From an uncultured bacterium (GTDB taxonomy: Bacteria; Desulfobacterota; Desulfobaccia; Desulfobaccales; 0-14-0-80-60-11): a stretch of 49,429 bases of DNA. The notes beneath the pieces were generated by a model that worked only from the letters and a program-made list of their open reading frames with translations, was not told the origin of the DNA and searched no databases. Position numbers and translations under genes: made by a program. The DNA is taken from assembly GCA_937943575.1 (NCBI GenBank), contig CALEAV010000029.1:1-49429 (forward strand), given 5' to 3'. This document shows, piece after piece, positions 1 to 49,429 of this stretch; positions within the stretch are counted from its first letter, which is position 1; each line of letters opens with the position of its first letter.

Positions 1-2285
1 TGATCCAGTTCCCGCACCTTGTCCCAGGGAACTGTTTCCCCGAATTGGGCGAGGCGGTTACGGCCGGCGTTTTTGGCTTCCTTGAGGGCCTCCTCCGCCG
101 CCGCGGCCAGTTGGTTCACGGGGGTGTGGGCTCTTTTCAGGGTGAGGGCGGCAGAGAGGTGGACTTGGGGGTTATGGGCCACATAGGCGGCAAAGCGCTC
201 CTGAATCACTCTGGCCAAGGCGGTGATCCGGTTCCAGGGGCCGATGAGAAAGAGGTCGTCGCCCCCGGCAAAAACCGTGTAGGTGTCCTGAAACTCCGTT
301 TGGGCAAGCCTGGGGAGGTATAAGGAAAAAAAGAAATGGAGCTGCCGGCTTACGGTGGCCAGACGGGAAAGGGTGAACTTGTGTTCCGGCAGGCCACAGG
401 TCAACAAAAGCCCCAGATTGTCCACGTCGGCCTTGAGGACGCCCAGGGCCTCCAGGCCTTGGAACTTACCCGGGGTCGCGGTGTGGGAGAGAGCCAGGGC
501 TGCAAGCTGACCCAAAGTTTTCGGATCGCCCGGCTCCAGGTCCTCCTCCAGGTCTTGCAGCCGGTCATCCTGGAGATCTTCCTCCCGGCATACCGGAACA
601 TAACCGTTGATGAATTTCCGCGTCAGGGGGGAAGCAAGATGGTCTCCCGGGGGCGAGATATCCCACAGTTTCACCAAGCTCCCCTCCCGGGCCAAGTCGG
701 TCAAGTAGCCTTCAGCAAAAGCGACCTGGTAGCAGCCCCACAGGGGTTCCCGGAGGCGGTTGCTTTCATCTCTCAGGTCGGCCTCATGGGTGGTGACGGC
801 CAGGCGGTTTTTCTTAACCAGGTTGGTCCCCAGGAAGATATGGTCCCGGCAGATGGCACAGGCTGCCCCCACTTGCCGGAGATAGGGATCCCCTCCCTCC
901 CCGCCCCGCAGGCTGGCCGGGCGCTTGCCGCACAGAGGGCACAAAGAAGGTTCCAGGTCGTTGCGAAAGCTTTCCAGGTAACCCTGCTTGGCGCCGCCAT
1001 AGGTCTGGAGGTCCAGCCGGGAAAGCTTTCTCCGCTCCAAATCCCGACCGATGGCCTCCCAGAGATCGGTGAACATGCCAGCCAGAAGGTCATCCGGGGA
1101 GGCCTCCCGGGTGGCCAGCCCTATGGCGTTTTCCCCTAAAGAAATATGGAAAAGCCACTCATTCATCGAGGCTTCGGCCTCGCTGACGCCTTTGCGGGCT
1201 GCCTCAGTATTGGGGGCCAAAAGAGTGAACTTGCCGGCGGCGTTCAGGACTACAGACAAGAAAGAGAGGCCCAGCCGGCGGCACACCAGATCCGCAGCCA
1301 GCTCCGTAAGCAGGGACACGGCAAAAGAGCGTCCCCGAAGCAGCTTGGCCCGATAACGGCGGGTTTCCCCCCCTGAGCTGAAAATAAAATCCTGGATCCC
1401 ATAAAAATCCCCGCTGATGAAAAGGAATTTCTTCTCTGCACCATTCCTGATGGCAGGCACCGTGAGACTGTTCTGTTGGCGGTGATACGCATACAGAGCC
1501 GCAGCCAAGGCGGCGGTGGTGCGGGCATGGTCATACAAGGACACGTCCCGGGAGGCTTCCACTGCTCCAGCCCGAAGAGCGGGGATCATGGCGCTGTACA
1601 CCATGAGCAGGCTGTCAAAGTGCTCCAGCCAGAGCTCCAGGCTCTCTTGCCGGTGGGCCAGCCCTGCCAGGCTTGCCTTGAACCGGTCAAACAACCGAAG
1701 ATATTCTTCTCTGGCCTTTGTCTTGTCGGCCGGCGCCACTTCCGCCAGCGGGCCGGGGAAGATGCTCTCCGGGGAAAGCTCCTGGAGGGCATAGCCCACG
1801 GCCTGGGACCTCTGGGGACGTTGCCCGGAACCACCGTGGCCTTGCGGGAGGCTGAGTTCAGCCAGAATAGCCGCCAAGCGGGTCTTCTGGTATTCGGCCC
1901 AGTCAGCCGCGGGCTCCTCCCCCTCGGGTTTGTCGCGGCGCTCCCAGCCACTGGAAAGCCGGTCTGCTTCGGTTATGATCCAGCGCCAGGGGCTGTCTTC
2001 GGGACGGTGGTGCCCGGCGGCCAGGTTGATGAGCGGCTCCCCCTCTCCCCATTCTCTGGCGTTAAATTCGCACGGGAGCAGGTCGGCCAGCTTTTCGATG
2101 AACGCCGCTGTAGACAGGGCATGAGGATGGGTATACCTGCCGGTTCTCCTATTAAAGGGTTGATAGAGATCGGCATTGTTCTGCACGTAGGCCTCGCTGA
2201 CCGCCAACGCTGTGCGGTCGGCGAACTTACCCACGTCATGCAGCAAGGCGGCGGCAGCGATTTTGAGTAAGGTGGGATCCATCAT
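1..2285 (-). CDS. cas10: Type III CRISPR Cas10/Csm1-like large subunit (3' part outside the window)
   Basis: The frame stays open from ATG at 2285 (a second ATG follows at 2282) to the left edge, giving about 761 residues without the natural C-terminus. An upstream AAGGAGAG fits either ATG. An HD-nuclease motif lies near the N-terminus (H16-D17, in LLHDVGK), followed by a HH pair and the EADRLSSG stretch typical of Csm1. A zinc-binding Cys set (C449, C452, C476, C479) precedes the palm domain. The palm has KADVDNLG and then GGDD at about 674-677, the cyclic-oligoadenylate synthase motif. In the family, target RNA binding triggers HD DNA cleavage and cOA synthesis, and the neighbouring CARF gene is the likely cOA sensor. 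It is the third gene of cas6-CARF-cas10, 37 nt after the CARF stop. The type III assignment is firm; subtype III-A is likely from the sequence style, but csm2-5 are not in view. Confidence 0.95.
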   Translation of the reverse strand, partial: MMDPTLLKIAAAALLHDVGKFADRTALAVSEAYVQNNADLYQPFNRRTGRYTHPHALSTAAFIEKLADLLPCEFNAREWGEGEPLINLAAGHHRPEDSPWRWIITEADRLSSGWERRDKPEGEEPAADWAEYQKTRLAAILAELSLPQGHGGSGQRPQRSQAVGYALQELSPESIFPGPLAEVAPADKTKAREEYLRLFDRFKASLAGLAHRQESLELWLEHFDSLLMVYSAMIPALRAGAVEASRDVSLYDHARTTAALAAALYAYHRQQNSLTVPAIRNGAEKKFLFISGDFYGIQDFIFSSGGETRRYRAKLLRGRSFAVSLLTELAADLVCRRLGLSFLSVVLNAAGKFTLLAPNTEAARKGVSEAEASMNEWLFHISLGENAIGLATREASPDDLLAGMFTDLWEAIGRDLERRKLSRLDLQTYGGAKQGYLESFRNDLEPSLCPLCGKRPASLRGGEGGDPYLRQVGAACAICRDHIFLGTNLVKKNRLAVTTHEADLRDESNRLREPLWGCYQVAFAEGYLTDLAREGSLVKLWDISPPGDHLASPLTRKFINGYVPVCREEDLQDDRLQDLEEDLEPGDPKTLGQLAALALSHTATPGKFQGLEALGVLKADVDNLGLLLTCGLPEHKFTLSRLATVSRQLHFFFSLYLPRLAQTEFQDTYTVFAGGDDLFLIGPWNRITALARVIQERFAAYVAHNPQVHLSAALTLKRAHTPVNQLAAAAEEALKEAKNAGRNRLAQFGETVPWDKVRELD

Positions 2286-2322
2286 TGCTCTCCTTCAGCC
2301 TGACTGTCTGCTCCTCTGCCGG

Positions 2323-3435
2323 CTAAGTATTGATAAAACGTTCATACAGATCCGCCAGGGCGGCGTCCCGCTGGGCTTCGGTGGCGGCAGTGATGAACAC
2401 CGTGAACTTGGTGGTGGCGGACCCGTCGCTGAAGCCCCCCTCCAGGCGGTCCACCTTTCCTTTGGCAGAAGGACGGAAGTATGAAGGGCGGGCCAGGTCG
2501 GGAATGTACTTAAAGGTGTTGATCCGGGTGACGTAAGGGACCTCCAGCAGCCGGGCGAACCAGGTTTCCAGCCCTGGGGGCCGGGGGCCGAGGCCGGATT
2601 CATAGGTAATCTTTTTGGCTGCGGAGGGCAGGCCGGAGTCCGGCGGCAGCAGCTGGGCCCGCTGCAGGCCGAAGCGGTGCCGGAAGGTCTCATGGAAGAG
2701 CTGTCCCATGGCGGTAAGGCCCGCCAGCTTTTCCCCCTCCACCTCCACCGTCTCCACCAGGATGGCGAAGCGGGGATCCAGGGCCTCGTAATCCTCCGGA
2801 TCGCCCTGGTCCGCCGCCAACAGGTAAAACCGGGGGGCATGGGCCAGCCAGAAACCGAGGTCCAGGGACACCGGCTGGGGCGGCAGGGTGATAACCTCGG
2901 AGAAGCGCTCAAAGAGGTAGCACACCGGGATGTCCAGGGCCTGGCCGATGAGGCCGGCAAAGGAGATCTGGGCCTTGTAGCCCCCGGTGGCGTTGATCAC
3001 CACCTGCTCCGGGCCCCAGGTCCGGGCAATTTTGGCCACCGCGGTCACCAGGCTCCGCAGCCCCTCCCGCCGGAAGCGCTCGTGGGAGGCATCGGTGAGG
3101 CCGGCCAGGGTCTGCCAGTGCGCCTGCTCAAACCGCCGGGGATTTACGGCATCCAGGTAATACAGCTTCAGGAGCTCGCCGGTGGCTTGGCCGTCCTCGG
3201 TGTCTGACACCAGCAGATAGAGATTGAGGGGCCGGCCCAGAATCCCTTTGGTGATGATACTGTCGATGGAATTGATCTCGGCGCCCAGCAGCCGGTCCTG
3301 AGGATCCAACGCAGCCAGGGCCCGGGCCAGATCCCGCAGCCGCCTCCGGACATACAGGTCATGCCACTCCGGCCGCTGGCGCTCCAGATTGCCCTTGAGG
3401 CTGGTGCCCACGGTGCAGATGAGGGTGTGGCGCAT
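2323..3435 (-). CDS. CARF-domain CRISPR ancillary protein (TIGR02619/APE2256-like), C-terminal domain unassigned
   Basis: A 370-residue protein with an AAGGAG ribosome site just before ATG 3435. Residues 1-190 read as a CARF Rossmann domain: an N-terminal strand with TVGTSL (9-14), and the ligand-loop motif NATGGYKAQ (148-156) followed by a helix and YLFERFSE. These are hallmarks of the APE2256-type CARF family, which binds cyclic oligoadenylate. Residues 195-370 form a second part with alternating strand and helix character. I see no HEPN R-x4-6-H motif there and cannot assign it to PD-(D/E)xK, RelE or winged-helix families by eye. The gene sits between cas6 and cas10, 18 nt after cas6. It is probably a cOA-responsive effector or a ring nuclease; the sequence alone does not separate these. 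Confidence 0.88.
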   Translation of the reverse strand: MRHTLICTVGTSLKGNLERQRPEWHDLYVRRRLRDLARALAALDPQDRLLGAEINSIDSIITKGILGRPLNLYLLVSDTEDGQATGELLKLYYLDAVNPRRFEQAHWQTLAGLTDASHERFRREGLRSLVTAVAKIARTWGPEQVVINATGGYKAQISFAGLIGQALDIPVCYLFERFSEVITLPPQPVSLDLGFWLAHAPRFYLLAADQGDPEDYEALDPRFAILVETVEVEGEKLAGLTAMGQLFHETFRHRFGLQRAQLLPPDSGLPSAAKKITYESGLGPRPPGLETWFARLLEVPYVTRINTFKYIPDLARPSYFRPSAKGKVDRLEGGFSDGSATTKFTVFITAATEAQRDAALADLYERFINT

Positions 3436-3453
3436 CGTTTCTCCTTGGTCCTT

Positions 3454-4380
3454 TTACGGTGGAAGAACGGAAAAGGAAATCTTGCCCAACCCGAAGGTGG
3501 TGTTTTTGCCCAGATGCAGCAGGGCCGCCAGGCGGAGGAGGGGGAGGAATTCCCTCAGCCGGCCCCGGTAAGTGACCTCGCCGGTCATTCCCCCCAGATA
3601 CATCTCCGCCTCCTGGCGGTTGGAATAGCGGCGCCAGTCGAACCAGTGGAGGCGGTCCCGCACCACCGCCACTTCCTCCGCCCGCTGGATGAGGCCCGGG
3701 TAATCCAGGGCCGGCTCGCCGCCGCCGAAGTGCTGCCACAGGCCGGCCAGGCGCCTGAGCACCCCCCGCATCAGCACGTGGAAGGGGAGCTGGGCCTGGA
3801 GGCGGTTCTGGAACTTGAGGCGCAAGGGGGTGATGAGGGTCAGGGTGAGCTCCTCCTCGGGGCCGCCGGGGAGGTCGGCCGCAGGGGTGGGCAGGAGCCG
3901 GGGCGGGGCGGCGCTGAGGGTGCCCTCTTCCTCCCGGTAAAGGACCCCGGCGTCAGGGGAGGTCACCTGCGCCAGGCGGAAGCGGCCCCGGCGTCCCCCC
4001 AGCCGGCGGCCGATCCCCAGGCGTCCCATCTCCCGGAAGGCATAGACAAAGTAAGGCAGACAGTCGTTGGCCCAGCCGAAGAGGAGGACGGTGAAGTCAA
4101 AAGCGTCCCCGGGCCGGTAGTGGGTGCGGGTCTCCAGGGGCGGCTCGATGACGAAGGGATGGGGGGGAGGATGGCCGCCGGCAACCGCGGGGGGGTCAAA
4201 GATGCGGGGGTAAAGGCACTGCTGCCTGAGGAGGCAGGAGGAACACTCCTGGTGGCGCAGGGCACAGACCACCTGCTTCAGGGCCAGCCCGAAGACCCCC
4301 CGGAAGGTGGAGCCTTTGTAGGCCGGCAGCAGGGCCTCCTCCTCCAGGACGGCGTGGAAACGATATTCCCCAAAGTGCAT
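3454..4380 (-). CDS. cas6: CRISPR pre-crRNA endoribonuclease Cas6 (PF10040 type)
   Basis: RAMP-fold endonuclease that cuts CRISPR precursor RNA within repeats. With ATG 4380 it is 308 residues. The N-terminal motif LPAYKGSTFRGVFG (about 18-31) and the C-terminal Gly-rich loop GKNTTFGLGK (291-300) are the family signatures. Four cysteines (C39, C46, C49, C55) match the Cys-rich segment common in this branch and may be structural. An ATG at 4428 would add 16 residues, but it lies inside the best -10 element (4427-4432), so the shorter start is preferred; neither start has a clear ribosome site. It is the first gene of the cas operon. No CRISPR repeat array lies in the window. Confidence 0.88.
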   Translation of the reverse strand: MHFGEYRFHAVLEEEALLPAYKGSTFRGVFGLALKQVVCALRHQECSSCLLRQQCLYPRIFDPPAVAGGHPPPHPFVIEPPLETRTHYRPGDAFDFTVLLFGWANDCLPYFVYAFREMGRLGIGRRLGGRRGRFRLAQVTSPDAGVLYREEEGTLSAAPPRLLPTPAADLPGGPEEELTLTLITPLRLKFQNRLQAQLPFHVLMRGVLRRLAGLWQHFGGGEPALDYPGLIQRAEEVAVVRDRLHWFDWRRYSNRQEAEMYLGGMTGEVTYRGRLREFLPLLRLAALLHLGKNTTFGLGKISFSVLPP

Positions 4381-4426
4381 AAGAACGATGATCAGCCGGC
4401 GGGTCCCGGAAGGGCCAACCCCGGCC

Positions 4427-4456
4427 ATTATTCTGTGCTTTGGCTCATTAAGTCAA
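4427..4456 (-). promoter_or_regulatory. Predicted sigma-70 promoter of the cas6-CARF-cas10 operon
   Basis: Read on the minus strand: -35 TTGACT (4456-4451), an 18-nt spacer, and -10 AATAAT (4432-4427), each 5 of 6 to consensus. Transcription would start near 4420, downstream of the ATG at 4428, which supports the shorter Cas6 start. This is a sequence-match prediction only. Confidence 0.5.
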
Positions 4457-5029
4457 GAAAAAAAGGGCACGCCGGACAGGAGGGTGGGGAAGGGGGCTGA
4501 GCCTCCCAAGGTGCGGGCCCGACACCATTGTCGCCCGCGGCGGCGCCCCTTCACCCAAGGCTCCTGAGAGAACGGCGTATCATTTCCCGGAGATGGGCCC
4601 GCCGGCCCGCATGATCAGGTTGCCCCGGGTTAGCTTGGAAGGGAAGCCGAGGTCTTTCCGGTGGCATGAAACGGATCGGGAGAAGCCCTGGAGGAAATAG
4701 AACCTGATAACGGGTGGGTGCACCAGTGCCCCATCAGCCCCGGAGCGCGGGGGGCGGGGCCTGGCGGCGGCCGCCCCGAAAGGTGGACGTTTTTGGGGAG
4801 CCCAGTCGCTACAAGGCAGACTAAGAAAACCTGCGCCGGGGCCGGGCGGCCCCATGACGAGCACAGGCATGGTGCAGGCGGCGGGACAGGGGGGAGGATT
4901 CCAGGCTCCTGGGGGCAAAGTGGCAGCCCTAGTGGAAGCCTCGAGTTGATAAAAAAATGAGGAACAATGCGGGTGAAAATGGCAGCCCGATGGCAGCCCG
5001 GCCCGGGTAAGGAGGGGCGTTGCACTCAT
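4457..5029. other. Non-coding GC-rich stretch between the cas operon and tRNA-Thr
   Basis: About 570 nt with no ORF that looks like a protein. The open frames here (for example 4580-5029 minus) have Pro/Gly/Ala-rich translations with no recognisable domain, and lack convincing ribosome sites. I found no CRISPR repeats, riboswitch core or known small-RNA signature by eye. A short A-tract occurs near 4949-4956. Confidence 0.55.
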
Positions 5030-5104
5030 TGGAGCCGGCAGGGGGATTCGAACCCCCGACCTGCTGATTACGAATCAGCTGCTCTACCTCTGAGCTATGC
5101 CGGC
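5030..5104 (-). tRNA. tRNA-Thr (anticodon CGT)
   Basis: The minus strand folds into a full cloverleaf. The 7-bp acceptor is GCCGGCA/TGCCGGC, the D-arm GCTC...GAGC, the anticodon stem GCTGA/TCAGC with loop TTCGTAA giving anticodon CGT (threonine, codon ACG), and the T-arm GGGGG-TTCGAAT-CCCCC. Discriminator T is followed by an encoded CCA (5032-5030). The gene stands alone in non-coding DNA and has a promoter-like element just upstream. Confidence 0.97.
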
Positions 5105-5114
5105 TTCGCCCTCT

Positions 5115-5143
5115 ATTGTAGAGGCTCTGCGTCGGTTCCGCAA
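5115..5143 (-). promoter_or_regulatory. Predicted promoter of tRNA-Thr
   Basis: On the minus strand: -35 TTGCGG (5143-5138), exactly 17 nt, then -10 TACAAT (5120-5115). The -10 ends 10 nt before the tRNA 5' end at 5104, a normal distance for a stable-RNA promoter with a very short 5' leader. Confidence 0.55.
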
Positions 5144-6047
5144 CGGCCGCGGCGGCTGCGGCCACCTTTTTGGGTCCTGGGGGCCCGGGAATCAGGGACG
5201 CCGGGGTGGCCGGCGACGAACTCCGGAGGGACGGGCCACCCGGGGGAGGGCGGGAAGGTGTGAGCCGACCCAACCCCCGTTACGGGCGGCAGAGAGGCCC
5301 CCAGCCGGACAGCAGGAGGGTGCCCGGCCCGGCGCCCTGGCCCTCCCGGGGAGACCGGCATCGGCGTTAAGCGCCCTTGGCCTGCCGGACCATGAGAAGA
5401 CCGCTTACGCCGGGGGGAGCTCACCTTCAGGGGGGCTGCCTGAGCTCCGGCCCGGGCCCTTGAGGAGGGCAAGGGGGTGGCGCGCCGGGGATGCCTCACC
5501 CGGGTTCGGCCCTGTTTCCGGAGGGTCTCTCCGGGGATGGCGGCCGATTTGGCCCCGGGCTTTATTGAGGATGCCACCACCCCGGGGCACGGGGAAGCCC
5601 CCGGTTTTCCCGCCGGCGGCCTGAGGGCGGTTTTGCGCCCCCATCAACCGGCCGCAAAAGTTGGGCGGTGGCTCGGCCCCGGTTGCCTGGTCATGCCCGG
5701 CGCCCGCCCTGCCGGGAGGCGCCATGGCCGGTCGGCGGCACGCCCCGGGGGAACCGGAGGATTTCGGCCGCTGATGGCATCCTGATCAGCCGCAGTGGGG
5801 GGCGGGAGGGGGCCATTCCGGGGAGCGGAGGGGGGCCAGGGCTTTTGCCCCTGAGATTGCTGTGGCCCGGGAGATGGTCGGGGGGGCGGCCGGGGACGCC
5901 CGGCAGTTTACAGCAGGTCATCCCCGGCGACCGCCCGGCGGGCCGGACAGGGCAGAGTACAGACTTTTCCTTACGGTGAGCCCGCGAAATCCCTTGGCAG
6001 GCCGGGAGAGGGATCCCATGAGCGGGTGGCCGGCCAAAGTGGTGGAG
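5144..6047. other. About 0.9 kb of GC-rich sequence without a recognisable gene
   Basis: The open frames on both strands here give Gly/Pro/Arg/Ala-rich translations with no domain, no conserved motif and no good ribosome site, as expected of chance ORFs in GC-rich DNA. I looked for RNase P, tmRNA, SRP RNA and 6S features and saw none. Several G/C-run hairpins are possible but unremarkable at this base composition. It could be decayed coding sequence, but no parent gene is recognisable. Confidence 0.5.
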
Positions 6048-6075
6048 CCTCTTCCGGGGGCCTCCCGGAAAGAGG
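6048..6075 (-). terminator. Hairpin downstream of the ars/thiol operon
   Basis: A near-perfect inverted repeat (cctcttccgg ... ccggaaagagg, one bulged A, loop about 7 nt) lies 16 nt beyond the stop codon of the last operon gene. There is no T-tract on the minus strand, so it is a weak or Rho-assisted terminator or a 3'-end stabiliser rather than a canonical intrinsic terminator. Confidence 0.4.
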
Positions 6076-6091
6076 GCGGGGCCGGCAGCCC

Positions 6092-6646
6092 TCAGAACTC
6101 GTCCAGTGGCCGCCAGCCGTATTCATTGAGATAGGCCTGGAGCTTCTCCCGCTTCTCCCGGTATTTCTCCTCCCACAGGGGCGGGCAGTCCTCCAGCCTC
6201 GTCTCCCCCTCCCTCAGGGCTGCGGCATACGCCATGCAGGTGGCATAGCCGCAGGCCTTGCAGTTGGTCAGGGGCAGGAGTTTCAGGATCTCCATGACCT
6301 TGAGCCCCGCCTGGGAGGTGTACCGGGGCTGGATCTGGTCCCGGCGCTCCCAGATGTCATTGATCTGGCCCTTGATCCACTCCAGGAGGGCCTGGGACTC
6401 CTCCATATCCCGGGCCCCCCGGATGGCAATCTCCCGGGGGTGCAGGGTGATCCATTTGCCCTCCGAGAGCTTGAGGAGCAGGACCTGGTTGCTTTGGTTG
6501 TAATCCCAGCCCCCCAGCTCGGCGTTGAGATAGGGAAAGACGGGGGAGATGTCCTCCTCCAGGGTGGCGATGCTGTGCAGCACCTCCTTGGAGGAGTCGC
6601 ACTTGGGACGGAAGATCTCATAGTTTTTGACTTTCTCCAGCAACAT
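6092..6646 (-). CDS. [4Fe-4S]-domain protein with PF04060-type cluster motif, DUF3786-like
   Basis: A 184-residue soluble protein. The start at ATG 6646 is set by AAAGGAGG 5-6 nt upstream; the longer open frame adds only low-complexity sequence. Near the C-terminus, C129-x2-C132-x4-C137-x16-C154 is the Fe-S motif also found in corrinoid iron-sulfur proteins. It is followed by a charged helix that may be a coiled coil (about 158-175). The body (1-120) contains FPYLNAELGGWDY and resembles DUF3786-type proteins of strict anaerobes, but I am less sure of that. It is the last gene of the ars/thiol operon, and its start overlaps the previous gene by 29 nt, suggesting translational coupling. A redox or electron-transfer role is inferred. 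Confidence 0.82.
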   Translation of the reverse strand: MLLEKVKNYEIFRPKCDSSKEVLHSIATLEEDISPVFPYLNAELGGWDYNQSNQVLLLKLSEGKWITLHPREIAIRGARDMEESQALLEWIKGQINDIWERRDQIQPRYTSQAGLKVMEILKLLPLTNCKACGYATCMAYAAALREGETRLEDCPPLWEEKYREKREKLQAYLNEYGWRPLDEF

Positions 6647-7031
6647 GACGTCCTCCTTTGGAGGCCCCCCGGAGCCGTTCCAGGAGGTGAAGGACCTGCC
6701 GGCCCCCACTGGCCCCCCACTGCCAGAGGGCGGCAAAAAAGCCCCCGGCCACCGCCGCGGCCCCGGCCCCCACCGGACAGCCGGGGTTCCCGCAGAAGAC
6801 GCAGACCGAGGACGAGGCATAGAGCCCGAAAAAGGCCAGATAGGGGAGGAGCCAGGCCCGGAGCCGGGTGAGGGGGTGCGGCGAGCGGTCCCGGGCTGCA
6901 GGGGGTGGCCCCGGTACCCCGCCCGCCAGCGCCACCCGTCCCTGCACCGGCGGCAGCAGCAGGCGCCGCAGGTCCTCCGGGCGCCGGAGAAGGAGTCCCC
7001 GAGGCTGGGTTGGGCTTTCCGGCTGCGACAT
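6618..7031 (-). CDS. Small membrane protein with C-x2-C-x4-C motif, unknown function
   Basis: 137 residues, with AGGAGGAGG just ahead of ATG 7031. Residues 59-75 and 86-106 are hydrophobic and flank C77-x2-C80-x4-C85 at the likely membrane boundary. The N-terminal 50 residues are Pro/Arg-rich and look unstructured, and no family is recognised. The gene lies between a small thioredoxin and a [4Fe-4S] protein, and its 3' end overlaps the latter by 29 nt. The clustered cysteines fit metal or thiol handling, but that is inference. The chance that this is a spurious frame is moderate; the good ribosome site and the operon position argue for a real gene. Confidence 0.55.
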   Translation of the reverse strand: MSQPESPTQPRGLLLRRPEDLRRLLLPPVQGRVALAGGVPGPPPAARDRSPHPLTRLRAWLLPYLAFFGLYASSSVCVFCGNPGCPVGAGAAAVAGGFFAALWQWGASGGRQVLHLLERLRGASKGGRHVAGESQKL

Positions 7032-7057
7032 CGCCCTCCTCCTGAAAGGGGCGGGGC

Positions 7058-7291
7058 TTAAGCCAGGAGGCTTTTCAGCTCCTCCACCGTGGGCACCTTG
7101 CCCACTGATTTCACTTCGCCGTCCACCACCAGGGCCGGGGTCATAAACACCCCCATGGCCATCATCTGATTGAGATCCTTGATTTTTTCCAGTTCATACT
7201 CCAGTCCCAGGGCCTTGGCCGCCTCCTCGGTGTTTTTGGCCAGCTGCTCACATTTGGGGCAGCCGGGTCCCAAAATCTGCATCTTTTTCAT
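7058..7291 (-). CDS. Small redox-active disulfide protein (thioredoxin fold, TIGR00412 family)
   Basis: A 77-residue cytosolic thioredoxin-like protein starting at ATG 7291 behind AGGAGGAG; upstream in-frame sequence belongs to the intergenic gap. The active site is C11-P-K-C14 in the GPGCPKC motif. It also has a cis-Pro TPA motif (51-53), VVDG, and the typical KxxGKVPT end. The family consists of minimal thioredoxins, often encoded beside DUF318 permeases or redox operons. Here it directly follows the permease (134 nt) in the ars operon. A second copy of the fold is fused to another domain in the gene at 8993-9508. It probably exchanges thiols with the permease or with arsenic-stressed proteins; the partner is not shown. 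Confidence 0.92.
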   Translation of the reverse strand: MKKMQILGPGCPKCEQLAKNTEEAAKALGLEYELEKIKDLNQMMAMGVFMTPALVVDGEVKSVGKVPTVEELKSLLA

Positions 7292-7425
7292 ATCACTCCT
7301 CCTGTAAGGAAAATTAAGACTGTTGAAGGCTGGGTGCCAGCGGCCCCTGCCCTCTTTCCGCCGCCCCCGGGGGAGAGGGGATGAGGGGGAAGGGAGCCGG
7401 GCGCCGCCATTATTCTCCTCACTTT

Positions 7426-8829
7426 TCACCCCATCAGCCAGCCGAAGCCCAAGCCCACCAGGGTGGCCACGATGACGATGATGCTCACGAACACCGCGGC
7501 CTTTTTCCAGCCCATGACCCGGCTGATGACGATCATGTTGGGGAGGGACAGGGCCGGGCCGGCCAAAAGCAGGGCCAGGGCCGGGCCCTTGGCCATGCCC
7601 ATCTTGATCAGGGCCTGGGTGATGGGCACCTCCGTCAGGGTGGCAAAGTACCACAGGGCCCCGATCACCGAGGCGAGGAAGGTGGCCAGGAGGCTGTTGT
7701 CCCCCACCAGGGAGGCCACATACTGGGGCGGGATGAGGGCGGAGACAAAGCCCACCGCCAGCACCCCGCCATACAGGAGCGGCGCCAGGAGCTTGGTGAA
7801 CTCCCAGGTGTGGTGCAGCCACTCGTCGATCTCCGGTTTGGTGAACCAGCGCCAGAGCATGAGGAGGATGCCCAGGAGGATGGCGCCGGCGATGTAGAAA
7901 TTCACCTGGGCGACGGCGAGGGCCAGGCTGGGTTCGCGCTCCAGGCGGGTGAAGCGCTCCTTAGGGAGAATGAGCTGTTCATCTTTCTTTTTGCCGTCGA
8001 AGTCCTGGGCCAGCTGGAAGATCATGTCCAGGGAGCGCTCCTCCAGCACCACCGCCTTCACCTGGCGGCCGTCGGTGAGGTGGATGGTGACGTCCCGGGG
8101 GGTGACCCAGGCGGCGAAGATGAGGAAGGCCACCAGGCTGAAGAAGAAGACGGTGGTCTGCCAGAAGGGCCGCCGGGGGGCTTCCGGCGGCGGCAGGGCC
8201 ATGGCGGCGGCCACTTTGCTCTTCTCCTCCCCCCGGAAGATGAAGGCCATGCTCAGCCCCACCAGGAAGGCGAAGCCCACCGCGCCCACCACCCGGGCCA
8301 GCCCCAGCTCAAAGCCCAATACCCGGGCGGTGAGGAAGATGGCCAGAATGTTGATCCCCGGGCCGCTGTAGAGGAAGGCCGAGGCCGGGCCCAGCCCGGC
8401 ACCCATCTTGTAGATGCCGGCAAACATGGGGAGCACCGAACAGGAGCACACCGCCAGGATGGTGCCGGAGACCGAGGCCACGGAGTAGGCCAGCACCTTG
8501 TTGGCGGTGGGGCCCAGATAGCGCATCACCGAGGCCTGGGAGAGGAAGGTGATGATGGCCCCGGCGATGAACAGGGCCGGCACCACGCAGGTGAGGGTGT
8601 GGTTGCGGGCGTAGGCCTGGAGCATGAGAAAGGCCTCCAGGATGGCCTCCTGCACCTTATGGCTGCTCAGAGGCAGGTAATAGGCAAAGAGGAAGATGCC
8701 CACAAACAACAGGAAGATCTTGCCCTCCCGGCCCAGGAGCCAGTCCTTGCCGGCCTTCCAGGCGGCGATCCAATAGCTCTCTTTGACGGGGGCGGTCCCG
8801 GTGAGGACCTTCCCGGGGTTTTTTTCCAT
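7426..8829 (-). CDS. DUF318/ArsP_1-type permease (PF03773) with an inserted soluble segment
   Basis: A 467-residue polytopic membrane protein of the permease family that includes the organoarsenical exporter ArsP. It has a conserved C128-S-C130 motif in a membrane helix (VCSCSVLPM), a GPGINI loop in the first half and LAGPALSLPNM in the second half, as expected for the internally duplicated fold. Between the halves, about 70 residues (roughly 255-320, starting VTPRDVTIHLTDGRQV) form a soluble strand-rich insert. The first 35 residues are a charged cytosolic tail. It lies in the ars operon between two TIGR00412-type thioredoxins. The substrate is unproven; export of an arsenical or thiol-conjugated compound is a reasonable inference. 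Confidence 0.88.
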   Translation of the reverse strand: MEKNPGKVLTGTAPVKESYWIAAWKAGKDWLLGREGKIFLLFVGIFLFAYYLPLSSHKVQEAILEAFLMLQAYARNHTLTCVVPALFIAGAIITFLSQASVMRYLGPTANKVLAYSVASVSGTILAVCSCSVLPMFAGIYKMGAGLGPASAFLYSGPGINILAIFLTARVLGFELGLARVVGAVGFAFLVGLSMAFIFRGEEKSKVAAAMALPPPEAPRRPFWQTTVFFFSLVAFLIFAAWVTPRDVTIHLTDGRQVKAVVLEERSLDMIFQLAQDFDGKKKDEQLILPKERFTRLEREPSLALAVAQVNFYIAGAILLGILLMLWRWFTKPEIDEWLHHTWEFTKLLAPLLYGGVLAVGFVSALIPPQYVASLVGDNSLLATFLASVIGALWYFATLTEVPITQALIKMGMAKGPALALLLAGPALSLPNMIVISRVMGWKKAAVFVSIIVIVATLVGLGFGWLMG

Positions 8830-8858
8830 GGCGCTGAAAAACTCCTTTACATGGCACG

Positions 8859-8876
8859 CTCAGCCTGCAGGCTGAG
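8859..8876. repeat. Perfect 18-bp palindrome upstream of the permease gene
   Basis: CTCAGCCTGCAGGCTGAG is a perfect inverted repeat in the 163-nt gap between the thioredoxin gene (ends 8993) and the permease start (8829). A second imperfect hairpin (ctgcccctg...cagggagcaggg) follows at about 8897-8920. Possible roles are an attenuator or mRNA-processing site that lowers expression of the distal operon, or a protein-binding site. Neither hairpin has a T-tract. Confidence 0.45.
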
Positions 8877-8992
8877 GTGAGAATCCAAACCCGCTGCCCC
8901 TGTCCTTCAGGGAGCAGGGGAACCTGCATCACAGAGGCACATCACCGATCCGGCCCCAGGCCCGCTGAACCCCGGCCTTCCGGAGGCAGGGG

Positions 8993-9508
8993 CTAGGAAG
9001 CCAGGGCCCGGAGCCACTCCTTCAAGGCGTCCCGGGAGGGCACCTTGCCCATGGCCTTGACCTGGCCGTTGATGAGCAGGGCCGGGGTGGCAAAGATGCC
9101 ACGGGCCGTGATCTCCGCCAGATCCGTCACCATCTCCACCTGCGCCGGCAGGTGCAGCTCGGTGAGCACCTCATAGACCAGCTGTTCCAGCCGGTGGCAG
9201 TTGGGACAGCCGGGTCCCAGGATGGTGAGGGTGAGGGCGCCCTGTTCCTCGGGCAGGGCTTCACCCCGGGCCTTTTTGAATTCCCGCAGAAAGGCCTGCT
9301 TGTAGTCCTCCGCCGCCCGGGGCGGGATGTAGTTCAGGGGCTTGAGGCGCTCATAGAGGGCCTGGGCGATCTCGGCGTCGGAGAGCTCCCCCAGGGCGGC
9401 CACTTCCTCGATGGCGGCCTTGAGGCCGGTGATGCCCACGGGGAGGCGGCCCACCAGGATGCGGCTGACCTCCAGGGCGGCGTCACAGGGAGATGAGGGC
9501 CGTTTCAC
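8993..9508 (-). CDS. Two-domain thioredoxin: N-terminal helical domain plus TIGR00412-type thioredoxin
   Basis: 171 residues from GTG 9508, whose GTGA overlaps the TGA of the upstream ccdA gene; this coupling decides the start over a neighbouring TTG at 9511. Residues 10-85 are a helical domain with a conserved-looking NYIPP motif (59-63). Residues 91-171 repeat the small-thioredoxin fold, with C101-P-N-C104 in GPGCPNC, TPA (141-143) and a GKVPSRDAL ending. There is no signal peptide, so the protein is cytosolic. Encoded directly after CcdA, it is a good candidate for the cytosolic electron donor to CcdA (inference). The helical part has no assigned function. Confidence 0.85.
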   Translation of the reverse strand: MKRPSSPCDAALEVSRILVGRLPVGITGLKAAIEEVAALGELSDAEIAQALYERLKPLNYIPPRAAEDYKQAFLREFKKARGEALPEEQGALTLTILGPGCPNCHRLEQLVYEVLTELHLPAQVEMVTDLAEITARGIFATPALLINGQVKAMGKVPSRDALKEWLRALAS

Positions 9509-10203
9509 CAACTGCGGACTCCTTGTATGAAAACATAGACCCCGGCCGCAAAGACGAGGAGGCCGGCCACCTGTTGCATGAGCGCCCCGGCCCTGGCCCC
9601 TTGGGACTGAAGAAAGGCGTTGATGACCCCGGTGAAGGTCCCGGCCAGAATGATGAGGGTGCCCTGGCCCAGGGCGTAGGTAAAGAGCAGGGTGCTGCCG
9701 TAGGCCACCTGACCGTGGACCGCGGCCAGGGTGAGGATGACCGCCAGCACCGGGCTGGCGCAGGGCGAGAGCACCAGGCCGAAGAGCATGCCCAGGATCA
9801 GGGCGCCCAGCAACCCGGTCCGGCGGGAAAGGAGGCGCCGGGACTTCCCGCCCAGATTCAGATTCAGGACGCCGGTGAGCTGAAGGCCCATGAGGATGAG
9901 AATGGCGGCCACGATGAAATACCAATAGAGGCCGATGTCGCCCAGCAGGGTGCCCATGAGGGCCGCCAGGGCGCCCAGCACCGACATGACCACGGCCAGC
10001 CCCACCACAAAGGTGAAGGAGTAGAGGAAGGCCTGGCTTCTGCTGTCCCGGGCATAGCCCCCCACAAAGCCGATGATCAGGGGGATGCTGGCCAAAATGC
10101 AGGGGCTGGCGGTGGCGATGACGCCGCCCAGATATGACGCGCCGTAGGCCAACAAGGGATGGGCCAGGAGAACCTGACCCAATGATTCATTCAGCCCCAC
10201 CAT
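9505..10203 (-). CDS. ccdA: CcdA/DsbD-type thiol electron transporter
   Basis: A 232-residue integral membrane protein with about six helices. The paired membrane cysteines of the family are present as SPC35 and SPC148 in the two pseudo-repeats, which pass reducing equivalents from cytosolic thioredoxin to the outer face of the membrane. It starts 8 nt after the thioredoxin lipoprotein gene and overlaps the next thioredoxin gene by 4 nt, so the three should be co-translated. The set supplies donor, conduit and external acceptor. In other bacteria CcdA serves cytochrome c maturation; no cytochrome genes lie here, so service to the ars operon is inferred. Confidence 0.93.
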   Translation of the reverse strand: MVGLNESLGQVLLAHPLLAYGASYLGGVIATASPCILASIPLIIGFVGGYARDSRSQAFLYSFTFVVGLAVVMSVLGALAALMGTLLGDIGLYWYFIVAAILILMGLQLTGVLNLNLGGKSRRLLSRRTGLLGALILGMLFGLVLSPCASPVLAVILTLAAVHGQVAYGSTLLFTYALGQGTLIILAGTFTGVINAFLQSQGARAGALMQQVAGLLVFAAGVYVFIQGVRSW

Positions 10204-10211
10204 GTCCTCCC

Positions 10212-10607
10212 TTATTGAATAAAATTCAGTTGTCTCAGTTTGGCCAGCAGTTCCTCCCGGGTGAGGGGGCCGATGTGCCTCTCCACCTCCCGGCCCTGGG
10301 CGTCCACAAAGACCTGGGTGGGGATGAGGGTGATCCGGAACCGGGGGAAGAGATGCCGCTGCTCATCGACATAAATCATGCGGAAGTCCACCTGCTCCCC
10401 GTGACTGGCCGTGAGGTCGGCGATGACCTTCTGCATCTGGATGCAGGGCAGGCAGGTCTTGGCGCCGAATTCCAGCACCGCCGGCCGCCCGGGGGTGGTG
10501 AGGGGCCCGCCGGCGGCGGGCGGTTTCTCCGTCTCCGAGCTGCAGGCCGCCATCAGGGCCGCCGCCAGAAGCGCAAACCCAGTGGTGATCGCCGTTCGTT
10601 TCCACAT
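10212..10607 (-). CDS. Thioredoxin-fold lipoprotein (CxxC, periplasmic side)
   Basis: 131 residues. A signal peptide (1-21) ends in lipobox LMAAC with lipidated C22, so the protein is membrane-anchored outside the cytoplasm. The thioredoxin domain starts near 43 and has active site C52-L-P-C55 in the context FGAKTCLPC, then FRITLIPTQVFVDAQG with the cis-Pro. It resembles the thioredoxin-like proteins encoded next to CcdA. It is immediately upstream of ccdA and is the likely recipient of CcdA electrons. Possible tasks are keeping external thiols reduced or assisting the efflux proteins of the same operon. Confidence 0.9.
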   Translation of the reverse strand: MWKRTAITTGFALLAAALMAACSSETEKPPAAGGPLTTPGRPAVLEFGAKTCLPCIQMQKVIADLTASHGEQVDFRMIYVDEQRHLFPRFRITLIPTQVFVDAQGREVERHIGPLTREELLAKLRQLNFIQ

Positions 10608-10706
10608 CAGGCGGGTTTCCTCTCCAGGCTCATGGTGATCGATGTCCGGGGGCTCCCATGCGGGCCTGGGCCCCGGAGGACCTTCCCTTGCCCGCCGCTT
10701 CCGTTT

Positions 10707-11582
10707 TCACATGCGTGCCGGCGGGATGAGGAGCACCGGGCAGGGAGCCAGCCGGGCCACGTTGTGGGCCACGCTGCCCAAAAAGAGCTCCCTCAGGAAG
10801 CCCTTCCCTTGGGTGCCCATGAGGATGAGGGAGATGTCCTCCGTTTCCAGAGCCTGCAGGATGGCGGGGAGAGGCCGGCCGGGGTCAAAGACCGTCTGCA
10901 CCTCAGGGATGCCGGCCGCCTTGAGTTTCCCGGCCCAGTCGGCCAGCTGTTCCTGGGCCTGGGCCACTGCCAGCTCCTGAAAGCCCGGCGGGTATTGGAA
11001 GCCCCCGGGCACATCCAGGGCATGGAGCAGACTCACTTTCGCCACCCCCCGGGACCCCAGTTCCTGGAGCACCTCCAGGGCGCGCTGCGCGGTCTCGGAG
11101 AAATCCGTGGGGAACAGGAGATGGCGCAGGAGCTCCTTGGCCTCGAGGCGGCAGGTGCCCTCGGGCATCTCTTCGGTGATGCGGGCCTTGAGGAGCAGAA
11201 TGGGGAGCTCGGCCCGGTGCAGCACCGCACTGGTGACGGAGCCCAGCAGGCGCTCCTGCCAGCGGGAGGTCTTCTGGGGCCCCACCACCAGGAGCTGGGC
11301 CCCGTGCTTGCGGGCCACATCGTACAAGGCATAGCCCGGCAGGCCGGTGGCCACCTCGGCGGCGACCTGGAACCCCTGGGAGGCGAGCTTCTCCTTCTGG
11401 GCCGCCAGCCGGGGTTCGGCCTCCTGTAAAATCTGCCCCTCCATCCCCCCCAGGAACTTCACGGTGACCACGTGGGCCAAAATGAGCTCCCGGGCGCCCA
11501 GGACCTTGAGCTCGCCGGCACAGGCAATGATTTCATCCCACGCCGGGGAGAGATCGGTGGCCAAGAGGATTTTTTCAAACAT
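10707..11582 (-). CDS. Tandem universal stress protein (two UspA domains)
   Basis: 291 residues with two UspA folds, about 1-143 and 150-291. The second carries the nucleotide-binding pattern G-x2-G-x9-GS (GTQGKG...FLGS) followed by APCPVLLIP. In the first, the glycine pattern is degraded (GPQKTSRWQERLLGS), so only one site may bind ATP. The protein is cytosolic, with no transmembrane part. The gene lies between acr3 (33 nt upstream) and the thioredoxin lipoprotein gene, so it appears to be part of the arsenic-responsive transcript. Usp genes are common passengers of stress operons; the specific role here is unknown. Confidence 0.9.
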   Translation of the reverse strand: MFEKILLATDLSPAWDEIIACAGELKVLGARELILAHVVTVKFLGGMEGQILQEAEPRLAAQKEKLASQGFQVAAEVATGLPGYALYDVARKHGAQLLVVGPQKTSRWQERLLGSVTSAVLHRAELPILLLKARITEEMPEGTCRLEAKELLRHLLFPTDFSETAQRALEVLQELGSRGVAKVSLLHALDVPGGFQYPPGFQELAVAQAQEQLADWAGKLKAAGIPEVQTVFDPGRPLPAILQALETEDISLILMGTQGKGFLRELFLGSVAHNVARLAPCPVLLIPPARM

Positions 11583-11614
11583 GACGGCTGTCCTTTATTA
11601 TGAAGAGGCGGACC

Positions 11615-12784
11615 TCAGCGTTTGGGGTTGGCGCCCGCCAGGGTGGACTGGACACATGACGGGCAGAGGTAGCCTTCCCGGCTGGCTTGGCGGAAGCGGA
11701 AGAACATCTCCAGGCCGGCTTCCCGGCCGCAGCCGGCGCAGGAGAAATACTTGCGCCTGAAATACAGGGCCACGTGCACCAACGAGAGGAGGATGGGAAC
11801 CTCCAGCAGCGGCCCGATGACGGTTGCAAAGGCCATGCCGGAGTGGATGCCGAAGACCGCGATGGCCACCGCAATGGCCAACTCAAAGTCGTTGCTGGCG
11901 GCGGTGAAGGACAGGGTGGTGGACACCGGATAATCGGCCCCCAGCCGCATGGCCAGGAAGAAGGTGAGGAGGAACATGGCCACAAAATAGATGGCCAGGG
12001 GGATGGCGATGCGCACCACGTCCAGGGGCAGGTTGACGATATATTCCCCCTTGAGGGAGAACATCACCACGATGGTGAAGAGCAGGGCAATGAGGGTGAT
12101 GGGGCTGATTCGGGGGATGAATTTGGTCTCATACCATTGCCGGCCTTTGATGCCGCCCAGGATGAAGTAACTCAACAGGCCGGCGAAAAAGGGGATGCCC
12201 AGGTAGATGAGCACCGTCACCACCACATCCAGGATGCCCACGTGCACTTCCCGGGCGAACGCCAGGTTCAGCCACTTGGGGAAGACCGAAATGAAAAGAT
12301 AGGCGTAGATGGCATACAGGGCCATCTGGAAGATGGCGTTGAAGGCCACCAGCCCGGCGCAGTATTCCCGGTGGCCGCCGGCCAGCTCGTTCCAGACGAT
12401 GACCATGGCGATGCAGCGGGCCAGGCCCACCAGAATGAGCCCCACGGCATACTCCGGGTAGCCGGAGAGGAAGATCACCGCCAGGGTGAACATGAGCACC
12501 GGCCCGATGAACCAGTTGAGGATCAGCGAAAACGCCAGGATCCGCACCTGGGAGAAGACCCGGGGCAGCTCATGGTAGTTGACCCGGGCCAGGGGCGGGT
12601 ACATCATCAGGATGAGGCCCACGGCGATGGGCAGATTGGTGGTGCCCACGGTGAAAAAGTCAATGAATTTGGCCACCTTGGGGAAGACGTAGCCCACAAG
12701 CACCCCCAGGACCATGGCCAGGATGATCCAGAGGGTGAGGAAACGTTCCACGAATCCCAGGCGCTTGGCAACGCTTGCAGCCAT
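11615..12784 (-). CDS. acr3: Arsenite efflux permease ACR3 with C-terminal zinc-ribbon-like tail
   Basis: 389 residues. The membrane domain (about 10-345) contains the ACR3 hallmark [13 protein letters not shown], with the essential transmembrane cysteine at C124, and the AASNDFELA motif, both diagnostic of ACR3 arsenite exporters. After the last helix the protein continues for about 45 residues with C349-x2-C352 and C374-x2-C377, a treble-clef/zinc-ribbon-like pattern that is not part of the standard ACR3 fold. The tail should face the cytosol if the helix count is even, as usual. It is the second gene of the ars operon, 125 nt after arsR. The tail could sense or deliver As(III) or bind zinc; this is inference. 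Confidence 0.95.
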
Positions 12785-12909
12785 TTAACGGCTCCTGTTG
12801 GGATTTTGCCGTGCCCCGGTCAGTCAGCCGAGACGGTCTTTTGGGTCCGCAGTTCTTCCCTCTCTCCCGGACGGCGATGGGTACGGGTGCTTGCCGCCGG
12901 GCCCCGTCG

Positions 12910-13290
12910 TCAACTGCAGGTGCAGGCAGCGATGCGGGCGGCCGGCCGGGTCTGCCGGCCCTTGGCGGTCAGCCACTGCTCCAGGCCAGCTTGGAGCTCC
13001 CGGGCCTCCGGCAGGTCCTGCCACCAGCGCTGGAGAAGCTTCAGCTGCCGCTCGGTGGGGCTGCCGGGGGTGAGATTCAGGCGGTAATACATCCACACCC
13101 CCTCCCGGCGGTCGATGACCCAGCCCTGATGATACAGCGTGCGCAGGTGGCGGGAGGCCTTGGACTGGGTGATGCCCAGGGCCTCCATGATGTCGCACAC
13201 GCAGAGCTCCTCTTTTTGTGACAGCAAAAACAGGATCTGCAGCCGGGTCTCATCGGCCAGGGATTTGAAGAAGCGGGCCTGTGACTTCAT
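12910..13290 (-). CDS. arsR: ArsR/SmtB-family arsenic-responsive repressor
   Basis: 126-residue winged-helix repressor. The alpha3 metal site ELC30VC32D is the classic ArsR As(III)-binding motif. The recognition helix region is QSKASRHLRTLYHQGWV, followed by the wing REGVWMYYRL. A second vicinal pair, C123 and C125, lies at the extreme C-terminus. It is the first gene of the operon and should repress it through the inverted repeat between -35 and -10. The predicted transcription start falls at or next to ATG 13290 and no ribosome site can be seen, so the mRNA is probably leaderless. Confidence 0.95.
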   Translation of the reverse strand: MKSQARFFKSLADETRLQILFLLSQKEELCVCDIMEALGITQSKASRHLRTLYHQGWVIDRREGVWMYYRLNLTPGSPTERQLKLLQRWWQDLPEARELQAGLEQWLTAKGRQTRPAARIAACTCS

Positions 13291-13297
13291 GGCTTTT

Positions 13298-13326
13298 CAT
13301 ATAACCGTTTATCCGGTTGTTGTCAA
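13298..13326 (-). promoter_or_regulatory. Predicted ars operon promoter
   Basis: On the minus strand: perfect -35 TTGACA (13326-13321), a 17-nt spacer and -10 TATATG (13303-13298). Only 7 nt separate the -10 from the arsR ATG, so initiation at the usual 6-8 nt gives a leaderless or nearly leaderless transcript. Confidence 0.75.
13303..13318. promoter_or_regulatory. Candidate ArsR operator (inverted repeat AACCG-N6-CGGTT)
   Basis: A perfect 5-bp inverted repeat with a 6-nt centre fills the spacer of the arsR promoter. Position and symmetry fit a dimeric ArsR-family repressor that blocks RNA polymerase, with release on As(III) binding. Confidence 0.65.
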
Positions 13327-13578
13327 ATAAAATTTTTGGGGGGGCCGCACCCCCGAAGGCGGCGGAGGGCCCCGCTCCCCCCGGGGTCATTTCAAGACTG
13401 TTTCAGGGGAAGGGCCGGGGATCGCTGACCTCCCCCCTGGCCTCCACCCCCCTCAACCTGGTTTCTCACGGCAGCCTCGTCCCCGATGGCCCGGGGCTTG
13501 AGGGGACAGGAAGGGGAGGGTGAGAACCAGGCGCCGACCCCCGTGACCTGGCCTCGTCCCTGGGCGGTCTTATCTTAT

Positions 13579-14580
13579 TCACCTGCGAAAATCCGGCGGG
13601 GACCAGACCCGGACATCTGGGCGCTCCGGTGCGGGCGGGTCCTCCCCCAGCTCCCCCAGGGTGACCCCGGTGATCCGGAAGTGCCGGGTGAGCCAGGCGA
13701 GGAAGGCCCGGATCTTCCCCGCCAGGCGGTTTGCTGCGGCCTCGGTCCGGGTGTGCGGGGTGCCGCCGGGCATGAGCTCCGAGGAGTGGAAAAACAGGCA
13801 GAGCACCCGGCCGCCCCGGGCCGCGTGCAGTCGGGCCGCCAGGCGCATCCAGGGCAGGGGGAACCACACCGGCTGCACCCCGGCGCTCAGGATATAGGGA
13901 AACCAGGCCCGCAGGAGATGGCCCAGGCGGCCGGGGGCCCGGGATGAGAGGCGGTGGACCCCCCGGGCCGCCGCCGGGCACAGGGCCACCAGGGTCAGGG
14001 GCACCTCCAGGAGGGGCAGGGGCTTTCCCCCCCCGTCCGCCAGCCAGAAAGGGTCCGGGGGCGCCAGGAAATGGTCCGGGCCGCCGATGACCTGGGTCAG
14101 GGGCACCATGCTGCTGTCCACCCTGAGGCCAAACTCCGACAGGAGGGAGAGGATTTTCGGCCCCCAGTCAAAGCGGCCCATGCGGAAGGAGACCGGCGGC
14201 GGCAAGCCCGCTCCCCTGAAGGCGGCCAGCAGCGTGTCCAGCTTGGCGGCCAAAAGCTCCCGGGGCAGGGCCTCGGAGCGCAGAGGCTCGGGGCCCGGGA
14301 GGAAGGGCGGCGTGTTCCAGGGGTGGAGATGCGCCCCCACCTCGGCGCCGTAGCGCTGCCGGAAATCCTGCAGCACCCGGATGGCGGCCGGCTCCCGGGC
14401 CACCTGCCAGGTGGCGAGGAGCGTCAGGGGCAGGCCGAAGTCCCGGGAGATGAACGCCACCCGGGCCAGAAAGGCCACATTTCTCACCCCGGCGGCCTGG
14501 CGGGGGAAGCGGCCCACAAAGAGGCCTTCCTCCTCCACATCCACGGTGACGGCCACCTTGAAGGGGCGGTCAGCGGCCAT
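13579..14580 (-). CDS. Polysaccharide-deacetylase-like protein
   Basis: 333 residues from ATG 14580, which overlaps the end of the glycosyltransferase gene by 11 nt; the longer frame merely runs back into that gene. An N-terminal strand ends in TVDVEEEG, and GAHLHPWNTPPF provides the His-x-His metal-site motif of the NodB-like fold. Later blocks include SFRMGRFDWG and LFFHSSELMPGGTPH, the second conserved His region. There is no signal peptide. Coupled to a glycosyltransferase, it probably deacetylates a cell-surface glycolipid or polysaccharide precursor; the substrate is unknown. Confidence 0.82.
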   Translation of the reverse strand: MAADRPFKVAVTVDVEEEGLFVGRFPRQAAGVRNVAFLARVAFISRDFGLPLTLLATWQVAREPAAIRVLQDFRQRYGAEVGAHLHPWNTPPFLPGPEPLRSEALPRELLAAKLDTLLAAFRGAGLPPPVSFRMGRFDWGPKILSLLSEFGLRVDSSMVPLTQVIGGPDHFLAPPDPFWLADGGGKPLPLLEVPLTLVALCPAAARGVHRLSSRAPGRLGHLLRAWFPYILSAGVQPVWFPLPWMRLAARLHAARGGRVLCLFFHSSELMPGGTPHTRTEAAANRLAGKIRAFLAWLTRHFRITGVTLGELGEDPPAPERPDVRVWSPPDFRR

Positions 14581-15640
14581 CCCCGTCTCCGATCCGGCGG
14601 CCCCCGCTGTCAATGAAGGCCGCCACCCGGGCGAAGATCTCCTCGTTGCCCGCAAAACTCCCCTTGCGGATGCGGTGGGAAAATTCCGCCAGCCGGCCCT
14701 CAAAGCGGCGCCAGAGCCCGGGGCCGGGGCGGAAGCGGCTCACCTTCATCCCATAGCCCAGCCGATCCAGGTAGTAGGCGTTAAGGAACTGCTCGGTGTG
14801 GCGGCGGATGGGAAAGGAGAGCACCGGTTTGCCGAAATACAGGGCCTCGGACATGGCGGTGTGGCCGCCGCCGGCCACCACGTAGGCGCAGGAGGCCAGG
14901 TCGTCCAGAAATCCCTCCTCCGAGCGGGGCCGGAAGTGGAGATTGCCCGCCCTGCCCCCGTCGCCCTGGCCGTAGACATACACCGGCCGGGGGATGGACC
15001 TCAAAAACGGCAGGAACCGGCGGAAGGTGGAGACGCTCTGGTAGGCCACCACGTGCTCCCCCGGGGCGGGCTGCCGCCTGAGCACGCCTTCCCTGAGCAG
15101 CGGCGGCACCAGCCGGGCCCGCACCCCGTCCCGCAGGGGCGGGTGGAAAAAGGAGGTCACCAAACGCCAGCTCACTTCCCCATAAAGCCGGCGGATGACA
15201 GCCGCGGTCACCCAGTAGGTGGGCCGGGCTAAAGGCGGCAGGCGGTGGCGGCAGCAGGTGATGACATGCTGGTGGTCCAGCCCCAGGCAGGGGAGACCCA
15301 GCCGCCGGCTGGCCCAGGGCACCAGATAGTCATAGTCAGAGATGGCCGCCTCCGGCTGAAAGGCGTCCAGAAGCCTGAGCAGGCGGTCCTTGTTCTCCCG
15401 GTCCCGGCCGGCGTAGCGAAGGGCCGCCGCCACAGTGGCGGAGACCACCAGGCGGTGCCGGCGGTAGATGGTGTCCGGCGCCGGCAGGACCGCCACGGGG
15501 TATTCGGCCCTAAGCACCTCGGCCCCGGACCCGAAGCTGACAAAGAGGAAGTCGTGCTGCGGGAAGCGCCGGGCCACCGTCAGGGCCCGCACCGCGTGGC
15601 CGGTGCCGCTCCCCTGGACGCCGTAAATGATTCTGGCCAT
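14570..15640 (-). CDS. Glycosyltransferase (GT-B, MJ1255-like UDP-sugar transferase)
   Basis: 356 residues starting at ATG 15640; no strong ribosome site is visible, and the extra 33 codons of the longer open frame lack homology-like character. The N-terminus MARIIYGVQGSGTGHAVRA is the Gly-rich loop of GT-B enzymes of the MJ1255 type. The C-terminal half holds the donor-site signature VVAGGGHTAMSEALYFGKPVL followed by E-Q-x2-N-A. It overlaps the deacetylase gene, so the two products probably act on the same glycan or glycolipid. The acceptor is unknown. Confidence 0.85.
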   Translation of the reverse strand: MARIIYGVQGSGTGHAVRALTVARRFPQHDFLFVSFGSGAEVLRAEYPVAVLPAPDTIYRRHRLVVSATVAAALRYAGRDRENKDRLLRLLDAFQPEAAISDYDYLVPWASRRLGLPCLGLDHQHVITCCRHRLPPLARPTYWVTAAVIRRLYGEVSWRLVTSFFHPPLRDGVRARLVPPLLREGVLRRQPAPGEHVVAYQSVSTFRRFLPFLRSIPRPVYVYGQGDGGRAGNLHFRPRSEEGFLDDLASCAYVVAGGGHTAMSEALYFGKPVLSFPIRRHTEQFLNAYYLDRLGYGMKVSRFRPGPGLWRRFEGRLAEFSHRIRKGSFAGNEEIFARVAAFIDSGGRRIGDGDGR

Positions 15641-15742
15641 GGACAGAAGTATACCTGCGCCGGGCAGGGCAGGGGAAGGGACCTGGGCCTCGTCGGGGAA
15701 GGGAGAGGAAGCCAGCCCTCCCCCGGCCGAGGGGCCCACATC

Positions 15743-16714
15743 TCAGGTGTAGAGCCAGCAACGCACCCGGTGGCCCGGGGCCGCCCCCACCCAGGGGGGC
15801 GGTTCCCCGCAGGGCGCAAAGGCCCGGGGGCAGCGCTCGGCAAAGCGGCACCCCGAGGGCGGCCGAAAGAGGTCCGGCACCTGGCCGGGGATGGGGAGCA
15901 GGGGCGCGCCGGGCGGCCGGGTGAAGTCCAGGCGGGGCACGGAGGCCAGCAGCCCTTGGGTGTACGGGTGGCAAGGGGTTTTAAAGAGGCGGGGGGTGGG
16001 GGCCTCCTCCACCAGGAGCCCCGCATACATCACCGCCACCCTCTCCGCCACCTGGGCCACGATGCCCAGGTTGTGGGTGATGAAGAGCACCGCCAGCCCC
16101 AGCTCCCGCTTGAGCCGCCGGAGCAGCTCCAGGATCTGGGCCTGGATGGTGACGTCCAGGGCGGTGGTGGGCTCATCGGCAATGAGCAAAGCCGGCGAGA
16201 GCACCAGGGCCATGGCGATGAGCACCCGCTGTCTCAGGCCCCCGGAGAGCTGGTGGGGGTACTGCCTGAGACGCCGCCCGGCATCGGTGAGCCCCACCCG
16301 GCTCAGGGCCCGGGCCGCCTCCTCCAGGGCCGCCCCCCGGGAGAGGCCCCGGTGCACCATGAGGACCTCCGCCACCTGCTCGCCGATGGTGAACACCGGG
16401 TTGAGGGCGGTCATGGGCTCCTGGAAGATCATACCGATGCGGTTGCCCCTCACCTGCCGCAGGCGCGCCGCCGGCCAGGACAGGAGGTCCTCCCCGTCGA
16501 AAAGAATCTCCCCCCGCACCTCGGCGGTCTCCGGCAGCAGGCGCAGGACGGCGTGGGCGCTCACCGTCTTGCCGCAGCCCGATTCCCCCACCAGCCCCAG
16601 GGTCTCCCCCGGAAAGAGCTCCAGGCTCACCCCGCCCACCGCCTGCAGGCGCCCGGCCGGCAGGTGAAAGTGAACCTCCAGGTCATGCAGGGCCAGCAGG
16701 GGAGGGGGGCTCAC
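15743..16714 (-). CDS. Oligo/dipeptide-type ABC transporter ATP-binding subunit (OppD/DppD family)
   Basis: 323 residues. It has Walker A GESGCGKT, Q-loop FQEPMTALNP, signature LSGGLRQR, Walker B LLIADEPTTALD and the H-loop in ITHNLG. The C-terminal oligopeptide-transport extension with C-x-F-A-E-R-C-P is present. The GTG start at 16714 overlaps the stop of the histidine kinase gene (GTGA), which fixes the start. No OppF, permease or binding-protein genes lie nearby, so its membrane partners are encoded elsewhere or this is an orphan ATPase. Co-translation with a sensor kinase is unusual. Confidence 0.9.
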   Translation of the reverse strand: MSPPPLLALHDLEVHFHLPAGRLQAVGGVSLELFPGETLGLVGESGCGKTVSAHAVLRLLPETAEVRGEILFDGEDLLSWPAARLRQVRGNRIGMIFQEPMTALNPVFTIGEQVAEVLMVHRGLSRGAALEEAARALSRVGLTDAGRRLRQYPHQLSGGLRQRVLIAMALVLSPALLIADEPTTALDVTIQAQILELLRRLKRELGLAVLFITHNLGIVAQVAERVAVMYAGLLVEEAPTPRLFKTPCHPYTQGLLASVPRLDFTRPPGAPLLPIPGQVPDLFRPPSGCRFAERCPRAFAPCGEPPPWVGAAPGHRVRCWLYT

Positions 16715-18165
16715 GATTTGGGCGCGTCGGGGAGAGGGATGCGAATGGTGAAGGTGGAGCCCCGGCCGGGGGCGCTGTCGGCCAGGAGGCAGCCGCCGTG
16801 CTCTTCCACGATGTTGCGGCAGATGGCCAGACCCAGGCCGGTGCCCTTTTCCTTGGTGGTGAAGTAGGGGGTGAAGATGCGGGAGAGGACCTCCGGGGGC
16901 ATGCCCTCGCCGGTGTCGGTGATGCGGATCTCCGCCTGCCCGTCGCTGAGGCCGGTGGCCACCTTCAGCTCCCCGCCCCGGGGCATGGCCTCCAGGGCAT
17001 TCTTGAAGAGATTCACCAGCACCTGGTGGAGCTGCTGCCGGTCGAACTCCAGGAGGGGCAGCTCGGCCTCCTTCACCCGGGCCACGGCGATGTGATGCTC
17101 CTGGAAGGTGTCCTGGAAGAGGTCGAGGACCTCATCGAGGAGCTTCTCCAGGTCATTGACGGACTTGCGGGCCGGCGGGCGCTTGACGAAGTCCCGCATC
17201 TGGGCCAGCATCCCCTCCAGCCGGGAGACCTCCTCGACGATGATGTTCAGCTTCTGGCGGCCCTTGTCGTCCAGGGTCTCGGCCTTGGCCAGCTGGCGGG
17301 CAAAGCCGCCGATGATGGCCAGGGGGTTTTTGATCTCATGGGCAATGTGGCTCACGGTGTTGCCCACCGCCGCCAGGCGCTCGCTCTGCAGCAGGAGCTC
17401 CTCCATGCGCTTGTTTTCCGTCATGTCCCGGATGATGCCGGTGAAATAGAAATTGCCCCGGATCTCCGCCACCGAAAAGGAGATGTCCATGGGGAACTCG
17501 CTGCCGTCCCGGCGCTGGGCGGTGAGCTCCAGGTGCTTGCCGATGACCCGGGGCACCCGGGTGGCCAGATAGCGCCGCACATACTCTTTATGCCGCTCCT
17601 TGTGGGGCGGGGGGATGATGAGGCTCAGATCCTGGCCCAGGGCCTCCTCCCGCCTGTATCCCAGCATCTTTTCGGCGCCGTAGTTGTAGCCGATGATGAT
17701 GTGGTCCTCATTGATGGTGACGATGGCGTCGGTGACGTTGAGGAGGATGGCCCCGGAGAGCTCCATCTTCTGGCGCAGCTCCTGAAACTGGCAGATGATC
17801 TCCCCCAGATAGGCGGTGCCGGGGCCGGTGACCAGGTTGCCCTGGCGCTCCGGGGGGATGCCCAGCACCCGCTCCAGCCAGTTCTGCCAGTCCAGGATGA
17901 GGTCGAAGTCCTCCGGTTTGAGTTCCGTCAGGGGCCTGAGGGCGGAGAGAGGACGGTCCTGGATGAGCCCCAGCTCCAGGGCTTCGGGGAAGGCCCGGGG
18001 GCCCGGGCGGGGCGGGGGCCCCTCGCCCTGGTGCGGCGCCTGAAAGAATTCCACCTCCACCAGGGGGTAGCCCGCCACGGAAAAGGGCAGCAGGAGGGGC
18101 AGGCAGCCGCAGGGCCCGCGGTCCACGATGACGGCGATGCGGATGGTGGCGGGAGGCTGGTTCAT
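16711..18165 (-). CDS. PAS-domain sensor histidine kinase
   Basis: 484 residues from ATG 18165; the longer frame adds low-complexity sequence only. Residues 1-175 form an uncharacterised N-terminal domain beginning IRIAVIVDRGPCGCLP. A PAS domain follows (about 180-300, DAIVTINEDHIIIGYN). The HisKA box has phosphoacceptor H276 in SHIAHEIKNPL, and the HATPase domain has N-box LVNLFKNALEAM, DTGEGMP and GTGLGL. All catalytic motifs are intact. There is no transmembrane segment, so it senses inside the cell. No response regulator is adjacent; its gene overlaps an OppD-type ATPase gene by 4 nt. Confidence 0.92.
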   Translation of the reverse strand: MNQPPATIRIAVIVDRGPCGCLPLLLPFSVAGYPLVEVEFFQAPHQGEGPPPRPGPRAFPEALELGLIQDRPLSALRPLTELKPEDFDLILDWQNWLERVLGIPPERQGNLVTGPGTAYLGEIICQFQELRQKMELSGAILLNVTDAIVTINEDHIIIGYNYGAEKMLGYRREEALGQDLSLIIPPPHKERHKEYVRRYLATRVPRVIGKHLELTAQRRDGSEFPMDISFSVAEIRGNFYFTGIIRDMTENKRMEELLLQSERLAAVGNTVSHIAHEIKNPLAIIGGFARQLAKAETLDDKGRQKLNIIVEEVSRLEGMLAQMRDFVKRPPARKSVNDLEKLLDEVLDLFQDTFQEHHIAVARVKEAELPLLEFDRQQLHQVLVNLFKNALEAMPRGGELKVATGLSDGQAEIRITDTGEGMPPEVLSRIFTPYFTTKEKGTGLGLAICRNIVEEHGGCLLADSAPGRGSTFTIRIPLPDAPKS

Positions 18166-18256
18166 GGGGAAAAAGATCCCGGTCCGTGGCTCTCCGTATT
18201 CCGCCCCGGCGCGGGGCTCAGGCCAAAGAGGGCGGCCGCCGCTGCAGGCGGTCCCC

Positions 18257-19570
18257 TCAGTCCTCGTAGCGTTTAAACACCAGGGTGGCGTTGGTGCCGC
18301 CGAACCCGAAGGAGTTGGAGAGGGCGCAGCGGATGTCGGCCTTGCGGGCCTGTCCCGCCACATAGTCCAGGCCGTCGCACTCCGGGTCCACCTCCTCCAG
18401 GTTGATGGTGGGGGGCACGACGCCGTCCCGGATGGAGAGGATGGTGAAGATGGCCTCCACCGCGCCGGCGGCCCCCAGGAGATGCCCGGTCATGGACTTG
18501 GTGGCGCTCACCAGGGGCCGATGCCCCAGGGGGAAGATCTCGCACAGGGCCTGGGCTTCGTTTCTGTCCCCCACCGGCGTGGCGGTGGCGTGGGGATTGA
18601 CGTAGTCGATGTCCTCCGGGGCCAGCCCGGCGTCCTCCAGAGCGGCCCGGATGCAGCGCACGGCCCCCTCCCGGTGCGGGTCGGTGATGTGGTGGGCGTC
18701 CCCGGTCATCCCGAAGCCCGCCACCTCGGCATAGATGCGGGCGCCCCGGTTTTTGGCGTGCTCCAGCTCTTCCAGGGCGAGGATGCCGGCGCCCTCGGCC
18801 AGGACGAAGCCGCAGCGATGCACGTCAAAGGGGCGGCTGGCGGCCTGGGGGCGGTCGTTGTAGCCCAATGCCAGGGCCCCCATGCGGTAAAAGCCGGTGA
18901 TGGTGAGGGGGGTGATGGCCGCTTCGCTGCCGCCGGCGGCCATCATGTCCGACTCCCCCAACTGGATGGAGCGCAGGGCCATGCCGATGGCGTGGGAGCC
19001 CGCAGCACAGGCGGTGGACAGGGCGATGTTGGGGCCCTTGGCCTTGAAGCTGATGGAGACGTTGCCGGCGGCCAGGTTGGGGATCATCTTGGGCACCAGA
19101 AAGGGTGAGACCCGCCGCACCCCCTCATTGAGCATGCGGATCATGGACTCCTCCCAGGAAGACACCCCGCCCATGCCGCTGGCGATGATCACCCCGGCCC
19201 GCTCCGGGTCCTCGGCCTCCAGATCGATGCCGGAATCCCTGATGGCCTCCAGACTGGCGGCCAGGGCATACTGGGTGAAGCGGTCGGTGTACTTGATCTG
19301 CTTCAGGTCCTCCTTGGTGACCACCTTCTTGCGGGCCTCCATGAGGGCCTTGAGGTCGAAGTCAACAATCTCGCCGCCGATGAGGGGGAAGTCCTCCGGG
19401 GCCTTGAAGGCCCGGGCGGCCTCCTCGTAGCGGGGGCTGAGGCGCCGGATGCCCGACTCCCCCGCCAGAAGTTTGCGCCAGACCGTTTCCACGTCCAGGC
19501 CCATGGAGGTGACCATGCCCAGCCCGGTCACCACCACCCGCCGCAGGCCCTGGGGTTTGTTGTTGGCCAT
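18257..19570 (-). CDS. fabF: Beta-ketoacyl-ACP synthase II
   Basis: 437 residues, with GGAGGAG 6-7 nt before ATG 19570. It catalyses the chain-extending condensation of acyl-enzyme with malonyl-ACP. The active-site Cys lies in STACAAGSHAIG and the two histidines in NPHATATPVGD and KSMTGHLLGAAG. The C-terminal SNSFGFGGTNA is typical. It is about 25 residues longer than E. coli FabF because of an insert near residues 50-80 (EIVDFDLKALMEARKK), a form also seen in other bacteria. It is the first gene of a five-gene minus-strand run. No acpP or fabG is adjacent. Confidence 0.95.
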   Translation of the reverse strand: MANNKPQGLRRVVVTGLGMVTSMGLDVETVWRKLLAGESGIRRLSPRYEEAARAFKAPEDFPLIGGEIVDFDLKALMEARKKVVTKEDLKQIKYTDRFTQYALAASLEAIRDSGIDLEAEDPERAGVIIASGMGGVSSWEESMIRMLNEGVRRVSPFLVPKMIPNLAAGNVSISFKAKGPNIALSTACAAGSHAIGMALRSIQLGESDMMAAGGSEAAITPLTITGFYRMGALALGYNDRPQAASRPFDVHRCGFVLAEGAGILALEELEHAKNRGARIYAEVAGFGMTGDAHHITDPHREGAVRCIRAALEDAGLAPEDIDYVNPHATATPVGDRNEAQALCEIFPLGHRPLVSATKSMTGHLLGAAGAVEAIFTILSIRDGVVPPTINLEEVDPECDGLDYVAGQARKADIRCALSNSFGFGGTNATLVFKRYED

Positions 19571-20055
19571 GCACTCTCCTCCGCCAGATTTCGGGGTCAG
19601 ACCGCGGTTGCTTTACTGTATCAGATTCCGGGCAGATCCGCCCCAGGGGAGTTGGCCGGCCGACGGTCCCCGGGAAGCATTACTGTCCGGCTTTCCCTCT
19701 GCCCGGCTCTTGGCGGGGGGGATCCTGCGGGCCGGCCCTCTCCTCAGCGCTCCGACAGCATTCACCATACCCGGAAGCGAGGGAGACTGTCAACCGGGGA
19801 GAGCGGGGCCAGAGGGCGACGGGGGCCGGCAGAGGGAAAGCTGACCGGCCGGCGGCAGCGGCTGCCTGCCCGGTTCGGCGGTCCGGGGCTTCAGAGGAGG
19901 AAGCCCCTTCCCGGCGGGAAAAAATTGGCGTTTCAGGGGCCGCCGCCGAAAAAATCCATTTACAATCCGAATCGACCTGCAGTACAATTGGCCTGTTTAA
20001 AATCCTGGCCTCTTTCCCCACTATTCAGCCACATCCACGTGAGCGAGGTTTGCCC
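19571..20055. other. Divergent intergenic region between fabF and the methyltransferase gene
   Basis: About 485 nt with no credible coding sequence; the short frames here are compositionally random. The right part becomes AT-richer and holds a promoter for the plus-strand gene (19960-19989). The promoter of fabF should be near 19600-19640, but I see no clear match there. Confidence 0.55.
19960..19989 (+). promoter_or_regulatory. Predicted sigma-70 promoter for the methyltransferase gene
   Basis: -35 TTTACA (19960-19965), an 18-nt spacer and -10 TACAAT (19984-19989). Transcription from about 19996 would leave a leader of roughly 60 nt before ATG 20056. Confidence 0.5.
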
Positions 20056-20691
20056 ATGAAGTGCAAGGTCTGCCCTTCATATATGGAAAAATTATATTCT
20101 TTTTATTCCCCCTTTTATGATCACATCTTCGGCCATCTGCTGGGCCCGGGTCGGCGCCGCGCCTTTCACTACCTGGATCGGCGGCCCAACCAGAAGATCC
20201 TGGAGATCGGGGTGGGCCCCGGTTCCACCCTGGAATTCTACCCACCCCAGACCGAGGTGGTGGGCATTGACATCTCGCCGGCCATGATCGAGCAGGCCAA
20301 GGCCAAGGCCCAGCGCCTCAACAGCGGCTGCCGCTTCACCCTCAAGGTGATGGACGCCGCCAACCTGGAGTTCCCCGACAACACCTTCGACGCCCTGATG
20401 AGCGCCTACGTCATCACCACGGTCTCGGACCCCCACCGGGTCTGCCGGGAGATGCTGAGGGTGGTGAAACCCGGGGGCAAGTTCATTGTGGTGAATCACA
20501 CCCGCAGCAATAACGGCTACTACTGGGGGCGCCTGGAAGAACTCTTGGCCCCCATCTTTGTGCGCATCGGCTTCACCACCGACCTGGATGTCATCGGGGT
20601 GATGAAGGAGGCCGGCATTGTCATCGACCAGGTCATCCCGTGCAACCTGTTCAACACCGGCCGCATCATCCTCGGGCACAAGGGGGCCTGA
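20056..20691 (+). CDS. Class I SAM methyltransferase, PmtA (phospholipid N-methyltransferase)-like
   Basis: 211 residues from ATG 20056, with GCGAGG about 7 nt upstream; a TTG two codons earlier is less likely. The N-terminal YSPFYDHIFGHLLGPGRRRA block followed by ILEIGVGPGSTLEFYP (SAM motif I) and VVGIDISPAMIEQAKA (acidic end of strand 2) matches PmtA-type phosphatidylethanolamine methyltransferases more than quinone methylases. Other motifs are FDALMSAYVITTVSDP and VVKPGGKFIVVNH. It is a single gene between its own promoter and an intrinsic terminator. Methylation of ethanolamine lipids is the best guess; another small substrate is possible. Confidence 0.82.
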   Translation: MKCKVCPSYMEKLYSFYSPFYDHIFGHLLGPGRRRAFHYLDRRPNQKILEIGVGPGSTLEFYPPQTEVVGIDISPAMIEQAKAKAQRLNSGCRFTLKVMDAANLEFPDNTFDALMSAYVITTVSDPHRVCREMLRVVKPGGKFIVVNHTRSNNGYYWGRLEELLAPIFVRIGFTTDLDVIGVMKEAGIVIDQVIPCNLFNTGRIILGHKGA

Positions 20692-20727
20692 TCCCCGCCT
20701 TGGCCTTCCGCCGTTTTTGATGACCCA

Positions 20728-20760
20728 GGGGCAGCCCGGGGCGGGCTCCCCTTTTCTTTT
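20728..20760 (+). terminator. Intrinsic terminator after the methyltransferase gene
   Basis: The stem GGGG-c-AGCCC / GGGCT-CCCC (one bulged C) has a 5-nt loop GGGGC and is directly followed by TTTTCTTTT. This is a textbook intrinsic terminator 37 nt after the stop codon, separating this gene from the slyD-like gene. Confidence 0.88.
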
Positions 20761-20790
20761 CACCCCGGGACCACCGAAAAAGGACAGCGT

Positions 20791-21282
20791 GTGCAGATCA
20801 CCCCAGATTCCTTTGTGACCGTGGATTACCTCATCCGCCTGCCCAGCGGGCAGAGCTTTCCCCCCGGCGGCACGCCGGAGCGCCTCTCCTTCTGCATGGG
20901 GCATGGCATCATGCCGCCGGATCTGGAGGCTGCCCTGGTGGGCCTCAGGGTGGGCGACTCCCGCACGGTGCACCTCACCCCGGAGCAGGCCTACGGCGAG
21001 GTGGATGAGGACCTCATCGTCGAAATCCCCAAATCCGAGTTCGACCCCGCCGTGGAGCTCACCCCCGGGGTGGTCTTCGAGACGGAGGATGAGGAGGGCC
21101 ATCCGGTGTATTTCATTCTCCTGGAGGTGAAAGATGACACCGTGGTGGTGGACTTCAACCATCCTCTGGCGGGGCAGGCCCTGGACGTCAACGTCACGGT
21201 GCGGGAGGTGCGGGAGGCCACGGCGGCGGACCGGGCCGCCTGCACCTGCGAGGCCTGCAGCGCCGGGGGCGGCCCCGCCTGA
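20791..21282 (+). CDS. slyD: FKBP-type peptidyl-prolyl isomerase, SlyD-like
   Basis: 163 residues from GTG 20791, with AAGGACA just upstream. The FKBP half-domains flank an insert-in-flap: FVTVDYLIRLPSG...GHGIMPPDLEAALVGLRVGDSRTVHLTPEQAYGE, then the flap region and FNHPLAGQALDVNVTVREV at the end of the fold. The C-terminal tail contains CTCEAC, a short Cys cluster like the metal-binding tail of SlyD. The role is prolyl isomerase/chaperone and possible Ni/Zn binding in the cytosol. Confidence 0.92.
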   Translation: MQITPDSFVTVDYLIRLPSGQSFPPGGTPERLSFCMGHGIMPPDLEAALVGLRVGDSRTVHLTPEQAYGEVDEDLIVEIPKSEFDPAVELTPGVVFETEDEEGHPVYFILLEVKDDTVVVDFNHPLAGQALDVNVTVREVREATAADRAACTCEACSAGGGPA

Positions 21283-21430
21283 GCCGGCCGAACCCTCGGG
21301 GCATCAGGGGCATCCGGGGGGATGCGGGCGTGGCGGCAGCCCCGCGGTGGCGAGCAGGCCATAACGAGGGTGAGTTTTATGGATCGGGGAAGGCCTCCTT
21401 TCCCCGGCCGTATCGCCTTGACCCGCGGCC

Positions 21431-23113
21431 ATGAACCGGCCCTGGCTCCGACACTATGATCCGGGGGTGCCCCCTGAAATAAGCGTGCCGGCGGACTCCG
21501 TCCCCTGGCTCCTGTGGCGGGCGGCGGCGCGCTTTGGGGACCGGCCGGCCCTGAATTTTTACGGCCGCCTCACCACCTATGCCACGCTCAGGGACCAGGC
21601 CGCCCGACTGGCCCAGGGCCTGGCGGAGCTGGGCCTCGCCCCCGGGGAGCGTCTGGCCCTTCTCCTGCCCAATTGCCCCCAGCTGGTCACCGCCTATTTC
21701 GCCGCCCTCTCCCTGGGCGCGGTGGTGGTGCTCATCAACCCCCTGAACAGCCCCCATGAGGTGCGCCACCAGGTGGAGGACTCCGGGGCCCGCCTGCTTG
21801 TGGCCCTGGACCACCTTCTCCCCAAGGCGGCGGGGCTGCTGGCGGACGGCGCCCTCAGGCGCATCATCGTCACCTCCCTCACGGAAGCCCTGCCCTGGCC
21901 CCTTAACTGGCTCTATCCCCTGAAGGCCTGGCGCCAGGGGCTGCCCCGGGGCTACCCCAAAGGAGTGGGGCATGTCCGCTACGCCCGCCTGCTGGCGTCG
22001 CCCCCCAGGCCGGAGCCCCCCCGGCCCACCCCGGCGGACGTGGCGGTGCTGCAATACACCGGCGGCACCACCGGCACGCCCAAGGCCGCCATCCTCACCC
22101 ACGCCAACCTCATGGCCAACGTGGCCCAGATCAACGCCTGGCTCCCCCAGGTGAGGGCGGGTCAGGAGCGCCTGGTGGGCCTGCTCCCCCTGTTTCATGC
22201 CTTCGGCCTCACCGTCTGCCTCAACTGGCCGGTGTCAGTGGCGGCCCAGGTCCTGCTTGTGCCCCGCTTTGAGATCCGGGAGTTTTTGGGCCTCCTCCGG
22301 AAAGGGCGCCCCACCCTGCTGCCGGGGGTGCCCACCCTGTTTGTGGCTCTCATCCACCACCCGGAGATCCGTGAGGTGGATTTTTCCTCCCTGTGGGCCT
22401 GCGTCAGCGGCTCCGCCCCCCTGCCGGCCGAGGTGCGGACAAGCTTCGAGCGCCTCACCGGCTGCACGATTTTGGAGGGCTATGGCCTCACCGAGGCCAG
22501 CCCCGTCACCCACTTCATGCCTTTTGGAGGCCGCCGGCCGCTGGGCAGCATCGGAGTGCCCTTCCCCGGCACCGACGCCCGCATCGTGGATGCCGTGGCC
22601 GGGGAACGGGAGCTGTCCCCCGGCGAGGTGGGGGAGCTCGTCGTCCGGGGCCCCCAGGTGATGCAGGGCTACTGGCGCCAGCCCGAGGAGACGGCCCGGG
22701 TGCTCCGGGACGGCTGGCTTTATACCGGCGATCTGGCCCGGATGGATGAGGAGGGTTATTTTTATATAATAGACAGAAAGAAGGACCTTATTATCAGCGC
22801 CGGTTACAAGATCTTCCCCCGGGAGGTGGAGGAGGTGCTCTTCCGGCATCCCGGCATCAAGGAGGCAGTGGTGGTGGGGGTGCCTGACCCCTATCGGGGG
22901 GAGATGGTGCAGGCGGTCATCGTGCCTCAGCCCGGGGCGCAGCTCACTCCGGAGGAGGTGCAGGCCTTCTGCCGGGAACGCCTGGCGGCCTACAAGGTGC
23001 CCCGGCGGGTGGAATTCCGGGCGGAGCTCCCCAAAAGCGCCGTGGGCAAGGTGCTCCGGCGGCGCCTGAGGGAGGAGAGGCACCCGCCGGCGGCGGCATC
23101 CGGGCCGGTATGA
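21431..23113 (+). CDS. Long-chain acyl-CoA synthetase (AMP-forming)
   Basis: 560 residues of the ANL superfamily. It has the P-loop-like A3 motif YTGGTTGTPKAA, the A5 motif GYGLTEASP, the A7 motif YTGDLARMDEEGYFYIIDRKKDLI, and the catalytic lysine near the end in PKSAVGKVLRR. It activates fatty acids to acyl-CoA via acyl-AMP. The ATG at 21431 lacks a strong ribosome site; an out-of-frame ATG at 21379 with GAGGGTGAG upstream opens a 26-codon frame overlapping this start, which could couple translation. The last codons overlap the DUF2062 gene by 4 nt. Confidence 0.93.
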   Translation: MNRPWLRHYDPGVPPEISVPADSVPWLLWRAAARFGDRPALNFYGRLTTYATLRDQAARLAQGLAELGLAPGERLALLLPNCPQLVTAYFAALSLGAVVVLINPLNSPHEVRHQVEDSGARLLVALDHLLPKAAGLLADGALRRIIVTSLTEALPWPLNWLYPLKAWRQGLPRGYPKGVGHVRYARLLASPPRPEPPRPTPADVAVLQYTGGTTGTPKAAILTHANLMANVAQINAWLPQVRAGQERLVGLLPLFHAFGLTVCLNWPVSVAAQVLLVPRFEIREFLGLLRKGRPTLLPGVPTLFVALIHHPEIREVDFSSLWACVSGSAPLPAEVRTSFERLTGCTILEGYGLTEASPVTHFMPFGGRRPLGSIGVPFPGTDARIVDAVAGERELSPGEVGELVVRGPQVMQGYWRQPEETARVLRDGWLYTGDLARMDEEGYFYIIDRKKDLIISAGYKIFPREVEEVLFRHPGIKEAVVVGVPDPYRGEMVQAVIVPQPGAQLTPEEVQAFCRERLAAYKVPRRVEFRAELPKSAVGKVLRRRLREERHPPAAASGPV

Positions 23114-23595
23114 AACTGAGACGGCTGCTGCGCTATTACTGGCTGAGGCTCAGCCGCCTCCGGGGCGATCCCCGCAAGCTCGCCTGGGGGATGGCCCTGG
23201 GGGTCTTTGTCGGCCTCACCCCCACCGTCCCCTTCCACATGGTGATGGTGCTGACCCTGGCACCTCTGCTCCGGGTTTCGGTGGTCACCGCCTATTTGGG
23301 CATCTGGGTGATGAATCCGCTGACCATCGTGCCCTTGTATATCCTGGCCTATGAGGTGGGGGCCTATCTGCTCTTCCCCGGCGGGGTACTCACCCTGCCG
23401 GAGGCCTGGACCTGGCAGAGCGCCCTGGAGGTCCTGTGGCGGGGGGGCCTGGCGCTCCAGGTGGGCGGGGTCATCATCGCCCTGCCGCCGGCGGTGGCCT
23501 CCTATTTCCTCACCCTGTGGGCCGTGCGGCGCCAGCGGCAGCGCCGCCGCAGCGGGACGGTCTGTGTCCAGCCTCTCTCCCCGGACGCTCCTTGA
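23110..23595 (+). CDS. DUF2062 membrane protein
   Basis: 161 residues; the start overlaps the previous stop (ATGA). The DUF2062 core RGDPRKLAWGMALGVFVGLTPTVPFHM is followed by hydrophobic helices containing YLGIWVMNPLTIVPLY. The Arg-rich C-terminal tail is cytosolic. DUF2062 proteins are small inner-membrane proteins of unknown function, often found near envelope lipid or glycosyltransferase genes. Here the gene lies between acyl-CoA ligase and rsmA genes, overlapping both. Confidence 0.9.
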   Translation: MKLRRLLRYYWLRLSRLRGDPRKLAWGMALGVFVGLTPTVPFHMVMVLTLAPLLRVSVVTAYLGIWVMNPLTIVPLYILAYEVGAYLLFPGGVLTLPEAWTWQSALEVLWRGGLALQVGGVIIALPPAVASYFLTLWAVRRQRQRRRSGTVCVQPLSPDAP

Positions 23596-24436
23596 TCGCC
23601 TGGGCCTTCGGCCCCAAAAATCCCTGGGGCAGCACTTCCTCGCCCAGCCCCAGCAGGCCCGGCGCCTTGTGGCCGCCCTGGAACTGGCGCCGGAAGACGT
23701 GGTGGTGGAGGTGGGGCCGGGGCTGGGGGCCCTCACCCACCCTTTGGCGGAAGAGGCCGCCCGCCTGGTGGCCCTGGAGCTGGACCGGCGCCTGGCGGAG
23801 TTTCTTGCCCGGGAATTTCAGTCCCACCCCCGGGTGCTCATCCTCTGCCAGGATGTGCTCACCTACGACTTCACCGCCCTGGCCCGGGAGGTGGGGCGGT
23901 CCCTCAAGGTGGTGGGAAATCTCCCTTACCAGATCACCTCGCCCCTGCTTTTCAAGCTGGCGGCGGAAAAGGCGGCCATCGAGCGGGCGGTGCTCATGAT
24001 GCAGCAGGAGGTGGCCCACCGGCTCATGGCGGCTCCCGGCGGCAGGGATTACGGCATCCTCTCCGTGCTCCTGCAGTATCATTTCGCCCTGGAGTCCCTG
24101 TTTTCCCTGGGGCCGGGGAATTTCTACCCCCCGCCCCGGGTCACCTCCACCGTGGTGCGCTTGCGGCCGCGGCCCCATGAGCCGGCGGCGGCGGATCCGG
24201 AGCTGCTGCGGCGGCTGGTGCGCCTGGCCTTCGGACAGCGGCGCAAGACCCTGGCCAACAGCCTGGCGGCCGGCGCTCCGGAATTGGGGCTGTCAGCCGC
24301 CAGGGTGCCGGGGCTCCTCACAGCCCTGGGGATCGACCCGCGCCGCCGCCCTGAGACCGTGAGTGTGGCGGAGTATGTGGCGCTGGCCAACCACCTGGCG
24401 GCCAGGAAAGCCGCCACGGCACCGGGTGAGGCCTGA
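23564..24436 (+). CDS. rsmA: 16S rRNA (adenine1518/1519-N6)-dimethyltransferase KsgA/RsmA
   Basis: About 290 residues from GTG 23564, inside the end of the DUF2062 gene; upstream in-frame sequence is that gene's shadow. The family motifs are complete: QKSLGQHFL, VVEVGPGLGALTHPL (SAM motif I), VALELD, the catalytic NLPYQITSPLL, and the C-terminal NFYPPPRVTSTVVRL and FGQRRKTLANSL. It dimethylates two adjacent adenines in helix 45 of 16S rRNA during late 30S assembly. The start codon is the only uncertain point, as no strong ribosome site is seen. Confidence 0.95.
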   Translation: MSSLSPRTLLDRLGLRPQKSLGQHFLAQPQQARRLVAALELAPEDVVVEVGPGLGALTHPLAEEAARLVALELDRRLAEFLAREFQSHPRVLILCQDVLTYDFTALAREVGRSLKVVGNLPYQITSPLLFKLAAEKAAIERAVLMMQQEVAHRLMAAPGGRDYGILSVLLQYHFALESLFSLGPGNFYPPPRVTSTVVRLRPRPHEPAAADPELLRRLVRLAFGQRRKTLANSLAAGAPELGLSAARVPGLLTALGIDPRRRPETVSVAEYVALANHLAARKAATAPGEA

Positions 24437-24440
24437 GACG

Positions 24441-25313
24441 GTGGGGTATGCCTGGCTCCTCTTCGGGTTGGGGGCGGCCTTGGGGGACGCCGGGGCGGAC
24501 GCCCTCATCAAGCGCCATTTCAGCCACCTCACCCCTTATGGCATGGGCCTGACCCGCACCCTGTGCGCCGCGCCTTTCCTCCTGGCTGCGACGGTCCTGG
24601 TGGAATGGCCCGCCTTTCACTGGCAGCTGCTTCTGACCCTGGCGGCCCTCACGGCGCTGGAGGTGAGCTCCTCGCTGCTCTATATGGCCAGCCTCAGGAG
24701 CTGCCACCTCTCCCTGTGCATCCCTTTCCTCTCCTTCACCCCGGTCTTTATCCTGGGAACCGGCTGGCTGCTGCTGGGGGAGATGCCGGGACCCATGGGT
24801 CTGGTGGGCATTGCGCTCATCGGGGTGGGGGGCTACATTCTCAGCCTGGGCACCGGGGTCAGGGGGTTTTGGGGGCCGCTGGCGGCGCTCCTGCGGGAGC
24901 GGGGCGCCCGCATGATGCTTATGGTGGCCTTCATCTTTTCTTTCACCGCCACCCTCTACAAACTGGCCATCCTCCACTCCGGGCCCCTCTTTATGGGCAT
25001 CGTCTACCCGCTGTGGTTCGGCGGGGTGATGCTGGGGGGCTACCCTCTGAGCCGGGTGCCTCTGGCAAAGGCGCTTCAGGGCCGCTGGCTGTGGGGGATC
25101 TGCCTGGGAGTGTGCGTGGTCACCAGCATCCTGTGCTTCACCTTCGGGGTGATGCTGACCTCCACCGCCTATCTCATCGGGGTCAAGCGCTTAAGCCTCC
25201 TTTTCGGGGTGCTGTTGGGCGGCCTGTGGCTCCATGAACGGCCCTTTTTGCCCCGGCTGGCCGGGGTGCTCTTCATGGTGGGGGGTGCGGTGCTCATCGC
25301 CCTCCGGGGCTGA
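24441..25313 (+). CDS. EamA/DMT-family transporter
   Basis: About 290 residues, ten hydrophobic helices in two EamA-like repeats. The start is taken at GTG 24441 with GAGG upstream; GTG 24426 in the same frame is the alternative and would overlap rsmA by 11 nt. The first repeat begins WLLFGLGAALGDAGADALIKRHF. The second follows near residue 150 (MLMVAFIFSFTATLYKLAI) and ends with a helix in VLFMVGGAVLIAL. Substrates of this superfamily (amino acids, metabolites, undecaprenyl sugars) cannot be read from sequence. Confidence 0.87.
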   Translation: MGYAWLLFGLGAALGDAGADALIKRHFSHLTPYGMGLTRTLCAAPFLLAATVLVEWPAFHWQLLLTLAALTALEVSSSLLYMASLRSCHLSLCIPFLSFTPVFILGTGWLLLGEMPGPMGLVGIALIGVGGYILSLGTGVRGFWGPLAALLRERGARMMLMVAFIFSFTATLYKLAILHSGPLFMGIVYPLWFGGVMLGGYPLSRVPLAKALQGRWLWGICLGVCVVTSILCFTFGVMLTSTAYLIGVKRLSLLFGVLLGGLWLHERPFLPRLAGVLFMVGGAVLIALRG

Positions 25314-25634
25314 GGACCCTCCAGGGGACCGGCCAATCTGAAACGATGCTGGCCAGCCAATCAAGGGTGGCGGGAAAGGTGGAGAAAAGGGCAGACGACC
25401 TCTCTTCCGCCGCCCCTGAAGTTTTAGAGGGGGAGAGACGGGGGAAGGTGTTCTCCTCTTCACCTCAACCTTGGCCTCGATTCTCCACGTTTTCGGGGGG
25501 TGAGAGAGGGCCGCCAGGAAGGACGGGGTGTCCCCGGTTCTGTGGCCATTCCCTCAAAAGACACTTTCGCAACAGTTCATGGTTGTCAGTCTCAAATTGA
25601 GGCTCCCAAATCTCCATGTGCTTCAGAAAAGCCG
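25314..25634. other. Intergenic gap before the UPF0280 gene
   Basis: About 320 nt. The open frames are chance ORFs with basic, Pro/Ser-rich translations. The downstream half is less GC-rich and may hold the promoter of the following gene, but no convincing -35/-10 pair was identified. Confidence 0.5.
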
Positions 25635-26363
25635 ATGGCGTCCCCTGAACCCCGCACCTATCGCACCCGCATGGCCCGGGAGGGTCTGGTGGCCTTCCGG
25701 GTGGCGGTGCAGCAGACGGATCTCCTCATCCTGGCGGCCCGGGAGCTGAAGGATCTGGCCCGGGAGACGGTGGTGCAGGAACGGGCCAGGCTGGAGAGCT
25801 ACATCGCCGCCCACCCTGACTTTCTCAGCACCTTGACCCCCTGGTCGGAGGACCCCTTTGCGCCGCCGGTGGTGCGGGAGATGGCGGCCGCCAGCCGGGT
25901 GGCCCAGGTGGGCCCCATGGCGGCGGTGGCCGGGGCCCTGGCCGAGCGGGTGGGGCGGGCCCTCATGCCCTTCAGCGCCGAGGTCATCGTGGAAAACGGC
26001 GGGGACATCTTTCTGGTCCTCACCCGGCCGGCCACCGTGGCCCTGTATGCCGGGGCCTCGCCCTTGAGCCGCCGGGTGGGCCTCAGAATCGCGCCTGAAG
26101 ACACTCCCCTGGGGGTGTGCACCTCGTCGGGGACGGTGGGCCACTCCCTCAGTTTCGGCCGGGCCGACGCCGCCTGTGTGCTGGCGCCCGGCGCGGCGCT
26201 GGCCGACGCCCTGGCCACCGCCCTGGGAAACCGGGTGCGCAGACCGGAGGATATCGACCCGGCCCTGGCCTGGCTGGCGGACATCCCCGGCGCCCTGGGC
26301 GCGGTAGTGGTGGTGGGGGGGACCCTGGGCGCCTGGGGCCGGGTGGAGCTGCTCCCTCTGTGA
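25635..26363 (+). CDS. UPF0280 family protein (ApbE-superfamily fold)
   Basis: 242 residues from ATG 25635; the frame is open further upstream but that part is not family-like. The hallmarks are YRTRM near the N-terminus, FRVAVQQTDLLILA, VENGGDIFL (about 117-125) and CTSSGTVGHSLSFGRADA. UPF0280 proteins are related to the FMN-transferase ApbE fold and are frequent in methanogens and sulfate reducers; their reaction is not established. There is no signal peptide, so the protein is cytosolic. No obvious partner gene is adjacent. Confidence 0.9.
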   Translation: MASPEPRTYRTRMAREGLVAFRVAVQQTDLLILAARELKDLARETVVQERARLESYIAAHPDFLSTLTPWSEDPFAPPVVREMAAASRVAQVGPMAAVAGALAERVGRALMPFSAEVIVENGGDIFLVLTRPATVALYAGASPLSRRVGLRIAPEDTPLGVCTSSGTVGHSLSFGRADAACVLAPGAALADALATALGNRVRRPEDIDPALAWLADIPGALGAVVVVGGTLGAWGRVELLPL

Positions 26364-26585
26364 CCATGAGGGGAGACTGCTCCCGGCTTGCAGGGACTGC
26401 CGCCATGATGACTCCCTGGCATTCCTGTCCCCCGGCCTTTCTTGTTCCACAAGAATACCCGCCCCGACTTCGCCAACCATGCTCATTTTTTCTTTAAAGA
26501 TGAGAATTTTTTTGCTATGTGAGAGGTTATTCCCTCCCTTTCCTTTTTCTGCGGCAGGGCGGGTGCGACTCAGGCGACCCCGGCG

Positions 26586-28763
26586 ATGACGGCTGACCGC
26601 GCAACCCCGGACCAGGAGGCGGGGGGCTCCCCGCCCCCCTCGGTGCCTCCATCTCTCCGCCGGGCCCTGGAGCTCCTGGCCGCCCGGAGGGAGGAGGGCT
26701 CCTTTCTCCGGGACCTCTGCCGTCTGGCAGTGGAAGCCGCGGGTGGAGCCGCCGCGGTGATCCTTCTTCCCCGGCAAGGGAGGCTGCGGCCGGCCGCCTG
26801 GGCCGGAACCCTGCCCCCGGCGTTTCTTGCCGCCACCTTCGGCCTCGAGGATGACTCGGGGCAGCCTTTCAGTCAGGCCTATCATTCCGGGAGCACCATC
26901 TGGCACACCCGGTGGGGGGAGGGCATGGCGCCGCCCCCCTGGGCCACGGCCCTTCGGGACGAAAAGCTGAGCGCCTGCCTGGCGGTGCCGCTGCAAGTGG
27001 CCGGCAGGAGTGTGGGAGTGCTGGCGCTCCTGGGTCCCGCTGAGTGGCGGTTCAGCAGCGAGCAGCAGGACCTGGCCGAGCTTCTGGCAGTCGTGGCGGC
27101 GGCGGGACTTGCGGCCCGGCGGGAGAAGGAGGAGGGCGTGGGTCGGCGGGAGAATGAGACCCAAAGCCGGGAGGCTGTTGCCGCAGCCCCGGGGATTTTA
27201 TGGGAGGGGGAAGCCGGGGTGGGGAGATTTCAGGCCCGCCTGCCCGGCTTCTGTCTGATCGCCGCCGATGAGGCCCTGGCCCGCCTGCTGGGCTGGCCGG
27301 AGGCCGACAGCCTGTTGCGGGAATTTGTCCCCTCCCAGAGGGTGGCGGAGGCCGCGGCCTGGGAACGCCTCCTGGCGCAGGCGGCCCGGGGACGGGTGGC
27401 GGGCGTGGAGGTCCCCTTCCGCCGCCGGGACGACACGGTGGCCACCTTGCGCCTGTGGGGGGAGTGGGATGAGGCCCGGAAGGTCTTTGCCGGGGTGGCC
27501 GTGGACGTGAGCCGTTGCCGGGACCTGGAGGAGGAGCTGTCCAAACTGCGGCAGTCGCATCGGGTTCTCAAGGAGCGGTATCTGGGAGCCAGCCTCCTCT
27601 CCCAGGCGGAACAGGAGGAAGTGAACCGGGAACTGGCCCGGGAGCGCCAGGTGGCGGAGAGCGCCCTGGCGGCCTGCGAGGCGGGGGTGGCGGCCTTCAC
27701 CCGGGAGGGCCGGGTGACCCATTGGAACCGGTCCCTGGAGGCTCTCACCGGCCTGAGACGGGAGGAGGTGCTCGGCCGGGAGCTGGGCCGGGTGCTGCCG
27801 GGATTAGCGGCGGCGGTGGACCTCCAGGGGCTCAGGGAGACCCAGCCGCTCCCCGATCTCCGCCGGCCGGTGCCATTGCACCCGGGAATGCCCCCGGCGG
27901 GTTATGACGCGCTTTTGACCCCGCTGCGGGATGACCAGGGAGAGGCCGACGGCGGCCTCTTGGTGTTGCGGCCTCTGGCGCAAGTGCCGGCATCCCCGGG
28001 GGACGTCTGCGGAAGGGATATCGGAGAGCGGGTTGGCCGAGGCCTCTCGCTTCCGGCCCCGGAGGAGGGCGAGCGCCTGCGGCGGGAGCGCCTGGAGGCC
28101 CTGGGGAGTCTGGCGGCCTCCCTGGCCCGGGACTTCGACCAGATCCTGGGGGTGATGCTGGGCTACACGGAGATGGCCCAGGCCGCCCTGCCAAAGGAGG
28201 ATCCGGCCAAGGCCAGACTGGCCCAGGTGCTGAAGGCCGGCCGCCGGGGACGGGACCTGGTGCAGCAGATTCTGGCCTTCAGCCGCCCCTGGGAACGCCG
28301 GCCGCCGGCCCCGGGGGCCCAGCCCGAGAAGGCTAGAGAGGAGCCTGGAGGGCCGGCTCCTCCGCGTCAGGCCCGGGGGCGGATTCTTCTGGCCGCCGGG
28401 GAGGAGAGCCAGGGGGCCCTCTGGCGGGAGATCCTCCACAGTCTGGGCTTTGAGGTCCACTTGGCCCTCAACGGCCAGGAGGCCCTGGAGCTTCTCCGGA
28501 CCCGGCCGCAGGAGGTGGATCTGCTGATTGCGGATCAGGATCTGGCCCCCTTAAGCGGTCTGGACCTGGCCCAAGAAGTGTGGTCCCTCCTTCCGGGCCT
28601 GCCGGTGATCCTCAGTCTTGACCCGTTGGATCTCGTCACCCTGGAGAGGGCCAAAACCGCCGGTGTGCAGGATTTCGCCCTGAAACCGTGGTCCTTAAGT
28701 GAACTCACCGCCGCCCTGGACCGGATTCTGCCCCCTCCCCGACCGAAGGGCTTGGCCTCTTAA
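26586..28763 (+). CDS. Degenerate hybrid histidine-kinase-like protein (GAF-PAS-PAS-DHp-receiver; no ATPase domain)
   Basis: 725 residues. A GAF-like domain (about 25-180) has SACLAVPLQVAGRSVGVLALLG. Two PAS-like regions follow (about 205-310 and 355-440), joined by a long helix (310-355). The dimerisation helix then reads LGSLAASLARDFDQILGVMLGYTEMA, where family members have A-H-D-F-N-N: the phosphoacceptor His is R515. The HATPase domain is absent; the protein goes straight to a receiver-like domain (598-715). There D650 and K700 remain, but the acidic pair is A603-A604-G605. So neither autokinase activity nor normal Mg2+-dependent phosphotransfer is expected. It is encoded 27 nt before a similarly degraded NtrC-like gene. 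Confidence 0.85.
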   Translation: MTADRATPDQEAGGSPPPSVPPSLRRALELLAARREEGSFLRDLCRLAVEAAGGAAAVILLPRQGRLRPAAWAGTLPPAFLAATFGLEDDSGQPFSQAYHSGSTIWHTRWGEGMAPPPWATALRDEKLSACLAVPLQVAGRSVGVLALLGPAEWRFSSEQQDLAELLAVVAAAGLAARREKEEGVGRRENETQSREAVAAAPGILWEGEAGVGRFQARLPGFCLIAADEALARLLGWPEADSLLREFVPSQRVAEAAAWERLLAQAARGRVAGVEVPFRRRDDTVATLRLWGEWDEARKVFAGVAVDVSRCRDLEEELSKLRQSHRVLKERYLGASLLSQAEQEEVNRELARERQVAESALAACEAGVAAFTREGRVTHWNRSLEALTGLRREEVLGRELGRVLPGLAAAVDLQGLRETQPLPDLRRPVPLHPGMPPAGYDALLTPLRDDQGEADGGLLVLRPLAQVPASPGDVCGRDIGERVGRGLSLPAPEEGERLRRERLEALGSLAASLARDFDQILGVMLGYTEMAQAALPKEDPAKARLAQVLKAGRRGRDLVQQILAFSRPWERRPPAPGAQPEKAREEPGGPAPPRQARGRILLAAGEESQGALWREILHSLGFEVHLALNGQEALELLRTRPQEVDLLIADQDLAPLSGLDLAQEVWSLLPGLPVILSLDPLDLVTLERAKTAGVQDFALKPWSLSELTAALDRILPPPRPKGLAS

Positions 28764-28790
28764 GCGGGGGGAGGCCAGGAGGTGTCGGCC

Positions 28791-30182
28791 ATGTCATACG
28801 CCCCCATCAGGAAGTCTCACCTGTCCGAGCCCGGAATTTCCGTCTGGGGCGGCCAGGCCCGGGTCCTGCTCATTGAGGATGACGACCTTTTCCGGGAGAT
28901 GCTGGCGGACCTGCTGAAGGAGATGGGGCATCGGGTGGAGACCGCCGCCAGTGTGGCTCAAGGGGGAGCCAAGGCCGCAGAGGACTCCTGGGATCTGGTG
29001 CTGGTGGACCTGCGGCTGCCCGATGGCAGCGGCCTGGAACTCCTCCCTTCCCTGCAGCGATTACCCCGTCCTCCCCGAATCTTATTGATTCTTGCGGCCG
29101 GGGAGGGGGTGCCGGAGCTGCCCCCGCCACTGGCCGGGGTGGAGGGCTTTATCCGGCGCAACGCCTCTCTCCGGGAGACCCGCACCCTCCTGAGGAAGGC
29201 CCTGGCTTTTCGGGAGTCTTCGTCTTCGGAGGCGGTATATCTGCCGCTGCAGCTGGCGGAGGTGGTGGGCCGCAGTGCCGCCATGTGGCCCTGCTTTGAG
29301 GCGCTGGCCCGGGCCGCCGGCCAGGAGGAGCCGGTCCTGATTCTGGGGGAGGCGGGCACCGGCCGGAGTCTCTTTGCGCGCCTCCTGCATGCCCACAGCC
29401 GCCGCAGCCTAGGCCCCATGGTGAGCGTCTCCGCTGCAGCCCTGAGCACCGGGGAGGGCCATCTCCCTTCTGCCCCGGCCTCGCCGTGGCCGACCCTCAG
29501 CCGCCAGGCCCGGGGGGGGACCCTCTTTCTCCGGGAGGTGGAGGCCTTGAGTCCGCAGCTCCAGCACAGCCTGGCACATCTGCTCTCCCGGCGCCAGGCC
29601 GCCCCGGGGGTGGGCTTCCGGCTGGTGGCGGCCGGCTCTCTGGATCCGGGGGCCCTGGCCCGGGACGGCACCTTCCTCCCGGAGCTGTGGGAACACCTTG
29701 CCGGGCTGATAATCCGCCTGCCCCCTCTGCGGGAGCGGCAGGAGGACATCCCGGAGCTGGCCTTCTTTCACCTGATGCGCCTCTGTCCCCCCGGGAACCG
29801 GAAAGGCCTGGGGCCCGATTTTCTGGAGGCCCTGGTGGACTACCCCTGGCCGGGGAATGTGGCGGAGCTGGTGGAGGTGCTCACCCAGGCCCTCCGGGCC
29901 GCGGGGGCCGAGCCGGTGCTCAGGGCCTGGCATCTGCCCCCGGGCCTGCGGCCGGTCCGATCCCCCCTTTCTGCGGACCCCCCCCCGGCACCGGACCCCG
30001 GCCTCCCGGCTGAAGTCAGCTTCAAGGAATACCGGCGCCGGGTCGTGGCCCAGGCTGAAAAGGCCTATATGGAAGCCCTGATGATCCGGGTGCAGCACAA
30101 CGTCAAGGAGGCCTGCCGCCTCTCCGCCCTCTCCCTGCCCCGGCTCTATGCCCTGCTGAAAAAATACCATCTCCGGGCCTGA
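28791..30182 (+). CDS. Degenerate NtrC-like regulator (receiver - AAA+ without GAFTGA - Fis-type HTH)
   Basis: 463 residues; ATG 28791 has AGGAGG 8 nt upstream, and a GTG at 28782 lies inside that ribosome site. The receiver keeps the acidic cluster (LLIEDDD) and the Asp in VLVDLRLPDGSG, but the later Thr and Lys positions appear changed (ILAAGEG, FIRRNAS). In the AAA+ domain, Walker A is GEAGTGR with R192 in place of Lys, the GAFTGA sigma-54 loop is deleted, Walker B reads LFLREV with R248 in place of Asp, and GNVREL is GNVAEL. The arginine-finger segment LPPLRERQEDIPEL and the C-terminal HTH (NVKEACRLSALSLPRLYALLKKY) remain. It should bind DNA but not act as a sigma-54 ATPase. Confidence 0.87.
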   Translation: MSYAPIRKSHLSEPGISVWGGQARVLLIEDDDLFREMLADLLKEMGHRVETAASVAQGGAKAAEDSWDLVLVDLRLPDGSGLELLPSLQRLPRPPRILLILAAGEGVPELPPPLAGVEGFIRRNASLRETRTLLRKALAFRESSSSEAVYLPLQLAEVVGRSAAMWPCFEALARAAGQEEPVLILGEAGTGRSLFARLLHAHSRRSLGPMVSVSAAALSTGEGHLPSAPASPWPTLSRQARGGTLFLREVEALSPQLQHSLAHLLSRRQAAPGVGFRLVAAGSLDPGALARDGTFLPELWEHLAGLIIRLPPLRERQEDIPELAFFHLMRLCPPGNRKGLGPDFLEALVDYPWPGNVAELVEVLTQALRAAGAEPVLRAWHLPPGLRPVRSPLSADPPPAPDPGLPAEVSFKEYRRRVVAQAEKAYMEALMIRVQHNVKEACRLSALSLPRLYALLKKYHLRA

Positions 30183-30266
30183 GGGCCGGCGTTCATGGCT
30201 TACACCCGGGAAGGCGTTGCCAAGCGGGGTCATTCCCGCTACACTGGCACCCGGAGAGGTGAGAAG

Positions 30267-31241
30267 ATGAGCGGCAGACATCTGGCCCAGGCGGCGGCCC
30301 TGGCATGTGTGGCCCTGATGCTGGCGGCCTGCAGCAAAAAGCCGGAGGCCCCGGTGCGGTCCCTCAAACAGTCGGAGATCGCCAAACTGCAGCGCATCTA
30401 CGGCCCCGGCAAACTGGAGCCCCCCTCCGAGGACATCAAAGGCCTCCTCCCCATGCGGCAGGAGGCCCTGGGGGATATGCTCCTGGCCAAGCGGGAGTAT
30501 GACAGCTCCCTGGTGACCTACCTCCAGGTTCTGGCCGAGCAGCCTGAGCGCCATGACATCCGCTACAAGCTGGGGGTGGCGCTCCTCCTCACGGGCCAAT
30601 ATGAGGCGGCCCGGCAGGAGTTCTCCCGGGTGCTGGCGGCCCAGCCCCGGATGCTGGAGGCCCGGGAAGGGCTGGGGCTGGCCTATCTCCAGGAGAAGAA
30701 GAACTCCGAGGCCATCCAGGAATTCCGCCAGCTGGTGGCCCAGGACCCCGGCCGGGGCAAATCCCGCTATCTCCTGGGGTTGGCCACCCTGCTCGCCGGG
30801 CGGCCCCGGGACGCCATCCCGGAGCTGGAGGCGGCCGGCCGGCTGGAGCCGAAAAACCCCATGCCCTTCGCGGCGCTGGGGCAGGCCTACCTGGACCTGA
30901 AAAACCCCGCCCAGGCCCAGAGCTGGGTGAAGCGGGGTCTGGAGATCGACCCCAGCCACAAGAAGCTCAACCATCTCCTGGGGCTGGCCCTGGCCGGCCA
31001 GGAGCGCTATGACGAGGCCTTCGCCGCTTTCCTCAAGGCCGGGGATGAAGCCCAGGCCTACAACAATGTCGGGGTGCATTTCTATCTGCACGGCAGATAC
31101 GAAGAGGCGGCCAAGTGTTTCCAGAAGGCCCTGGAGCTGAGGCCCACCCATTACCAGGAGGCCAAGGTCAACCTGGACCGGGCCCTGGAAAAACTGCAGA
31201 GCCAGATGCTGGAGGGGGACAAGAAGAAGGCGGCCCAATGA
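30267..31241 (+). CDS. TPR-repeat lipoprotein
   Basis: 324 residues from ATG 30267 with GGAGAGGTGAG upstream; the longer frame has no ribosome site. The signal peptide ends in lipobox LMLAAC, so the mature protein starts at a lipidated Cys near residue 22. About seven tetratricopeptide repeats follow, for example RYKLGVALLLTGQYEAARQEF, ending in a Lys-rich tail. It is 84 nt after the NtrC-like gene and possibly in one transcript with it. It looks like a scaffold for an envelope complex (compare PilF- or BamD-like TPR lipoproteins), but no specific complex is indicated. Confidence 0.9.
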   Translation: MSGRHLAQAAALACVALMLAACSKKPEAPVRSLKQSEIAKLQRIYGPGKLEPPSEDIKGLLPMRQEALGDMLLAKREYDSSLVTYLQVLAEQPERHDIRYKLGVALLLTGQYEAARQEFSRVLAAQPRMLEAREGLGLAYLQEKKNSEAIQEFRQLVAQDPGRGKSRYLLGLATLLAGRPRDAIPELEAAGRLEPKNPMPFAALGQAYLDLKNPAQAQSWVKRGLEIDPSHKKLNHLLGLALAGQERYDEAFAAFLKAGDEAQAYNNVGVHFYLHGRYEEAAKCFQKALELRPTHYQEAKVNLDRALEKLQSQMLEGDKKKAAQ

Positions 31242-31729
31242 GAGGAACGGGGGCCGCAACCCCGCCGGCCTCAACTCTACCGGCAGGCGGCGGGGGGCAG
31301 GCGTCCGCGGCCTTCTCCCGCCAAGGCTGATTCTTCCCTGTTTTCGGGCTGCCGCGACCAAGGCGTCAGGGGGGGGTGGAGGAGAGGCGCCCTCCCCGGA
31401 TCCGCCCCACCCCCGGAGGGACAAATCGACTATTTTCCCGCGGTGCGCCGGCTCGGTCGCCCCGCCCGCCATCCCCCGCCCCTCCCTTAGAATCCTGCCG
31501 CCGTTCCACAACCTGCCGCAGCCCGCTACCGCCCGGAGAGCCGGCCGGGCTCCGGGGACGCCGGGGGAGCCCGGGAGCAAGGCCGCCCCAGGCTCCCAGG
31601 GGCGCGCCCTTATCCGGGCCCCCTGCGCGTGCCACTTCCTGGGGCGATGCGCCCTTTCCTTCCGGGGACCCGCCCCCGGCCCGCCTTTTCCGCCAGCCCT
31701 GAGGGGAGAAGGAAAAATTTGGGGCCTCC
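31242..31729. other. GC-rich intergenic stretch upstream of the isc-like operon
   Basis: About 490 nt with no credible gene: the frames on both strands are Pro/Gly/Arg-rich and unsupported. A short G/C hairpin just after the TPR gene (gggggccgcaacccc) could help end transcription but has no T-tract. The last 50 nt turn AT-rich and carry the next promoter. Confidence 0.5.
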
Positions 31730-31758
31730 TTGACAAGCAAAGCCTACTAAATTAGTAT
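31730..31758 (+). promoter_or_regulatory. Predicted sigma-70 promoter of the isc-like operon
   Basis: Perfect -35 TTGACA (31730-31735), a 17-nt spacer and -10 TAGTAT (31753-31758), in an AT-rich island in otherwise GC-rich DNA. The leader before ATG 31793 is about 28 nt and includes the ribosome site GGAGG. Confidence 0.75.
31745..31757. promoter_or_regulatory. Palindrome overlapping the -10, candidate Rrf2/IscR operator
   Basis: TACTAA-A-TTAGTA is a perfect 6-bp inverted repeat around one central base, covering the -10 element. The operon encodes an Rrf2-family regulator with three cysteines, and IscR-like repressors bind AT-centred palindromes over promoters of isc operons, so autoregulation is the simplest reading. 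Confidence 0.55.
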
Positions 31759-31792
31759 AGATAATAAGAATAAGAATATCTGGAGGTCAGAG

Positions 31793-32050
31793 ATGAAGTT
31801 CCTCGAACAGGCGTGTCCGGCGGATGTCACCGCCGATCTGGTGTACCGGGTCTGCCCCATGCACCTCTTGGAGCCGGCGGAGCTCCTCAAGGATCTGAAG
31901 CCCGGCCAGGTGCTGGAGATTCTCACCGACTACGACGGCGCCCTGGAGGACATCCCGGCCTGGTGCGCCAAACACGGCCAGGAGTTTTTGGGGCTGTGCG
32001 AGGATGACTGCGACCACTGCTACCGGATGTACATCCGCAAGGTGGCGTAA
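31793..32050 (+). CDS. TusA/SirA-like sulfur-carrier protein
   Basis: 85 residues, with GGAGG ahead of ATG 31793. The family core is visible: C21-P-M-H-L-L (the TusA Cys-Pro motif), then EPAELLKDLKPGQVLEILTDYDGALEDIPAWC, and the closing strand YRMYIRKV. Extra cysteines are present (C8, one in IPAWC, and a cluster in CEDDCDHC), more than in E. coli TusA. As first gene of an operon with an IscS homologue and IscU, it probably shuttles persulfide sulfur. With the neighbouring IscS homologue altered at the PLP site, the sulfur source is uncertain. Confidence 0.88.
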   Translation: MKFLEQACPADVTADLVYRVCPMHLLEPAELLKDLKPGQVLEILTDYDGALEDIPAWCAKHGQEFLGLCEDDCDHCYRMYIRKVA

Positions 32051-32061
32051 AGGAGAGGGCC

Positions 32062-33252
32062 ATGGGGATCGCCTATTTTGACCATGCCGCCGCCACCCCG
32101 GTGAGGCCGGAGGTCCTGGAGGAGATGCTCCCCTATTTCCGGGAGCGTTTCGGCAACCCCTCGGCGGTCTATGATTTGGGGAGTGAGATCAAGGAGGTGC
32201 TGGAGGAGCAGCGGGCCAAGGTGGCCCGGCTCATCGGGGCCAAGCCCCAGGAGATCATCTTCACCTCCTCCGGGGCCGAGGCCAACAATCTGGCCGTCAA
32301 GGGCGCGGCGCTGGCGCACCTCAAGAAGGGGCGGCATGTCATCGTCTCCGGCATCGAGCACCATTCGGTGCTGAACGCCGCCCGCTATCTGGAGAAGTTC
32401 CACGATTTTGAGGCCACCTTCCTGCCGGTGGACCGGTATGGCCAGGTGGATCCGGAGCGGCTGCAAAAGGCCATCACCCCGGCCACGGTGCTGGTCTCCA
32501 TCCAGGTGGCCAGCAACGAAATCGGCACCATCCAGGAGGTGGCCGAGCTGGCCAAGGTCTGCCGGGAAGCGGGGGTGCTCTTCCACACCGACGCGGTGGC
32601 CGCGGCAGGGCAGATTCCCCTGGACGTGGAGGTGCTGGGAGTGGATCTCCTCACCCTCTCCGGCCCGGCCCTGGGGGGCCCCAAGGGGGTGGGCGCCCTC
32701 TACTTCCGCCGGCGCCTGCGGCTGGTGCCCCAGATCCACGGCGGCATCCAGGAGGACGGCCGCCGGGGCGGCACGGAGAACATCCCCGGCATCGTGGGGC
32801 TGGGAAAGGCGGCGGAGCTCACCCAGGCGGAGCTGGCGGCCAAGGGGCCGTATTTGGCTGGCCTGCGGGAGAAGCTGGTGGCAGGGGTCCTCGGCTCCGT
32901 GCCCGAGGCCATCTACACCGGGCACCCGGAAAAGCGCCTGCCCGGCCACGCCAGCTTCTGCTTTGAGGGGGTGGAGGGGGAGGCCCTGGTGTTTCTCCTG
33001 AGCCGCCAGGGGGTGTATGCCAACACCGGCTCGGCCTGCGCCTCCAAGGCCCTGAAGGTGTCGCCGGTCCTGTGCGCCATCGGCCTCACTCCGGCGGTGG
33101 CCCAGGGCTCCCTGGTCTTCACCCTGGAGACGGGCAACACCGACGCCGACCTGGAGGCGGTCTTCACCCATCTGCCCCCGGCGGTGGCCCGGCTGCGGTC
33201 CTTTTCGCCGGTGTGGCACAAGAAGATGGCCGCCCAGGGCGCAGCCCTATGA
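32062..33252 (+). CDS. IscS/NifS-like aminotransferase-V protein lacking the PLP lysine
   Basis: 396 residues, AAGGAG ribosome site. The overall match to group I cysteine desulfurases is strong: YFDHAAATPV, RFGNPSAVY, SSGAEANNLA, the IEHHSVL histidine block, and the flexible-loop cysteine C326 in NTGSACAS. But the lysine that holds PLP (SGHK-x2-GPKG in E. coli IscS) is A203 in SGPALGGPKG, with P202 replacing the His before it. The PLP-contacting Gln of DATQSVG is A180 in DAVAAAG; D177 is kept. Archaeoglobus fulgidus IscS is a known homologue also lacking this lysine. A normal desulfurase cycle is unlikely. It sits between tusA-like and rrf2 genes, the latter overlapping by ATGA. Confidence 0.9.
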   Translation: MGIAYFDHAAATPVRPEVLEEMLPYFRERFGNPSAVYDLGSEIKEVLEEQRAKVARLIGAKPQEIIFTSSGAEANNLAVKGAALAHLKKGRHVIVSGIEHHSVLNAARYLEKFHDFEATFLPVDRYGQVDPERLQKAITPATVLVSIQVASNEIGTIQEVAELAKVCREAGVLFHTDAVAAAGQIPLDVEVLGVDLLTLSGPALGGPKGVGALYFRRRLRLVPQIHGGIQEDGRRGGTENIPGIVGLGKAAELTQAELAAKGPYLAGLREKLVAGVLGSVPEAIYTGHPEKRLPGHASFCFEGVEGEALVFLLSRQGVYANTGSACASKALKVSPVLCAIGLTPAVAQGSLVFTLETGNTDADLEAVFTHLPPAVARLRSFSPVWHKKMAAQGAAL

Positions 33253-33680
33253 AGCTTTCGGCCCGCAGCCGCTACGGAGCCCGGCTGCTTTTGGATGTGG
33301 CCCGGCACGGCCAGAACCGGCCGGTGCACCTGACGGAGGTGGCCCGGCGGGAGGAGCTGCCCCTCAAGTTCCTGGAGCAGATCGCCATCCCCTTGCGGCA
33401 GGCCGGGGTCCTGAAAAGCGTCCGGGGCCCTAAGGGAGGCTACCTTCTGGCCCGGCCGCCGACGGAGATCAGCCTGGCGGAGGTGGTGCGGCTGCTGGAG
33501 GGCGAAGAGCTGATCGACTGCCTGGCCGACGCCAGCCTGTGCCATCGGGTGGGGACCTGCCCTACCCGCCGGGTCTGGCAGGAGGCGGGCCAGGCCTTTT
33601 ATGACAAACTGCAAAGCATCACCCTGGCCGACCTCCTCACGCCGGGCCAGGGGCTGTGGGAGGATACAGGAGATGTATAG
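33249..33680 (+). CDS. Rrf2-family transcriptional regulator (IscR-like)
   Basis: 143 residues; ATG 33249 overlaps the IscS-like stop (ATGA). The winged helix runs MKLSARSRYGARLLLDVARH ... LPLKFLEQIAIPLRQAGVLKSVRGPKGGYLLARP, the Rrf2 signature. C91, C98 and C104 correspond to the three IscR Fe-S ligands (C-x5-C-x5-C), here spaced x6 and x5, so cluster binding is plausible. It probably senses Fe-S status and controls its own operon through the palindrome at 31745-31757. The 3' end overlaps iscU by 8 nt. Confidence 0.92.
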   Translation: MKLSARSRYGARLLLDVARHGQNRPVHLTEVARREELPLKFLEQIAIPLRQAGVLKSVRGPKGGYLLARPPTEISLAEVVRLLEGEELIDCLADASLCHRVGTCPTRRVWQEAGQAFYDKLQSITLADLLTPGQGLWEDTGDV

Positions 33681-34050
33681 CCCCATTGTCATGGAGCATT
33701 TCAACCATCCCCGGAACGCCGGGGTGATGGAGGATGCCGACGGCATCGGCGAGGTGGGGAATCCCGCCTGCGGCGACATGATGACCTTTTACATCAAGGT
33801 CAAAGATGGTAGAATTGTCGATATCAAATTCCAGACGTTCGGATGTGTAGCTGCCATCGCGGTGTCCAGCATGGTGAGCGAGATGGCCAAGGGCAAGACG
33901 CTGGAGGAAGCCTCCCGGATCACCAACAAGGAGGTGGCCGACGTTCTGGGGGGCCTGCCCAAGAACAAGCTGCACTGCTCCAATCTGGGGGCGGACGCCC
34001 TGGCCCGGGCCATCGAGGACTACCGCCGCAGGCACGGCCTCGCCGACTGA
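33673..34050 (+). CDS. iscU: Fe-S cluster scaffold IscU/NifU-N-type
   Basis: 125 residues from ATG 33673, with GGAGG nine nt upstream inside the rrf2 gene. All scaffold ligands are present: C33 and D35 in GNPACGD, C58 in FGCVAA, C102 in LHCSNL. The LPPVK recognition motif for HscA is not intact (GLPKNKLHC), as in NifU-like scaffolds, and no hscA/hscB genes are nearby. It assembles [2Fe-2S]/[4Fe-4S] clusters from iron and sulfur. The usual sulfur donor IscS is replaced here by a homologue lacking the PLP lysine, so sulfur may come from sulfide or from the TusA-like carrier. Confidence 0.94.
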   Translation: MYSPIVMEHFNHPRNAGVMEDADGIGEVGNPACGDMMTFYIKVKDGRIVDIKFQTFGCVAAIAVSSMVSEMAKGKTLEEASRITNKEVADVLGGLPKNKLHCSNLGADALARAIEDYRRRHGLAD

Positions 34051-34328
34051 CGAAAGGAAGACAGGTTTGCCTGAGAGAAGTCCTGATGGGGGCGGCACCG
34101 GCGGATGGTCCGCCGTTTTTCCCCCGGGTCCTTCCTTTGCCGGTCCGCCTCCGTCTCCCCCTCCGGGCGGGTGGAGCGCCACCGGGGTCCCCCCCGGGAC
34201 CCCGCCGGCAAGGTGTGGCCACCCGCCTGCTCAATTTCCTCACCCCTCCCCCTCACGCTCCCACTCCCTGCTTTGCCCGGTCATCCCGGGCTGGAGGTCG
34301 CTAAACCTGTGCCCCAAGGAGGAGCCTC

Positions 34329-35081
34329 ATGACCCGTGTCTTGCCGCTGGAGGATGCCCTGTTGCGCATGCAGCGGGACCTGAAACGGGCCCTGGCCAAA
34401 GACCCCAGACAGATCCGCTGGGGCATGGTCATCGATCTGTCCCGCTGCATCGGCTGCCACGCCTGTACCTTGGGCTGCGTGGCGGAGAACAAGCTGCCGC
34501 CGGGGGTGGTCTACCGGGTGGTGGTGGAAGAGGAAATGGGCCATTACCCCATGGTGCGCTGGCGCTTTGTGCCCCGGCCCTGCCTTCACTGCCAGAACCC
34601 GCCCTGCACCAAGGTCTGCCCCGTCCACGCCACCTACTCGGATGAGCAGGGGGTGGTGCGGGTGGACTACAACAAATGCATCGGCTGCCGCTACTGTCTG
34701 GTGGCCTGCCCCTATGCCGCCCGCACCTCGGACTTCGGGGAGCGCTACACCAACGACACGCCGGAGCTGCCGGGCAAGCTCTTCGGCCGCCGGGCCGCCT
34801 TCGCCGGCTATGAACAGCGCCTCTCGGCGGAATACGGCCGGCGCTGGCCGGACCGCAACGGCGGCTCGCCCTTCGGCAACGCCCGCAAATGCCATTTCTG
34901 CCTGCACCGGCTCAAGGTGGGGATGCTCCCCGCCTGTGTCACCTCCTGCATCGGCCGGGCCACCATCTTCGGCGACCGCACCGACCCGGAAAGCCTCATC
35001 TTTGAGGCCCTGGGCTCGCCCCGCCTCTTCCGCCTCAAGGAGGAGCTGGGCACCCAGCCGGCGGTCTATTACCTGAAATAA
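34329..35081 (+). CDS. Electron-transfer subunit with four [4Fe-4S] clusters (TtrB/PhsB/NrfC type)
   Basis: 250 residues, AAGGAGGAG six nt before ATG 34329. Four Cys groups are visible: CIGCHACTLGC, CLHCQNPPCTKVCP, CIGCRYCLVACP and CHFCLHRLKVGMLPACVTSC. It links the molybdopterin subunit to the membrane subunit. There is no own Tat signal, so it is presumably exported as a complex with the Tat-bearing catalytic subunit. It is the first gene of a five-gene operon (B-C-A order, then fmdE and moeA-like). About 280 nt separate it from iscU, and I see no clear promoter there. Confidence 0.92.
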   Translation: MTRVLPLEDALLRMQRDLKRALAKDPRQIRWGMVIDLSRCIGCHACTLGCVAENKLPPGVVYRVVVEEEMGHYPMVRWRFVPRPCLHCQNPPCTKVCPVHATYSDEQGVVRVDYNKCIGCRYCLVACPYAARTSDFGERYTNDTPELPGKLFGRRAAFAGYEQRLSAEYGRRWPDRNGGSPFGNARKCHFCLHRLKVGMLPACVTSCIGRATIFGDRTDPESLIFEALGSPRLFRLKEELGTQPAVYYLK

Positions 35082-35093
35082 AGGGGGGCGGAG

Positions 35094-36335
35094 ATGAACG
35101 ACAACCGCTACTACAAGATTCTGGTGGGTTTGGCGGTGGCGGGTCTGATTATCGGCACCTGGGGGGTGGCCAATGTCATTCTCTACGGCAAGCGGGCCAC
35201 CGCCCTGGGGTCGTATGTGCCCTGGGGCCTGTGGGTGGCGGTCTATCTCTTCTTTCTGGGCCTCACCGCCGGCGCCTTTCTCATCACCATCCTCACCTAC
35301 GTCTTCCGGGTCAAGATCTTCGCGCCCATCGGGCCCCTGTCGGCCTTCACCGTGCTGGTGGCCATCACCTGCGAGGTGATCATCATCAGCTTTGATCTGG
35401 GACATTTTTCCCGGGTCTGGCGCTTTGTGGTGAACCCCGGCTGGACCTCCATGATCTTCTGGATGGGCGTCTTCACCAACGCCATGATTATCATCTACGC
35501 CCTGGAACTGTACTTTCTCCTGCGAAGGAACCTGGTGGAGGGGGCTCAGCGGGAGGGCACCCCGGCCCGCTGGCTCTACCGCCTGCTGAGCTTCGGCAAG
35601 ACGGAGTTCACCGAGGCGGACCATGTGGCGGATCACCGGCGGGTGCGCCTCCTGTCCATCATCAGCCTGCCGGTGGGGCTCATCTTCTACGGCATCAACG
35701 GCGCCATCTTCGCCATTCTCCTGAACCGCCCCATCTGGAACGGCGCCCTGACCCCGCTGCTGTTCATCGTCACCGCGCTCCTCTCCGGCGGGGCCCTCAC
35801 CACCTTCCTCACCTACATCTTCAAGATCGACGACGCCCTGGTCCACTACCTGGGGCACGTGATCCGCTTCCTGCTGGTGGTGTTTCTTTTTCTGGAGGCC
35901 CTGCAGTTCTTCGTGGGCTACAAAACCGGGATGGTCATCAACCGGGCTTCCCTGGATATCATCGCCTTCGGGCCCTACTGGTGGGTCTTCTGGGTGGTGC
36001 ACATCCTCCTGGGGAGCGCCGTGCCCCTGTATCTCCTGTCTTTCCGGCACGAGAGCGCCCATGCGGTGGCCGCCGCCTGCTTCCTCATCATCATCACCTT
36101 CATCGCCGTGCGCCTCAACTTTGTCATCCCGGACCAGGCGGTCTACAAGCTGGAGGGGCTGGAGGCCACTTTCTACCATTGGCGCCTGAGAACGGACCAG
36201 TATTTCCCCAACCTCAACGAATGGCTGGTGAGCCTGTGGGTGTTTTCCCTGGGGCTGTTGGCCTTCATGCTGGGGTCCAGATACCTCCCCATCGTCAGTG
36301 CCGGCAAAGGAGAAGCCCACCATGTCGAAGCCTGA
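35094..36335 (+). CDS. NrfD/TtrC/PsrC-type quinone-interacting membrane subunit
   Basis: 413 residues with about ten transmembrane helices, GGGGGCGGAG ribosome site. The first helix starts ILVGLAVAGLIIGTWGVANV, then ALGSYVPWGLWVAVYLFFLGLTAGAF, the conserved quinone-pocket region of NrfD-like proteins. Acidic and His residues in later helices (DDALVHYLGHVIRF) fit proton or quinone chemistry. It carries no heme. It exchanges electrons between the quinone pool and the Fe-S subunit. It overlaps the start of the catalytic subunit gene by 14 nt. Confidence 0.92.
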   Translation: MNDNRYYKILVGLAVAGLIIGTWGVANVILYGKRATALGSYVPWGLWVAVYLFFLGLTAGAFLITILTYVFRVKIFAPIGPLSAFTVLVAITCEVIIISFDLGHFSRVWRFVVNPGWTSMIFWMGVFTNAMIIIYALELYFLLRRNLVEGAQREGTPARWLYRLLSFGKTEFTEADHVADHRRVRLLSIISLPVGLIFYGINGAIFAILLNRPIWNGALTPLLFIVTALLSGGALTTFLTYIFKIDDALVHYLGHVIRFLLVVFLFLEALQFFVGYKTGMVINRASLDIIAFGPYWWVFWVVHILLGSAVPLYLLSFRHESAHAVAAACFLIIITFIAVRLNFVIPDQAVYKLEGLEATFYHWRLRTDQYFPNLNEWLVSLWVFSLGLLAFMLGSRYLPIVSAGKGEAHHVEA

Positions 36336-39300
36336 GTTCCTCGCTCCCGATAACGACCTCCTGGAGATGATGCACAAGCCCCTGGACCGCCGGGACTTTC
36401 TCAAGTGCTCGGCGCTGCTGGGGGGGTCGGTGGCGGCCCTGGGCTGCCTGCCCCGCCTGGGCTGGGCGGCGGAGGGCCGTTCCCCCGTCTTTGACGTGGG
36501 CGACGCCTACGTGCACCATCGGCCGGAAAACCAGATCTACTCCGTCTGCCAGCAGTGCAACACCAACTGCGGCATCAAGGTGAAGCTGGTGGACGGCCTG
36601 GTGGCCAAGATTGACGGCAACCCCTACAGCCCCTGGACCATGACACCGCAGCTCCCCTACACCACGCCCATCGCCCAGGCGGCCACGGTGGAGGGGGCCA
36701 TCTGCCCCAAAGGCCAGGCGGGCATCCAGACCCTCTATGACCCCTACCGGCTGGTGAAGGTCCTGAAGCGGGCCGGCAAGCGGGGCGAAAACAAGTGGCA
36801 GACCATCTCCTTTGAGCAGGCCATCACCGAGATCGTGGAGGGGGGCGACCTCTTCGGCGAAGGCCACGTGGAGGGCCTGAAGGACATCATTGTGCTGCGG
36901 GATCCCAAGATCGCCGCCGAGCTGGCCGCCGACGCCGAGCTGGTGGCGGCCAAAAAGATGGATCTGGCGGCCTTCAAGCAGAAGCACAGGGACAACCTCA
37001 AATACCTCATCGACCCGGATCACCCCGACCTGGGCCCCAAGAACAACCAGTTCTGCCTCCAGTGGGGGCGGCTCAAGTCCGGGCGCAGCGAGCTCCTGAA
37101 GCGTCTGGTGGGCAGCGCCATGGGCTCAGTGAACACCCACGGCCACACCACGGTGTGCCAGGGGTCGTTGTATTTCACCTGCAAGGCCATGAGCGACCAG
37201 TTCGTGGAGGGCAAGTTCACCGGCGGCAGCAAATTCTACTGGCAGGCGGACACCGGCAATGCCGAGTTCATCCTCTTTGTGGGCGCCAACCTCTACGAGG
37301 GCAACTACGGGCCGCCCCTGCGCTCGGTGAAGATCACCAACGGCCTCATCGACGGCCGCCTGAAAATCGCGGTGGTGGACCCCCGCTGCAACAAGGCCGC
37401 CTCCCGGGCCTGGAAGTGGCTGCCGGTGCGGCCCCAGGGGGTGGCCGCCGTGGGCCTGGGGATGATGAACTGGATCATCGAAAACCAGCGCTACGATGCC
37501 CGCTACCTGGCCAATGCCAACAAGGCCGCGGCCATGGCCGACAACGAGCCCACCTGGACCCAGACCGCCTGGCTGGTGAAGCTGAAGGACGGCCAGCCCA
37601 CCACCTTCCTCCGGGGCTCCGATCTGGGCCTGCCCACCCAGAAGCGGCCCAAGAAGGATGGCGGCGAATGGGACTTCGACCCCTTTGTGGTCTTCAAGGA
37701 CGGCAAGTTCGTCCCCTTTGACCCCAACAGCGAGACCGAGCCGGCGGAGGGCGAGCTGCTGGTGGACACCGAGGTGCCGGGCAAAGGAATCAAGGTGAAG
37801 AGCGTCTTCCAGATCCTCAAGGACACGGTCACCGCCAGAAAGCTCAGCGAGTGGGCCGAGCTGGCCGGGGTCAGGACCATCGACCTGGAAGATCTGGCCC
37901 GGGAATTCACCAGCCACGGCAAAAAGGCGGTGGCGGACGTCCACCGGGGCGTCTCCCAGAACACCTCGGGCTTCTACAACGTCCTCATCTACATGACCCT
38001 GAACACCCTCATCGGCAACCACGACTGGATGGGCGGCCTGGCCAAGGCCACCACCTACAACCTCGACGGCAGCATGGAGGGCAAGCCCTTTGACCTCACC
38101 AAGCAGAAGGGCAAGCTGAAGCCCTGGGGCATCTCCATCATCCGGCATGAAGCGGTCTATGACAAGACCACCCTCTTTAACGGCTTTCCGGCCAAGCGGG
38201 TGTGGTATCCCTTTGCCAGCGACATCTACCAGGAGATCATCCCCAGCGCCGGGGACATGTACCCCTACCAGATCAAGGCCCTGTTTCTCTACATGGGCTC
38301 TCCGGTGTACGCCCTGCCGGCGGGGCACAAGCATGTGGAGATCCTCCTGGACCCCAAAAAGATCCCCCTCATCTTTGCGTCGGACATCGTCATCGGCGAA
38401 ACCAGCATGTACGCCGACTACATCTTCCCGGACCTCACCTACCTGGAGCGCTGGGAGTTCTCCGGCTCCCATCCCTCCGTCACGCCCAAGGTGGCGCCCT
38501 TCCGGCAGCCGGTCTCGGCCCCCCTCACCGACACGGTGACGGTCTTCGGCGAGAAGATGCCCCTGTCCCTGGAGGCCCTGGTCCTGGGGCTGGCGGAAAA
38601 GCTCCAGCTCCCGGGCTTCGGGGAGGACGCCTTCGGGCCGGGTCTGCACCTGAAGCGGGAGGAGGACATGTACCTGCGCATGGTGGCCAACATCGCCTTC
38701 GGCGACAAACCGGACGGCTCCGAGATGGTGCCGGCGGCGGATGCCGAGGAGATGCGCATCTTCAGGGAGGCCCGGCGCCACCTGCCGCCCACGGTCTACG
38801 ATTACGACCGCTGGCAGAAGGCGGTGGGCCCCGAGCTCTGGCCCCGGGTGGTCTATGTCCTCAACCGGGGCGGCCGCTTCCAGGATTATCAGAAAGCCTA
38901 CAAGGACCGGCAGCTGGCCAACAAATACGGCAAGATGGTGGGCATCTACTTCGACAAACTGGCCACCACCAAAAACTCCATGACCGGCAAGCCTTACGTG
39001 CCCCATGTGGCCTATATCGAGGGGCCCCATGACTGTCTGGGCCGGAAGCTCACCGATGAGGCGGAGGGCTACGACCTCACCCTCATCACCTACCGGCATA
39101 TCGTCCACACCAAATCCCGCACCCCGGGGAATTACTGGCTGCAGGCGGTGTATCCGGAGAACTTCATCGACATCTCCCCGGTGGACGCCCGGCGCCTGGG
39201 GCTTAGGTCCGGGGATCGGGTCAAGGTGGTCTCGCCCACCAACCAGGACGGGGTCTGGGACCTGGGCCACGGCTGGAAGAAGCCCATGATCGGCAGGGTC

Positions 39301-39546
39301 AAGATCCACGAGGGCATCCGGCCGGGGGTCATCGGCTTCACCCTGGGGCACGGCCATTGGGCCTACGGCGCCGAACCGGTGCTCATCGACGGGGTGCGCG
39401 TCAAGGGCGACCGCCGCCGGGCCACCGGGATTCACGCCAACGCCGCCATGCGGGTGGACCCGGTCCTGAAAAACACCGGCCTGGTGGACCCGGTGGGCGG
39501 CAGCGCGGTCTTTTATCAGAGCCAGGTGAAACTGGTCAAGGTATAG
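36322..39546 (+). CDS. Tat-exported molybdopterin oxidoreductase, TtrA/ArrA/SrdA-like catalytic subunit
   Basis: 1074 residues from ATG 36322 (AAGGAG 9 nt upstream; GTG 36298 is weaker). A Tat signal has R23-R24-D-F-L-K and a hydrophobic stretch, so the enzyme faces the periplasm. The [4Fe-4S] ligands are C76, C79, C83 and C128 (CQQCNTNC ... AICPKG). THGHTTVCQGS places C279 at the likely Mo-coordinating position, as in sulfur/arsenate-type members rather than Ser or Asp enzymes. The length above 1000 residues and the accessory inserts resemble tetrathionate, arsenate or selenate reductases. The substrate cannot be fixed from sequence: tetrathionate or a polysulfur compound is the first guess. 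An arsenate role is possible given the ars operon 21 kb away. Confidence 0.9.
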   Translation: MSKPEFLAPDNDLLEMMHKPLDRRDFLKCSALLGGSVAALGCLPRLGWAAEGRSPVFDVGDAYVHHRPENQIYSVCQQCNTNCGIKVKLVDGLVAKIDGNPYSPWTMTPQLPYTTPIAQAATVEGAICPKGQAGIQTLYDPYRLVKVLKRAGKRGENKWQTISFEQAITEIVEGGDLFGEGHVEGLKDIIVLRDPKIAAELAADAELVAAKKMDLAAFKQKHRDNLKYLIDPDHPDLGPKNNQFCLQWGRLKSGRSELLKRLVGSAMGSVNTHGHTTVCQGSLYFTCKAMSDQFVEGKFTGGSKFYWQADTGNAEFILFVGANLYEGNYGPPLRSVKITNGLIDGRLKIAVVDPRCNKAASRAWKWLPVRPQGVAAVGLGMMNWIIENQRYDARYLANANKAAAMADNEPTWTQTAWLVKLKDGQPTTFLRGSDLGLPTQKRPKKDGGEWDFDPFVVFKDGKFVPFDPNSETEPAEGELLVDTEVPGKGIKVKSVFQILKDTVTARKLSEWAELAGVRTIDLEDLAREFTSHGKKAVADVHRGVSQNTSGFYNVLIYMTLNTLIGNHDWMGGLAKATTYNLDGSMEGKPFDLTKQKGKLKPWGISIIRHEAVYDKTTLFNGFPAKRVWYPFASDIYQEIIPSAGDMYPYQIKALFLYMGSPVYALPAGHKHVEILLDPKKIPLIFASDIVIGETSMYADYIFPDLTYLERWEFSGSHPSVTPKVAPFRQPVSAPLTDTVTVFGEKMPLSLEALVLGLAEKLQLPGFGEDAFGPGLHLKREEDMYLRMVANIAFGDKPDGSEMVPAADAEEMRIFREARRHLPPTVYDYDRWQKAVGPELWPRVVYVLNRGGRFQDYQKAYKDRQLANKYGKMVGIYFDKLATTKNSMTGKPYVPHVAYIEGPHDCLGRKLTDEAEGYDLTLITYRHIVHTKSRTPGNYWLQAVYPENFIDISPVDARRLGLRSGDRVKVVSPTNQDGVWDLGHGWKKPMIGRVKIHEGIRPGVIGFTLGHGHWAYGAEPVLIDGVRVKGDRRRATGIHANAAMRVDPVLKNTGLVDPVGGSAVFYQSQVKLVKV

Positions 39547-39725
39547 TAGAGATATCAGGGACCTGCAGGGCGGCAGGGAGGCGGGAAGGGGAGGGCGCTG
39601 GGGACGCACCTTGCCGGGGCCGGTCTCCGGCACCCCTCCCGCCCCCGGGCGGCCGCGGACACACAGGGAAGGGGATGGAAGGGCGGGAATCCTGCGCTCC
39701 TGCCTCCCGGGGGGGAGAAGGGACG

Positions 39726-40433
39726 ATGTTTGACGAGCTGCTGGCGGCCTCGGCCGCGGCCCACGGGCATCTGTGCCCCGGGCAGGTGGTGGGGGTCCGC
39801 CTGGCTCTGCTGGGTCTGCGCCTCCACGGCCTGGCGGTCCCCCCCACCCTGGCCCAGCTGAAGGACCTCATCGTCTATGTGGAAATGGACCGGTGCGCCG
39901 GGGATGCGGTGGCCTACGTCACCGGGGTGCGGCTGGGCCGCCGCTCCCTCAAGTTTGTGGATTACGGCATCATGGCCGCCACCTTCGTGAATCTCCGGAC
40001 CGGCCGGGCCTACCGCATCCTCTCCACGGAAGAGTCCCGGGACCTGGCGGCTTTGTATGCCCCCGAGGAGACCGACAAGGTGCGCCGGCAGCTCATCGCC
40101 TACCGGCGCATGCCCGACAGCGTGCTTTTCCGGGTGCAGGAGGTGGAGGTGCAGCTCAGGGAGGTGGACCTGCCGGGCCCCACCCGGGCCAAGGCGGTCT
40201 GCAGCGCCTGCGGGCAGGTGGTGCGGGACGGCCGGGAGGTGCGGCTTAACGGCCGGGTGCTCTGCCGTCCCTGCACCGGCGAGGCCTATTTCCGCCGGCC
40301 CCGGGAGATCGCCTGGCCGGAGATGAACTGGGCCCCCGGCCCCCTCCCCCCGCTCTCCCTGGAGAACCTGAATCCTCCCCGGCTGACGTCAGCCTCTGAG
40401 GACGACCATGATCAAGAAGATTCCCTTGTCTGA
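39726..40433 (+). CDS. FmdE-family protein with C-terminal zinc ribbon
   Basis: 235 residues from ATG 39726 behind GGAGAAGGG. The N-terminal FmdE domain has HGHLC17PG and the second Cys block MDRC57AGD, the pattern of proteins linked to formylmethanofuran dehydrogenase and other Mo/W enzymes. A zinc ribbon follows (CSAC ... CRPC, about 160-185), then an acidic tail. It is cytosolic. It lies 179 nt after the catalytic molybdoenzyme gene and overlaps the moeA-like gene by 26 nt, which suggests a role in cofactor supply or maturation of this enzyme. The biochemical role of FmdE is not established. Confidence 0.9.
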   Translation: MFDELLAASAAAHGHLCPGQVVGVRLALLGLRLHGLAVPPTLAQLKDLIVYVEMDRCAGDAVAYVTGVRLGRRSLKFVDYGIMAATFVNLRTGRAYRILSTEESRDLAALYAPEETDKVRRQLIAYRRMPDSVLFRVQEVEVQLREVDLPGPTRAKAVCSACGQVVRDGREVRLNGRVLCRPCTGEAYFRRPREIAWPEMNWAPGPLPPLSLENLNPPRLTSASEDDHDQEDSLV

Positions 40434-41433
40434 AGCCGTGGGCACCCGCCTGGCCCATGACATCACCGAAATCCGGCCCGGGGAATTCAAAGGCCCGGCC
40501 TTTACCAAGGGACACCTGGTGTGCGAGGCGGACCTCTGCCGCCTGCAGCGCCTGGGCAAAAACCACCTTTACGTCATCGAACTGGCGGAGGACGAGATCC
40601 ACGAAAACGAGGCCGCCGCCATCCTGGCCGAGGCCCTGGCGGGAGAGGGGGTGGTGTGGCAGAACAACCCCAAGGAGGGCCGCATCAACCTCTATGCCGG
40701 GCGGGACGGTCTCTTGGTGGTGGACGTGCCGGCCCTGGCGGCCTTCAACATGGTGGAGGAGGTGATGTGCGCCACCCTGCACAGTTACACCCTGGTGAAG
40801 CAGGGGGACCTGGTGGCGGGCACCCGGGCCATCCCCCTCATCATGAAGCGGGCGGTCATTGAGCGGGCCGCGGCCATCGCCCGCCAGCATGGCGCGGTGC
40901 TCCGGGTGCTGCCCCTGCGGGCAGCCAGGGCGGGCATCGTCATCACCGGCAACGAGGTCTTCCACGGCCTCATCCCGGACCGCTTCGCCCCCATCCTGGA
41001 GGGCAAGCTGGCCCGCCTGGGGCTGGAGTCGGGCGGGGTCAGCTTCGCCCCGGACGACCCCCAGCTCATCGCCGGGGCCATCCGGGGGCATCTGCAGGCC
41101 GGCTGCAGCCTCATCCTGGTGACCGGCGGCATGAGCGTCGATCCCGACGACGTCACCCGGCAGGGCATCCGTGAGGCCGGCGCCCAGGAGATCCACTACG
41201 GCGCCGCGGTGCTGCCCGGGGCCATGTTCCTGTGCGCCTACATCGGGGAGGTGCCGGTGCTGGGGGTGCCGGCCTGCGCCCTGCACCATCCGGTCACCGT
41301 GCTGGACCTGGTCCTGCCCCGGGTCCTGGCCGGGGAGCGGGTGGGGAGGCGGGAGCTGGCCTTCATGGGCCATGGGGGCCTGTGCCGCCACTGCCCGGAG
41401 TGCCACTACCCCCGCTGCGCCTTCGGCAAGTGA
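40408..41433 (+). CDS. MoeA-like molybdopterin-binding protein with Cys-rich tail
   Basis: 341 residues, ATG 40408 inside the end of the fmdE gene. The MoaB/Mog-type molybdopterin-binding domain occupies about 170-310, with GIVITGNEVFHGLIPD, ILVTGGMSVDPDD and the VPACALHHPVTVLDLVLPR end of the fold. The N-terminal part (LSEAVGTRLAHDITEI) is MoeA-like but shorter than full MoeA. The tail carries C326, C329, C332 and C337 (CRHCPECHYPRC), a possible metal or cluster site. It ends the molybdoenzyme operon and probably inserts or holds Mo-cofactor for it. It need not be the cell's housekeeping MoeA. Confidence 0.88.
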   Translation: MIKKIPLSEAVGTRLAHDITEIRPGEFKGPAFTKGHLVCEADLCRLQRLGKNHLYVIELAEDEIHENEAAAILAEALAGEGVVWQNNPKEGRINLYAGRDGLLVVDVPALAAFNMVEEVMCATLHSYTLVKQGDLVAGTRAIPLIMKRAVIERAAAIARQHGAVLRVLPLRAARAGIVITGNEVFHGLIPDRFAPILEGKLARLGLESGGVSFAPDDPQLIAGAIRGHLQAGCSLILVTGGMSVDPDDVTRQGIREAGAQEIHYGAAVLPGAMFLCAYIGEVPVLGVPACALHHPVTVLDLVLPRVLAGERVGRRELAFMGHGGLCRHCPECHYPRCAFGK

Positions 41434-41512
41434 GTCCGCTGGCCGAGGGGTGGACCGGGGCTGACAGGCCCCATGTCCTCCCCTCAAACTGCAGACCCAG
41501 GTAGGGGGTTGG

Positions 41513-41558
41513 GGGAGAGGGCGTGGGCAGGGGGCGGCGCTCCCTGGCCCCCTCTCCC
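41513..41558. terminator. Possible bidirectional terminator hairpin between convergent genes
   Basis: GGGAGAGGG (41513-41521) and CCCTCTCCC (41550-41558) are perfectly complementary around a GC-rich 28-nt loop. It sits just before the stop of the minus-strand NMO-like gene and 80 nt after the moeA-like stop. There is no T-tract on either side, so confidence is low. Confidence 0.3.
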
Positions 41559-41563
41559 ACAAG

Positions 41564-42667
41564 CTACCTTTCGGTCGGCGCCCCGCCCAGAAGCTCGTCC
41601 ATGAGCTCGTCCACCGTCAGGATGCGGTCCACCAGATGGGCCCGCTGGCCCACGGTGAAGATGGGGGCCTCCTCCTCGGTGTAGCCGTGGGCGCTCAGAA
41701 GCACGTTGCAGATGCAGAAATCCTCGCAGGAGTCCTTGGCGGAGCAGACGGTGAAGTTGCCCTCCGCGTCCTTTTTCAGCACATAGCCCCGGTTGCACTT
41801 GGGGGGGCGGGCCTTTTTGAGGGCCAGCTGGTAGCCGGGGGAGGTCTTGAGGAGCCGGAAGGGCAGGCCGCAGGGCGAGCCGGGCTTGTCGCTGACGATG
41901 ATGTCCTGGGCCCGGCACCTGACGATGGCCTGCTTGAACTCCTCGCTGGCGCCGCTTTCCACCGTGGCCGCAAAGCGGGTCCCCATCTGAACTCCGTCTG
42001 CCCCCAGCCCATTCATCCAGCGCACAATATCCTCCCGGTAATAGATGCCGCCGGCCACGATGACGGGGTAGTCGCCGTTTTTCTGGGCGAACTCCTTGAT
42101 GGGCGGGAAGAGGTTCTCCAGCCGGGATTCCTCCTTCTGCAGGTCCGCCAGGGTGAAGCCCAGGTGCCCGCCGGCCAGGGGGCCTTCCAGGACCACGGCG
42201 TCGGGGGGGCGCCGGTAGCGCTCCAGCCAACGTCGGTGGATGATTTTCAGGGCCTTGACCGAGGAGACGATGGGGATGAGGGCCACCGGGGCAGTCTTGA
42301 CTTCGTCGGGCAGGGTGGTGGGCAGACCGGCGCCCAGGATCAGGGCGTTCACCCCGCCGTCAATGGCGCCCAGGATGGAGGGAAAGAAGGTTTTATGCAG
42401 GGCCACCATGATGTTGATGGCGATGAAGCCGCCTTCGCTCTTGGCCTCCGCCACCTCGATGGCCGCAGCCTCCCGGGCGTCCACCCGCCGGCCGAGGCGT
42501 TTGCTCACCAGGGTGTGCAGCGCGGCGCTGGAGATGGTGCCGATACCGCCCCGCCGGGCCACCGCTCGGGCCAGGGGGGCCAGGGAGATGCCGATGCCCA
42601 TCCCCCCCTGGACAAAGATGACTTTCCGGGCGGCGCCTTGAACTTCTACTGTGGGTAATGTGATCAT
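41564..42667 (-). CDS. Nitronate monooxygenase/2-nitropropane dioxygenase-like flavoprotein with Cys-rich C-terminal region
   Basis: 367 residues from ATG 42667, with AAGGGAG upstream; an in-frame GTG at 42679 overlaps that ribosome site. It is an FMN-binding TIM barrel: VQGGMGIGISLAPLARAVARRGG, then EGPLAGGHLGF, VIVAGGIYYREDI and GADGVQMGTRF. After the barrel an insert carries five clustered cysteines or more (CNRGYV..., TVCSAKDSCEDFCICN), unlike plain NMO or FabK. The Cys group may hold an Fe-S cluster or zinc. Substrate unknown; the family oxidises nitronates or reduces enoyl thioesters. Confidence 0.87.
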   Translation of the reverse strand: MITLPTVEVQGAARKVIFVQGGMGIGISLAPLARAVARRGGIGTISSAALHTLVSKRLGRRVDAREAAAIEVAEAKSEGGFIAINIMVALHKTFFPSILGAIDGGVNALILGAGLPTTLPDEVKTAPVALIPIVSSVKALKIIHRRWLERYRRPPDAVVLEGPLAGGHLGFTLADLQKEESRLENLFPPIKEFAQKNGDYPVIVAGGIYYREDIVRWMNGLGADGVQMGTRFAATVESGASEEFKQAIVRCRAQDIIVSDKPGSPCGLPFRLLKTSPGYQLALKKARPPKCNRGYVLKKDAEGNFTVCSAKDSCEDFCICNVLLSAHGYTEEEAPIFTVGQRAHLVDRILTVDELMDELLGGAPTER

Positions 42668-42757
42668 GCTCCCTTTCACAGCTGGAAATGTCTTATTTTA
42701 TCAGTTTCCGCCCCTCAAGGCTGTTTTTTCCGGTGCAGCGGGGGGGTCAGCGTCGGC

Positions 42758-43222
42758 TCACTCCTCGGTGCGCCAGCCGGTGATGATCACCAGGGTGGCG
42801 CCTTCCTCGGCCCAGTCAAAGAGGCGCTCGATATAGGGGGACTCCACGTGCACGCAGCCATGGGTGGCATACTCCCGGCGCTGGGGGGGTGGGGGCACCT
42901 CCCCGGCGTGGATGGCCCGGCGGTGTTTCAGGTCAAAAAACAGGGAGTAGGGCATGGGCACCTGATACTTCCGGGAGAAGTAATCCTCCACCTTTTGGCG
43001 CACCCAATAGACGCCGGGGGGTGTAGTGGTCTCGTCATCTCCGGTGAGGACGGGAAATTCCATGATCTTTCTGCCGTCCTCATAGGCCCTGCCCACCTGC
43101 CTGGTCTGATCGATCCAGATGACCTTGCCGGCCCGGGGCGGAGGATCGGAGGCAGTGGCCGCCGGGAAAAACAGGAGGAGCGGCCCCAGGACCACCATGA
43201 ACCATAACTTCTTTGTCAGCAT
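42758..43222 (-). CDS. Exported YkuD-type L,D-transpeptidase
   Basis: 154 residues from ATG 43222 behind GGGGGGAC. The signal peptide (1-25, LTKKLWFMVVLGPLLLFF) directs export. The YkuD domain shows DQTRQVGRAYEDGRK, TPPGVYWV, the catalytic histidine block AIHAGEV (about 103-109), and the nucleophile C123 in THGCVHV. The usual Arg after SHGC-x is His125 here. The enzyme crosslinks peptidoglycan peptides or anchors lipoproteins via a Cys acyl-enzyme. It is at the small end for the family, with no LysM or other binding domain. Confidence 0.92.
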   Translation of the reverse strand: MLTKKLWFMVVLGPLLLFFPAATASDPPPRAGKVIWIDQTRQVGRAYEDGRKIMEFPVLTGDDETTTPPGVYWVRQKVEDYFSRKYQVPMPYSLFFDLKHRRAIHAGEVPPPPQRREYATHGCVHVESPYIERLFDWAEEGATLVIITGWRTEE

Positions 43223-43307
43223 TGCGTCCCCCCCAGGCTCCAAGGGACTCCCCTGGTTCTCTCCCCTTGTCATCCGGCAAGGACAAGGTTAATGTGCAGA
43301 CAAAAAC

Positions 43308-43973
43308 ATGGTGAGGCGTCTAAACGGTATGGAGGACCCGACCCCCGGCTGGTGCTATGATCTCCGGCCCGGGCTGAGCCTCAGGACCCGCCGGCCGCCT
43401 GCGGGCGCCCCTGCCGGGGAGGGGGTGCTCCTGGTGGAGCCGCAGGGGGCCTTTCCCCCCACCCATCCCGCCACCCGCCTGTGCCTGGACCTCCTCACCC
43501 GGGCGCTGGCCGCCTCCCCGGTGCACAGCTTCCTGGACGTGGGCTGCGGCAGCGGGGTGCTGGCGCTGGCCGCCGCCGCCCTGGGCGTCCCCTCCGTCGC
43601 GGCGGTGGACATCGCCCCGGAGGCAGTGCGGGCCACGCGGCGCAACGCCCTCGCCAACGGCCTGGCCTCCCGTCTTTACGTCATCCACGGCTCCACCGAG
43701 TGCCTGAAAGGCCCCTTTGAGCTGGTGGCGGCCAACCTGCACCTTGACGTCCACCGGGCCAAGATCTCCGAGCTCACCCGCCTGGCCGCGCCCCGGGGGC
43801 GCCTCCTTCTGGCCGGCTTCCGGGAGCCCGGCGAGGCGGAGCTGTGGGCCGCCTATGCTGCGCGCCGCTGGCAGCTTCTCGAGCGCCGCACCCGGGGGTT
43901 TACCGCTCCCAACCTGCCTTCGGGGGTGAGCTTCGTCTGGGTGGCCGGGCTTTTGGCGCCTGCGGCCGGCTGA
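43308..43973 (+). CDS. PrmA-like class I methyltransferase (no N-terminal substrate domain)
   Basis: 221 residues from ATG 43308; ATG 43329 with GGTGAGG upstream is an alternative start. The SAM fold is clear: FLDVGCGSGVLALAAAALG, AAVDIAPEAVRATRRNALANGL, then VAANLHLDVHRAKISELTRLAAPRGRLLLAGF, matching ribosomal protein L11 methyltransferase (AN-[IL]) in its catalytic half. The L11-binding N-terminal domain of PrmA is missing, so the substrate may differ. It converges on the M32 carboxypeptidase gene with only 7 nt between the stops. Confidence 0.83.
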   Translation: MVRRLNGMEDPTPGWCYDLRPGLSLRTRRPPAGAPAGEGVLLVEPQGAFPPTHPATRLCLDLLTRALAASPVHSFLDVGCGSGVLALAAAALGVPSVAAVDIAPEAVRATRRNALANGLASRLYVIHGSTECLKGPFELVAANLHLDVHRAKISELTRLAAPRGRLLLAGFREPGEAELWAAYAARRWQLLERRTRGFTAPNLPSGVSFVWVAGLLAPAAG

Positions 43974-43980
43974 CCCCCTT

Positions 43981-45480
43981 TCACGGCTCCCGGGTGAATT
44001 TTTCCTCCGCATAGCGCAAGAAGTACCGGGGGCTCAGATCCTCGCCGGTCACCTCCCGCACCAGCTCCCGGGGCCAGAAAGTGGAGCCTGGGAGGTGAAT
44101 CTTTTCCCGCAGCCAGGCCAACAGCGGCCGGAAATCCCCCCGGGCGATGGCCGCCGGCAGGTCCCCCAGCTCTTCGTGCGCCCGGGCAAAAAACTGGGCG
44201 GCGTACAGGTTCCCCAGGGTGTAGGTGGGGAAGTAGCCGAAGTGCCCCCCGGACCAGTGCACGTCCTGGAGCACCCCCTGGGCGTCGTCGGGCACCTGGA
44301 GGTCCAGGCGGCGCCGCACCTCTTCGTTCCAGGCCTCCGGCAGGTCGGCCGCGGTCAGCCCGCCGTTGACGAGTTCCCGCTCCAGGTGGAAGCGGAAGAT
44401 GATGTGCAGGTTGTAAGTGAGCTCATCGGCCTCCACCCGGATAAGGCTGGGGCGCACCTGGTTCACCGCCGCGTAAAACTCCTCGGGCTTCGCTGTCTGC
44501 AGCTCCGGAAAGGCGGCTTGCACCTGGGGCAGGAAGAAGCGCCAGAAGGCAAGCGAGCGGCCCACCAGGTTCTCCCACAGCCGGGACTGGGATTCGTGAA
44601 TGCCCAGGGAGACGGCCTCCCCCCGGGGGGTGCCCCAGTGCTCCGGAGGCAGGCCCTGGCTGTAAAGGGCGTGGCCTGCCTCGTGCAAAGCGGCGAAGAA
44701 GGCAGCGCCCAGGAAGCTGTCATCGTAGCGGGTGGTGATGCGGGCATCCCCGATCCCCAGGCTGATGCTGAAGGGATGGGCGGTGGTGTCCAGGCGGCCG
44801 GCGGCGAAGTCGTACCCCAGGGCCTGGACGGCCTGCCGGGCCAGGGCCTCCTGGCGCTCCCGGGGGAAGGTGCCCCGCAGCAGCCGGTCGCCCTGGCGGA
44901 AGGGCGCCGCCACCCGGGTAAGGAGCTCCCGCAAAGCCCCCTCCAGTTCCTGGAAGAGGGGCGCCAGGGCTTGGGCCCGCTCCCCGGGTTCATAGAGGTC
45001 CAGGAGGGCGTCGTAGGGCTCCGTCTCATAGCCCAGGGCCTGGGCCTGCTCCCGTTTGAGGGTGAGCAGGCGTTCCAGGTGGGGCTGAAAGCCCGGCCAG
45101 TGGTTTTTGGCCCTCGCCACCTCCCAGGCGGTCTGGCCTTCCGAGGCGGCCTGGGCCAGGGCGGCGGCCAGCTCCGGGGGGATGCGCACCGCCTGCTCAT
45201 AGCGGCGCCGCCATTCCCGGACATTCACCGCCTCAGGCGAGCGGGGGTCCGCCGCCAGGGCGCTCCCCGCCACTGCCGCCAGCCACTCCCCCACCCGGGG
45301 ATCGGTGTCCCGGGCGTGGATGAACCGGGCCAGGGCCGCCAGCTGCCGGGCCCGGTGGGCATGCCCCCTGGGGGGCAGCATGGTGCGCTGGTCCCAGAAC
45401 AGGAGCTTCTGTGCCTCCCGGAGGTAGGCGGTTTCCCGGTAATGCTCCACCAGGTGCTGGTAGGATTGCTCCGGGGTCAT
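43981..45480 (-). CDS. Thermostable carboxypeptidase Taq-type metallopeptidase (M32)
   Basis: 499 residues from ATG 45480 behind GGGAGGGA. The M32 signatures are complete: HPF (235-237), DARITTRY (246-253), the zinc/catalytic HEAGH (266-270) and IHESQSRLWEN, which supplies the third zinc ligand. The family are cytosolic Zn or Co carboxypeptidases of about 500 residues, fitting the length here. They trim peptides from the C-terminus. The gene is monocistronic as far as can be seen. Confidence 0.96.
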   Translation of the reverse strand: MTPEQSYQHLVEHYRETAYLREAQKLLFWDQRTMLPPRGHAHRARQLAALARFIHARDTDPRVGEWLAAVAGSALAADPRSPEAVNVREWRRRYEQAVRIPPELAAALAQAASEGQTAWEVARAKNHWPGFQPHLERLLTLKREQAQALGYETEPYDALLDLYEPGERAQALAPLFQELEGALRELLTRVAAPFRQGDRLLRGTFPRERQEALARQAVQALGYDFAAGRLDTTAHPFSISLGIGDARITTRYDDSFLGAAFFAALHEAGHALYSQGLPPEHWGTPRGEAVSLGIHESQSRLWENLVGRSLAFWRFFLPQVQAAFPELQTAKPEEFYAAVNQVRPSLIRVEADELTYNLHIIFRFHLERELVNGGLTAADLPEAWNEEVRRRLDLQVPDDAQGVLQDVHWSGGHFGYFPTYTLGNLYAAQFFARAHEELGDLPAAIARGDFRPLLAWLREKIHLPGSTFWPRELVREVTGEDLSPRYFLRYAEEKFTREP

Positions 45481-45514
45481 GGAGTCCCTCCCGCAGGATG
45501 CCGGCAAAGCAGGT

Positions 45515-45544
45515 TTGACATGATGTGGCCCGTCTCAGTTTAAT
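45515..45544 (+). promoter_or_regulatory. Predicted promoter of the TauE/SafE permease gene
   Basis: Perfect -35 TTGACA (45515-45520), an 18-nt spacer and -10 TTTAAT (45539-45544), followed by about 60 nt of leader and the ribosome site AAGGGGA before ATG 45609. Confidence 0.6.
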
Positions 45545-45608
45545 TCATTGCCTCGGGAACCCCTTCCCTCGTAGAATTAAGAAAAATTTCACATGAAAAG
45601 GGGATTCC

Positions 45609-46574
45609 ATGCATTTTCCCGTTTCCGGTGTGGATGTCAACCCCCTGGTGCCGGTGGTGGTGGCGCTGGTGGTCTCCACCTTCACCTCCATGGGCGGGGT
45701 CTCCGGGGCCTTTCTGCTCCTCCCCTTCCAGGTGAGTGTGCTGGGGTTCACCAGCCCGGCGGTGAGCCCCACCAACCTGGTGTTCAACATTGTGGCCATT
45801 CCCAGCGGGGTCTACCGCTACCTCCGGGAGGGCCGCATGAACTGGCCGGTGGCCGGCGTCACCATCCTGGGGACCCTGCCGGGGCTCATCGCCGGGGCCC
45901 TCATCCGCATCCGCTGGCTGCCGCACCCCCGGCAGTTCAAGCTCTTTGTCGGCGCCGTCCTCCTGTATATCGGCGGCCGCCTGCTGTGGGATCAGACCCC
46001 CTGGGCCAGACGCAAGAAGGCCGCCATCCAGGAGTTTGAAGCCAAGGTCAGCGCGCGGCTGCAGGAGGTCCTCAAGGCGGCGGGCTACCGCGCCGGTGCC
46101 CCCCTGCCGGAGGCCGCCCGGGTGCGCACCCGGGTCGTGGGCCTGCGTGCCATTTCCTATGACTTCCTGGGGGAGACCTTCACCTTCAACACCGTCGGGG
46201 TCTTCGTCCTGGCCCTGGTGGTGGGCCTCATCGGCGGCACCTACGGCATCGGCGGCGGCGCCATCATCGCCCCCTTTCTGGCCGCGGTCTTCCAGCTCCC
46301 CATCTACACCATCGCCGGCGCGGCGCTCCTGGGCACCTTCATCACCTCCGTGGCCGGGGTGGCCATCTACTACGGCCTGGCCCCCTACTATCCCGGCCAG
46401 GCCGTGGCCCCGGACCTGCTGTTGGGGGCGCTCTTCGGCCTGGGAGGCTTCATGGGCATGTACATCGGGGCCCGGCTGCAAAAATTCCTCCCCGGCAGCC
46501 TTATCCGCCTCGGCCTGGGCATTGTCATCGTCGGTCTGGCCCTGCGCTACATCGTGGGATTCTGGCTGAACTGA
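45609..46574 (+). CDS. TauE/SafE-family permease (sulfite/anion exporter-like)
   Basis: 321 residues, about eight helices in two halves joined by a cytosolic loop (about 125-190). The paired family motifs are STFTSMGGVSGAFLLLP in the first half and GGTYGIGGGAIIAPFLAAVF in the second. The family moves sulfite, sulfoacetate or similar anions, often outward. Its own promoter lies at 45515-45544. In an organism handling sulfur oxyanions, sulfite export is plausible but unproven. The cytosolic loop is longer than in minimal members and has no recognised motif. Confidence 0.92.
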   Translation: MHFPVSGVDVNPLVPVVVALVVSTFTSMGGVSGAFLLLPFQVSVLGFTSPAVSPTNLVFNIVAIPSGVYRYLREGRMNWPVAGVTILGTLPGLIAGALIRIRWLPHPRQFKLFVGAVLLYIGGRLLWDQTPWARRKKAAIQEFEAKVSARLQEVLKAAGYRAGAPLPEAARVRTRVVGLRAISYDFLGETFTFNTVGVFVLALVVGLIGGTYGIGGGAIIAPFLAAVFQLPIYTIAGAALLGTFITSVAGVAIYYGLAPYYPGQAVAPDLLLGALFGLGGFMGMYIGARLQKFLPGSLIRLGLGIVIVGLALRYIVGFWLN

Positions 46575-46644
46575 GTCCCCGGAGGAGGAAGGGGAACCCC
46601 CCCACTTCCCCGGGCGTCCCCCCCTACCAGGATGGGGGGTAAGA

Positions 46645-46653
46645 TGTTATAAT
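46645..46653 (+). promoter_or_regulatory. Extended -10 promoter element before the alpha/beta hydrolase gene
   Basis: TGTTATAAT combines the TGn extension with a perfect TATAAT -10. No good -35 lies upstream, which is usual for extended -10 promoters. The leader to ATG 46716 is about 55 nt. Confidence 0.55.
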
Positions 46654-46715
46654 GACATGACAGGGCAGGGAGGGGCGGTGAGGCGCCATCGGGTCCCTCC
46701 CGACCCGGGGCAGCC

Positions 46716-47483
46716 ATGAGCCTGGAGTATTCAGAGAAAGGCATCGTCTTCTTTCCGGACCCACACCTGGAAGGCACGCCGGCGGACTGGGGCCTCCCCT
46801 ACCAGGAGGTCTGGTTCACCGCCGCCGACGGGGTGCGCCTGCACAGCTGGCTGGTGCCCAAACCGGGCTGCCCCCTGTTCCTGTGGTTCCATGGCAATGC
46901 CGGCAACATCAGCCACCGCCTGGAGAACCTCAGGCTCCTGCACGAGCTTTCGGACGTGCAGGTGTTTATCTTTGATTACCGGGAGTATGGCCTCTCCCAG
47001 GGGCGCATCACCCGGGAGGGCACCTATCTGGATGCCGCCGCGGCCTACCGCACCGCCACCGAGGAGCTGGGCTTCGCCCCCCAAGACATTGTGCTCTTCG
47101 GCAGATCGCTGGGCACCGCCCTGGCCACGGACCTGGCCGCCCGGGTGCCCTGCCGCAGCCTGATTCTGGAGGCGGCCTTCACCAACTCCCAGGAGATGGC
47201 CCGGCTCTATGCCCCCTTTCTCTTCGACTGGCGGCCGTCGGTGCCCTATGACAATCTGGGGAGGATCGGCGCAGTGCGGGTGCCGCTCCTGGTGATTCAC
47301 GGCACCGCCGACGAGGTCGTCCCGGTGTCCATGGGGGAGCGGGTCTATGCCGCGGCCACCGCGCCCAAGGAGCTCTATCTCATCCCCGGGGCCCATCACA
47401 ATGATACGTATCTGGTGGGGGGCAAAGAGTATTTCGCCCGTCTGAAGCGTTTCATTTACCACGGCCCCCAGGCAAGGGAGTGA
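46716..47483 (+). CDS. Alpha/beta hydrolase (BEM46/YqkD-like)
   Basis: 255 residues, no signal peptide. It has the oxyanion block LWFHGNAGNISHR, the nucleophile elbow GRSLGT (Ser about 132), the acid in VIHGTADEVVP and the catalytic His in PGAHHNDTYL, so the Ser-Asp-His triad is complete and in order. The N-terminus FFPDPHLEGTPADWGLPYQEVWFTAADGVRLHSWLVP is typical of BEM46-like hydrolases. The substrate, an ester or peptide, is unknown. ATG 46716 has no strong ribosome site. Confidence 0.92.
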   Translation: MSLEYSEKGIVFFPDPHLEGTPADWGLPYQEVWFTAADGVRLHSWLVPKPGCPLFLWFHGNAGNISHRLENLRLLHELSDVQVFIFDYREYGLSQGRITREGTYLDAAAAYRTATEELGFAPQDIVLFGRSLGTALATDLAARVPCRSLILEAAFTNSQEMARLYAPFLFDWRPSVPYDNLGRIGAVRVPLLVIHGTADEVVPVSMGERVYAAATAPKELYLIPGAHHNDTYLVGGKEYFARLKRFIYHGPQARE

Positions 47484-47619
47484 AGAAGGGGCCGGCCCGG
47501 CTTTGCCTGGGGCCCGGTGGGGTTATACTAAAAGCTGAAACTGCTTCCCATCTCATCCACGGGGTCGGGGTCAGCAGGTCAAAAGGGCCCCTTTGCCCCC
47601 TTTGCCGGCAAGATTTACC

Positions 47620-48264
47620 ATGAGCACGGACTTAAACCGCCGGGCCCTGGCCCTGTCCTACCTCACCGTGGGCTACAATGTGCTGGAGGGCCTGGTGTCG
47701 GTCCTGGCCGGGGCCTGGGCCGGGAGCATCGCCCTGGTGGGCTTCGGCCTGGACAGCTTTGTGGAGTCCCTCTCCGGCATGGTGATGATCTGGCGCTTCC
47801 GTCCCCATGCCACCCTGAGCCCGGCCGACGTGGAGCGCCGGGAGAGGCGGGCCGTGAAGCTGGTGGGCCTCACCTTCTTCCTTCTGGCTGCCTACGTGCT
47901 CTATGAGTCGGCGGAGAAGCTCTGGCATCAGGAGGCGCCGGATCCCACCCTCCTGGGCATTGCCATTGCCCTGTTCTCCCTTCTGGCCATGCCGTTGCTC
48001 TATTACCTGAAAGCCACAACCGGCCGGCAGTTGGGGAGCCGCAGTCTGATGGCCGACTCCCGCCAGACCCTGGCCTGCGCCTTTCTCTCCGCGGCGCTGC
48101 TCATCGGGTTGGGGGCCAACTACCTCTTCGGCTTCTGGCAGGCGGACCCGGCCATCGGCCTGGTCATCGGCGCGGTGCTGGTGAAAGAGGGCCTGGAGGC
48201 CTGGCGCCAGGGGAAACTCTGCACCTGCGGCGCGGTGGCCTGCGGGAGCCGAGACGAGGCCTGA
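47620..48264 (+). CDS. Cation-diffusion-facilitator-like transporter, membrane domain only
   Basis: 214 residues from ATG 47620. Six helices match the CDF membrane domain (SYLTVGYNVLEGLVSVLAGAWAGSIALVGFGLDSFVE). The metal-site HxxxD positions of classical CDFs are changed in this branch (GFGLDS, LMADSRQT), keeping Asp. The cytosolic C-terminal domain is missing; the protein ends in CTCGAVACG, a short Cys cluster. Transport of a divalent metal such as Co, Zn or Fe is expected but not specified. The possible -10 TATACT at 47524 lacks a clear -35. Confidence 0.87.
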   Translation: MSTDLNRRALALSYLTVGYNVLEGLVSVLAGAWAGSIALVGFGLDSFVESLSGMVMIWRFRPHATLSPADVERRERRAVKLVGLTFFLLAAYVLYESAEKLWHQEAPDPTLLGIAIALFSLLAMPLLYYLKATTGRQLGSRSLMADSRQTLACAFLSAALLIGLGANYLFGFWQADPAIGLVIGAVLVKEGLEAWRQGKLCTCGAVACGSRDEA

Positions 48265-48307
48265 CCAGGGCTGCGGCCCGGCCCGGGGGAGGGGAGGGCT
48301 TTCCTCT

Positions 48308-49396
48308 TCAGCGCGCTGCCGCAGACGTCTGCTTCTCCAGGCGCTGCTGGACGGCCTTGAGGAGCAGCGGCCAGGTGATGGTGGCGTCGCACAGCACCTC
48401 GGCAAAGCGCCCGCCCTCTTCCGGCGGCACGAATTTGCCCCAGCTCACCCCCTCCCGGTAGGTGGAGCCGCTTAAGCCCCCCCAGTGGGCCGGCTCCGGG
48501 CAGAGGCGCACCCCATAGGTGAAACGCACCTCGGGGAGCTCCAGGCCCAGGCGGGCGTGGAGCAGCTCCAGGAAGGGGGCCACCTGCTGGGCCCAGTTGC
48601 GGGGCACCCCGCCCCCCACGGTGAAGATGCCCAGCCGCCGGGCCCCCAACACCTGCCGGGCGTAGCTCCCCAGGTCGAGGAAAGGGTTGTAGGACAGGGC
48701 CAGGTGGCTTAAGGCCGCGGCCAGGTCCTTGCCTGCCGCCAGCCCCTGGCGCACGTTGAAGCCCGCCACATCCAGTCCCAGCTCCGAGTCGGTGAAGGCC
48801 GGGATATAGACCGGCACGCCCTTGAGATAGGCATTGCGCAGCAGACCCGGCTGGTCGGTGGTGGCCGCCAGATGCCGCCCCAGCTCCCGGCAGAGGCTCT
48901 CCGAGCTCCAGGTGGTCCCCAGATCCAGCCCCGCCAGGACCTCCCGGAAGATCTCCTCGGCATAATCCAGGTTGGCCTCCATCTCCAGGGTGTCAAAGAT
49001 GCGGTTGTAACCCTGGAGATAGAGGGTGCGGTCGCTGCGGTCCCGGGGGCACTTGTAATGCACCCGGCCCAGGTTCTCAATGAAGCCGTGGGCCACCAGG
49101 GCGCCGGTGGTGATGATGACCCGAAGCCAGCCCCGGTCCACCATGTCGCAGATGAGGAGCCCCATCTTGGCCACACTCATGGCCCCGGAGAACGTGCCCA
49201 CCACCAGGCAGTCCGGGTCTGACACCATGGCGGTGAGCACCTCCGCCGCCTCCCCCAGACTGCGGGCCCCGAAAGCCGTCCTTCCCAAAGCCGCCAGCAG
49301 CTCGTCAAAATCCGCCACCCGGCTGAGATCCAGGGCCTCCAACGGCTCCAACCCATCTGCGCCCCCGTCATGAAATTCCTCAATCTTCCTGCGCAT
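48308..49396 (-). CDS. Deoxyhypusine-synthase-like protein
   Basis: About 362 residues from ATG 49396, where GAGGAA sits 7-8 nt upstream; ATG 49402 is too close to that site. The family features are TFSGAMSVAKMGLLICDMVDRG, ITTGALVAHG (NAD-binding loop), VPVYIPAFTDSELGLD and the catalytic-lysine motif REGVSWGKF. It resembles bacterial DHS-like enzymes. Bacteria lack eIF5A, and some of these homologues make homospermidine or other aminobutyl transfers from spermidine, so a polyamine role is likely. It lies at the right edge, with only 33 nt of upstream sequence visible. Confidence 0.9.
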   Translation of the reverse strand: MRRKIEEFHDGGADGLEPLEALDLSRVADFDELLAALGRTAFGARSLGEAAEVLTAMVSDPDCLVVGTFSGAMSVAKMGLLICDMVDRGWLRVIITTGALVAHGFIENLGRVHYKCPRDRSDRTLYLQGYNRIFDTLEMEANLDYAEEIFREVLAGLDLGTTWSSESLCRELGRHLAATTDQPGLLRNAYLKGVPVYIPAFTDSELGLDVAGFNVRQGLAAGKDLAAALSHLALSYNPFLDLGSYARQVLGARRLGIFTVGGGVPRNWAQQVAPFLELLHARLGLELPEVRFTYGVRLCPEPAHWGGLSGSTYREGVSWGKFVPPEEGGRFAEVLCDATITWPLLLKAVQQRLEKQTSAAAR

Positions 49397-49429
49397 GAGC
49401 ATTTCCTCGGTGAAAGATGGGGGAGGGGG

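Follow-up and report, generated by a model that had tools for sequence, protein, structure and literature searches.

Pseudo-histidine kinases and pseudo-receivers are known individually (reviewed in PMC12632262), as are NtrC-like proteins that work independently of sigma-54. Among regulators, the NtrC proteins of Caulobacter and Rhodobacter capsulatus carry a deletion spanning the GAFTGA motif and are reported at sigma-70 promoters; as described in PMC10274813, R. capsulatus NtrC depends on ATP binding and Caulobacter NtrC on Walker A and B residues. VpsR of Vibrio cholerae, also GAFTGA-less and acting at sigma-70 promoters, is described there as needing neither phosphorylation nor ATP. VpsR binds c-di-GMP, and no partner pseudokinase gene is described for it in the literature consulted. 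Among kinases, DivL of Caulobacter is presented in PMC4211667 as a repurposed kinase without kinase activity, which uses the docking interface to bind a response regulator. GAFTGA-less NtrC/VpsR and DivL are the nearest precedents for the gene pair described here, each for one half of it. Searches of an open-access library turned up no report of a cognate pair in which both partners are degenerate.

The pair lies in a window of 49,429 nucleotides (the whole stretch of DNA analysed, contig CALEAV010000029.1) from an uncultured bacterium of the Desulfobaccales. A sequence-only reading had described it as a degraded kinase and a degraded NtrC, and had inferred that they signal by binding rather than by phosphorylation and ATP hydrolysis. 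A UPF0280-type gene borders the pair on one side and a TPR lipoprotein gene on the other. The omega values of the two proteins come from a three-species codon model.

26586..28763, forward strand: kinase-like protein, 725 amino acids, with a GAF domain, two PAS domains, a His-less DHp, no HATPase and a pseudo-receiver; omega 0.258.
28782..30182, forward strand: NtrC-like protein, 466 amino acids, with a receiver, an AAA+ domain and a Fis-type HTH; omega 0.211.
30267..31241, forward strand: TPR lipoprotein gene, directly downstream of the pair; a possible target.

The likely start of the NtrC-like protein is the ATG at 28791, from which the residue numbers of the sequence-only reading are counted. 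The TPR lipoprotein is present across the family, and in one genome of a sister genus (G003) it lies on a separate contig from the pair. An Rfam search returned nothing besides one tRNA.

The kinase-like protein had been said to lack the phospho-His, the HATPase domain and the acidic pair of its receiver, and comparison with intact relatives confirms all three losses.

28068..28295, forward strand: DHp hairpin, residues 495-570, in which R515 (28128-28130) replaces the phospho-His; omega 0.106, among the most constrained parts.
28296..28370, forward strand: site of the missing HATPase domain, from Pfam and comparison with intact relatives.
28371..28733, forward strand: pseudo-receiver, residues 596-716, in which D604-D605 has become A-G and T678 has become L, with D650 and K700 kept.

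Position 515 is His in 30/30 intact DHp domains compared and Arg in all three species of the genus; the DHp box also shows N519 replaced by Q. Pfam detects GAF, PAS and Response_reg and nothing else, HisKA falling below the cut-off, and the HATPase of intact relatives sits exactly between DHp and receiver. The protein has neither of the catalytic hallmarks of hybrid histidine kinases (DHp phospho-His and HATPase); its catalytic parts are gone in three species while selection persists, as in a pseudo-histidine kinase. The retained DHp and receiver beta1-alpha1 are indirect signs that it may also bind a response regulator or other partner, as pseudo-histidine kinases do. All three species keep D650 and K700.

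For the regulator, the reference set was 98 intact homologues, where the conservation of K192, D248 and R358 is 99-100%.

29364..29366, forward strand: Walker A Lys192 replaced by Arg; K in 98/98 intact homologues, R in the three species.
29442..29483, forward strand: region of the deleted GAFTGA loop, around residues 218-231; deletion common to all three species.
29532..29534, forward strand: Walker B Asp248 replaced by Arg, the adjacent E249 being kept.
29676..29696, forward strand: arginine-finger segment, with R296 replaced by Leu and R302 by His.
29862..29864, forward strand: sensor-II-type Arg358 replaced by Ala, from comparison with intact homologues.
30012..30179, forward strand: C-terminal HTH segment, residues 408-463, intact; 86-95% identity within the genus, omega 0.114.

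The substitutions at 192, 248 and 358, the GAFTGA deletion and the intact HTH had all been noted from the sequence and stand. To these we add the loss of both arginine fingers (R296L in the three species, R302 replaced by H, H and E) and of the receiver switch residues (T101L, K123R), which had escaped that reading. Its description of an 'NtrC without catalytic residues' is slightly too strong, since the protein keeps the P-loop glycines, the Walker B Glu (E249) and the phospho-acceptor D73, the last of these in all three species; the receiver acidic pair reads E-P in one of them (G002). Pfam (Sigma54_activat, Response_reg, AAA lid) and the predicted fold indicate that the protein is homologous to sigma-54-dependent enhancer-binding proteins in its REC-AAA+-HTH architecture. 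The AlphaFold2 model is confident (mean pLDDT 84), and its best structural matches include NtrC1, NtrX, FleQ and VpsR. The GAFTGA loop of the active NtrC class is deleted in the three species, and the Walker A Lys, Walker B Asp, arginine fingers and sensor II Arg of that class are gone; with GAFTGA lost and the HTH kept, the protein has the structural features of GAFTGA-less sigma-70 NtrC-like proteins (VpsR, TyrR). VpsR structures also align to the model. In contrast to the nucleotide-dependent NtrC of Caulobacter and R. capsulatus, however, this regulator has no Walker A Lys, Walker B Asp or arginine fingers. Similarly, the kinase-like protein differs from DivL in that it also lacks the HATPase, and in that the adjacent regulator lost its own chemistry.

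Following the search for orthologous adjacent pairs proposed in the sequence-only reading, we found the pair at the same locus and with the same defects in two further species of the genus, G001 and G002 (72 and 67% identity for the kinase-like protein, 77 and 74% for the regulator), so that the losses are common to the three species available for the genus comparison. Two genomes from sister genera of the family, G003 and G005, have a homologous, catalytically intact pair in which a hybrid kinase adjoins an NtrC-type regulator. The intact kinase (1239-1244 aa) has the His, the HATPase, a DD receiver and extra PAS domains, and the intact regulator has GETGTGKE, GAFTGA, a Walker B LDE, arginine fingers and WPGNVR. 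The pairs of another genus in the family and other homologues are also intact. In G003 the pair adjoins ksgA, EamA and UPF0280, matching the upstream neighbours of the genus locus; because of these shared neighbours, the intact form of G003 is the positional orthologue and the loss in the genus is derived. At the G005 locus we found no neighbours shared with the genus locus, so this relation rests on similarity. A phylogenetic tree gives full support to a grouping of the genus with the subfamily of these pairs; the stem of the genus measures 1.28 substitutions per site, and the branches beyond it are short. The tree does not place the genus beside G003 and G005, possibly because that stem is long, nor does it resolve the nearest intact relative; orthology to G003 is based on synteny and similarity. 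As the intact relatives show, the pair descends from an ordinary hybrid sensor kinase with a sigma-54-dependent NtrC-type activator.

The intact pairs also differ from those of the genus in their promoters.

26439..26455, no strand assigned: candidate operator TTCTTGTTCCACAAGAA, a perfect TTCTT-N7-AAGAA dyad.
26490..26506, no strand assigned: second candidate operator TTCTTTAAAGATGAGAA, overlapping the -35.
26493..26524, forward strand: sigma-70-like promoter, TTTAAA, 17 bp and the extended -10 TGCTATGTG, including the invariant 21-mer at 26504-26524.
30217..30245, forward strand: sigma-70-type promoter TTGCCA-N17-TACACT before the TPR lipoprotein gene, in all three species.

A sigma-54 -24/-12 site lies directly before the kinase gene in G003 (TGGCATTTCTTTTGCT) and G005 (TGGCATTTGTCTTGCT). 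Both sites match every consensus position scored (11/11, with a background P of 0.0006 for each), whereas the best score before the kinase-like gene in the three genus members is 7/11. The upstream region of the latter has a 21-mer, GAATTTTTTTGCTATGTGAGA, identical in the three species and single-copy per genome, with a -35 hexamer 17 bp upstream (TTTAAA; TTTCAA in G002). Together they read as a predicted, sigma-70-like promoter of the extended -10 type. This promoter still has the -12 TTGCT of the intact sigma-54 site, which it resembles, but no longer the -24 GG, and its distance to the start codon is similar to that of the G005 site; a gapped alignment with the G003 upstream region is ambiguous. 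It is possible that a sigma-54 promoter was converted into a sigma-70 promoter at the same site. Sigma-54 itself is still encoded in the genus. As for the earlier inference that the regulator binds DNA at sigma-70 promoters, the promoter of its own operon does fit sigma-70 rather than sigma-54, and the protein may bind there.

TTCTT-N7-RAGAA dyads occur at and upstream of the genus promoter (two in the present genome, G000, two in G001 and one in G002), and G005 has an N8 version at the position expected of an enhancer, about 70 bp upstream of its sigma-54 site. The pattern was defined on the proximal site and the G005 site, before the distal perfect dyads of G000 and G001 came to light; the candidate operator is a post hoc pattern in AT-rich DNA. 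Genome-wide, the exact dyad is rare (4-6 sites per genome). We claim no regulon from this exact-dyad search, since several of the sites are in coding sequence and, apart from the kinase-upstream site, just one is possibly intergenic, beside a Nudix-like gene (G000, G002).

Is the pair simply decaying? Slow pseudogenisation, in which the pair would have lost its function along with a linked pilus operon and would be drifting before stops and frameshifts accumulate, has several facts on its side. The pair has lost domains, and its stem branch is long. A Flp/Tad pilus cluster (two Flp pilins, a prepilin peptidase, TadE and a CpaB-like gene) comes after the intact pair in G003 and G005, whereas the Tad genes of the genus lie elsewhere; at one Tad locus, in G001, there is a separate GAFTGA activator together with a sigma-54 site scoring 11/11. 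No sigma-54 site scoring 10 or more precedes the flp pilin genes that accompany the intact pairs. The original task of the pair may have disappeared together with the linked pilus operon. Selection is also weaker, the omega of the pair being about four times that of intact two-component kinases and activators in these genomes (0.015-0.07); valid neighbouring genes have an omega of 0.04-0.11, a range that leaves out ksgA, EamA, g41636 and g44095 (wrong frame or doubtful ORFs).

However, omega is far below 1 for both the kinase-like protein (0.258, bootstrap range 0.21-0.31 in 25 replicates) and the regulator (0.211, 0.17-0.28), omega = 1 is strongly rejected (2dlnL 253 and 196, respectively), and branches do not differ significantly. 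The three lineages contain no stop, where simulated neutrality predicts about 3-6 in each, and indels are whole codons only. Neutral evolution, stops and frameshifts, the marks of a pseudogene, are thus all missing, and the promoter 21-mer is invariant. Since omega is far below 1 but above that of intact genes, with no stops and in-frame indels, the pair evolves under looser constraint than working enzymes, yet it is clearly maintained and is no dying pseudogene. The sequence-only reading had regarded the losses as selected rather than random decay, and had named intact orthologues combined with relaxed selection as the sign of pseudogenisation. The former view agrees with the open frames, the shared losses and the measured purifying selection; half of the latter picture was found, as sister genera are intact and selection is weaker, yet the pair is constrained, not neutral. 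Constraint, moreover, is redistributed rather than uniformly weakened, and we consider slow pseudogenisation unlikely.

The distribution of constraint is uneven in both proteins. Intact regulators share 67 columns at a conservation of at least 90%. All three species keep 38 of these, mainly structural ones, and all three have lost 22, most of them ATPase, receiver-switch or sigma-54-loop positions. In the regulator receiver, beta2-beta3 shows 85-91% identity within the genus versus 61% between the two intact proteins, and beta4-alpha5, the half with the switch Thr and Lys, only 45-57% versus 87%. This pattern is inverted relative to intact pairs (opposite Fisher tests, P 1e-4 and 5e-3). The DHp hairpin (84-95% identity), the AAA lid (84-88%) and the HTH are tightly held within the genus. 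In these comparisons, the DHp hairpin, receiver beta1-beta3, AAA lid and HTH have been held while the Thr/Lys half and the ATPase and sigma-54 elements drifted. Response regulators dock on DHp through a surface to which helix alpha1 belongs, and the retained surfaces are therefore those expected of a docking and DNA-binding pair.

Residual chemistry is possible, because both phospho-acceptor Asps, K700 and E249 are kept. Another kinase could phosphorylate D73 or D650, with a phospho-dependent output at sigma-70 promoters as in R. capsulatus, whose GAFTGA-less NtrC is described as needing aspartyl phosphorylation to activate (PMC10274813). The retention of D73, D650 and K700 in three species would fit such reduced phospho-signalling. 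However, the receiver of the regulator lacks the switch Thr and Lys, has drifted in its beta4-alpha5 half and, in G002, has E-P as its acidic pair; the receiver of the kinase-like protein lacks the acidic pair and the Thr. This makes the alternative improbable in our opinion.

A dominant-negative or modulatory role, in which the dead AAA+ protein joins the rings of an intact sigma-54 activator and poisons or tunes them, is very unlikely: the genomes do keep sigma-54 and several intact activators, and the AAA+ fold is predicted to be kept, but no close intact paralogue is left in the genome (the best is 36% identical) and the arginine fingers, which in AAA+ proteins reach the neighbouring subunit, are lost.

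We favour a phosphorylation- and ATP-independent, DNA-binding sensor/regulator pair, with a probability of roughly 55%. The shared losses, open frames, low omega and nature of the conserved parts agree with the binding-only interpretation, while the intact relatives in sister genera and the about four-fold weaker selection weigh against its strict form. On the stem of the genus, both proteins lost catalytic and sigma-54 functions, and their operon is without the sigma-54 promoter of intact pairs; purifying selection has preserved the sensor domains, the DHp hairpin, the beta1-beta3 part of the receiver, the AAA+ fold with its lid, and the HTH. The GAF/PAS protein would sense a ligand or partner, and its His-less DHp hairpin would dock on the receiver of the NtrC-like protein. 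Docking would control how the latter oligomerises and how it binds TTCTT-N7-AAGAA-type dyads at sigma-70 promoters, its own operon being the first candidate, with no phosphotransfer, ATP hydrolysis or sigma-54 contact. The lost residues and domains, their conservation, the selection on the pair and the contrast in promoters have been demonstrated here; ligand sensing, complex formation, the DNA site and the sign of regulation are what we infer in this scheme. More tentatively, and with rather less confidence, the two-component system may have been converted as a unit into a non-enzymatic regulator, a His-less DHp gating a non-ATPase NtrC-like protein and a sigma-70 promoter replacing the sigma-54 promoter, possibly from the same site.

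In the present pair, catalysis is gone from both cognate partners on a single branch, yet both remain conserved; intact relatives in sister genera allow comparison, and the promoters show a matching difference. The loss of chemistry combined with retention in three species suggests signalling by binding alone. If this mechanism is true, a phosphorylation circuit can become purely binding-based, and the degenerate and intact pairs would offer a natural before-and-after comparison to test which two-component surfaces signal without phosphate.

Opposite the pair lie two very long antisense open frames, which we discounted as genes, such frames being typical of G+C-rich coding DNA:
window 25623-27164 (-), antisense open frame, 513 aa
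window 29409-31736 (-), antisense open frame, 775 aa

Downstream of the pair, three consecutive genes were assigned by inspecting their translations by eye:
window 32062-34050, NifS-like cysteine desulfurase, Rrf2-like regulator and IscU-like scaffold

In two species, G000 and G002, the candidate operator dyad, TTCTT-N7-AAGAA, was found again close to a Nudix-like gene:
L189:1501-1517 (G000:C3:96675), dyad
L199:1501-1517 (G002:C70:21059), dyad

This Nudix-adjacent dyad contains a TATAAT-like stretch, and may reflect chance or a promoter.

Within the genus, G001 carries a Tad locus with its own activator, in which GAFTGA is present, and a sigma-54 site (11/11, TGGCACATGGATTGCA) upstream of the pilin:
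L184:5882-14205 (contig C1), Tad locus

In two genomes of sister genera, G003 and G005, the catalytically intact pair is followed by a Flp/Tad pilus cluster comprising two Flp pilins, a prepilin peptidase, TadE and a CpaB-like protein:
L048:251-2837 (-) and L049:1100-3621 (-), pilus cluster after the intact pair

This arrangement suggests that the ancestral pair had a role in pilus control.
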